Of a stretch of 32,945 nucleotides of DNA, positions 1 to 32,945 are shown one piece after another. The position numbers and the translations under genes are program-made. A model generated the notes under the pieces. The model saw only the letters and a list, made by a program, of their open reading frames with translations, had not been told where the DNA came from and ran no database searches. Every line of letters starts with the position of its first letter. Position 1 is the first letter of the stretch. Source of the DNA: a virus; the IMG/VR virus record IMGVR_UViG_3300024517_000068, positions 1 to 32,945 of that record. One strand, 5' to 3'.

Positions 1-45
1 CCACGACCACGACCCCGACCCTATGAGCATCATGTGCTGGTTCAT
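1..45 (-). CDS. Ser-X dipeptide-repeat protein, second tandem copy (partial, runs off left edge)
   Basis: Reading leftwards from an ATG at 43-45, this frame encodes MNQHMMLIGS followed by GSWSW and continues beyond the window. The first ten residues are identical to those of the neighbouring gene at 42-248, whose TGA stop overlaps this ATG (ATGA), so the two are arranged as translationally coupled tandem copies. A GAGGCGGA ribosome binding site precedes the start. Only 15 residues are visible. The function is unknown; calling it a gene is an inference from the conserved start, ribosome binding site and overlap. Confidence 0.4.
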   Translation of the reverse strand, partial: MNQHMMLIGSGSWSW

Positions 46-248
46 TCCGCCTCACTCTCCCTCCAGTCGCCCGACCACGACCACGACCACGGCCACGGCC
101 CCGACCCCGACCCCGACCGCGACAACGAGGACCCCGACCGCGACCACGACACCGACCACGACACCGACCGCGACCGTGACCGCGACCACGAGGACCTCGA
201 CCGTGACCACGAGGACCGCGACCCTATGAGCATCATGTGCTGGTTCAT
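16..248. repeat. Hexanucleotide repeat array bounded by a 30-bp direct repeat
   Basis: A 30-bp sequence at 16-45 recurs exactly at 219-248, giving a repeat period of 203 bp. Between the copies lies a degenerate 6-bp array (CGACCN on plus, GGTCGN on minus) from about 76 to 220. The window begins inside another such array (1-18). The structure suggests tandem duplication of a whole small gene plus its repeat tract, a type of DNA prone to copy-number change by slippage or recombination. Confidence 0.8.
42..248 (-). CDS. Ser-Arg/Ser-Trp dipeptide-repeat protein
   Basis: This 68-residue frame starts MNQHMMLIGS and then runs as a Ser-X repeat, where X is Arg, Trp, Gly or Val, to about residue 58, ending SGDWRESEAE. 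A GGAGGC ribosome binding site lies just before the ATG, and the gene sits 17 bases downstream of the leftward gene at 266-622, consistent with one operon. The DNA is a degenerate TCGNGG hexamer array with no stops in several frames, so open frames alone are weak evidence. The support comes from the ribosome binding site, the operon position and the identical start of the next copy. I recognise no family. A plus-strand reading (Asp-His/Asp-Arg repeats) is the alternative. Confidence 0.45.
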   Translation of the reverse strand: MNQHMMLIGSRSSWSRSRSSWSRSRSRSVSWSVSWSRSGSSLSRSGSGSGPWPWSWSWSGDWRESEAE

Positions 249-265
249 GATGCCTCCGATAGCGC

Positions 266-622
266 CTACTCGACCCCCGAAGGTAACGCGTGATTCCAAA
301 TATCAATATCAACGATGGCCCCGTGTGCGACTCTGCGAACGCCTGGGCAGCGCTCAAAGCGTGTTACCTCCCCCGCAGCCAGCGCGGTCTCGTATGTTCC
401 AGTATCCACACACCAACCGGCCTCGCGTAGGTGGACAAATAGGGGGCCTATTTTGTCCACCGTGCCAATAGCGTACATTGTACAGGTGCGAATTAAGATA
501 GTTTCGCCTAGCCGGTACTCGGATGAGTAGTCGGTGGCTGCAGAGGGTGACTCGGCTGCGCCAAACAATTTAGCGGCGACTGCATCGGTGATTGCTTTTG
601 TGATTTCTGTTTTATCGAACAT
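266..622 (-). CDS. Hypothetical phage protein (118 aa)
   Basis: This leftward gene encodes 118 residues starting MFDKTEITKAITDAV. An AGGTAC sequence about 9 bases upstream of the ATG is the probable ribosome binding site; the same string precedes the gene at 770-1123. The first 20 residues look like an amphipathic helix, followed by a mixed stretch containing GETILIRTCTMYAIGTVDK and VHLREAGWCVDTG, which suggests a small beta-rich fold. No catalytic motif or membrane segment is seen, and I recognise no family. It lies downstream of the tRNA-like gene and upstream of the Ser-X repeat genes. The coding sequence contains a long inverted repeat at 430-461. Confidence 0.7.
   Translation of the reverse strand: MFDKTEITKAITDAVAAKLFGAAESPSAATDYSSEYRLGETILIRTCTMYAIGTVDKIGPLFVHLREAGWCVDTGTYETALAAGEVTRFERCPGVRRVAHGAIVDIDIWNHALPSGVE
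430..461. repeat. Near-perfect 32-bp inverted repeat with TGGACA/TGTCCA core
   Basis: GGTGGACAAATAGG (430-443) pairs with CCTATTTTGTCCACC (447-461), with one bulged A and a three-base loop. It lies inside the minus-strand coding region, where it encodes part of VDKIGPLFVHL. Its TGGACA/TGTCCA half-sites also occur in palindromes at 1946-1961 and 8722-8763. It could be an operator or an mRNA hairpin; chance palindromy from coding constraint cannot be excluded. Confidence 0.55.
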
Positions 623-637
623 AGCTGGTACCTAGAA

Positions 638-666
638 AGCCCCGAACGCTCTACGCGGACGGGGCT
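638..666 (-). terminator. Hairpin 3' of the tRNA-like gene, possible weak terminator
   Basis: On the minus strand AGCCCCG (666-660) and CGGGGCT (644-638) form a perfect 7-bp stem with a 15-base loop, followed by TTTC. It begins four bases after the probable discriminator base of the tRNA-like gene. The T-tract is short, so this may be a 3'-end processing or pausing hairpin rather than a full terminator. Confidence 0.4.
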
Positions 667-670
667 GGGT

Positions 671-763
671 GCTGTGGGCCGGGTTCGAACCGGCGACCTC
701 CAAGGTGAATCCTGAGAGTCGAAACTGCGGGCCTTGGCGCTCTACCAACTGAGCTCCCACAGC
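671..763 (-). tRNA. tRNA-like gene with a 28-nt anticodon loop (21-nt insertion)
   Basis: On the minus strand the 7-bp acceptor stem GCTGTGG/CCACAGC, the D arm GCTC-AGTTGGTA-GAGC, the variable loop AGGTC and the T arm GCCGG-TTCGAAC-CCGGC are all canonical. The anticodon stem CCAAG/CTTGG also pairs, but it encloses 28 bases instead of 7. Total length is 93, which equals a normal 72-base tRNA body plus 21. A type II (Ser/Leu/Tyr) reading fails because the 5-base variable loop and the stem are fixed. The anticodon cannot be assigned: the last seven loop bases contain TTC, the Glu anticodon, but without U33. CCA is not encoded. It could be a tRNA with a small intron-like insertion or a decayed gene. 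Confidence 0.75.
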
Positions 764-769
764 GAGACG

Positions 770-1123
770 CTAGACGATGACAGGCAGTACCGCGTGTGCT
801 TTGCCGGCTAACACACGGTTGAGACTCGATAGTGGCCCATCAGGTGCCGATTCGGTGCCGAGGATCTCCGCCACGAGATGTGCAGGCTCTGCGAGTTCAT
901 GCGTCCAAACGCTGCGCCCTGCTGCGGCTTCGACGGCTCTGTGAAACTCCTTAGCCGGCATACAAAGGAGGTCCTGACGGAGCTGCGCAAGCGCCACGGA
1001 CCTAGCAGGCACGCCGACCCACCAAGACGTGTCGGCTAATGCAATGGCGTCAATAGATGTTGATATCGCGGCCACTTTGTCCTCGATAGGGTGCCGGGTG
1101 ATGTTGCTTGCTTCGATATTCAT
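770..1123 (-). CDS. Hypothetical phage protein (117 aa)
   Basis: This leftward gene encodes 117 residues starting MNIEASNITRHPIEDKVAAI. The ATG at 1121-1123 is preceded at good spacing by AAGG, which directly follows the TAA of the upstream gene at 1132-1428, so the two are co-transcribed. The protein appears mostly helical (AEFHRAVEAAAGRSV-like and ELAEPAHLVAEILGTE segments) with no Cys pairs, membrane span or recognisable catalytic motif. I cannot assign a family. Its 3' end lies seven bases from the tRNA-like gene on the same strand, so the tRNA may be processed from the same transcript. Confidence 0.7.
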   Translation of the reverse strand: MNIEASNITRHPIEDKVAAISTSIDAIALADTSWWVGVPARSVALAQLRQDLLCMPAKEFHRAVEAAAGRSVWTHELAEPAHLVAEILGTESAPDGPLSSLNRVLAGKAHAVLPVIV

Positions 1124-1131
1124 TGCGTACC

Positions 1132-1428
1132 TTAAATTGCGACAAAAGCGCTCTCGGGCATATCAAACACAGGTCGACCCAGTCGCCACTCGAAGGCTGT
1201 GTCATCAGGCTCTAGCTCGTCGATGGCCCGGAGCGCAGCCGCCAGAGCATCGTCGATGGCGCAAAGTAGATAGTCCGATAGATTGGCGGGACAGAGCACC
1301 ATCTCGCCGGCGGTGGTAGACCACTGAGCCGTGCCGAGGTAGGCCGTCTCACTATAGATGTCGACCGATTGATCATCATTTAGATCCGCGAAGTACTGCG
1401 CCCCGCTGTGTTCCAGTTCCACGTCCAC
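1132..1428 (-). CDS. Hypothetical phage protein (98 aa), start uncertain
   Basis: This is the first convincing gene of the leftward operon. It encodes 98 residues from a GTG at 1428, beginning MDVELEHSGAQYFADLNDD. The protein is acidic and beta-rich at first, then helical (LSDYLLCAIDDALAAALRAIDELEPDD). No family is recognised. There is no convincing ribosome binding site before the GTG. The overlapping frame immediately upstream (about 1530-1430) reads like coding sequence (ARGEIIADLSTDILTRIHR) and would join this one by a -1 shift at a GGGG run at about 1429-1432. The real N-terminus may therefore lie upstream, with a frameshift or an indel. Confidence 0.65.
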   Translation of the reverse strand: MDVELEHSGAQYFADLNDDQSVDIYSETAYLGTAQWSTTAGEMVLCPANLSDYLLCAIDDALAAALRAIDELEPDDTAFEWRLGRPVFDMPESAFVAI

Positions 1429-1458
1429 CCCAGGACTTTGGGGCCGCGGTGTATTCTT

Positions 1459-1477
1459 GTCAAGATATCAGTTGACA
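1459..1477. promoter_or_regulatory. Inverted repeat TGTCAA-N7-TTGACA
   Basis: TGTCAA (1459-1464) and TTGACA (1472-1477) form a perfect inverted repeat with a 7-bp spacer, about 30 bp upstream of the leftward gene at 1132-1428. Each arm also reads as a consensus -35 box, one per strand, but no good -10 is found at the right distance on either strand. It is a candidate operator or bidirectional control site, unless the region is coding as discussed for the adjacent gene. Confidence 0.3.
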
Positions 1478-1687
1478 GGTCCGCGATTATCTCGCCGCGC
1501 GCTTTGGGATTGGCACGATCTATGCTGTGGCCCCTATAGCTAGTACTCGTGCGCGCGGTGAGCTCACGCCGCCGCCCGGGTCCCACGCCGCCAGCCGCGG
1601 AGCGCAATCTCGAGGCGCCTACACGACCCTTCGCAAGGGGGGATCCGGTAGCAATTCGGCAGCCTATCCACGCCGCATTTCGCGTGC

Positions 1688-1717
1688 TTGACATAAAATG
1701 GGGCCCAAAGGTATTTT
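1688..1717 (+). promoter_or_regulatory. Candidate sigma-70-type promoter for the structured RNA
   Basis: A consensus TTGACA box (1688-1693) is followed after 18 bp by TATTTT (1712-1717), four of six matches to the -10 consensus. Transcription would begin near 1724 and run through the hairpins to the terminator at 1872-1909, giving an RNA of about 185 nt. The -10 overlaps the 5' arm of the inverted repeat at 1708-1720, so that arm could act in DNA rather than in the RNA. Confidence 0.4.
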
Positions 1718-1832
1718 CATCGTACGCCCGCAGCGGGCTCGGTTGCCCCCAGGCAACCAGGCCCGCGGGACTGCGTCCCTCGGAGCGTATCACATGAAAA
1801 TACCTTAGGAACTCCCCTGATCCCTAAGGTAT
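1708..1832 (+). ncRNA. Structured RNA element with mutually exclusive helices (candidate ncRNA or leader)
   Basis: The sequence shows nested pairing. AAGGTATTTTCAT (1708-1720) pairs with ATGAAAATACCTT (1794-1806). Inside that, GTACGC (1722-1727) pairs with GCGTAT (1785-1790) and closes a junction carrying two hairpins: GCGGGC/GCCCGC with GGTTGCC/GGCAACC (1733-1766) and GGGAC/GTCCC (1767-1779). The 3' arm also forms a competing perfect hairpin, ATACCTTAGG (1800-1809) with CCTAAGGTAT (1823-1832). No protein-coding frame is convincing here. It could be a phage small RNA, a riboswitch- or attenuator-like leader, or a DNA element such as an origin or packaging site. I do not recognise a known RNA family. 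Confidence 0.5.
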
Positions 1833-1871
1833 CCCGCTTCATCCCCAGTCAACCACAACCCCACGCAACGA

Positions 1872-1909
1872 GCCCCAGACGCTTTTCAGCCGGTGTCTGG
1901 GGCGTTTTT
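1872..1909 (+). terminator. Rho-independent terminator
   Basis: GCCCCAGAC (1872-1880) and GTCTGGGGC (1895-1903) form a perfect 9-bp GC-rich stem with a 14-base loop, followed by GTTTTTATTT. This is a textbook intrinsic terminator on the plus strand. No plus-strand protein gene lies upstream of it, which supports a non-coding transcript ending here. Confidence 0.85.
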
Positions 1910-1945
1910 ATTTGCCTCTCGCCCTCGCATAGTGCGCTGAGCCGT

Positions 1946-1979
1946 TGTCCAATTTTGGACACCACAGGCAAACTATAAC
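1946..1979 (+). promoter_or_regulatory. Perfect 16-bp palindrome and -10-like box upstream of the rightward operon
   Basis: TGTCCAATTTTGGACA (1946-1961) is a perfect palindrome, a typical shape for a dimeric repressor site. TATAAC (1974-1979) follows and could be a -10 element, though no good -35 lies 16-18 bp upstream. A TTGACA at 1980-1985 lacks a matching -10. The palindrome shares its TGTCCA/TGGACA half-sites with those at 430-461 and 8722-8763. From here to 2139 I see nothing else definite. Confidence 0.45.
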
Positions 1980-2139
1980 TTGACACCCCGCGCTGCGATA
2001 CCCATGCTTCGGGTGTGGTCTTGCTACATCAACTCGCTCCATTGAAGCGCGTGCGCCGCGCCAAGAATCCCCCGCCAGAGGCCCCATCGCCCATAACCGC
2101 ACAGCCCGCGCCCACTATTGCACATAAGACGGAGCCGAA

Positions 2140-2604
2140 ATGACCGTCAAAAGATCGCGCTCGCAGTCGCGGCTAATCACGAGCAGTCAGAGCTATCAGC
2201 CCACCGAAATTATCCAGTGCCCAAGCGCCGCGAAAGCCAGTGAGAAGCGTGGGTATGGGTGGGGAATGCACCTACCCCACCAGCGGGCGGGCGCCATCAT
2301 CCTGGCGATCCGCGGGGGTCATCACGCTTGCTCGGCCATGAGCGACTATATAGTGGGGAGCGACCCGAGCGCGGCGGCGAACCCCAGCATGTTACTCAAG
2401 ATCTGCAAGTCGCTAGCACTGACCGGCCTGCTGGTGCCGTACATCGAGGCTCTCCCACAGAATCGCATGCGCTTTATGTTCTTTCTAGCCTGGGCACCGC
2501 CGGACACCGATTCGGAGTATTGGCGGCACCTGCTCACCCTGGAAGAGTCCAACGAGCGCGTACCCGAGGCGGATAGCGCCATAACTCGTCGGTGGGTGGC
2601 CTAG
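2140..2604 (+). CDS. Hypothetical phage protein (154 aa)
   Basis: This is the first gene of the rightward operon, starting at an ATG preceded by GGAG. It encodes 154 residues with a basic, polar N-terminus (about residues 1-40), a central stretch rich in small and hydrophobic residues (HQRAGAIILAIRGGHHAC, then LLKICKSLALTGLLVPYIEAL) and an acidic helical C-terminus (HLLTLEESNERVPEADS). The hydrophobic parts look like buried helices rather than clear membrane spans. No family is recognised. The stop overlaps the GTG start of the RusA-like gene (TAGTG), so the two are translationally coupled and may work together in DNA metabolism; that is inference. Confidence 0.65.
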   Translation: MTVKRSRSQSRLITSSQSYQPTEIIQCPSAAKASEKRGYGWGMHLPHQRAGAIILAIRGGHHACSAMSDYIVGSDPSAAANPSMLLKICKSLALTGLLVPYIEALPQNRMRFMFFLAWAPPDTDSEYWRHLLTLEESNERVPEADSAITRRWVA

Positions 2605-3203
2605 TGGCGAAGTCCCCAGACTATCGGCCGCCAGCCCTCGATGCTGCGAGGTCCCCGAACATCTACGAATCTCTCCTTACAGCCCTTCGCGGGCTCTATG
2701 GCGAGCCAGCCTACGAGCTATTGCTGCCTGGACCTCCAAGGGGCTTCACTGTGGCGCGCAAGACCGAGGGGTCGCCCACGGCGATGAGGTCCCGGCTCTG
2801 GGCGCGCGAAGCTCAGGCCATGCTCGACCACGAATATTCCGAGTTCTTTGTTTCGGCTACCAAAGATTCCCCGTTATTTTTCTTTACGCAAGCTTGGTTT
2901 GGCTCCGGGCGCCATTGCGACCCGGAAAACACGCACAAGCTTCTCAAGGATGCACTATTCCGGCACGGTGAGGGGCTTAAAGATAAGTACACCGCCGGTG
3001 CATTCGCCGGTCCTTTATATGATTTACTCCAACCGCGCACCGAGGTGTATATTTGGCGCCTTTCGATGCCCGAGGCCGAAAAGGTCTCCAGCCCTCCGGC
3101 GCCGGCAACACTTGTACGCCCGCCAACGGCCGCGGATGTTCCGCGCCAGACCGTGACGGCGAAGCCGATTAAATCTAACAACCCCTTCGATATGTTGAAA
3201 TGA
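2604..3203 (+). CDS. RusA-like Holliday junction resolvase candidate
   Basis: The gene encodes 199 residues from a GTG overlapping the previous stop; an in-frame GTG at 2592 is an alternative start. The RusA family resolves four-way DNA junctions using clustered acidic residues in a DP[D/E]N..K...DA pattern. Here DPENTHKLLKDALF begins at residue 106, and a second acidic residue occurs in KDKYT (D127), followed by a TEVYIWRL beta strand, which matches the family core layout. The N-terminus (STPNIYESLL-like helix) and the Pro/Ala-rich C-terminal tail (from about residue 165) are unusual additions; typical RusA proteins are about 120-140 residues. Assignment is by motif only. The start of the protein lacks the usual RusA strand I would like to see. 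Confidence 0.5.
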   Translation: MAKSPDYRPPALDAARSPNIYESLLTALRGLYGEPAYELLLPGPPRGFTVARKTEGSPTAMRSRLWAREAQAMLDHEYSEFFVSATKDSPLFFFTQAWFGSGRHCDPENTHKLLKDALFRHGEGLKDKYTAGAFAGPLYDLLQPRTEVYIWRLSMPEAEKVSSPPAPATLVRPPTAADVPRQTVTAKPIKSNNPFDMLK

Positions 3204-3243
3204 CCCACATGTATACCAACAGACTACAAGGCGGAGAACGCGC

Positions 3244-3864
3244 ATGGACATGAACGACATTATCGCTGCGATGTGTGGCTGCGAGGCCTGTGTCAGACGC
3301 CGCACGGCCGCCGCTGAGCGGTTCAAATCTCTCCGGGGTACCGAGGCTCCGGAAAGCTCCGACGAGCTCTTAGAAAGGCTCTCAGGCTTCCGCGTCGGCG
3401 ACACGGTCCGGGTGATCAAGCACGACTGTGGCACCACCCGCATCGTGGGCCTCATCTCCGCCGAGCGTATCGGCGAGTGTCCGACGTGCGAGCTGCTCAC
3501 GGAGATTGATATCCCTCGTCCCGACGGCACCAAAATGCCCGTGTCCTGGGTGTGGCACGCTCCGAGCACGTGGCTGGAGCGCGTGAGAGACCCGCGAGAC
3601 TGCGCCGCGAACGGTCGCGCAGGCGACACGCAGCACATTCTCACCATCGCACCAGGCTCGATGGTGAAGTACCGAAATCGGCCCGATGAGTCGCCCTACA
3701 TCGGCATCGCTGTAGTCTGCGAGCTGGCGTACAAGACACCTGAGCGCCCATCCTGGCACATCGAGCCAGGCGACTACATGCTCCACGCTCGCGTGTGGAG
3801 CGAGACCACCGAGGCCGACGGCCAGTGGCTGCACGCCACGCAAATCGTGGAGGTGATGCAGTGA
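3244..3864 (+). CDS. Hypothetical Cys-containing protein (206 aa)
   Basis: The start ATG follows a GGCGGAGAA ribosome binding site. The protein has three Cys-containing segments: CGCEAC near residues 11-16, HDCGT near 60 and ECPTC near 79-83, which could bind a metal. A stretch FRVGDTVRVIKHDCGTTRIVG resembles the small beta-barrel type (SH3/KOW-like) seen in nucleic-acid-binding proteins. The C-terminal half repeats the theme with GSMVKYRNRPDESPYIGIAV and YMLHARVWSE. No enzyme motif is visible. It overlaps the start of the thermonuclease-like gene by four bases (GTGA). The function is unknown. Confidence 0.7.
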   Translation: MDMNDIIAAMCGCEACVRRRTAAAERFKSLRGTEAPESSDELLERLSGFRVGDTVRVIKHDCGTTRIVGLISAERIGECPTCELLTEIDIPRPDGTKMPVSWVWHAPSTWLERVRDPRDCAANGRAGDTQHILTIAPGSMVKYRNRPDESPYIGIAVVCELAYKTPERPSWHIEPGDYMLHARVWSETTEADGQWLHATQIVEVMQ

Positions 3865-4337
3865 GGAGTCTCCCCGATATCCTAGCTTGGGGCCTAGTTG
3901 TAAGCCTCGGTGGCGTCCTCACAGCCTCCCATGTCCTAAACATAATCCACGCGTCACACTACAACGAAGACCCCCCAAGCATAGCGCTACCCCCCGCGTG
4001 CTCAACGGACGAGTACATCGCCACCATCGAGTACATCGTCGACGCCGATACCTACGACCTTCGCGTGCGGCTGCCCTACCTGCCCAGGCCCATCTACATC
4101 GTCGAACGTGTCCGCCTGGCGAAGGTAGACGCCCCAGAACGCCACACGAAAGAGGGCAAAGCTGCGGCTAGCTACGTGGCCGAATGGTTCGACCGAAACT
4201 ATCAGGTCATCTACCAGGACCTCGGAAAAGACAAGTACGGGCGTCGAATTGCCCGGCTTGAGAGCACATCAACCGCGCAGTCGCTTGCCGACGCGCTCAT
4301 CGGTTCGGGCCATGCGGTGCCGTATCTGGCAAAATAG
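3861..4337 (+). CDS. Membrane-anchored thermonuclease-like (SNase fold) protein
   Basis: The gene encodes 158 residues from a GTG within a GTGA overlap. Residues 7-30 are hydrophobic and form a single membrane anchor or uncleaved signal. Residues 52-157 match the staphylococcal-nuclease fold: IVDADT (metal-binding D61/D63), VRLAKVDAPE (catalytic-type R85, D90, E93) and KDKYGRRIARLE (R128). The known family cleaves DNA and RNA in a calcium-dependent way. The key residues are present, so activity is plausible. The N-terminal anchor implies the domain acts at or outside the membrane, for example against host or competing phage DNA at entry; that is inference. It sits among early-type small genes. 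Confidence 0.8.
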   Translation: MRSLPDILAWGLVVSLGGVLTASHVLNIIHASHYNEDPPSIALPPACSTDEYIATIEYIVDADTYDLRVRLPYLPRPIYIVERVRLAKVDAPERHTKEGKAAASYVAEWFDRNYQVIYQDLGKDKYGRRIARLESTSTAQSLADALIGSGHAVPYLAK

Positions 4338-4358
4338 GGCTTATGGTACGCTTGTCGC

Positions 4359-4529
4359 ATGGCCCAAAAAGTTCTCGGATTCCGGAACTGGAAAATCGCT
4401 CTCGCCGTAGTAGGTTGCCTAGTCGCAGCCGTGACGGTGATTGTCGTGGCTGCAGCACACAGCCATTGCAACGTAGCTATCAGCGCCAGTGGCGTGACTG
4501 TGCAGTGTTTGGAGACTCATCATGACTGA
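4359..4529 (+). CDS. Small single-span membrane protein (56 aa)
   Basis: The frame starts MAQKVLGFRNWK, followed by one hydrophobic helix (IALAVVGCLVAAVTVIVVAAA, residues 13-33) and a short tail with two Cys residues (HCNVAI and VQCLE). Basic residues before the helix predict a cytoplasmic N-terminus. Its stop lies eight bases inside the next gene. The ribosome binding site is weak. It follows the membrane-anchored nuclease gene by 21 bases and could act with it, but the function is unknown. A 60-residue frame at 4343-4525 on the same strand is its shadow. Confidence 0.6.
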   Translation: MAQKVLGFRNWKIALAVVGCLVAAVTVIVVAAAHSHCNVAISASGVTVQCLETHHD

Positions 4530-4866
4530 CGTCCTACTATGGCCTACCCCTGAATCGCTCAACGAACAAAACGCGGCTACCTGCTGGCGGCCGACGCATG
4601 AAGCTATGCTGGCCTCCAGGCAAGGCGACAAACTACGCGATAAAGAGTCAGCCAAGCGCGCTGTAGCACTGGCAGACAACTGGCAAGAGAATGTGAAGAC
4701 CTACGCTCCCGCCGGGGCTACGCATTACAAGTCCACAGGCGCCGAAAGCATGATATTCGAGCCCGCAACGGGGAAAACGCTTATTACATCGCATGTGGAG
4801 TACGCCGAATTGCCCGCGCAGCACGGGCTTAGCGGCTGGTCACCGCTGCGCAAGGGAGTAGGATAA
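4522..4866 (+). CDS. Hypothetical protein (114 aa)
   Basis: The ATG follows a GGAGACTC ribosome binding site and overlaps the membrane-peptide gene. The protein begins MTDVLLWPTPESLNEQN, has a charged helical section (ASRQGDKLRDKESAKRAVALADNW) and then a likely beta region (AGATHYKSTGAESMIFEPATGKTLITSHVEYAE). No motif or family is recognised. Its TAA overlaps the ATG of the next gene (TAATG), so it belongs to the same translational unit as the repeated coiled-coil genes downstream. Confidence 0.65.
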   Translation: MTDVLLWPTPESLNEQNAATCWRPTHEAMLASRQGDKLRDKESAKRAVALADNWQENVKTYAPAGATHYKSTGAESMIFEPATGKTLITSHVEYAELPAQHGLSGWSPLRKGVG

Positions 4867-5189
4867 TGGAAACGCAAGCGCAAATCAGGCAAAGGCTCCG
4901 CGGTGAGTCATGTGGTGAGTGTAAGACGTGTTGCGATGAGCTCAAGGCTCGCGTTGCGGAGCTTGAGGCGGAAATCGCAAGCAGAAAGCCTAGACCCTGG
5001 GACACGCATCCCAGTGATGGGACGCCGTTCCTAGCAGTGTACGAGACGCCGGAGCCCGACAGGGCCGTGTGTTACCCGGGCGCAAGATATGTGAAGACGC
5101 TGGATGGTTATGCGTTGATCCACCTCGGCAAGGGTGAGTGTGCGGGGTGGCTGCCGCTTCCCGCCGAGCGCAAGGAGGGCGGGGCGTGA
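4866..5189 (+). CDS. Coiled-coil protein with shared module, copy 1 (107 aa)
   Basis: The N-terminus carries a CGECKTCC Cys cluster (residues 16-23) followed by a heptad helix CDELKARVAELEAEIASR. The rest is a compact, probably beta-rich domain ending with the tail ERKEGGA. The RVAELE module and the KEGGA tail recur in the next two genes. The tail DNA (5170-5189) carries the AAGGAGG ribosome binding site for the following gene, whose GTG overlaps this stop. The segment WDTHPSDGTPFLAVYE resembles the DUF551-like theme in small phage proteins, but this is not certain. The function is unknown. Confidence 0.65.
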   Translation: METQAQIRQRLRGESCGECKTCCDELKARVAELEAEIASRKPRPWDTHPSDGTPFLAVYETPEPDRAVCYPGARYVKTLDGYALIHLGKGECAGWLPLPAERKEGGA

Positions 5190-5476
5190 GACTTGAAGGC
5201 TGTGGAGACAACTCATGCATGTTTGGAGCGTCGGGCGGCATGGGTACGAACTGCGGCTGCCGCTGCCTCGAACACATTCTACCCCCGCATGCACGAGCCG
5301 GGCGGGTGCGTGTTCGTGCGAATGTGTCTAAGCTGCGGGCCCGCGTGGCGGAGCTTGAGGTGGAGCTTGCGAGGTTGCTCCGTGAGAGGGTGGAACTGAT
5401 GCGCCTCGTTGCATCCAGAGCCCTGCCCGACGAAGCCGTGAGCCTGAGCTATGAGAGCAAGGAGGGCGGGGCGTGA
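5186..5476 (+). CDS. Coiled-coil protein with shared module, copy 2 (96 aa)
   Basis: The start is a GTG in a GTGA overlap, seven or so bases after AAGGAGG. The N-terminal 35 residues are rich in Gly and Cys (CGDNSCMFG, NCGCRC), a possible metal site. Then comes a strong coiled coil, KLRARVAELEVELARLLRE, to about residue 75. The tail is YESKEGGA, matching its neighbours. The shared module at 5340-5360 differs by only two bases from that at 4948-4968. The likely origin is duplication within the phage. The function is unknown; coiled coils of this kind usually mediate self-association. Confidence 0.6.
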   Translation: MRLEGCGDNSCMFGASGGMGTNCGCRCLEHILPPHARAGRVRVRANVSKLRARVAELEVELARLLRERVELMRLVASRALPDEAVSLSYESKEGGA

Positions 5477-5769
5477 TGTTGTATTCACTTGAACAACTGA
5501 AAGCGTACGGTGCTGCTCGGGCATTACTGCCGGAGCTGCCGACGCTCGCGGACCTGCACGCGCTCAAGGGGTCTCACGCCGAGCTCGTGGCCCGCGTGGC
5601 GGAGCTTGAGGCGAGGCATCAGTACATGTCTGGGCACACTATGGAAACCGCGTGTGAAGTGTGTGGCAAGGTTACTCGCAACAGTCTGGGCGACATAATG
5701 CACCTGGCCGTAAGCTTCGGAATCGCAACGGGCGCACTGCCCAGTGATAGCAAGGAGGGCGGGGCGTGA
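5473..5769 (+). CDS. Coiled-coil protein with shared module, copy 3 (98 aa)
   Basis: The start GTG at 5473 lies at the same place within the repeated 20-bp tail as the starts of its neighbours; the adjacent ATG at 5476 is an alternative. A helix HAELVARVAELEARHQYM covers residues 34-51. CEVCGKV (about 60-66) is a single CxxC knuckle. The tail is SDSKEGGA. The DNA module at 5591-5611 is identical to that at 5340-5360. The protein could form a zinc-linked oligomer, but nothing beyond the motifs supports a role. Confidence 0.6.
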   Translation: MMLYSLEQLKAYGAARALLPELPTLADLHALKGSHAELVARVAELEARHQYMSGHTMETACEVCGKVTRNSLGDIMHLAVSFGIATGALPSDSKEGGA

Positions 5770-5963
5770 ACAGTGATGGAATCAATCGAAGCAAGGCCCA
5801 GCAGCTCATCTGCGAGGTGCTAGCCGAGCGTTGCGAGCAATCAGCGACAGTCCGGGAGGTCTTCAAGGACTGTTTTCCGCTACTGAGCAATCTCGTGCCG
5901 GGCTTTACGCCCTATCGACGAGCCGAGGGCTACGAGGGTAGCGAGGTGCCCAATGGCCTCTAG
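5766..5963 (+). CDS. Hypothetical small protein (65 aa)
   Basis: The gene starts at GTG in the third copy of the 20-bp tail repeat and encodes MNSDGINRSKAQQLICEVLAERCEQ and onward. It is largely helical, with two Cys residues in the first third, and lacks the RVAELE module and the KEGGA tail, so the cassette series stops here. The stop lies within the next gene (overlap of 11 bases). No family is recognised. Confidence 0.6.
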   Translation: MNSDGINRSKAQQLICEVLAERCEQSATVREVFKDCFPLLSNLVPGFTPYRRAEGYEGSEVPNGL

Positions 5964-6162
5964 GAAACCCAAAAAAGACCCCACATGCCCCGACAGAGCC
6001 GCCCGCATCGAGGATTGGAGCGAGGTGCGGAACCTCGGCATCCGAGAGGGGCTGGAAATGGCCCTTGCAGCTATCCCGAACTCGCGCAGCAACGTTTTGG
6101 CCCGAGCGGCCATCATCACCCGAGGTACCCGGCACTTCGGCAGCCCAGATTGGCGAAAATGA
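5953..6162 (+). CDS. Hypothetical small protein (69 aa)
   Basis: An ATG preceded by GCGAGGTG starts a 69-residue basic protein (MASRKPKKDPTCPDRAARIE). The Lys/Arg-rich start and a helix EVRNLGIREGLEMALAAIPNSRSNVLARAA are compatible with nucleic-acid contact, but no domain is recognised. It overlaps both neighbours and ends in an ATGA overlap with the gene at 6159. Confidence 0.6.
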   Translation: MASRKPKKDPTCPDRAARIEDWSEVRNLGIREGLEMALAAIPNSRSNVLARAAIITRGTRHFGSPDWRK

Positions 6163-6737
6163 GCGACACACCAGAAAGCACCCCTCCAGCCTGGTTCCAG
6201 GACCTTGAGTTTCGGTCTTGGGTCAAGCGCGAGCTCGGCGGGCTACTCCCAACCCCTCCAGCCACGACGACGATCGAAGAGGCCACCGCCATGTTGATGG
6301 CGTCCACCTACGCCGCCTGGCTAGCAGGCCGAGCAAGTGTGCTTGAGCCCACAAAATCTCCACCCCTTAGCCCCGACAAAAAGGCCCTAGACCGCGCTCA
6401 CGCCGCGCTGAGGCTCTGCGCTGTGCAACGGAAGGTGGAGCAGTCGTGGGACGGCGAGCACAGCATTGCAGTCTGCGGGCTCTGCAAGAACCGAGGCGGT
6501 AGGCACAAGCCGGACTGTCTCATGGTGGAGCTAGGGTCCGCCCCGGAGATTCCACCGCCCCCACCCAAGCCCGAACCGCCTGGACCTCAACTGAGAGCCG
6601 CTCGCCGAGCAATGGGTCTTACGCTCACGCCAATGGCGGCGATGCTCGACATCACTTCCGTGGACCTCTCGTCCATGGAGCAAGGCCTGCTGCGCGACCG
6701 CGCACACGTAATCCTAGACCGCCTTCGAAACCTTTAG
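6159..6737 (+). CDS. Protein with Cys/His knuckle and C-terminal HTH-like domain (192 aa)
   Basis: The ATG in an ATGA overlap starts MSDTPESTPPAWFQDLEF. The first 75 residues are helical. A CGLCKNRGGRHKPDC motif at about residues 107-121 could bind zinc. After a Pro-rich linker (PPPPPKPEPPGPQ), the last 55 residues (LRAARRAMGLTLTPMAAMLDITSVDLSSME) have the spacing of an XRE/lambda-repressor helix-turn-helix. A DNA-binding regulator is the best guess. The next gene has a similar HTH-like sequence, so a small regulatory pair is possible. Confidence 0.6.
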   Translation: MSDTPESTPPAWFQDLEFRSWVKRELGGLLPTPPATTTIEEATAMLMASTYAAWLAGRASVLEPTKSPPLSPDKKALDRAHAALRLCAVQRKVEQSWDGEHSIAVCGLCKNRGGRHKPDCLMVELGSAPEIPPPPPKPEPPGPQLRAARRAMGLTLTPMAAMLDITSVDLSSMEQGLLRDRAHVILDRLRNL

Positions 6738-6748
6738 GCCGACAAACC

Positions 6749-6949
6749 ATGACATCCATCCCAAGACACCCAGGAGCCCGCCTAAGGCGCTCCAGAACTC
6801 TCAAGGGCCTCACCCTCACCGAGGCTGCAGACCGGCTTAGAATGCCGGCCATGAGCCTCCTATCCGTGGAACTCGGCTGCACCAACCTACAGTGGGCAAC
6901 AAGCGTATTTCGACTATGGACCACCAGCCAAAAAACAAGCACTACCTAG
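6749..6949 (+). CDS. Small XRE-like HTH protein (66 aa)
   Basis: The sequence GARLRRSRTLKGLTLTEAADRLRMPAMSLLSVELG (residues 9-43) fits an XRE-family helix-turn-helix: the first helix, TLTEAADRLRM as helix 2, and a recognition helix before a VELG end. The C-terminus is short and polar. At 66 residues it is about the minimum for a Cro-like protein. It may bind one of the palindromes in the control regions. The family assignment is by eye. Confidence 0.55.
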   Translation: MTSIPRHPGARLRRSRTLKGLTLTEAADRLRMPAMSLLSVELGCTNLQWATSVFRLWTTSQKTSTT

Positions 6950-7194
6950 CCTCCGAGGAGCTACCCACCCCAGACGTGATATCCGTCGAGGTTTATGGTC
7001 GCTCAATGGGCAAGGACTACAAACAACGCGCCTGGGTGCAGTGGGGTGCGAGATTCCTTGAGCCTTGGCATATCTGGCGCTATTCGGGCGTCCCAAGCAC
7101 TAAGCTTCGAGACAAAGCGTCATTGCAGCGACGCAAGTGTGGGGCCGTCGCGTGCCCGAAAAGCGGCTATTTCGAGGTAAAATCATGCGCCTAA
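6916..7194 (+). CDS. Hypothetical protein (92 aa)
   Basis: The chosen ATG begins MDHQPKNKHYLASEELPTPD; an in-frame GTG at 6892 is an alternative and neither has a good ribosome binding site. The sequence reads like a real protein (VISVEVYGRSMGKDYKQRAWVQWGARFLEPWHIWRY), with many aromatic residues and a Cys pair at the end. It overlaps the HTH gene by 34 bases and the next small membrane gene by ten. The function is unknown. Confidence 0.5.
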   Translation: MDHQPKNKHYLASEELPTPDVISVEVYGRSMGKDYKQRAWVQWGARFLEPWHIWRYSGVPSTKLRDKASLQRRKCGAVACPKSGYFEVKSCA

Positions 7195-7331
7195 TCTGCG
7201 GCATAGCGGGTTTCTCGCTCATCACTCAATCGAACCCATCCACACAGTCGGGGTCCGGGGTGCTCGGGGGTTTCAGCATGCTTCTCATCTTCATGTCCAT
7301 ATTCGGTGACCGGAGAGGGATGAGGCGATGA
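7185..7331 (+). CDS. Small membrane protein (48 aa)
   Basis: An ATG after GAGGTAAAATC begins MRLICGIAGFSLITQS. Two hydrophobic stretches are visible: residues 3-13 (short) and GVLGGFSMLLIFMSIFG (about 25-41), followed by a basic tail DRRGMRR. One membrane span is likely, with the tail in the cytoplasm. The gene overlaps the next by four bases (ATGA). In phages such peptides are often holins, superinfection blockers or host-membrane effectors; no evidence picks one. Confidence 0.5.
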   Translation: MRLICGIAGFSLITQSNPSTQSGSGVLGGFSMLLIFMSIFGDRRGMRR

Positions 7332-7402
7332 TGGAGTTCCTAGCTTTCCTGTACCTTTGCGCCTGCCTGTCGAGCATGCTTCTGCTAGCGGTGGACTTAT
7401 GA
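7328..7402 (+). CDS. 24-residue hydrophobic peptide
   Basis: The ATGATG at 7328 opens a 24-codon frame, MMEFLAFLYLCACLSSMLLL and then AVDL, which is almost entirely hydrophobic and could span the membrane once. Its start overlaps the previous stop and its TGA overlaps the next ATG (ATGA), so it fills the only gap between two overlapping genes. It may be a true micro-gene or simply the linker that keeps translation coupled. Confidence 0.4.
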   Translation: MMEFLAFLYLCACLSSMLLLAVDL

Positions 7403-7581
7403 CCCAGGCCCAAGTCGAATGTAGGTGTCTAGGCTGTAGAGAGTGGCTGCCTGTCATCGGGTTCCCGGATGAGCTAGACACCGGCTGGTGGGCTCACAAT
7501 GACGCTACCTGCCCGAAGTGCGACCATCGGATGCGCCTAGGGGACTGTGAGCGAAGGAGGGTGCGGACGTGTCCAGCCTAG
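7399..7581 (+). CDS. Small zinc-ribbon-like protein (60 aa)
   Basis: The frame starts MTQAQVECRCLGC. Cysteines at 8, 10 and 13 and a CPKC at 38-41 followed by DHRMRLGDC make a plausible zinc ribbon. Residues between them (EWLPVIGFPDELDTGWWAHND) are aromatic and acidic. Small zinc-ribbon peptides are common in phage early regions and often bind host enzymes or nucleic acid. The gene overlaps the next by 13 bases. Confidence 0.55.
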   Translation: MTQAQVECRCLGCREWLPVIGFPDELDTGWWAHNDATCPKCDHRMRLGDCERRRVRTCPA

Positions 7582-7760
7582 AGCTCGAACGCCTGATAAG
7601 AGAGGACCCGCGGATTTGCAGTGATTGCGAGGCGTTTCTCGCCGAGGGTGAACGCGACCATCAGTGCGACAACTGCCATCAGAAGGACACCGAGAGGCCT
7701 GACGGCTCGGAGTGCGGGGCAGTACTTCGGGGTTACTACAGCGGGGCGTTCGACCAGTGA
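7569..7760 (+). CDS. Small zinc-binding protein candidate (63 aa)
   Basis: The GTG start follows a strong GAAGGAGG site. Residues CSDCEAFLAEGERDHQCDNCH (17-37) have two CxxC knuckles 12 residues apart, the layout of a four-Cys zinc finger. The flanks are acidic and polar. It is the second such peptide in a row. The TGA overlaps the next ATG (TGATG). No specific partner can be named. Confidence 0.55.
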   Translation: MSSLELERLIREDPRICSDCEAFLAEGERDHQCDNCHQKDTERPDGSECGAVLRGYYSGAFDQ

Positions 7761-7900
7761 TGCCAATGTGGGCCCAGCTCCTACTATATCTGGTCGGTCA
7801 CACCCTGGCGTGTGTGCTGTGGGAGGTCTTGGTCAGTCGAGGCAGGAGAGGGGCAGCGATGAGTAGGTGGGGCAAGGGGGAGGGGTGTGCCAAGGAGTGA
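7760..7900 (+). CDS. Small membrane protein (46 aa), last gene of the early operon
   Basis: The ATG overlaps the preceding TGA. The protein MPMWAQLLLYLVGHTLACVL continues as WEVLV, giving one membrane helix (residues 4-25), then a basic Arg/Gly/Lys-rich tail (SRGRRGAAMSRWGKGEG). The topology suggests a cytoplasmic tail. It is a small-phage-membrane-protein candidate (for example holin-like), with no endolysin next to it to support lysis. No gene is seen between 7901 and 8059; that gap holds the promoter described at 7992-8032. Confidence 0.5.
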   Translation: MPMWAQLLLYLVGHTLACVLWEVLVSRGRRGAAMSRWGKGEGCAKE

Positions 7901-7991
7901 TGTGGGGGAGGTGTGCCAAGAGGGGGTGTGGGGGTTTGATTACTGGGCGTGCGTCAAGCGCCGTGCCAACTCAAGTGCGCGGTTAGCGACA

Positions 7992-8032
7992 TAGTGTACC
8001 GTTGACACTAACCCAAAATTGGGCAATACTTT
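7992..8032 (+). promoter_or_regulatory. Promoter with overlapping operator-like palindromes ahead of the packaging genes
   Basis: A consensus TTGACA (8002-8007) is followed by AATACT (8025-8030, 17-bp spacing). The -35 is embedded in the inverted repeat TAGTGT-N7-ACACTA (7992-8010), and the spacer contains the palindrome CCCAAAATTGGG (8012-8023). The first downstream gene starts 30 bp later. This is the only strong promoter candidate before the structural block and so probably drives late genes under repressor or activator control. Confidence 0.5.
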
Positions 8033-8059
8033 TTATCCGTTTCAAGGATTCCGGTATTG

Positions 8060-8701
8060 ATGACAGAGGGTAAATGTAATCATCCAAAGAAAACAGGAGG
8101 CCGTTGCACTCTCCCCGCTGGCTTCGGTGTGCCGGATAAACTAGGCAATGGCTACTGTTTTCATCACCGCACTGTCGAAGTTCATGCCGGTTCGGTTGTT
8201 GTTCAGGCTAGCCAATTAGCAGCAGGTCCGCTAAAGAAGACAGGCGGCGACTTCTGCTATCGCATGACCACCGAGACCAGGCTAGGCGAGATAATGGATG
8301 CGATGGGGGCCGAGATGACCATGCCCGATGTATCCACTGGCACCATCGAGGTGGACCTCACCTTCGAGCTCAAGGCTGCCCGAGCTATGCTCGCCCTATT
8401 CATGGAACGCCACGCAGCGCGCGAGGATGCTCTCCTGGCGTGGCATGAGGCCCACCAGCGTGGCGACCTAGCCTCGCCTCCTCCGCGCGTACTCAATATC
8501 GTCGATGGTCACAAGGCCGTGGCGGGGGTAGCCACGCTAGCCAAGGTGATGCACGAGCTCCAACAGGCTGTACCTCGCGTGAAGTTCTTGGCTATCCTGG
8601 CGTCGATGGGAGAGAGCGTGAACCGTCACGTCGCGGACCCAGTGGCGAAGGCAGCGGTCCGGCAGGACTTTATAAATGCTTGCGCGGAGTACGTTGTATA
8701 A
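8060..8701 (+). CDS. Small terminase-like protein with N-terminal zinc knuckle
   Basis: The ATG at 8060 (a TTG directly before it is an alternative) has AAGGA upstream. The N-terminus CNHPKKTGGRC...NGYCFHH (C6, H8, C16, C33, H35/H36) resembles the Cys/His motif often found at the start of proteins encoded just before TerL. Residues 85-213 are helical (LKAARAMLALFMERHAAREDALLAWHEAHQRG, then TLAKVMHELQQAVP). The small subunit of terminase recognises the packaging start and regulates TerL. Position and motif support that role; I see no HTH in this protein, and the next gene might provide it. Confidence 0.55.
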   Translation: MTEGKCNHPKKTGGRCTLPAGFGVPDKLGNGYCFHHRTVEVHAGSVVVQASQLAAGPLKKTGGDFCYRMTTETRLGEIMDAMGAEMTMPDVSTGTIEVDLTFELKAARAMLALFMERHAAREDALLAWHEAHQRGDLASPPPRVLNIVDGHKAVAGVATLAKVMHELQQAVPRVKFLAILASMGESVNRHVADPVAKAAVRQDFINACAEYVV

Positions 8702-8721
8702 TCTAACCTCCTCTGTCTTGC

Positions 8722-8792
8722 ATAGTGGACACACCTACCTGTCCACTATCCCGGACACTGTCCATTATAGAGGACGGATAGAAATTATAGAG
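8722..8792. promoter_or_regulatory. Cluster of TGGACA/TGTCCA palindromes and a 9-bp direct repeat
   Basis: ATAGTGGACA (8722-8731) and TGTCCACTAT (8740-8749) form a perfect 10-bp inverted repeat. GGACACTGTCC (8753-8763) is a second palindrome. ATTATAGAG is repeated at 8764-8772 and 8784-8792, 20 bp apart. The cluster lies between the small-terminase candidate and the winged-helix gene. It could be an operator, a TerS binding or packaging site, or an mRNA hairpin. The rest of the gap to 8885 is C- and A-rich with nothing else seen. Confidence 0.5.
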
Positions 8793-8885
8793 CAACTGTC
8801 TGCGGCGGTCGCGCCGAGCCTAACCCCCTCCCCCACACGCAAAATTTTTCCCCAATAAAAACCCAGACCTTTGTTTCCCCTACCC

Positions 8886-9188
8886 ATGGAAATCTACAAC
8901 GACACCCGACTATCCGCAGGAGCTAGGTTGCTCTGGCTCGCAATGCAAGGCAATATAATCGAGGATGGAAGGCCCAAGAGCACCCAGTATTTTGCCACGA
9001 AGGACTACCTAGCGGGACTGATAGGCGTGTCGGTCAACACCGCCAACCGCTACATCCGAGCACTTCGTTCTACAGGTTGGCTCTCGGCCAACGGCGACGC
9101 GTGCGTGCAGACGTGGGATCTGCACTCGCTACCCACTGGCGAAGACGAAGTCCCCACGAGAGAGAGCCCTCATGCCCAGGAAACCTAG
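8886..9188 (+). CDS. Winged-helix DNA-binding protein (100 aa)
   Basis: The ATG gives MEIYNDTRLSAGARLLWLAM; a TTG at 8871 would add FPLP-type residues common in this domain, so the true start may be there. The fold is recognisable as a phage-type winged helix: an opening DxRLSxGARLLW helix, KDYLAGLIGVSVNTANRYIRAL as helix-turn-helix, and STGWLSANG as wing. Such domains are found in replication initiators and in terminase-associated proteins. Its place between the small-terminase candidate and TerL suggests it helps recognise packaging DNA. It overlaps TerL by 17 bases. Confidence 0.65.
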   Translation: MEIYNDTRLSAGARLLWLAMQGNIIEDGRPKSTQYFATKDYLAGLIGVSVNTANRYIRALRSTGWLSANGDACVQTWDLHSLPTGEDEVPTRESPHAQET

Positions 9189-10935
9189 TATCGAACTCGC
9201 CGAAGCTGCGCAGTCACCCGCGTATGGGCGAATGTCCACGGCGCAGAAAGGGTTGCTCAGTGCTGCGTTGGCGATTGAAGTCGACGAGCCCGCGCCAGTC
9301 GTGCTCACCCCGCAAGCGGCGAAGGCCGGGCAGTCGTCCTTGCTGGCGCATGTGCAGAACTGTAAGGCCACGACGGGCAAGCCCTACTTGGTGAATTGGC
9401 ACCTTGAGCAGCTGGCGGCCGCGTTGGAGAAGCTCTACCGGGGCGAGATCACCCGGCTCATGGTGCTGATGCCTCCGCGTCATGGCAAGTCGGAGCTCGT
9501 GTCTCGCCACTTCCCGGCGTGGTGCTTGGGTCAGAACCCGGACGAGCAGATCATCGCGTGCTCGTATAGCGCTGATTTGGCCGCGATGATGGGCGTGGCG
9601 GTGCAGAGAATCATGCACCAGATCGAGTACTGCGAGGAATTTGGCACGCGTATTGCCGGCACGGCCAACGAGCGGCAGGCCCAAAACTCCGTGGCGAAGG
9701 CGCAGCGCCAGACGTTCTTCGAGGTGGCCAACGGCTCGGGCTACTACCTCGGAGCGGGTGTCGGCGGGCCCATCACGGGCAAGGGATTCACGCTCGGTAT
9801 CATCGATGACCCGATCAAGAATAGGAAGGAGGCGGAGTCGAAGACCATCCTCGATAGCATCAACGATTGGTGGGACTCCACATTCTCCACACGTGGTGAG
9901 GGTGGTATGGCGCCCGGTGGCGAGGAGCGGATTCTTGTCACACTCACACCCTGGAACGAGGGCGATTTGTCCGGGCACATCCTTCGACAGGCGCGGGAGA
10001 CGGGAGAGGACTGGGTGGTTATCCGGTTCCCTGCGCTGGCGGAGGAAGCTGCAGCCCCGTCGCCGGATGCTCTGGTCTCGCAGATCGTCGACACGCCTGA
10101 CGGCTCACACATTCGCAGCCCCACACCGGACTCACCTGGCGACGGCATCGGGCCGGCGTCCGATGTAGTGAAGAGTGCGCGAGCTGCTGCCCTGGGCTCC
10201 GGGACACTAGGCCCGCTCTACATCGGCACGCCCGGGTTCTGCCACGACCCCCGCCAACCGGGCGAAGCGCTGTGGCCAGACAAGTACGGCACGCGAAAGC
10301 TTGAGGTCATCCGCGAGCGCAACGCCCGGGACTGGGCATCGCTCTACCAATGCCGGCCAGCGCCGGACAAGGGGTCGGTCTTCGAGCGCCCATGGTGGAA
10401 GTGGTACGACAGCCCGCAAGCATTGCCGGAAATGCAGAGTCGGTGTTTCAGCATCGACGCGAGTTTCAAGGACCTTTCCACATCCTCCTACTGCGTGATG
10501 CAGCTCTGGGGCGTCGTCGGCCCCGACCGGTATCTCCTGAAACAGTGGCGGCGGCGCCTGGACTTCCCGGCACTCCTGGACCTGTGCCGATCTGTCTTCC
10601 CCCTCTACCCCGAAGTCTTGACCAAGCTCATCGAGGAAAAAGCCAACGGCGCGGCTCTGATATCGATGCTCAAGGACACCTTCCCCGGCATCGTGCCCAT
10701 CAATCCGCGGGACTCGAAGTTTGTGCGGGCGCTGGCGGTGCAGGATTTCGTGCGGGGCGGGAACGTCTATCTGCCACGCTTCGAGACCTGGGCCCACGAG
10801 CTGGTGGTCGAGGCCTCTGCGTTCCCCAACGGACTCCACGATGATATGGTTGATGCGATGGTGCAGATGCTGCTCCACTACCAGTACAACCCTGTGACCT
10901 TCCTTGAGGCGATGGTTGACAACTGGATGAACTAG
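9172..10935 (+). CDS. terL: Terminase large subunit
   Basis: This 587-residue protein is the packaging motor: an N-terminal ATPase pumps DNA into the prohead and a C-terminal nuclease cuts it. The Walker A-type motif is PPRHGKS (101-107), Walker B is LGIIDDP (D212, D213), and the coupling motif is LVTLTPWNEGD (about 257-267). The RNase H-like nuclease shows SIDASFKD (D429), IEEKANG (E488/E489) and HDDMVDA (D557, D558, D561), in the right order for terminase_6-type proteins. The loop after the coupling region (about 300-345) is long and Pro/Ser-rich. The family name is by motif. The ribosome binding site is weak, consistent with coupling to the overlapping upstream gene. Confidence 0.95.
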   Translation: MPRKPSIELAEAAQSPAYGRMSTAQKGLLSAALAIEVDEPAPVVLTPQAAKAGQSSLLAHVQNCKATTGKPYLVNWHLEQLAAALEKLYRGEITRLMVLMPPRHGKSELVSRHFPAWCLGQNPDEQIIACSYSADLAAMMGVAVQRIMHQIEYCEEFGTRIAGTANERQAQNSVAKAQRQTFFEVANGSGYYLGAGVGGPITGKGFTLGIIDDPIKNRKEAESKTILDSINDWWDSTFSTRGEGGMAPGGEERILVTLTPWNEGDLSGHILRQARETGEDWVVIRFPALAEEAAAPSPDALVSQIVDTPDGSHIRSPTPDSPGDGIGPASDVVKSARAAALGSGTLGPLYIGTPGFCHDPRQPGEALWPDKYGTRKLEVIRERNARDWASLYQCRPAPDKGSVFERPWWKWYDSPQALPEMQSRCFSIDASFKDLSTSSYCVMQLWGVVGPDRYLLKQWRRRLDFPALLDLCRSVFPLYPEVLTKLIEEKANGAALISMLKDTFPGIVPINPRDSKFVRALAVQDFVRGGNVYLPRFETWAHELVVEASAFPNGLHDDMVDAMVQMLLHYQYNPVTFLEAMVDNWMN

Positions 10936-10943
10936 GCACACCC

Positions 10944-13019
10944 ATGGGCGCGAAACATAAACTCACCGACGCAACAAAGGCCGCTATCGACACGGCCAAG
11001 GCCCTGACAACCGCCGACGGATGGCAGTCGTTCATGACGAACATGGGTGTTCCGGGCAAGGACAAGGGAGCGTCGGTCCGGTTCAAGGCGCGCAATCGGC
11101 TAGACGTTGGCACCATCGATGCCGTGTATCGCCAGGATGGGCTGGCCGCGACGATGGTAGACGACATCGTCAACGAGGCCTTTCGCTGCGGCTGGCGGCT
11201 CACGTTCCCTTCGCCTGTGGGCAGTGAGGTCGCCACGACCTACAAAGGTGCGTCGCCCGACCAAGACGACAGGCAACCCACGATCAGCGACCAAGCTCTG
11301 GGCTCTGGCAAGACGGAACCCGTGCCCGCGCAGCTTGTCGCGTCTATCAATCAACGGCTCACGGAGTGGCATAAACAAACAAGCTTTCTCGACCGCTCGA
11401 AAGAGCACTTCAAGCAATCCCGCTACGCGGGCTCGGCTGTCATGGTGCTGGGTGCGGAGGACGGACGCGACCCGTCGGAGCCCCTCGACACAAACGCCAA
11501 GGGCCTCACCTTCAACTGGATGAGGTCGCTCGATAGGTTCCAAGTTAGCCCGTCCGGCTCGCTTGTCGACGACCCGGCTAGCCGTTGGTATGGCCTACCC
11601 GTCTGGTATATGACGACGTCGACGGTGATGGGCGGGGCCAGTTCAAGCTCGCTCCCCCCGGGCGGGGTTGCGGAGCTCGATGACGTTTCGCCCGCTACTG
11701 GCCAGGAGACGGCTGTAGCTGCCTTTTCGCTAAACAGTACCAACGTCCACACCTCCCGCATCTGGCGGACCGATGCAACGAAGCTCTCGGAGCGTGCGCG
11801 CTTGCACAATGGTGGCTGGGGGGAGTCCGTCCTTGACCGAACATGGGACGCGCTCTCCCACTACAACTCCGCGATGGCCGGAGTAGGAACAATTATCCAA
11901 GACTTCACGCAAGGGGTCTACGCCATCGAGGGGCTCAAGGAACTGCTAGCCTCCGAAAAGTCGGGCCTCATCCGCAAACGCTACAGTATCATGGACCAAA
12001 CCAAGTCCGTGGTGAACGCGCTCATTGTGGATGCAGAAAAGGAATCATACACGCGCCAGTCGACGACCGTCACTGGTCTGCCCGAGCTGATTGATCGCTC
12101 AATGCTCTGGATGACGGCGGTCTCGGGCTCACCGATGACACGGTTGTTCGGTGTCTCACCTGGTGGGTTCGGCACGGGCGAAGCGGAGGGGCAGAACTGG
12201 CAGACGCGCGTAGGCGCGTGGCAAGGCGAGGATCTTCGTCCATTCCTCGAACACGTCTACGGGCTGCTCTTCCAGACGAAGGATTTCGCCGACGTCCCCG
12301 ACGGCTGGCAGATTGATTTCAACCCTCTGCAAGTTGAGACACCCGACCAGATCTCCGACCGGCGAATGAAGAACGCCCAGTCGGATGCGATCTACATGCT
12401 CCAGGGTGCGGTCTCCCCCCGGGAAGTCGCGCACTCCCGGTTCGCTGGCTCCAAGTATGGGGAGGACATCGCGCTCGATCTCGACACGCGCCAGCGCCTA
12501 GAGGCCCAGGGCCCAGCTGGCGAGGGTCCGCCGGAGACGGCTGCGGAGGCCACGGCCGCCAACCTAAACGCCGCAGCGGAGGCCACAGCCCAGGCTAAGG
12601 ACACGGTCAAGCCTACCGGCCGCGAGATTGGCAGTGCCGTGGGTATGTCCGCCATCGAGGCGGGTGGCGAGCCCGGAACTCTCGAAGCACCCGCGGCACC
12701 GGGGGGCAACGCGGACACAGCCGCATCGGTGGGTGTCGGTGCGGAAGATGTCGCAAAGACGGCCCTCAACGGGGCACAGGTCAATTCGCTCCGGGAGCTT
12801 ATGGCGGATGCGGTTGCTGGTACACCGTTGGAGTCCGTCGTCGGCGTGGCGATGTTCAGCTTCCCCACCATGACCCGCGACGAAGCGCTGGCGATGTTCA
12901 AGCCGGCCGTCGACAAAGCGGTGTCGGCGCCCAAGCCAGCTCCACCGGTTGCGCCTCCGCCAATCCCACCTGCTAACCCAGAACTAGGCGAAGCAAACCC
13001 AGAACTGAACAAGCCCTAA
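10944..13019 (+). CDS. Portal protein (DUF1073 type)
   Basis: This 691-residue protein follows TerL by eight bases. The dodecameric portal forms the DNA channel at one head vertex. Family features include the opening DAVYRQDGLAATMVDDIVNEAF (about 57-78), a long central core, and the conserved GVSPGGFGTGEAEGQNW loop (about 402-418). Residues about 520-690 form an Ala/Pro-rich tail whose NGAQVNSLRELMADAVAGTP segment is also typical of DUF1073 portals. The length is above the usual 450-550, due mainly to inserts and this tail. DUF1073 proteins are sometimes labelled Acb1-like in databases; gene order favours the portal role. Confidence 0.9.
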   Translation: MGAKHKLTDATKAAIDTAKALTTADGWQSFMTNMGVPGKDKGASVRFKARNRLDVGTIDAVYRQDGLAATMVDDIVNEAFRCGWRLTFPSPVGSEVATTYKGASPDQDDRQPTISDQALGSGKTEPVPAQLVASINQRLTEWHKQTSFLDRSKEHFKQSRYAGSAVMVLGAEDGRDPSEPLDTNAKGLTFNWMRSLDRFQVSPSGSLVDDPASRWYGLPVWYMTTSTVMGGASSSSLPPGGVAELDDVSPATGQETAVAAFSLNSTNVHTSRIWRTDATKLSERARLHNGGWGESVLDRTWDALSHYNSAMAGVGTIIQDFTQGVYAIEGLKELLASEKSGLIRKRYSIMDQTKSVVNALIVDAEKESYTRQSTTVTGLPELIDRSMLWMTAVSGSPMTRLFGVSPGGFGTGEAEGQNWQTRVGAWQGEDLRPFLEHVYGLLFQTKDFADVPDGWQIDFNPLQVETPDQISDRRMKNAQSDAIYMLQGAVSPREVAHSRFAGSKYGEDIALDLDTRQRLEAQGPAGEGPPETAAEATAANLNAAAEATAQAKDTVKPTGREIGSAVGMSAIEAGGEPGTLEAPAAPGGNADTAASVGVGAEDVAKTALNGAQVNSLRELMADAVAGTPLESVVGVAMFSFPTMTRDEALAMFKPAVDKAVSAPKPAPPVAPPPIPPANPELGEANPELNKP

Positions 13020-13056
13020 GTGCGTACGCTGCGGCGCGCCGAGCCTAGGATTTTCG

Positions 13057-13968
13057 ATGCCAGCACAAGACTTTCGCGCGTACCTGCCGCCACTGCCGAG
13101 CGCTTTGCCGGCAGTCCTGCAAGCCCAATGCTGCTGTCCGCTGCATCCGCTCACCCATGCGGACGGGAAGGCAAAGCCCGTGCGGAAGCGTGGCGGCAAG
13201 GTGCAGCGTCGCGGGATTACCCAGATCGATCTGAGCGGGCCGACGAAAGATTATTTCGGCGACATGACCAAGCTAACGGACGCGAGTTCGGACGCAATTC
13301 GAAAAGCTCTGCTGGCGGACATCGACAAGCTCCTACCACCGCTCGAAGACGGGGACGATGCGGAGGCTATCAAGGGGCGGTCACTAAAGCAGATCGCCAG
13401 GTCCGTCAAGCAAGCACACAAGCGTATCGAGAAGTTGCAAAGCTTCGCGGAGCGCACGGCCAAGAGCGCGGCTAGTACAACTCAACAGGTCCATAAGTCA
13501 CAGCAAGCCGCGCAGCTTGCTCAGATTGGTATCGAGGTTTTCAACGAAACCCCGGGACTCCCCAAGATAATGGGCGAGTTCGTACGGGTCAACACGAAGC
13601 TCATCAAATCGATACCCAGGGACGAGCTGCGGCGCGTTGAAGCGATTTTGGTCGACGCCGTCAAGCGCGGTCGCAGGCATGAGTCTGTCGCAAAGGACAT
13701 TGCGGCCGAGTTCGATATCGCCGAAAATAGAGCAGCCCTCATCGCACGGGACCAAGTAGGCAAAGCAAACTCAGACCTCTCGAAAAGCAGAATGATCGCC
13801 AATGGAGTGGACAAGGCTATCTGGAGAGTCATCGCCCCCGGTGAGTCCAGGGTGCGCGAGACGCATGCGGCAAGAGAGGGGCGAGTGTACAAGATCGCCA
13901 ACGGCGTCGACGGGGTACACCCAGGCGATGAGGTCCAGTGTCGGTGCTACGCGGAGCCCCTAGTATGA
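13057..13968 (+). CDS. Head morphogenesis protein (Mu gpF-like, minor head)
   Basis: This 303-residue protein is a minor capsid protein needed for early head assembly or DNA ejection. The C-terminal domain has the family pattern: RALIARDQVGKANSDLSKSR-like helix, then a variable region, then VHPGDEVQCRCYAEPLV at the end, with the paired Cys residues conserved. The N-terminal half contains CCCPLHPLTH (about 25-34) and a long charged coiled-coil region (about 110-155). The start is the first ATG after the portal; a 37-base gap separates them. The last codons overlap the next gene by four bases. Confidence 0.85.
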   Translation: MPAQDFRAYLPPLPSALPAVLQAQCCCPLHPLTHADGKAKPVRKRGGKVQRRGITQIDLSGPTKDYFGDMTKLTDASSDAIRKALLADIDKLLPPLEDGDDAEAIKGRSLKQIARSVKQAHKRIEKLQSFAERTAKSAASTTQQVHKSQQAAQLAQIGIEVFNETPGLPKIMGEFVRVNTKLIKSIPRDELRRVEAILVDAVKRGRRHESVAKDIAAEFDIAENRAALIARDQVGKANSDLSKSRMIANGVDKAIWRVIAPGESRVRETHAAREGRVYKIANGVDGVHPGDEVQCRCYAEPLV

Positions 13969-14342
13969 CCGCTGCTCAAGGTAGAGCCCGATTGCCCTCC
14001 GTCTTCTATCCGAGCGAGAGCCAGCTGGAAGACCACGCGGCGCCTTGGGTTCTCCGGCATCCAGGGGCAACGCTCACCATACTTGGTGCCATGCTGGTCA
14101 TCCTGCAAGGCGCCGGCACTCACTGGTTGCACGAGCGCTCTGCGCCCGAGCGCAAGAAGAGCGAGGCGGAGATTCGAGGTATCCGCCGGGACATCCGGAC
14201 GCTCGCTATTTACCAGCTCGAGGCGCAGCGTTCGAATAGGGATATACTTGCAAATCTTGCGGAGGCGCAGAACATTCACGTCGCCCGCCCGCCCGAACTC
14301 GTCGAAGCGGAAGAGAAGGCGCGGAAGCTCCGCAATAGGTGA
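13965..14342 (+). CDS. Small membrane-anchored coiled-coil protein (125 aa)
   Basis: The gene starts in an ATGA overlap with the gpF-like gene. Residues 34-51 (GATLTILGAMLVILQGAG) form one membrane span, and residues 56-123 are charged and helical (ERKKSEAEIRGIRRDIRTL, ELVEAEEKARKLRNR), probably a coiled coil. In phages this layout fits a spanin-like, holin-like or ejection-associated protein. It is unusual among head genes. The function is unknown. Confidence 0.65.
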   Translation: MTAAQGRARLPSVFYPSESQLEDHAAPWVLRHPGATLTILGAMLVILQGAGTHWLHERSAPERKKSEAEIRGIRRDIRTLAIYQLEAQRSNRDILANLAEAQNIHVARPPELVEAEEKARKLRNR

Positions 14343-14345
14343 TCA

Positions 14346-14741
14346 ATGGCTGTAGACACCTTCCCAACGGCTTGTGACCCTAGGCTCAACTTCGGGGTGG
14401 ATTGCGCGGACCTTGTGCTCGTCGGACATTCATTGACGCGAGAGATTGGCTGGGACACGCCCGTCATCGACCCGGAAACGGGCAAGGAGACTTGCGCGTG
14501 GGCACCCGCGGATTTCACGGACTACGTTCCGGAGGCCGTCGTTCTAGATTCTGCAAATCAGGTTGTGGCCACATTCGAGGTTACTCCCGCGGTGGGCGAC
14601 GACACGGGGACGTTTTCGCTATTCTTAGACGCCTCGGAAATCACGGAGGCTCTACGCGCCGTCGCCGTCCGGTGGCGATTCTCGGTCGATTCCGTGCCCA
14701 CTAGAGAACCACTAGTCTACGCACAATTCAAGGTCACGTGA
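14346..14741 (+). CDS. Ig-like/BppU-N-like virion protein (131 aa)
   Basis: The protein starts MAVDTFPTACDPRLNFG. Residues about 45-128 (AVVLDSANQVVATFEVTP, DTGTFSLFLDASEITEAL, AVRWRFSVDS) alternate strands like an Ig-type sandwich of the sort found at the base of fibre and baseplate adhesins (BppU N-terminal type). It opens a block of fibre-like genes and overlaps the next start (TGATG). It may attach fibres to the capsid. The assignment is by pattern, not by search. Confidence 0.5.
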   Translation: MAVDTFPTACDPRLNFGVDCADLVLVGHSLTREIGWDTPVIDPETGKETCAWAPADFTDYVPEAVVLDSANQVVATFEVTPAVGDDTGTFSLFLDASEITEALRAVAVRWRFSVDSVPTREPLVYAQFKVT

Positions 14742-15199
14742 TGTCGGACACCATCAGGATACGCATAAGCCAAGGACCGTCGGGTCCGCCCGGAAGTGAC
14801 GGCAGCTCCACGGGTTCGGACACCACGGCGCAAACCGATAGCGACGTTGTGCCGGGCACTCCTGTGTACGCGACCATTGGCAGCCATTTTGATGTTGCTC
14901 AAGCGTCGGGACTGCCCCAAGCTCGGGCGGTGGGCCTCGCCACTTCGGCAACCCTTGCGGGCTTTGCCGCGGACGTGCAGACTCAAGACATTCTATCTCT
15001 CACGGCTGGTCAGTGGGACGCCGTCACCGGACAGGTCGGCGGGCTAACATCTGGATCGACATATTGGCTAGACTTCGTCGCGGGGCTACTCACGACCGTA
15101 CCCCCAGCGCTGAGCGCCTCCACCCACAATACCCGTGTTGGCGTGGCGCTCACCAGTGTAGCTCTCGACATCAAAATCAGAGCCCCGATCAAACTGTAG
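14741..15199 (+). CDS. Fibre-type virion protein with collagen-like start, paralog 1 (152 aa)
   Basis: The ATG overlaps the previous stop (a GTG three bases earlier is possible). Residues 8-22 contain QGPSGPPGSDGSS, a short collagen-like stretch used for trimerisation. Residues about 85-125 carry LTAGQWDAVTGQVGGLTSG followed by YWLDFVAG, a motif common in phage fibre and head-decoration proteins. The end is RVGVALTSVALDIKIRAPIKL-like. The following gene repeats this domain. A trimeric capsid or tail fibre segment is likely. Confidence 0.6.
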   Translation: MSDTIRIRISQGPSGPPGSDGSSTGSDTTAQTDSDVVPGTPVYATIGSHFDVAQASGLPQARAVGLATSATLAGFAADVQTQDILSLTAGQWDAVTGQVGGLTSGSTYWLDFVAGLLTTVPPALSASTHNTRVGVALTSVALDIKIRAPIKL

Positions 15200-15211
15200 A
15201 AAGACAGCACA

Positions 15212-15685
15212 ATGGCAACCCAAATCCCACTAGTTGAAGTAAACGGCGAAATTGAACGACTGCAGCCGGGCGACGACATCGCTACCGGCGGGTCCCAGGT
15301 TACGAAAACCTACACAGCGACGTCCATCCCGGGGCAAGTTGTATACGCCGACTTCGGCACATCCGTCGCACTGGCGCAAGGAAACGCGGATGCGCCTTCC
15401 AAGATTGTGGGTCTTAGCCCGTCCGCTGTCACTGCAGCAGCCAGCGGTCCCGTGCAATACGCGGGTCCAGTCACACTCACCACGGGGGAATGGGACGCTG
15501 TAGCCGGCACTACGGGCGGCCTGACGGTTGGCGCGAAGTACTTTCTGAGCGACGTCGCGGCGGGCATGATGCTGGAACAGGGCGCATTGACAGGCATCAC
15601 CCAAGGCGAATACTTGGTCGAGGTAGGAATCGCCTTGTCATCTACCGAACTGCTTTACCAACCGTCTCGCCGCGTCCGACGATAG
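15212..15685 (+). CDS. Fibre-type virion protein, paralog 2 (157 aa)
   Basis: This 157-residue protein begins MATQIPLVEVNGEIERLQPGD and carries LTTGEWDAVAGTTGGLTVG followed by YFLSDVAAGMMLEQ, and then VEVGIALSSTELL. It aligns with the previous protein over the last 100 residues, so the pair arose by duplication. Its N-terminus also resembles that of the next gene (PLVESGGELGNLLVAD). This suggests interchangeable attachment ends within the fibre block. Confidence 0.6.
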   Translation: MATQIPLVEVNGEIERLQPGDDIATGGSQVTKTYTATSIPGQVVYADFGTSVALAQGNADAPSKIVGLSPSAVTAAASGPVQYAGPVTLTTGEWDAVAGTTGGLTVGAKYFLSDVAAGMMLEQGALTGITQGEYLVEVGIALSSTELLYQPSRRVRR

Positions 15686-15694
15686 GTCTTCTCT

Positions 15695-17770
15695 GTGGCT
15701 AATCACAAACCCCTCGTTGAATCGGGCGGCGAGTTGGGCAACCTCCTGGTTGCTGATCAGTTAGACGTTCCGCTAGAACAAGTGGTCGACGTTCCGGTGT
15801 ACTCGGGGAGCGCGAAGAAAGTTCTAGCTGTCAACACGGGAGAGACCGCGCCCGAATGGATTAGCCACCAAGGTGTCGACGGCGCGGGCACAAACACCCA
15901 CGCACAAATCGACTCGCACATTGCCAACCTGGCGAACCCGCACGGGATAACGGGTAACGAAGACCTTGTAACGGGAATAATTTCGGGCGGCCTTGTCACG
16001 ATAAACGGAGGAGACGCGACGCTGGTCGATGTCGCGGCCGGTGTAGGATTGATCGTCGATTGGACTAGCGGCTCGTCCGTTAGAACTCCCGTCCCATTCG
16101 GCCCGTTCATCGGCGAGGCCATACCGGACATAACTAAGGTGTTCACGCATTTTTATGTGAACGCCGCCGGTGGTTTGGTCAAAATTAGCGGCGTTGGTCC
16201 GACGGCTATCCAGAGAAAAACACTGATCAGGCTCCAGTCGGCGATCCACGGCGGAGCAGTAATCGACGACGTAAGCACCGATCGCGGCTTAGGCTTCCAA
16301 GTCACCGCAACAATCTTGGACTACCTATACAAGATTGGCGCCCTAAATACCGACAATCGCTTTTTTGCGAACGGCGCAAACCTGCAATGTGACAAGACCT
16401 CGGGCACGACAACGCTACCGTTCGTCAATGCTACCAACGATACACAAGACGCTGCGACGAAGATAAACCCGTCCGTGTCGCCAGCAGCGAATCTACCCGT
16501 CTCGTACCGCGACGGGGTCGGCGGGTTCACGTTCAATCCAGCACTGACTACCATCGACCCCGATTTGTGGGATAATGGCAGCGGCACGCTACAATCCGTT
16601 ACAACCAACGATTGGACAGTCATACGCTTCCACCATTTTGGCCTGACGAATACGTGGGTTGTAACTCCTGGACAAGCTGTCTACAACACGCTCGCCCAAG
16701 CTGAGGCGTCGGTTAACACGGAGAACCCAACGATTGATCCGGCACTAGAGACCGGGGAAAGTGTGCTTACAACATTCCTGGTTGTGAAAGAAGGCACGAC
16801 GGATCTCAGCAACGCCTCCAACGCGGTGTTCCTGAACAACGTGTCATTGAACGGCGGAGCGGGGACGGGGCAAGTTGCCGGCACATACTTGGGCCTATTG
16901 GACACAGCCGATGTGGACTATGTTGGCCATGCGACCCATGTGCCTGTGGTTGACGGGTTAGAAACTAAACTAGCTCTAACTAGACTGAATCACGCAACGC
17001 ATCTGGACGGGATCGGAGTGAACTCCCATGCCGTGATTGACGCGCACATTACATCGCACAACCACACCGAGTCGGACATTACCGATCTTGGCACGTACCA
17101 GCCAACGTCGGAGAAAAATGCTGCAAACGGGTACGTTGGGCTAAACGGCAGCTCGAAGATAGCAGGCACGCAGCAATTTTACGGGGCAGCGGCGGACACC
17201 GCATGCGTAGGTAATGACGGGAGGCTGAGCGACGCTCGAACACCAACCGCACACACCCACGTCGAAGCAGATATAACCGACCGACGTCTGGATGGCAGAA
17301 CGTTCACCGCCGGCGAGATGGTGAGCACGTTTACGAGTGACTGGGTAGTCAGCGCGATGGCCCCTCTTGCCGACGGTGCGGATAATTTCTATCAGCTGCG
17401 GTTGATGGATGACACTGTCAGCGAGGGCGCCGGATTTCATGTCGACGTACCATCGGACGCCGTGAACATGACGATCACGACGCGGGCAGTCGCAATCGCT
17501 ACACCTGCTGGGGCGGTGACAGCAACAATGCAGTTGCATTTTCGTGAGATTGCGGACAATGCAAGTCAGCCTGCGTGGAACGCCGCGGAGAATCTCACGA
17601 CCATTGACCTGGCCGCGAACATCTTCCTGCTCAAGGATACAACCACGCAGACTATCACGGCCTGGGGGCTGACCGCTGGCCGGCGGTATATCGCGCAAAT
17701 TGTCAGGACAGGCGGAACCCTAGTGGGTGACCTCGGGCTTGAGTCCGTGGCATGGGAGTGCACAGCGTAA
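15695..17770 (+). CDS. Long fibre protein (691 aa)
   Basis: The GTG start follows GATAGGTC. The N-terminal 50 residues (PLVESGGELGNLLVADQLDVPL) resemble the previous protein and probably attach the fibre. GTNTHAQIDSHIANLANPHG (about 67-86) and GVNSHAVIDAHITSHNHTES (about 446-465) are internal repeats, and HTHVEADITD recurs near residue 522; His-rich shaft repeats of this type are typical of trimeric fibres. The C-terminal 160 residues are a beta-rich domain with no chaperone motif visible. Its role is probably host recognition. The start and family are judged by composition and repeats. Confidence 0.7.
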   Translation: MANHKPLVESGGELGNLLVADQLDVPLEQVVDVPVYSGSAKKVLAVNTGETAPEWISHQGVDGAGTNTHAQIDSHIANLANPHGITGNEDLVTGIISGGLVTINGGDATLVDVAAGVGLIVDWTSGSSVRTPVPFGPFIGEAIPDITKVFTHFYVNAAGGLVKISGVGPTAIQRKTLIRLQSAIHGGAVIDDVSTDRGLGFQVTATILDYLYKIGALNTDNRFFANGANLQCDKTSGTTTLPFVNATNDTQDAATKINPSVSPAANLPVSYRDGVGGFTFNPALTTIDPDLWDNGSGTLQSVTTNDWTVIRFHHFGLTNTWVVTPGQAVYNTLAQAEASVNTENPTIDPALETGESVLTTFLVVKEGTTDLSNASNAVFLNNVSLNGGAGTGQVAGTYLGLLDTADVDYVGHATHVPVVDGLETKLALTRLNHATHLDGIGVNSHAVIDAHITSHNHTESDITDLGTYQPTSEKNAANGYVGLNGSSKIAGTQQFYGAAADTACVGNDGRLSDARTPTAHTHVEADITDRRLDGRTFTAGEMVSTFTSDWVVSAMAPLADGADNFYQLRLMDDTVSEGAGFHVDVPSDAVNMTITTRAVAIATPAGAVTATMQLHFREIADNASQPAWNAAENLTTIDLAANIFLLKDTTTQTITAWGLTAGRRYIAQIVRTGGTLVGDLGLESVAWECTA

Positions 17771-18465
17771 TGGCTCTAGAGTTCTCAAACGGTGGGGAGG
17801 CCGTGCGCTGCGGGACCGCTACAGACCTAGACGGATTCTTCGGAACCGCTATGTGGTGGATGGACATGAACACGCTCGGCGGGAATAGTGAGGGCAGAGT
17901 GCTGTCCCGTGTGGATTCCAACGAAGTTGGTGGCGCGTGGACGTTGGCAATGAATGCGTCGAGCCGATTGGTCGTCTACTCCGAATACACCGTAGGCAAT
18001 GGCATATGGGTCTCGCCGGTCAATTCCTTGCAAGTCGGCAACTGGTATCACGTCGCGGTTGTGTGGGATAGGGAGAACGCTGGCAGTGACGTCCCACTGG
18101 TCTACATTGACGGTGCCAGCGTCACCGTCTCGGCCTTGTTGTCGCCTAGCGGTACAGTGCTGTCAGACGCCGGCAAGGAGCTCATTATCGGCGACCGGTT
18201 CGACGATCTTGCGGGCGGTAATGTGGGCTTCGACGGTCGAATCGCTGATATGCGAATGTACACCGATCTCATGCCCGCAGATCGAATAGCGTCAATCTAC
18301 GCCGCCCAAGGTACGGACAGGGATGTGACTAGTCTACTTAGGCGCTGGCCTATGCAGAGCGCCAACGCGCCCGGGAAGGATTACTCGGACGCCCAAGATA
18401 ATGGGATACTCACAACTCCCTCCTCGCCACTCATCGCAGACGACCGGCTGACCATTCGAGGGTGA
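17770..18465 (+). CDS. LamG/concanavalin-type lectin-like virion protein (231 aa)
   Basis: The ATG overlaps the fibre stop (TAATG). The sequence fits the LamG-like jelly roll (LamG_3): MALEFSNGGEAVRCG start, TLAMNASSRLVVYSE, LQVGNWYHVAVVWDRENAG and LVYIDGASVTVS, then GFDGRIADMRMYTDLMPADR and IYAAQGTD. These domains bind sugars or proteins. In this position it probably tips a capsid or tail fibre and binds host surface glycans. No catalytic residues are evident. Confidence 0.8.
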   Translation: MALEFSNGGEAVRCGTATDLDGFFGTAMWWMDMNTLGGNSEGRVLSRVDSNEVGGAWTLAMNASSRLVVYSEYTVGNGIWVSPVNSLQVGNWYHVAVVWDRENAGSDVPLVYIDGASVTVSALLSPSGTVLSDAGKELIIGDRFDDLAGGNVGFDGRIADMRMYTDLMPADRIASIYAAQGTDRDVTSLLRRWPMQSANAPGKDYSDAQDNGILTTPSSPLIADDRLTIRG

Positions 18466-18469
18466 CAAC

Positions 18470-19024
18470 ATGCCAGACGTGATTCATCGCACAACCAGAG
18501 ACGCCCGTGGCGCATTGCTCCAGCGGAGTAGCATGCACGCTCCTGGCGCTGAGTGGTTATCGAGCCCCACATTCGCGCAAGTCCAGGGAATCCCTCGCAA
18601 GTACTGGAAAGTCGCAGGCGAGACCGTCGTGGAAATGACCATCGCAGAGAAGTCCGCGATGAACACCTTGCTGCGGCAGGCCAGGCGAAGCAGCCAGCAG
18701 CAGCGGGTCGAGGATGGTTTGGCCACGGACGGTCTCGTGGCGGGCCTTGACCGATCCGTCGTCGTGACGGGCCTTGAGCTCCGCGTCTCAGTCGGCGACT
18801 TGCTTACCGATGACCTGACTGTGCTGGCAGCGGACCCCGTGTCGCAGAAGCACGTGCGCGCCCTGCTAGTGCGTCGCATGGCAAGCCCAGCGCCTGTGCA
18901 TGTCGTACTCGTCCTTGAGCGGACGGACGGTCTATTTGCCAGCCTGACGCGGCAGGAGACCACTATTGCTGTCCTCGGTGACTGGACCATATCCCCCAAC
19001 GGCGCAGAATTGATGGCAGCATAA
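18470..19024 (+). CDS. Hypothetical virion-block protein (184 aa)
   Basis: The gene starts four bases after the lectin stop. It contains IPRKYWKVAGETVVEMTIAEK (about 41-61), a conserved-looking strand pair, then a charged helix (LLRQARRSSQQQRVEDG) and a beta-rich C-terminus (VHVVLVLERTDGLFASL). No family is recognised. Its place between the lectin and the protease suggests a structural or adaptor role. The TAA overlaps the next ATG. Confidence 0.65.
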   Translation: MPDVIHRTTRDARGALLQRSSMHAPGAEWLSSPTFAQVQGIPRKYWKVAGETVVEMTIAEKSAMNTLLRQARRSSQQQRVEDGLATDGLVAGLDRSVVVTGLELRVSVGDLLTDDLTVLAADPVSQKHVRALLVRRMASPAPVHVVLVLERTDGLFASLTRQETTIAVLGDWTISPNGAELMAA

Positions 19025-19209
19025 TGGGCGAGATTCGAGCACAGAGACGAGATTTCGCCGGAGAGGCGGAGGCCCTGGCCACGGCTGCCAGCAACCTAGC
19101 AGGCCTCCGGCAGGCGGTCGTTCTGCTCGCCCGCGGCCAGGCCCGTCAGGACCGGCGCGACGAGTACATCACCGATCAACTACGCTTGCAGAGAGGTCGG
19201 GGGCTCTAG
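19024..19209 (+). CDS. Small helical protein (61 aa)
   Basis: The ATG overlaps the previous stop (TAATG). The protein is one long charged helix (EIRAQRRDFAGEAEALATAA, LRQAVVLLARGQARQDRRDE) with no Cys or membrane span. It is probably an oligomeric adaptor, but the function is unknown. A GC-rich hairpin includes its stop codon. Confidence 0.55.
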   Translation: MGEIRAQRRDFAGEAEALATAASNLAGLRQAVVLLARGQARQDRRDEYITDQLRLQRGRGL

Positions 19210-19238
19210 ACCCCCGCCGCTCCTTGTCCGCTCCTTGT
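19198..19238 (+). repeat. Stop-codon hairpin and 11-bp tandem repeat
   Basis: CGGGGG (19198-19203) and CCCCCG (19211-19216) form a hairpin around the TAG stop of the preceding gene, but no T-tract follows. The 11-bp unit CCGCTCCTTGT is repeated at 19217-19227 and 19228-19238. The gap to 19276 has no other feature. It could be a processing or weak termination site between the adhesion block and the capsid genes. Confidence 0.45.
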
Positions 19239-19276
19239 CCGCTCATCGCTAATCGCCTAACCTAGACAGAGTACCA

Positions 19277-20443
19277 ATGTTGCAAACCGTCACACGTTTC
19301 GACCGCGCCGACATGGCGACCCGGAAACCGGAGACCGACCAGTGGGGGAACCTAATTGTCGAGGCGGTCGTGTGCAAGCCGGGTGTGTACAAATACCGCC
19401 AAGCCGACGGCACGATGCGACGCGAGCTCAAGCCGCCCGAGGAAGTATTCGCCGCGGACCACATGGCGTCCGTGCGGCATGCTGTCGTGACAGACGAGCA
19501 TCTTCCGGGCCAGCAACCAGTCAACCCGAACAACGCTCGCCAGTTCACCCGCGGGCATGGGTTCGAAGCTCGTGAGAGCCACGCCGTCCTAGTCGCTCGC
19601 ATGAAGGTGACGGACGGGGAGTTGATTGGCGAGATCACCAGCGGGCGCAAGACGGGCGTGTCGCTCGGGCTCAACTGTACGATTGACCACACTCCAGGGA
19701 TCTGGAACGGTGAAGCCTACGACGTCGTGCAGCGCGGAATGTTTACCAACCAGATATCTGTGACTGGCAACCCAAGAATTGCAGACGCAACAATCCGCAT
19801 GGATTCCGCGGACGCGGTAATGGTGGACGACCCACCAAAGACAGGAAACAAACCAATGGCAACTATGCAACTCACCGTAGGTGATTCTATCCTAGAGGTA
19901 GAGCCTGGCGCAGGGTCGGTTATCAAGACACGACTAACCGCGCTAGACTCGGAAATCTCTCAACTCAGAGCGGAGGTCAAGTCGGTCGCCGCGGAGCGTG
20001 ATACCGCTCAAGCGCAGCGCGACACGGCTGTCGAAGGCCTCAAGGGCAAGGAGGGTCTGACCGTCGACGCTGCGGACATCCCCGCTCTCTTCGCAGCTAG
20101 ACGGGACCTCATGTCCGACGCCGCGCATCTATTGGACGAGGCGCAGCTCAAGACCGCGGACAGCTTGTCGGACAGCGAAGTCCGCAAGCTCGCAGTCACC
20201 GAGGCCGCAGAGAAGCTTACCAACGACTCGGATGATTACATCCAAGCGCGGTTCGACTCGCTTGTTGAGATCAAGAAATCCGCGAACAATGGCAAGCTTG
20301 CGCAAGCACTAGCATCACCGGCGCCGCTCGCAACTCCACAGACCGGCGGCGACTCCTACGTCGCGCGCATCAACAAAGGTTTGCAAGCTGTAGACAGCTT
20401 GCACAAGAGAGGCGTCGGCGGCATGCGTCGGCAGGAAGGCTAA
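19277..20443 (+). CDS. Prohead protease fused to scaffold (DUF2213 type)
   Basis: This 388-residue protein has an N-terminal protease domain (1-~170) with family features VTDEHLPGQQPVNPNNA (72-87), RKTGVSLGLNC (124-134, S129 the likely nucleophile region) and QISVTGNPRIADA. A helical scaffold follows (about 195-388): TALDSEISQLRAEVKSVAAERD, then AEKLTNDSDDYIQARFD. In this family the scaffold guides shell assembly and the protease then clears it. A good internal start at 19856 probably makes the scaffold alone. It precedes the cement and capsid genes as expected. Confidence 0.8.
   Translation: MLQTVTRFDRADMATRKPETDQWGNLIVEAVVCKPGVYKYRQADGTMRRELKPPEEVFAADHMASVRHAVVTDEHLPGQQPVNPNNARQFTRGHGFEARESHAVLVARMKVTDGELIGEITSGRKTGVSLGLNCTIDHTPGIWNGEAYDVVQRGMFTNQISVTGNPRIADATIRMDSADAVMVDDPPKTGNKPMATMQLTVGDSILEVEPGAGSVIKTRLTALDSEISQLRAEVKSVAAERDTAQAQRDTAVEGLKGKEGLTVDAADIPALFAARRDLMSDAAHLLDEAQLKTADSLSDSEVRKLAVTEAAEKLTNDSDDYIQARFDSLVEIKKSANNGKLAQALASPAPLATPQTGGDSYVARINKGLQAVDSLHKRGVGGMRRQEG
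19856..20443 (+). CDS. Nested scaffold protein from an internal start (195 aa)
   Basis: An in-frame ATG at codon 194 is preceded by AGGAAAC at good spacing, just at the junction between the protease and scaffold domains. The product MATMQLTVGDSILEVEPGAG and onward would be a free scaffold, as in phage lambda, where Nu3 is made from an internal start of the C gene. It shares its stop with the full protein. The evidence is position and ribosome binding site only. Confidence 0.5.
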   Translation: MATMQLTVGDSILEVEPGAGSVIKTRLTALDSEISQLRAEVKSVAAERDTAQAQRDTAVEGLKGKEGLTVDAADIPALFAARRDLMSDAAHLLDEAQLKTADSLSDSEVRKLAVTEAAEKLTNDSDDYIQARFDSLVEIKKSANNGKLAQALASPAPLATPQTGGDSYVARINKGLQAVDSLHKRGVGGMRRQEG

Positions 20444-20448
20444 CCCCA

Positions 20449-20985
20449 ATGGCACAACTAGCAGGAACATACACGGAGCAGCTCTCGCCGGCTTTGGAAG
20501 GTCTCGCCGCCGACGGCTCTGTTGACCAGTTTATTCGGACTCTCACCGACCCAAACAACGCGACCTTGTTTGGCCGCGCAATCGTGCAAGCCACGGGCGC
20601 GACCGACGGGGAGCTCGGGAACACACCGAACGGCACCGACGGGGTATTCGTTGGCGTGAGTCGCCGCACCCATGACGTCGAAGCGAGCCAAGTACCGCTG
20701 GCCACCGAGGCGGTTCCCGCCACGCAGCCGATCAACGTCATGACAAAGGGCCGCTTCTGGGTCCGTCCGGAAACCGTGGTGACCGCTCTGGATTCCCCGG
20801 TGTACTATCGGCATTCGAATGCTGGTGCCTCGCCCGAGGGTGTCGGCCGATTCCGTCACGACAACGACGCGGCATCCGGAGACGTCACGCTCATCCCGGC
20901 CACCGCCGCCCGTTGGCGGAGGATCAACACAGCGGCCGGCGAAGGCGATGGCGGGCTTGCTGTTCTAGAGATTAACCTGCCTTAG
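20449..20985 (+). CDS. Capsid cement/decoration protein (gp24-like)
   Basis: The ATG follows GGAAGG. The protein (178 aa) contains FGRAIVQATGATDGELGNTP and GVFVGVSRRTHDVEASQVPL, then VMTKGRFWVRPETVV, the pattern of structural cement proteins next to the capsid gene in phages of this type. It is predicted to sit on the outer or inner capsid surface and stabilise hexons. The start and position fit; the family name is by recognition of the motifs. Confidence 0.75.
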   Translation: MAQLAGTYTEQLSPALEGLAADGSVDQFIRTLTDPNNATLFGRAIVQATGATDGELGNTPNGTDGVFVGVSRRTHDVEASQVPLATEAVPATQPINVMTKGRFWVRPETVVTALDSPVYYRHSNAGASPEGVGRFRHDNDAASGDVTLIPATAARWRRINTAAGEGDGGLAVLEINLP

Positions 20986-21007
20986 TGCTAGGCTAGGAGA
21001 AAAGATT

Positions 21008-21988
21008 ATGTCAAAAGAAACTGACCAACTCCCGGTCTACGTAAAGATTGCCGAGTACCCTAAACAGGGCCTTGAGGCCTTGGGCGTCGCCGACTCACAA
21101 AGCAACCTATTTTTCGCGCGAGAGCTTGAACATATCATTCCGGAAATGTTTGAGGTCGAACACGCGCGAATCAACGCGCGGCAGATTTTCCCTATCGACC
21201 GCTCCGCCGGGCCTCTCGCAAAGATCATCACATACCGCCAGTTCACGAAGGTGGGCTCCGCGAAGATCCTGACCGACTACGCCGACGACATTCCGTTGGT
21301 GCAGGTCCACGGCGAAGAGTTCACGGGTAACGTGAGAACTATCGGCAACGCGGCGGTATGGTCCGTCGATGAGATCGACGATTCCGCAAGTCTTGGCCGG
21401 CCTCTCGACAGGCTGCAAACCGACACAGCGCGCGAGGCAATTCTCCGCACGGAGAACGATATCGCATTCAATGGTGACGCAACTCATGGCCTTGTCGGGC
21501 TCTTCACGGACCCGAATATTCCTACGACCACAGTTGTCAACGGTGGCGGTGGTACCACGCCATGGTCCACGAAAACCGGGCTAGAGATGGTCGCGGACAT
21601 GGCCGCGTGTGTGGACGAGATTCCAACGACTACCGGCGACGTTGAGGCGGCGGCTAGATTGCTCATCGCGTCACGAGCTTATCGTCTCGCAAAAAACACG
21701 CACATCAACGCTGGGGGTAGCACAGTGAGCGCCCTAAAGTGGTTTGTCGACAACAACGATGTTGAGGTTGTGCCCATCCGCGAGTTTGAGGGTATCGGCC
21801 CCGCCAGCACGGACGGCATGATGGCCTACACTCCAGACGTCAAAAAGATCCGCATGAACGTGACAATGGAGATCGAGCAACGCCCTCCGCAGGAGCGAGA
21901 CCTCGCAGTCAAAGTTATCTACCGCGAGAAGTTCGGCGGCCTGACCGTTCACAAACCGCTGTCGCTCCACATTTGCGACGGTCTCTAG
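21008..21988 (+). CDS. Major capsid protein (DUF2184 type)
   Basis: This 326-residue protein has a strong TAGGAGAAAAG site before its ATG, fitting high expression. DUF2184 features include a helical N-terminus with FFARELEHIIPEMFEVEHA (about 36-54), then PIDRSAGPLAKIITYRQFTKVG, ILTDYADDIPLV and a long FNGDATHGLVGLFTDPN strand (about 154-170). The fold is HK97-like. The C-terminus EIEQRPPQERDLAVKVIYREK is also typical. It is the most abundant virion protein expected here. Confidence 0.85.
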   Translation: MSKETDQLPVYVKIAEYPKQGLEALGVADSQSNLFFARELEHIIPEMFEVEHARINARQIFPIDRSAGPLAKIITYRQFTKVGSAKILTDYADDIPLVQVHGEEFTGNVRTIGNAAVWSVDEIDDSASLGRPLDRLQTDTAREAILRTENDIAFNGDATHGLVGLFTDPNIPTTTVVNGGGGTTPWSTKTGLEMVADMAACVDEIPTTTGDVEAAARLLIASRAYRLAKNTHINAGGSTVSALKWFVDNNDVEVVPIREFEGIGPASTDGMMAYTPDVKKIRMNVTMEIEQRPPQERDLAVKVIYREKFGGLTVHKPLSLHICDGL

Positions 21989-21997
21989 GATTCGACT

Positions 21998-22360
21998 ATG
22001 CCAAAACCCACCAGCACCAAGAAACCTGCCGCGTCCGTCGACGTGTACAACCATACCACGCGTCGCCTAGGGTGTTATCTCGCCATGGGCAAAGACGCCC
22101 ACGGCCAAGTCCGGCCACAAAGGTTAGTCGCCTTTGTGCCCGGCAACAACAAAATGCCCAAGGCCGACCTAGACGCGTGCCAAGCCAACGCAACGTTCCT
22201 TGAGAACTTCAGTGTCCGCGAAGTCTTGGGCCGCACGGGCAAGAAGATCAAGCGCAAAAACTTGGACGTCGGACGAACCGACCCGCTGCAAGCGTCCGAG
22301 GAAGATAAGCTTGCGCAGCAACTTGAGGCGGCCCGCAAGGCTGCCGCAGCCGGAGCCTAG
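21998..22360 (+). CDS. Hypothetical neck-region protein (120 aa)
   Basis: This 120-residue basic protein begins MPKPTSTKKPAASVDVYNHT. It has a central beta part (RRLGCYLAMGKDAHGQVRP, RLVAFVPGNNKMP) and a helical Ala/Lys-rich tail (EEDKLAQQLEAARKAAAAGA). No family is recognised. Its place between capsid and connector genes suggests a head-completion or capsid-associated protein. Confidence 0.6.
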   Translation: MPKPTSTKKPAASVDVYNHTTRRLGCYLAMGKDAHGQVRPQRLVAFVPGNNKMPKADLDACQANATFLENFSVREVLGRTGKKIKRKNLDVGRTDPLQASEEDKLAQQLEAARKAAAAGA

Positions 22361-22363
22361 CCC

Positions 22364-22738
22364 ATGACAGCGATCGCCACAGTAGACAGCGTCCGAAACA
22401 GAGATTTGCTGAACGAGCTCATCGATGTGTCGGACGGATTCATCCAATGCGTATTGGATGACGAAGCTGCCTGCCTGGTTGGCGATCTATGGGGCACCTT
22501 GCGTGCTACAGGCGAAGCGCTTGCGGCTGGGCACATCGCCTTGCAAGCGCTCGAAGGTTCAGGCGGACCGTCCGGGCCGGTGGTGTCAGAGTCGGCTGGT
22601 GGTCTCTCTCGCAGCTACGCCGCGCCCGGAGGTCTTAGCCGTTCAGATAGCGAGTGGGCGACGACGACGTTCGGCCAAAGGTTCTTGCGTCTTCGCGCCA
22701 CGCTACCCGCATCACCCGCGGTGTTGGGGGTAGACTAA
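22364..22738 (+). CDS. Head-tail connector protein (DUF4054 type)
   Basis: The 124-residue protein has the DUF4054 pattern: helix bundle (VGDLWGTLRATGEALAAGHIA, about 39-59), then GPVVSESAGGLSRSYAAPGG and WATTTFGQRFLRLRAT at the end. This family forms the ring below the portal. The start is three bases after the previous stop. The stop overlaps the next ATG. Position and motif agree. Confidence 0.75.
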   Translation: MTAIATVDSVRNRDLLNELIDVSDGFIQCVLDDEAACLVGDLWGTLRATGEALAAGHIALQALEGSGGPSGPVVSESAGGLSRSYAAPGGLSRSDSEWATTTFGQRFLRLRATLPASPAVLGVD

Positions 22739-23235
22739 TGGGCCGGAGCTCGATCAAAGACATCGACCGCGGCTGGAAAAATATCGGCCGGAACCTCAGC
22801 GCCTACTCTAAGAAAACGATCTACGTGGGCCTCCCGCGTGAGAAGCCTGGACCGACCACCGACGAGGGCTACTCGATGGCAGAGATAGGTGCGCTCCATG
22901 AGTTCGGCTCCCTGGATGGGCACGTACCCGAACGAAAATGGCTCCGCTCCGCCGTGGATCACTTTCGTTCCGCCATCACCGAGCGCTACGTGAAATTGTG
23001 GGAACGCATCATGCGGGGCAACTACGTCGACGTCGACGAGGGGTTCAACCGCATTGGCATGTTCGGAGTCTCGCGCATTCGAGAGTACATCCGCAAGGTG
23101 GGCCCCGGTATCTGGCGCCCTCTCAGCGCTTTCACAATCGAACGCAAGCTATCCGACCGTCCGCTTATCAACACCGGCCAGCTCATGCAAAGCATTACCT
23201 ATATCGTGACGGGCAAAAAGGACAATCGTGTCTAA
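22738..23235 (+). CDS. Neck/tail completion protein (gp10-like, HK97 type)
   Basis: The TAATG start gives 165 residues, MGRSSIKDIDRGWKNIGRNL and onward. IGALHEFGSLDGHVPERKWL (about 47-66) and NTGQLMQSITYIVTG (about 145-159) are hallmarks of the gp10/virion morphogenesis group, which joins heads to tails. IRKVGPGIWRPLSAFTIERK between them is a conserved helix. It overlaps the next gene by eight bases. Confidence 0.8.
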   Translation: MGRSSIKDIDRGWKNIGRNLSAYSKKTIYVGLPREKPGPTTDEGYSMAEIGALHEFGSLDGHVPERKWLRSAVDHFRSAITERYVKLWERIMRGNYVDVDEGFNRIGMFGVSRIREYIRKVGPGIWRPLSAFTIERKLSDRPLINTGQLMQSITYIVTGKKDNRV

Positions 23236-23881
23236 CCCCGAGAATCAATTTGAAACGCTGTCCGGCGCGGAGCTTCTCACCGCATGGGGAGACTACCTAC
23301 AAGGGAAGGTCGACAAGCGTGGGGGTGCCGTGTCGGCAGCGGGGAGCAACACTAGGCTATCCGCGAGCTGGATGAACCTCGTCGATGACCTAATGCTGAC
23401 CGTGGCGAACGGTGGGATCCAGACGACCCAGACCGTCGACAATACCGCGAGCCCCACCGTTATCCCCGCGCTAACAGTTGGGAGCACGCACTCGTTTACG
23501 GTCGACGTTCCAACGACCTACAACACGGTCGAGCTCACATGGTGGTCGCTTACGCGTACCGGAGAATCCAATGCCCCCGACGGGCTGGAGTTCTCGATGT
23601 TCTCGCGCACCGGGCTCTCACCGTCAGAACTGATGCTGCACGCCGAGCTGCCCGAGGGCAATGTCGCTGGCGCGCTGGACTTCTCGCCAACGGATGGCAA
23701 CCGAGTCCTACGCGACGCCTACGCCCGGGAGCTTGAGGAGATCGTCACAGACACGCGGCGCGTGTATTGCTGGATAAAGAATACCGGCAGCCTCTCGTCC
23801 CCGGAAATGCAGTTCGCCTACGCGGCGAAGACCTACGACCTAGCGCTCACCGAGATTCCAGTCCAGGGCATACCAATCTAG
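23228..23881 (+). CDS. Hypothetical neck-region protein (217 aa)
   Basis: A GTG start within the previous gene gives MSNPENQFETLSGAELLTAW. The protein is mostly beta-rich, with TIPALTVGSTHSFTVDVPTT-like strands and ends MQFAYAAKTYDLALTEIP. There is no membrane span or metal motif. It stands where DUF-type neck proteins are common, and may be a head-tail adaptor. No family is assigned. The next start is three bases downstream. Confidence 0.65.
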   Translation: MSNPENQFETLSGAELLTAWGDYLQGKVDKRGGAVSAAGSNTRLSASWMNLVDDLMLTVANGGIQTTQTVDNTASPTVIPALTVGSTHSFTVDVPTTYNTVELTWWSLTRTGESNAPDGLEFSMFSRTGLSPSELMLHAELPEGNVAGALDFSPTDGNRVLRDAYARELEEIVTDTRRVYCWIKNTGSLSSPEMQFAYAAKTYDLALTEIPVQGIPI

Positions 23882-23883
23882 AC

Positions 23884-24288
23884 ATGGCCGTTCTTCGCAC
23901 ACTCTCGCGCACCATCAGAGCATTCCGTCACAAAGGCGGATTGCAGGTGGAGCGCCACGACTCGACAGGCCGGAACGCCTACGGTGAGGACAGCTCTGCC
24001 GTGGTCAATTTGTTCCGGCTCGACCCCGTCGTGGTGCAGCCGCTTGAGGGTGCCGACCTCCTGCAAGTGCCGGCGGGCCAGCGGGACCGCGAACGCGTGC
24101 TTGTCCACGCATGCCAAAAAGTCCGGATCTCTCGTGGCGGTTCGACGATGGGCGCGGATGTGCTGCTCTACGCGCCGGTGCCTGGAGGCCCCACGCATCG
24201 CTACGTCTTCGAGACTGCCGAGCCGTGGGTTGCGCAAGCCGGCTTCTGGCGATGTCGCGCAGTGCGGCTAGAGGGGGACGGCACATGA
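23884..24288 (+). CDS. Head-tail joining protein candidate (134 aa)
   Basis: The first ATG after the previous stop gives a protein starting MAVLRTLSRTIRAFRHKGGL. It contains VERHDSTGRNAYGEDSSAV, VVQPLEGADLLQVPAGQRDR and FETAEPWVAQAGFWRCRAVR, a small beta-barrel layout seen in head-closure proteins. No family is certain. The stop overlaps the next ATG (ATGA). Confidence 0.55.
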   Translation: MAVLRTLSRTIRAFRHKGGLQVERHDSTGRNAYGEDSSAVVNLFRLDPVVVQPLEGADLLQVPAGQRDRERVLVHACQKVRISRGGSTMGADVLLYAPVPGGPTHRYVFETAEPWVAQAGFWRCRAVRLEGDGT

Positions 24289-25115
24289 TTGGCCCCGTCG
24301 TACGCATCGACCTGCTCCAGCGCACGCTGGTGAGCGTCTTCGCTGCCGAGCTGGGCATCCCTGTCATCTTCGGCAAGAGCAATCTCCCACGCCCGCCACG
24401 GCCCTATGGGCGCATCGACCTGACGTCTGGCCCCTCGCGTCGCACAATCGGGCACGATCGCACACGCAGCGTCACAGAGTCCGCCTACCTACTGGATGTC
24501 CCCGCGACTCCCACGGTGGGCAGCACTGCATTGGTACGCGTAAACGGCGTTCCGCTGTGGCGCACGGTCCCAGCGGGTGAAACGCAGACGACCCTTCGAG
24601 ACGCGATGGTCGTGCTGGTCAACGGCGACCGCGAGCCCGCGACCGCGGAGGCAGCATCGGCCACGCAGATTCGAGTCACCGAGGCCGAGCCCGGCTCCCT
24701 CATCTCGCTGGTGTCGTCCTTCCCCGCGAATGTAGACGCCGGGTCCACACAGTCGTGCGTGGAGCTCTTGCATGCTGTGCACAGCTGCACACTTGATTTC
24801 CAGATCTACGGCGCCGACAATCGCATCGGCACGGACCGGGCTGCGGGTGACTTGATGGGCAAGGTGCAGGCTATCCTTGACCTTCGACGGACACTCCGCG
24901 AGTTCGAAGACCAGCGCCTCACGGTCAACACCTCCACGGAACCTACGGACCTGGGCGACCTCGAAGACGGTGGCGCGATATTCGAGAGCCGCTACACAAT
25001 CGGGCTCCAAGCTTGGATCACCTCGATGTATTCTGAGGTCATCGACACAATTGAAACCGTTGAGGGCGAATTGCAAATCAACGGCACGGATGTACCATTT
25101 ACCACCGCGACATAG
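24285..25115 (+). CDS. Tail terminator/neck protein candidate (gp12-like)
   Basis: The gene starts in an ATGA overlap (276 aa). The core resembles phage neck-terminator proteins: TLDFQIYGADNRIGTDRA, MGKVQAILDLRRTLREFEDQ and SRYTIGLQAWITSMYSEVID (about 230-250), the last being the long strand plus helix of this fold. A middle segment (about 65-130) is an insertion rich in beta structure. The protein would cap the tube at the neck. Its position before the sheath supports this. Confidence 0.65.
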   Translation: MIGPVVRIDLLQRTLVSVFAAELGIPVIFGKSNLPRPPRPYGRIDLTSGPSRRTIGHDRTRSVTESAYLLDVPATPTVGSTALVRVNGVPLWRTVPAGETQTTLRDAMVVLVNGDREPATAEAASATQIRVTEAEPGSLISLVSSFPANVDAGSTQSCVELLHAVHSCTLDFQIYGADNRIGTDRAAGDLMGKVQAILDLRRTLREFEDQRLTVNTSTEPTDLGDLEDGGAIFESRYTIGLQAWITSMYSEVIDTIETVEGELQINGTDVPFTTAT

Positions 25116-25124
25116 GGACGGACC

Positions 25125-26519
25125 ATGGCAGTACCAATCGAGAGAATAGTAAACGTGACGGTCACCAAGACCAGCGCGGCCGTGAGCCGGCAAGGTTTCG
25201 GCACACCCCTTGGTGTGCACCAAGTGGCAGACACAATCCAGGCGAATAGATTTCAGACCTATTCGTCCCAGCAAGAGCTGATTGACGCGGGCTTTGCTAC
25301 GGACAGCTCCGCGGTTGAGTGGGCCGGGGTGATCAAGTCCCAGAACCCAGCGCCCGTACAGTTCGCCATCGGCCGCAGAGTCCCCGGCACGCCGAAAACC
25401 TACGACGTGACCATCACTGCGCCCGACGTTGGCAGCTGGGTGTTCAATGTCGCCGATGCTGCGGCGAGTTATTCGAAGGACTACGGCGTAGTTGTCACGG
25501 CCCTCGATACGAACGAGACCATCGCGGAAAAGATTCGCACGCAAGTCGAGCAAGACGAGTTCGCTATCATCACGGTGCCGGCTGGGCCTATCGCTGTGGC
25601 GACGTTCAAGACCACCGCCGGGATCTCTGGCGTGGACTACACGCTCACGCTCACCCCGGCCGGGGCGGGCACGGGGACGACGGTCATCGACGACGCCAAC
25701 GTAAACCCGGAAGCGCTGGCCACATGCTTGACGGCTATCAACTCCGAGAACGCCAAGGACTGGTTCCTCTTTACCATCGACACACGAACCGATGCGGACC
25801 TAACGGCCGCGGCGTCCTTCGCTTCGTCGAATAGGTTTCTGAAAATGTTTGTCGGCCAGACCAAGTCCGACGACATGAGGACCGGGACCACGCCGAATAT
25901 CGGCGACACCCTGGGCGCGCTATCGTATACGAACGTTGTGCTGATGTGGCACGGTGCCGACTTGAGCTACCTTGATGCAGCCATGACAGGCGTCGCGGCT
26001 GCGGCAGACCTCGATGCAGAGAACGGGGCCATCACTTGGGCGAACAAACAACTCGTCGGCGTGGCCACGTCGGACCTGCAAACCGGCGACATCAACAACG
26101 TCGTGGCGCAGAACGGCAACGTCTACGTCGAAATCGCTAGCCGTGGCGTCACCCTAGACGGCAAGTCCGTAGAGGGCGAGTTCGCGGATGTCGAAACGAC
26201 AATGGCCTGGGCCAAGGCGCGCGTTCAGGAGGCGGTGTTTAGCGTCATCGCTACGACGCCAACGAAGATCCCATACGAGGACGACGGCATCGCAGCCCTC
26301 CAAGCGGCGTCACAGGGTGTCATGCGTGCGGGTGTCAAGATACGCCACTTCTCTGGCGACGACCCAGCCTACCCGCGCACGCGTGTTCCAACGGCCGCAG
26401 AGGTTCGGGCAAACCTACCCGCCGACGTGACGAGCCGCGTGCTGCGGAACGTCATCAGCGAGGCGAAGATCTCCGGAGCAATCCACTCAACGGTGCAAAG
26501 CGTGCTGATAAGCGTGTAA
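25125..26519 (+). CDS. Tail sheath protein (DUF3383 type)
   Basis: This 464-residue protein follows a GGACGG site. DUF3383 sheath features include the opening MAVPIERIVNVTVTKTSAAV, the FGTPLGVHQ strand, long beta stretches and the helical C-terminus ANLPADVTSRVLRNVISEAK ending in IHSTVQSVLISV, the strand that links sheath subunits. The middle (about 90-200) holds Ig-like strands and is variable. It contracts to drive the tube through the host envelope. It proves the contractile tail. Confidence 0.9.
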   Translation: MAVPIERIVNVTVTKTSAAVSRQGFGTPLGVHQVADTIQANRFQTYSSQQELIDAGFATDSSAVEWAGVIKSQNPAPVQFAIGRRVPGTPKTYDVTITAPDVGSWVFNVADAAASYSKDYGVVVTALDTNETIAEKIRTQVEQDEFAIITVPAGPIAVATFKTTAGISGVDYTLTLTPAGAGTGTTVIDDANVNPEALATCLTAINSENAKDWFLFTIDTRTDADLTAAASFASSNRFLKMFVGQTKSDDMRTGTTPNIGDTLGALSYTNVVLMWHGADLSYLDAAMTGVAAAADLDAENGAITWANKQLVGVATSDLQTGDINNVVAQNGNVYVEIASRGVTLDGKSVEGEFADVETTMAWAKARVQEAVFSVIATTPTKIPYEDDGIAALQAASQGVMRAGVKIRHFSGDDPAYPRTRVPTAAEVRANLPADVTSRVLRNVISEAKISGAIHSTVQSVLISV

Positions 26520-26526
26520 GGAAATC

Positions 26527-26976
26527 ATGGGCGCACTCAAAAAATACGACCCTAAGAAAGTCTCGGTCACCTTCCGAGGTGTCTCGCTAAACTCCGGGAT
26601 TATCGACGGCTCATTCGTCACGTTTTCACGTGCGAACCGAAACTCTTCGCTCAACACAGGCGCGGACGGGGGCTCGACTCTCATCATCAACAACAACCGC
26701 AACACGGTTGTAACGTTGTCGCTGCGCGCTGGCTCGGACACGAACGACTACCTGTCGGACATCGTGCTAGAGGATGAAGCCGACAACGACACGAAGACCA
26801 TCGGCACCTTGCAAATAAAGGACATGACCGGCAAGACTCTGCACATTGACGAAGAGGCCTCGCTCGATGGTCCCCCCGATGGTGAGTACGCCACCGAGGA
26901 GTCAGAGAACGGCTGGAACTTCAACTGTCCCAGCATGAGGATCGACGCCCGAGGCAGCAACGCCGCGGCGGGCTAG
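26527..26976 (+). CDS. Tail tube protein, paralog 1 (149 aa)
   Basis: A strong AAGGAAATC site precedes the ATG. The start MGALKKYDPKKVSVTFRGVS followed by SGIIDGSFVTFSRANRNSS matches DUF3277-like tube proteins: a strand, a G-rich loop, and LRAGSDTNDYLSDIVLEDEA. Tubes stack hexameric rings inside the sheath. The next gene is a clear paralog. Which one forms the bulk tube is not certain; the shorter, strongly initiated one is the better candidate. Confidence 0.8.
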   Translation: MGALKKYDPKKVSVTFRGVSLNSGIIDGSFVTFSRANRNSSLNTGADGGSTLIINNNRNTVVTLSLRAGSDTNDYLSDIVLEDEADNDTKTIGTLQIKDMTGKTLHIDEEASLDGPPDGEYATEESENGWNFNCPSMRIDARGSNAAAG

Positions 26977-26982
26977 TAGCAC

Positions 26983-27516
26983 ATGGCCGTCAACGTAGCA
27001 TCCGGAGGCATTGCCGATCTCGGAGACGTGGGGCCCGACAAGGCTCCGGCGTATGGCAATCGCCTATTGAAGTACAATCCCCGTGAGGTCAAGTTGATTT
27101 TCGGGGGGCTGCCTGTACACATAGGCGCAGCTGCGGGGACGTTTATCACCATCGAGCGCACCAAACCTTCGTACAAACTACTCAAGGGCACCGACGGCGA
27201 AGGCACGAGGATACGCACACAAGACTTCTCTTCGACGCTACGCCTCACAATCCGCAAGGGCTCGGGCATCAACGACGCCCTATCCGAGCTGTCCGCTGCG
27301 GACGATCTTACGGGAGCCGTGGCCCTGCCGCTCTACTTGACAGACTGGAACGGCCGCTCTAGGTATATCGCACCGATTGCTTTTCTTGAGCAACCGGTCG
27401 ACACTGAGTTCAGCACCGAGGAAGGTGCCAACACGTGGACCTTCCTATGTGACACGTGGCTACCATTCACGGGTGGCCTAAACTACGCTATGGCAGCCTC
27501 CCCACCAGGGGCTTAA
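26983..27516 (+). CDS. Tail tube paralog 2 (177 aa)
   Basis: This protein shares the tube layout: YNPREVKLIFGGLPVHIGAA, GTFITIERTKPSYKLLKGTD, IRKGSGINDALSELSAADD and VDTEFSTEEGANTWTFLCD. Each lines up with the previous protein (EYATEESENGWNFNC at the end). It adds an N-terminal extension and a longer tail. It may be a minor tube, tube-initiator or baseplate-tube ring protein. Weak ribosome binding site, so expression may be lower. Confidence 0.75.
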   Translation: MAVNVASGGIADLGDVGPDKAPAYGNRLLKYNPREVKLIFGGLPVHIGAAAGTFITIERTKPSYKLLKGTDGEGTRIRTQDFSSTLRLTIRKGSGINDALSELSAADDLTGAVALPLYLTDWNGRSRYIAPIAFLEQPVDTEFSTEEGANTWTFLCDTWLPFTGGLNYAMAASPPGA

Positions 27517-27530
27517 AACAGAAAGCCGAC

Positions 27531-28064
27531 ATGAGAGAACTGAAATGGAAAGAGATAGACGGCGTCAACTACGAATGTAGAATGATGCCAGCGACCGTAG
27601 CCCAGAAAACACTAATCCGACTGGGCGATGTCCTAGGCGAACCACTGGTCCGCACCATCGCGTCGGGCTTCGAGGGGGGTCTGGACAGTGGTCTTGAGCG
27701 CGTAGTCGATGCCGGGGCGATGCTCCTCATGTCGAAGCTAACGCCCGACAGCTCCGACGAAATCATTAAAACGTTGCTCGATGGCGTGCGCCCCGAAGGC
27801 GAGGGCGACCTCTCCAACAAAAAGCTTTTTGATGAGCACTTTGCAGGTAAAATAAAAACTCTCTACATCGTGTGCATGTGGTCCATCCAGGTTAACTACG
27901 ACGATTTTTTCGTCGCCGCCCGTTCAAGCCCCGCACTATCCGGGGTTCTGGAACGGGCAGACGGGGCCTTGTCAGCGCTAACTGCAATCCTGAAATCTGG
28001 AATCTCGTCATCAGCGGCGACAACGTCAACCTCCAGAACCTCGTCGCCCTCCAGCAAGACCTGA
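27531..28064 (+). CDS. Tail assembly chaperone, zero-frame product (177 aa)
   Basis: This is the short chaperone, starting MRELKWKEIDGVNYECRMMP. Residues 1-125 are a compact helical domain (ATVAQKTLIRLGDVLGE, DSSDEIIKTLLDGVRPEG). After the T-run at 27905-27911 the zero frame becomes Ser/Thr-rich (SGISSSAATTSTSRTSS), which looks like out-of-frame readthrough. Tail chaperones coat the tape measure and commonly use a frameshift, as in lambda G/GT. The gene lies directly before the tape measure, as expected. Confidence 0.8.
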   Translation: MRELKWKEIDGVNYECRMMPATVAQKTLIRLGDVLGEPLVRTIASGFEGGLDSGLERVVDAGAMLLMSKLTPDSSDEIIKTLLDGVRPEGEGDLSNKKLFDEHFAGKIKTLYIVCMWSIQVNYDDFFVAARSSPALSGVLERADGALSALTAILKSGISSSAATTSTSRTSSPSSKT

Positions 28065-28162
28065 GTATCAACGACATGTGCGATGCTATCGAGTATCAGC
28101 ATGTCGTCAGGTCTTGGGCACACGCCGCAGAACTAGACGCCAAGGATCCAACGAAGGACTAG
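27531..28162 (+). CDS. Tail assembly chaperone, -1 frameshift fusion product
   Basis: A shift of one base back at T TTT TTC (27905-27911) joins the zero frame to an open frame that runs to the TAG at 28160-28162. The extension contains NPEIWNLVISGDNVNLQNLV and INDMCDAIEYQHVVRSWAHA, which read like real protein, and ends KDPTKD four bases before the tape-measure ATG. The coding sequence is split across two frames, so the product is a join of 27531-27911 and 27911-28162. The fold is expected to bind the tape measure. Confidence 0.75.
27905..27911 (+). other. Canonical -1 ribosomal frameshift site T TTT TTC
   Basis: In the zero frame the codons are GAT TTT TTC, which fits X XXY YYZ. After slippage both tRNAs re-pair perfectly (TTT and TTT). 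The -1 frame is open for 252 bases from here. No stimulatory pseudoknot was modelled; GC-rich sequence follows. This is the only consensus heptamer that joins the two frames. Confidence 0.75.
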
Positions 28163-28165
28163 ACA

Positions 28166-29965
28166 ATGGGAATCACCGTCCGCGAACTAATCACGAAGCT
28201 GTCCGTCGATGGTGACAAGGCTATCGACGACTTGTCACGCTTCGGGCTGGCGGTCAACGGAGCGAAGGCGGCGCTTGGGTTGTTGACCCAGGGCTTCGAC
28301 GCGGCGCGACAAATCGCGTTTGGGTTTGTCGCGGAGCAGACGAAGGCGGCCGACGAAATCGCAAAGACTGCAAGATCGATGGGCATGCAAGCCACGGAGC
28401 TGCAGCGCCTGATCTTCGCTGGTGAGCAAGCCGGCGTACCGATGCAGAACCTGATCAAGTCCTCGCAGAATCTAGCGAGGAACCTTCGAGACGCGGCGGC
28501 AGGAGGTGGCAAGCCCTTCGTCCTGGCTCTGAAACAGATGGGTCTGAAGACCAAGGACTTGATTGGCCTCAAGTATGAGGACCAGTTAGCCAAGATTGGC
28601 GAGGGGCTTCGAACTTTGCCCGGCGACCAGATGCGGCTAGCCACGTCGGCGCGAGTTCTAGGTGAGGAAGCCGGGCCGAAGTTCGCGTCCTTCCTCAAAC
28701 TAAGCACAGACGAGATCAAGGCCTTAGGCAATGAAGCGGAACGCCTCGGGTTTATCATTGGCGACGATGGGCTCAAGGCGGCCGAAGATTACCAGGATAC
28801 GCTAAACAAGCTATCTAACACCGCGAAAGGGCTCAAGCGCGCCATCGGTGTCGAGGTAGCCCCGGCGATAGAGAAGACAGTAAAGCGAATTAATGAGTGG
28901 CTCATCGCTAACCGCAAGATGATTCGGCAGAAGACAAAGCAGTTTTTACTAGCCGTCGCCAACGTAGTTGAACAGGTCATCGACAACTTTGAAAAATGGG
29001 CTAGTGACCTATCGGACTTTGTACGCCTCGCGGGTCGCGCAATAGGGATTTTTCGGGACATGGTTGACGGTGTAGGAGGCCTGGAGAATGCGCTCAAGCT
29101 CGCGGCAATAGCCTGGACCGTCTACAAGGTGGCCCAGGCAACAGCGCTTGGGCCCCTAGGCCTTGCCTTGATAGCCGTCACAGGTCTCGCCGCGGCCTTC
29201 CTAGATGTCGAAAGCAACGCGGACAAGGCATCTCGAGCGCAGAAAGATTTCGGGCAAAAAGAATTCTTAGGCTCCGGGCGAGTCTCCGACGGGCGCAGGG
29301 AATCCCTTATAAGCCGCTTTTTGGAGCAGGGCGATCAGTCTCGCCAGCAGGCCGGAGTAGGCGAGGACCTACTATTTGACCTGTCAATGCTTAGCGGGTC
29401 GGATCTCACGGAGATATTCGACCGCGTCAATTCCCAGAGGCTACTAAAGCACGGCAAGGCACGCGAGGATTTCGTCCGCTTCGTGCGAGCGACTCGTCAT
29501 CAGGTCAGCACTGTGATCGGCATGGCCAAAGAGGATGAGCGCAAAGAGGAATTGGCAAAGGAAAAGGCGCACGCGAAAAAACGCGCGGACGCCTCGGCCG
29601 AGGAGATGCGCAAGGCCTACGCAAAGCTCCGCCGGTTGGCGAACACGCAAAAAGGCGGCGACGGACCGGGCTCCATCGGAGACGCCGAACTGTTCAAGCT
29701 CATCGACGTAGCCGCGTCACAAGGCCGGTCGCTGACGGGACTGATAGGCACCCGCAAAATCGAAGGCGGTACCCCGCCCGTAGTGGCAGTCAAGATTATC
29801 AAGACCACCGTCACCCAGCAGATCGATGCGCCCATCACGGTGACCGGAGTACCTGGCGAAGGTGCCGAGGAGCTGTCTGACCGTGTGCTCGAAGGTGTGC
29901 GGGAGATCTGGAGGGGCGAAGTTGAGGAAGCTCTAGAGGAACTGACACCGGCGTTTGGGAGATAG
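28166..29965 (+). CDS. Tape measure protein (short, 599 aa)
   Basis: The gene follows AAGGA and the chaperone extension. Its 599 residues are mostly alpha-helical: an amphipathic start, a central hydrophobic block (AAIAWTVYKVAQATALGPLG followed by LALIAVTGLAAAFLDV, about 313-350) that may cross or insert in the membrane, and a Lys/Glu/Ala-rich helix (ERKEELAKEKAHAKKRADAS). Length sets tail length, so the tail should be short, near 90 nm by the usual 1.5 Å per residue rule. The C-terminus has a motif copied in the next gene. Confidence 0.8.
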   Translation: MGITVRELITKLSVDGDKAIDDLSRFGLAVNGAKAALGLLTQGFDAARQIAFGFVAEQTKAADEIAKTARSMGMQATELQRLIFAGEQAGVPMQNLIKSSQNLARNLRDAAAGGGKPFVLALKQMGLKTKDLIGLKYEDQLAKIGEGLRTLPGDQMRLATSARVLGEEAGPKFASFLKLSTDEIKALGNEAERLGFIIGDDGLKAAEDYQDTLNKLSNTAKGLKRAIGVEVAPAIEKTVKRINEWLIANRKMIRQKTKQFLLAVANVVEQVIDNFEKWASDLSDFVRLAGRAIGIFRDMVDGVGGLENALKLAAIAWTVYKVAQATALGPLGLALIAVTGLAAAFLDVESNADKASRAQKDFGQKEFLGSGRVSDGRRESLISRFLEQGDQSRQQAGVGEDLLFDLSMLSGSDLTEIFDRVNSQRLLKHGKAREDFVRFVRATRHQVSTVIGMAKEDERKEELAKEKAHAKKRADASAEEMRKAYAKLRRLANTQKGGDGPGSIGDAELFKLIDVAASQGRSLTGLIGTRKIEGGTPPVVAVKIIKTTVTQQIDAPITVTGVPGEGAEELSDRVLEGVREIWRGEVEEALEELTPAFGR

Positions 29966-29967
29966 TT

Positions 29968-30174
29968 ATGGTGGCCGAAACCGATATAGACGACGTGGAG
30001 CTCCTCGAATTGATTGCCGAAGCCGAGCGGTCGTGCGTGTCGCTGACAAGTTTGATAGGTCCGCGCAGGCTTGCTAAGTCGGGGCCTCCCATAATCTCCA
30101 TTACCCGGCCCCACCTGTTCACGGCCTACGTCTTGGCACTCGCCGGGCTGACACCTAGCAAGGAGGTGAGGTAA
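29968..30174 (+). CDS. Small protein resembling the tape-measure C-terminal motif (68 aa)
   Basis: The ATG is two bases after the tape-measure stop. DDVELLELIAEAERSCVSLT and SLIGPRRLAKSGPPIISI match residues 505-542 of the tape measure (GDAELFKLIDVAASQGRSLT, GLIGTRKIEGGTPPVVAV). It ends with a short hydrophobic helix (LFTAYVLALAGLTP). The duplicate probably works at the baseplate end of the tail. The function is unknown. AAGGAGGTGAGG at its end provides the next gene's ribosome binding site. Confidence 0.65.
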   Translation: MVAETDIDDVELLELIAEAERSCVSLTSLIGPRRLAKSGPPIISITRPHLFTAYVLALAGLTPSKEVR

Positions 30175-30176
30175 CC

Positions 30177-30815
30177 ATGGCCGCGAGCATCCAGCCCCAG
30201 GACATCATCACGCCAACGTCCATCACGCTTGTGCGTAAGGACCCCTTGCAAGATTTGCCCGCGTCCGTGGGCGGTCGAGAGAGGCTCCGCGGTTTCGTTG
30301 AGGCGGTCTCTCTGGTGGCGAGCCCCAAGACCGACAAAGACAAGTTCCGCCCTGACGTTACGATGCGCCAGAGGCATGCCATGCAAACCACGTTTACGCG
30401 GCTGCCCGTGCAGCGTGGGGCGAACGTGACCGACCACAGCTACGAGCGCCCGCCGGTCCTGCAGTTCACGGGTTTCATCACGGAGACACCGTTTATCGAC
30501 ATCACGTCGGCGCTCTCGCTCGCTGGCCGCCTGCCGGGGACTAGCCGCGTGCAGTCGCAACTGCGCGTGCTCGAAGGATTCTACAATCTCCGGGAGCCCC
30601 TATTCGTTTCGACATCCGTCCGACCCTACGACAACATGGCGATCTCGACGTTCGTCGTAGACAAGAACCCAGACACCGGAGCGGCCGTACAGGTCACGCT
30701 CACTCTACAGCAGATCACAACCGTCGACACCCTGCAAATCGAACCTATCCCGGACACTCTTTTCGACCAGCTCGGCTATTCGGGCATTGAAGTCGCGACC
30801 TCGACGGCGAGCTAA
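30177..30815 (+). CDS. Baseplate/tail hub protein (Dit-like N-domain) candidate
   Basis: The ATG follows a near-perfect AAGGAGGTGA site. The protein (212 aa) contains LPVQRGANVTDHSYERPPVL and FTGFITETPFIDITSAL, the strand pattern of Dit-like baseplate proteins whose N-domain forms a hexameric ring around the tube tip. LREPLFVSTSVRPYDNMAIS and QVTLTLQQITTVDTLQ continue the fold. Position after the tape measure agrees. The stop overlaps the next ATG. Confidence 0.7.
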   Translation: MAASIQPQDIITPTSITLVRKDPLQDLPASVGGRERLRGFVEAVSLVASPKTDKDKFRPDVTMRQRHAMQTTFTRLPVQRGANVTDHSYERPPVLQFTGFITETPFIDITSALSLAGRLPGTSRVQSQLRVLEGFYNLREPLFVSTSVRPYDNMAISTFVVDKNPDTGAAVQVTLTLQQITTVDTLQIEPIPDTLFDQLGYSGIEVATSTAS

Positions 30816-31183
30816 TGGCCACGCATATCATACCAACGCCCCCCGTCGGCCGCTTCCGGTGGATGCTCCGCCGCGAGTTCGAAGGCCGGTTCTATCGCTT
30901 GCTCTTCCGCTGGAACCGGCGCGCCGGCTTCTGGTTCGTAGACTTCGGCACGGACCGAAACACCGCGCTCGTTCGCAGCGCGAAGATGAATCTACGCAGC
31001 GACATCCTCGCACCCTACAAGTACCGCGACGTCCCACAGGGCATCCTAAGCGTAGTCGACAGCTCGGGCGATAATGTCGAGCCCACGCTGGCGGACTTCG
31101 GCACGCGTGTCGTGCTAGAGTACACCGACGCCGTGGTCACGGACCCAACCATCCCAGACCCCGACGAGATACTCCCGGATTGA
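30815..31183 (+). CDS. Baseplate plug-like protein (122 aa)
   Basis: The TAATG start gives MATHIIPTPPVGRFRWMLRR. It contains FEGRFYRLLFRWNRRAGFWF and VDFGTDRNTALVRSAKMNLR, a pattern of short proteins found between Dit-like and hub genes in this phage group and annotated as baseplate plugs. The C-terminus is acidic. Its role is inferred from place and pattern. The stop overlaps the next start. Confidence 0.65.
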   Translation: MATHIIPTPPVGRFRWMLRREFEGRFYRLLFRWNRRAGFWFVDFGTDRNTALVRSAKMNLRSDILAPYKYRDVPQGILSVVDSSGDNVEPTLADFGTRVVLEYTDAVVTDPTIPDPDEILPD

Positions 31184-32322
31184 TGGGCAGCAAGCGCCAA
31201 TATCAGCGACACCTCAAGTTGGTGTATGGAAATCCGGAGCTCAACACGAGCTCGGAAGGTCCGTCGCGTGCGTTCACGATCGACACCTACGCCGGTCGGG
31301 GGCTGCGCGTGACTTTCAAGGCGAGCCGGAACAATCGTGGTGAGCCGGACCGCTGCACAATCGAGATCTACAATCTCCCAGAGACGCTACGCAACAGCCT
31401 CAAGCTCGACCTAGAGGCGCAGCGACTCGCGCGTGCGGAGGCCCAGAAAGCCTTCGCGGAAACTCCGGACGGCATCGTCGAAGTGTCGGACGAGCGGCGA
31501 GCTAGAAACCTGCGCGAAATCTCCGACGCGTTCCGGGTCAATCTCTTTGTCGGCTACGGTCCGGACGCTACCGACCTCACCCTACTATTCCGCGGCGATT
31601 TGCTTGACGTGCAACCCAACGTTCGACGCGGCGGCGTGGAGACTATCACGCGGATCAAGCTGGGTGACACGCTGCTAGCACTGCGCGACGGGTACATGCG
31701 GCAAAGCTTCGGGGCTGGGGCGAACCTCGCAGGCGTTATCGAAGGCGCAGCGAGAGCCGCAGCGCTCGACGTTGACGCGGGTTCGAAAGTACTGATTTCG
31801 CAAATCCTCCCCAACGCAGTCACGACCAAAGTGGCAAACGGCTGGGTCGCTGCCGGTCGTGTGGGCGACACGATCACAGAGCTGATAGACCAGTTTGGGC
31901 TACAATGGTGGGTGCGCGAGGGCACAATATACTTCGCCGCGCAAGGTGCCACGCTTGACGATTTCGCTCTACAGTTCACCGAGGGTGTCGACATCCTAGA
32001 CTATGCCGAGACCGGTGTTTATGACGACATACGTGCTCGGGTACTCCTAAATCCTGACGTCGTTCCGGGGCGAGGCGTACGACTGCGGATGCGCAATACC
32101 GCCGCTGGGCGCAGCGCTTCTACCTTCGCAACCGCCTTCGAGGACTTCGGCTACCGAATCGACCAAGCCGACTACCAGGGAGACACCCACGGCCCGGCAT
32201 GGTGGGCGGACTTCCTAGGCGCAGGCGCAGATTCCCGAATCCTGGCGCCGTCTGGCGAGTTCACTCACAGCGACTTCACCACAGACGACGTGATCGCTGA
32301 GCTAGAGAGAGAGCGCGCATGA
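31183..32322 (+). CDS. Baseplate hub protein (gpD/gp44-like)
   Basis: The TGATG start gives 379 residues. The layout matches hub proteins of contractile tails: an N-terminal barrel (FTIDTYAGRGLRVTFKASRN, CTIEIYNLPETLRNSL), a second domain (FRGDLLDVQPNVRRGGVETI, with ITRIKLGDTLLALRDGYM), then a helical section (TITELIDQFGLQWWVREGTI). Three copies would cap the tube and hold the spike. The gene ends in an ATGA overlap with the spike gene. Confidence 0.75.
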   Translation: MGSKRQYQRHLKLVYGNPELNTSSEGPSRAFTIDTYAGRGLRVTFKASRNNRGEPDRCTIEIYNLPETLRNSLKLDLEAQRLARAEAQKAFAETPDGIVEVSDERRARNLREISDAFRVNLFVGYGPDATDLTLLFRGDLLDVQPNVRRGGVETITRIKLGDTLLALRDGYMRQSFGAGANLAGVIEGAARAAALDVDAGSKVLISQILPNAVTTKVANGWVAAGRVGDTITELIDQFGLQWWVREGTIYFAAQGATLDDFALQFTEGVDILDYAETGVYDDIRARVLLNPDVVPGRGVRLRMRNTAAGRSASTFATAFEDFGYRIDQADYQGDTHGPAWWADFLGAGADSRILAPSGEFTHSDFTTDDVIAELERERA

Positions 32323-32945
32323 CCTCGCAAGCTCTACAGACGGCACTGATACCCCCGCGCAAAGGTCGGAGGCTCGTGCACGCGCTACAAGCCGCGGTGC
32401 GCAAGACCAAGCTAGAGCTCAACGTCGCGTACCCCTGCGAGGTCACGGCCTTCGACCCCACGACACAGTTGGTCAACGTCGTCGTGGACTTCTCGCACGT
32501 ACTGTCGAGCGATGACGTCGAGCAACCGCTAGAACCGGAGACGCTGGAGAATATTCTTGTGAGCTTCGAGGGCCAGGCCCGGCCGAGTGGGGGGTATCTC
32601 ACATTCCCGATCGCCGCTGGCGATAAGGGCTACGTCACCGTGTTCGACCGCTCCGTCGACCGGTGGATCGACACGGGCATCGGTGGCGACCCGCAGCTCC
32701 GGCACACACACAGCCGCATCGACGGCGTGTTCAAGCCCCTGCGCGACTTGACGCGCTCGATACCTTCCTTCGACGAGGCTGCGGCGGTGCTCGAACACAG
32801 CTGTATCAAGCTTGGCATGGGCGCCACCGAGGCGGCTGTTCTGGGTGATATCATGAAAGCTTGGGCCGATAGCTTCGTGACCTGGGCGTCTACCCACACG
32901 CACACCTACAGCCCTGGCCCCAGCCCACCAGCACCAACAACGCCG
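32319..32945 (+). CDS. Baseplate spike protein (gp138-like), partial at right edge
   Basis: The frame is open from the ATG in the ATGA overlap to the end of the window (209 residues seen, no stop). It reads MTSQALQTALIPPRKGRRLV, then an OB-type barrel (YPCEVTAFDPTTQLVNVVVD, GGYLTFPIAAGDKGYVTVFD, RSVDRWIDTGIGG) and RHTHSRIDGVFKPLRDLTRS. This matches the N-terminal region of gp138/gpV-type spikes that pierce the outer membrane. The C-terminal apex lies outside the window. Confidence 0.75.
   Translation, partial: MTSQALQTALIPPRKGRRLVHALQAAVRKTKLELNVAYPCEVTAFDPTTQLVNVVVDFSHVLSSDDVEQPLEPETLENILVSFEGQARPSGGYLTFPIAAGDKGYVTVFDRSVDRWIDTGIGGDPQLRHTHSRIDGVFKPLRDLTRSIPSFDEAAAVLEHSCIKLGMGATEAAVLGDIMKAWADSFVTWASTHTHTYSPGPSPPAPTTP

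Follow-up and report, generated by a model that had tools for sequence, protein, structure and literature searches.

The element and its surroundings

The window, a stretch of 32,945 nucleotides, is an IMG/VR virus record, and this phage is also represented by a longer one (G001, IMGVR_UViG_3300024520_000134, 45,268 bp), which is 100% identical to it over 20.9 kb and carries one mismatch in the next 12.9 kb. The loci L002, L082 and L083, which belong to this longer record, were rejected as a second source, being the same phage as the window and not independent. Rightward genes of the phage include those for TerL, portal, head and tape-measure-like proteins, and at the far end PolA, single-strand-binding, Sak4-like, PD-(D/E)XK, Prim-Pol and SNF2-type helicase genes run leftward. 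The element at 1688-1909 forms the boundary of two divergent gene blocks, the small leftward ORFs at 266-1428 and the rightward genes from 2140 on. Its parts and nearest genes are the following, with the equivalents in a divergent relative, L088:

1132-1428, minus strand: leftward gene nearest the element on its other side; no match, gene-like GC by codon position
1688-1693, plus strand: -35 hexamer TTGACA, exact; the same hexamer stands 22 nt before GGTAT in L088 (2418-2423)
1705-1720, plus strand: left arm of helix P1; holds the -10 and is missing from RNA begun at this promoter
1712-1717, plus strand: -10-like hexamer TATTTT, within the left arm of P1; the L088 equivalent is TATCAT (2442-2447)
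1722-1790, plus strand: 69-nt 5' domain, a predicted three-way junction with closing helix 1722-1730/1781-1790 and hairpins P2 (1733-1766) and P3 (1767-1779)
1794-1809, plus strand: right arm of P1, able to pair with the left arm and its -10 region or with the third copy
1823-1832, plus strand: third copy CCTAAGGTAT, fully complementary over 10 bp to 1800-1809 (0 of 2000 shuffles as good)
1872-1909, plus strand: intrinsic terminator, stem-loop 1872-1903 with 12 pairs (z -5.0) and T tract 1905-1909
2140-2604, plus strand: first rightward gene past the terminator, without significant PHROG or Pfam match

Both ends of the element bear out an earlier note, which had read a consensus -35 and a strong intrinsic terminator here: the hexamer is exact, the promoter matches the consensus at 10 of 12 positions with a spacer of 18, and the terminator is as listed. 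From the position of the -10 we infer a transcription start at about 1722-1725. A further TTGACA lies past the terminator at 1980, without a good -10. As classes, such sites are not enriched in the first 4 kb, where 2 promoter-like sites were found against 1.5 expected from shuffles and 3 terminator-like sites against 2.7; in the scanned stretches of L088 both kinds likewise occur at shuffle frequency.

The two ORFs that overlie the element (1380-1793 minus, 1549-1797 plus) have a second-codon-position GC of 0.65, compared with 0.41-0.51 in the nine ORFs taken as genes. By codon-position GC the element is therefore non-coding DNA, as the same note had held in finding no convincing gene in it. 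The ORF directly 3' of it (1908-2102 minus) has a value of 0.58. The accompanying statement that the architecture lacks a downstream gene is correct as far as the terminator, before which there is none, but gene 2140-2604 starts 237 nt after the terminator stem. Cumulative GC skew marks no origin at the element, and no integrase or recombinase was matched among the proteins scanned.

Other parts of the phage carry features of their own. Degenerate GACCAC-type repeats of 6, 21 and 63 bp fill window positions 1-230, and window 1-155 recurs with 84% identity at the far end of the 45-kb record, which may mean a nearly complete genome or one with terminal repeats. The only Rfam match at gathering score in the window is a tRNA at 670-763; the tRNA there (668-763, minus strand, 96 nt) is called Ala(CGC). 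By our own reading its body is canonical if CCAAG/CTTGG is taken as the anticodon stem, but the anticodon loop is then 28 nt and not 7, which would suit an insertion of some 21 nt; the gene might carry an intron-like insert or be a decoy or a broken tRNA. ARAGORN, with introns allowed or not, gives it a long variable arm instead. The L088 phage yielded no tRNA. Palindromes of the form TGTCAA-N8-TTGACA occur twice in the 45-kb phage with equal spacing (window 1458-1477 and 41238-41257 of the longer record), and GTCAATTTGAC occurs twice in the corresponding divergent region of L088 (1610, 1638); all of these are possible operators. Two other palindromes lie upstream of rightward genes, GTCCAATTTTGGAC at window 1947-1960 before gene 2140 and CCCAAAATTGGG at 8012-8023 before gene 8057, the latter inside a TTGACA promoter-like site.

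Fold and alternative pairings in the window

The fold of 1688-1909 has a predicted energy of -100.8 kcal/mol (z -6.9), that of 1704-1811 alone a z of -8.35 and that of the 5' domain 1722-1790 a z of -5.4; in each case none of 200 shuffles was as good. In a scan of 1130 plus-strand segments of 120 nt across the 45-kb phage, with 30 shuffles each, the segment at 1721 had the lowest z of all (-5.5), with the runner-up at 23921 (-5.4). Thus, the three-way-junction-like fold described earlier is indeed very stable. The RNA from the start site alone folds with a z of -5.9, and for an RNA started at 1725 the lowest-energy fold lacks the closing helix.

The notion of one arm with two alternative partners was likewise confirmed. 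Positions 1705-1720 are complementary to 1794-1809 at 15 of 16 positions, a pairing of the right arm with the -10 region that none of 2000 shuffles equalled, and 1800-1809 can instead pair over 10 bp with the third copy. The motif AAGGTAT occurs four times in the window against 1.5 expected (6 of 100 shuffles reach four), and three of the four lie in the element. However, the proposed direct competition between these copies needs revision, as the upstream copy lies outside the predicted RNA. The segment 1708-1720 contains the -10 hexamer and is therefore missing from a transcript begun at this promoter, which retains the downstream pairing (1800-1809/1823-1832) alone. The 13-bp P1 requires RNA that was begun further upstream, single-stranded DNA or an RNA-DNA hybrid, and its pairing might mark transcripts that were not begun at this promoter. 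The terminator stem was present in every full-length fold computed, with or without the left arm, and no mutual exclusion of terminator and antiterminator was found in these folds.

A matching cassette in one divergent relative

A search with gene 2592-3203 led to L088 (IMGVR_UViG_3300002231_000762, 47,953 bp), a phage with 64% identity to the window phage in TerL, over the 162 residues present, and 62% in the capsid protein. Many structural and replication genes of the two phages correspond in position, and the gene next past the L088 cassette is a homolog (36% identical) of gene 2140-2604. One L088 ORF (6041-7429) has the look of an adenylosuccinate lyase (PurB), recognised by eye.

The cassette of L088 begins with the promoter TTGACA-18-TATCAT (2418-2447), which matches the consensus at 11 of 12 positions and whose -10, as in the window, forms part of the left arm in an inverted repeat. 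It continues with a P1-enclosed region that folds with a z of -3.5 (1 of 200 shuffles as good; whole stretch z -5.3) and ends in a terminator at 2569-2606 (z -9.4). GGTATCA occurs 14 times in the 48 kb, both strands counted; two of these copies start at 2440 and 2620, and a complementary one at 2525. The distance from TTGACA to GGTAT is 22 nt in both phages, and the repeat spans 94 nt in the window and 91 in L088. This common register makes coincidence less likely, and the complementarity tests leave it out of account. Those tests gave p 0.024 for the -10 pairing of L088 alone, p 0.075 for its third copy and p 0.023 for its -35 pairing, which was looked for after its appearance in a fold.

Of the 13 P1 pairs that follow one another without a gap in the window, six are unchanged in L088, five of these being the GGTAT core, five have changed on both sides and two are broken. 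The covariation test that the earlier note had asked for thus extends to two independent sequences only. The two cassettes have little sequence in common. Their alignment contains no identical run longer than 7, and the L088 P1, with a longest exact run of 8 bp, was not listed by the repeat finder. The L088 interior (2452-2521, 70 nt) has a like topology, but its z is -0.54 and 56 of 200 shuffles were as good. Nor is this cassette a top fold outlier of its own phage, its best segment ranking 5th of 1196, at the terminator. Unlike that of the window, the third L088 copy (2620) lies past the terminator and is followed by a promoter at 2701-2729 that matches the consensus at 12 of 12 positions; L088 also differs in what precedes the cassette, namely two small ORFs in the rightward direction and a further GC-rich stretch. 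This second stretch (2225-2420) is hairpin-rich and stands right before the cassette (z -2.3, 4 of 200 shuffles as good). We consider the replication of the cassette by L088 to be of moderate strength.

Other relatives were sought without success. None was found among INPHARED phages or PLSDB plasmids, and the IMG/VR and GTDB scans gave no relative beyond L088 with a recognisable element; apart from the window's own record L002, the best 80 of the 115 terminase relatives were scanned by script only. A GTDB match to the bare inverted repeat (L086) looked by eye like coding sequence in a Bacillota MAG and was taken as chance. In two loci that share a RusA-like gene, the repeat finder listed no repeat (L089) or two unlike ones (L090) in the 2 kb before that gene, and a contig that shares the capsid gene (L104) ends 1.7 kb before it. 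Blastn matches to a Comamonas plasmid and an Arthrobacter phage were short. Terminase, capsid, polymerase and tape-measure searches gave no close annotated phage, all records being below 60% identity. At gathering score Rfam has no family at the element, and nothing came near threshold there or in L088 1600-2740; cmscan of 1400-2200 gave four weak matches, none of them to put. The ideas of an invertible promoter, an attachment site or a transposon end were dropped, as no long arm sequence is common to the two phages and the proteins scanned gave no integrase or recombinase match.

In both phages the promoter is complementary to sequence downstream of it, and we ranked this property over the promoter-like sites of loci that total about 1 Mb and are partly redundant. 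By combined complementarity of -10 and -35 the window stands 1st and L088 11th of 1384 sites, and by the z of the -10 pairing energies they stand 5th and 10th of 1396. Energies were used because a gapless pairing of all six -10 bases misses the L088 site, where one base is mismatched. Both values are as low as those of L088 in 2 of the 1384 sites, namely L088 itself and, among the sites shown, another one in the same phage (19098, G002 record). Some background sites score above L088, notably 5704 in L074 and 13680 in L080. These two loci are TerL relatives with the same letters there (TATACA-18-TAGAAT), the -10 pairs with a segment 74 nt downstream, and the site ranks next to that of the window in both the strict pairing test and the combined ranking.

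Possible roles: control unit, small RNA or mirrored promoter

The best reading of these data, which we put forward tentatively, is a self-contained unit of promoter, structured untranslated RNA of about 185 nt and terminator, with a role in control in cis. A sigma70-type promoter at 1688-1717 would drive this RNA where the leftward and rightward genes diverge. The transcript would fold from its first base into the 69-nt three-way junction, then into the 10-bp hairpin 1800-1809/1823-1832 and then into the terminator, and transcription would end at 1872-1909, with the first rightward gene about 230 nt further on. Polymerases would stop early unless a factor of phage or host, or the 5' domain of the RNA itself, overrode the terminator. 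It is the order of promoter, structured leader and terminator ahead of a gene block that gives the layout of terminator-gated control, and from this order we infer a gating of the downstream genes; among the proteins scanned (a subset of the ORFs) no antitermination factor was recognised.

Late control in phage lambda has such a layout: the promoter pR' is followed by the 6S leader RNA of about 190 nt, the terminator tR' and then rightward genes. The window and L088 resemble it in sequence layout alone. However, no Q-like protein was matched among those of the window phage that were scanned (again a subset of the ORFs), the first rightward genes of the window are mostly small and without family matches, and its TerL gene follows about 7 kb later with a promoter-like site at 8002 in between. 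The 5' domain of the window also resembles HK022 putL, which PMC9378689 describes as an RNA of about 70 nt with two stem-loops right after the early PL promoter; lambdoid early genes are there described as preceded by terminators. In the window, 1722-1790 is likewise 69 nt with two stem-loops right after the promoter, and in L088 2452-2521 fits the topology with a fold not above shuffles. The window domain differs from putL in its closing helix, which makes it a three-way junction, in the intrinsic terminator that starts about 80 nt past it and in the complementarity of the promoter's -10 to a segment of the RNA. We take the likeness to putL as a resemblance and not as membership.

One argument against gating comes from L088, where the 12/12 promoter past the terminator means that the rightward genes may not need read-through. 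With that consensus promoter ahead of the next gene in L088, a free small RNA comes close to terminator gating in plausibility, and the unit is probably one or the other of these two ahead of the rightward genes. A trans-acting RNA, insulated by its terminator and acting on host or phage RNAs or proteins while the rightward genes use their own promoter, is possible but in itself doubtful. The strong terminator in both phages and the lack of antiterminator pairing in the full-length folds agree with it, as does, with its poor -10, the TTGACA at 1980 in the window. On the other hand, no conserved seed for a common target is visible between the two phages, which have no identical run longer than 7 in the alignment of the element, and no Rfam family matches. 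Of the earlier proposal, the data support a non-coding, terminator-bounded structured RNA unit with its own promoter, which has a similar counterpart in L088, but they do not support the switch.

One could argue that the GGTAT-centred copies, direct, inverted and direct, serve as DNA sites for a phage regulator, with the first copy lying over the -10 and loops formed between the copies. Three copies surround one promoter in each phage, and the window encodes HTH-like proteins at 8871-9188 (above the Pfam cut-off) and 6749-6949 (below it). However, in both phages the arms lead without a break into a folded interior and keep the same register, the interior of the window has a fold well beyond that of shuffles, and the third copy agrees over 10 and 8 nt with the complement of the right arm, compared with 7 and 7 for the left arm. 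Thus we regard such a DNA-level element as unlikely.

Gating does not account for the complementarity, seen in both phages, between the -10 and sequence some 92 nt further on, and no mechanism that we considered explains it fully. It is improbable, and yet worth stating, that the promoter is mirrored downstream on purpose, with the complement of the -10 about 92 nt on, inside the predicted RNA, and with the third copy competing for it in both phages. The RNA or a single strand could then act back on its own promoter, as an RNA-DNA hybrid in the open bubble, a single-strand promoter or a priming site; alternatively, the pairing would serve to tell transcripts begun here from those entering upstream. 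We know of no such promoter-feedback control in a tailed dsDNA phage.

The single-strand version of this idea has known counterparts in plasmids. According to PMC9849209 and PMC11541004, Frpo/ssi sites of conjugative plasmids are non-coding and pair their promoter boxes within the fold of one strand, and PMC4595007 describes plasmid single-strand origins read by host RNA polymerase as folded promoters. In a limited literature search no title listed gave the name of this phage lineage, and Frpo was the nearest design that it met. In the window, DNA-parameter folds of both strands pair both boxes; in L088 the minus-strand fold pairs the -10 and part of the -35, whereas the plus-strand fold has the -10 pairing in the centroid and not in the minimum-energy structure. 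The ranking of the nested downstream complements of both boxes given above points the same way. However, the -35 pairing of the window is weak and its partner ambiguous, either the 3' arm of the terminator (1892-1905, p 0.04) or 1847-1857 (p 0.076), and the two boxes have complements that are separated by about 40 nt or more in the window and by 100 nt in L088. Frpo2 and Frpo1 of the F plasmid, folded as a control, had 22 and 25 of 30 bases paired round the best promoter-like site, in an almost continuous duplex, whereas the complements in the window and L088 are interrupted and neither phage has a long, near-continuous duplex that carries the promoter. Additionally, both sites are already near-consensus promoters in double-stranded form, the phage is a tailed dsDNA phage without recognised transfer functions, and no relaxase or rolling-circle protein was seen among the proteins scanned. 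A single-strand promoter or transcription-primed replication site is therefore quite improbable.

Least probable is the attenuator or ligand-sensing leader of the earlier note: the one arm with two partners is real and a like three-copy arrangement exists in L088, but the upstream partner holds the -10 and lies outside RNA started there, neither alternative pairing touches the terminator, no mutually exclusive folds of which one removes the terminator were found for the predicted start site, the third L088 copy lies past the terminator, and the Rfam comparison gave no riboswitch even at E 10.

If the favoured unit of promoter, structured leader and terminator is a real RNA, a plasmid reporter could be used to test it as a control point of an uncultured phage lineage without a close INPHARED relative. 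Should the complementarity of the -10 to the downstream segment have no function, the cassette would be well defined but ordinary. Should it be functional, it would mean an unusual feedback of a transcript, or of a folded strand, on its own promoter.
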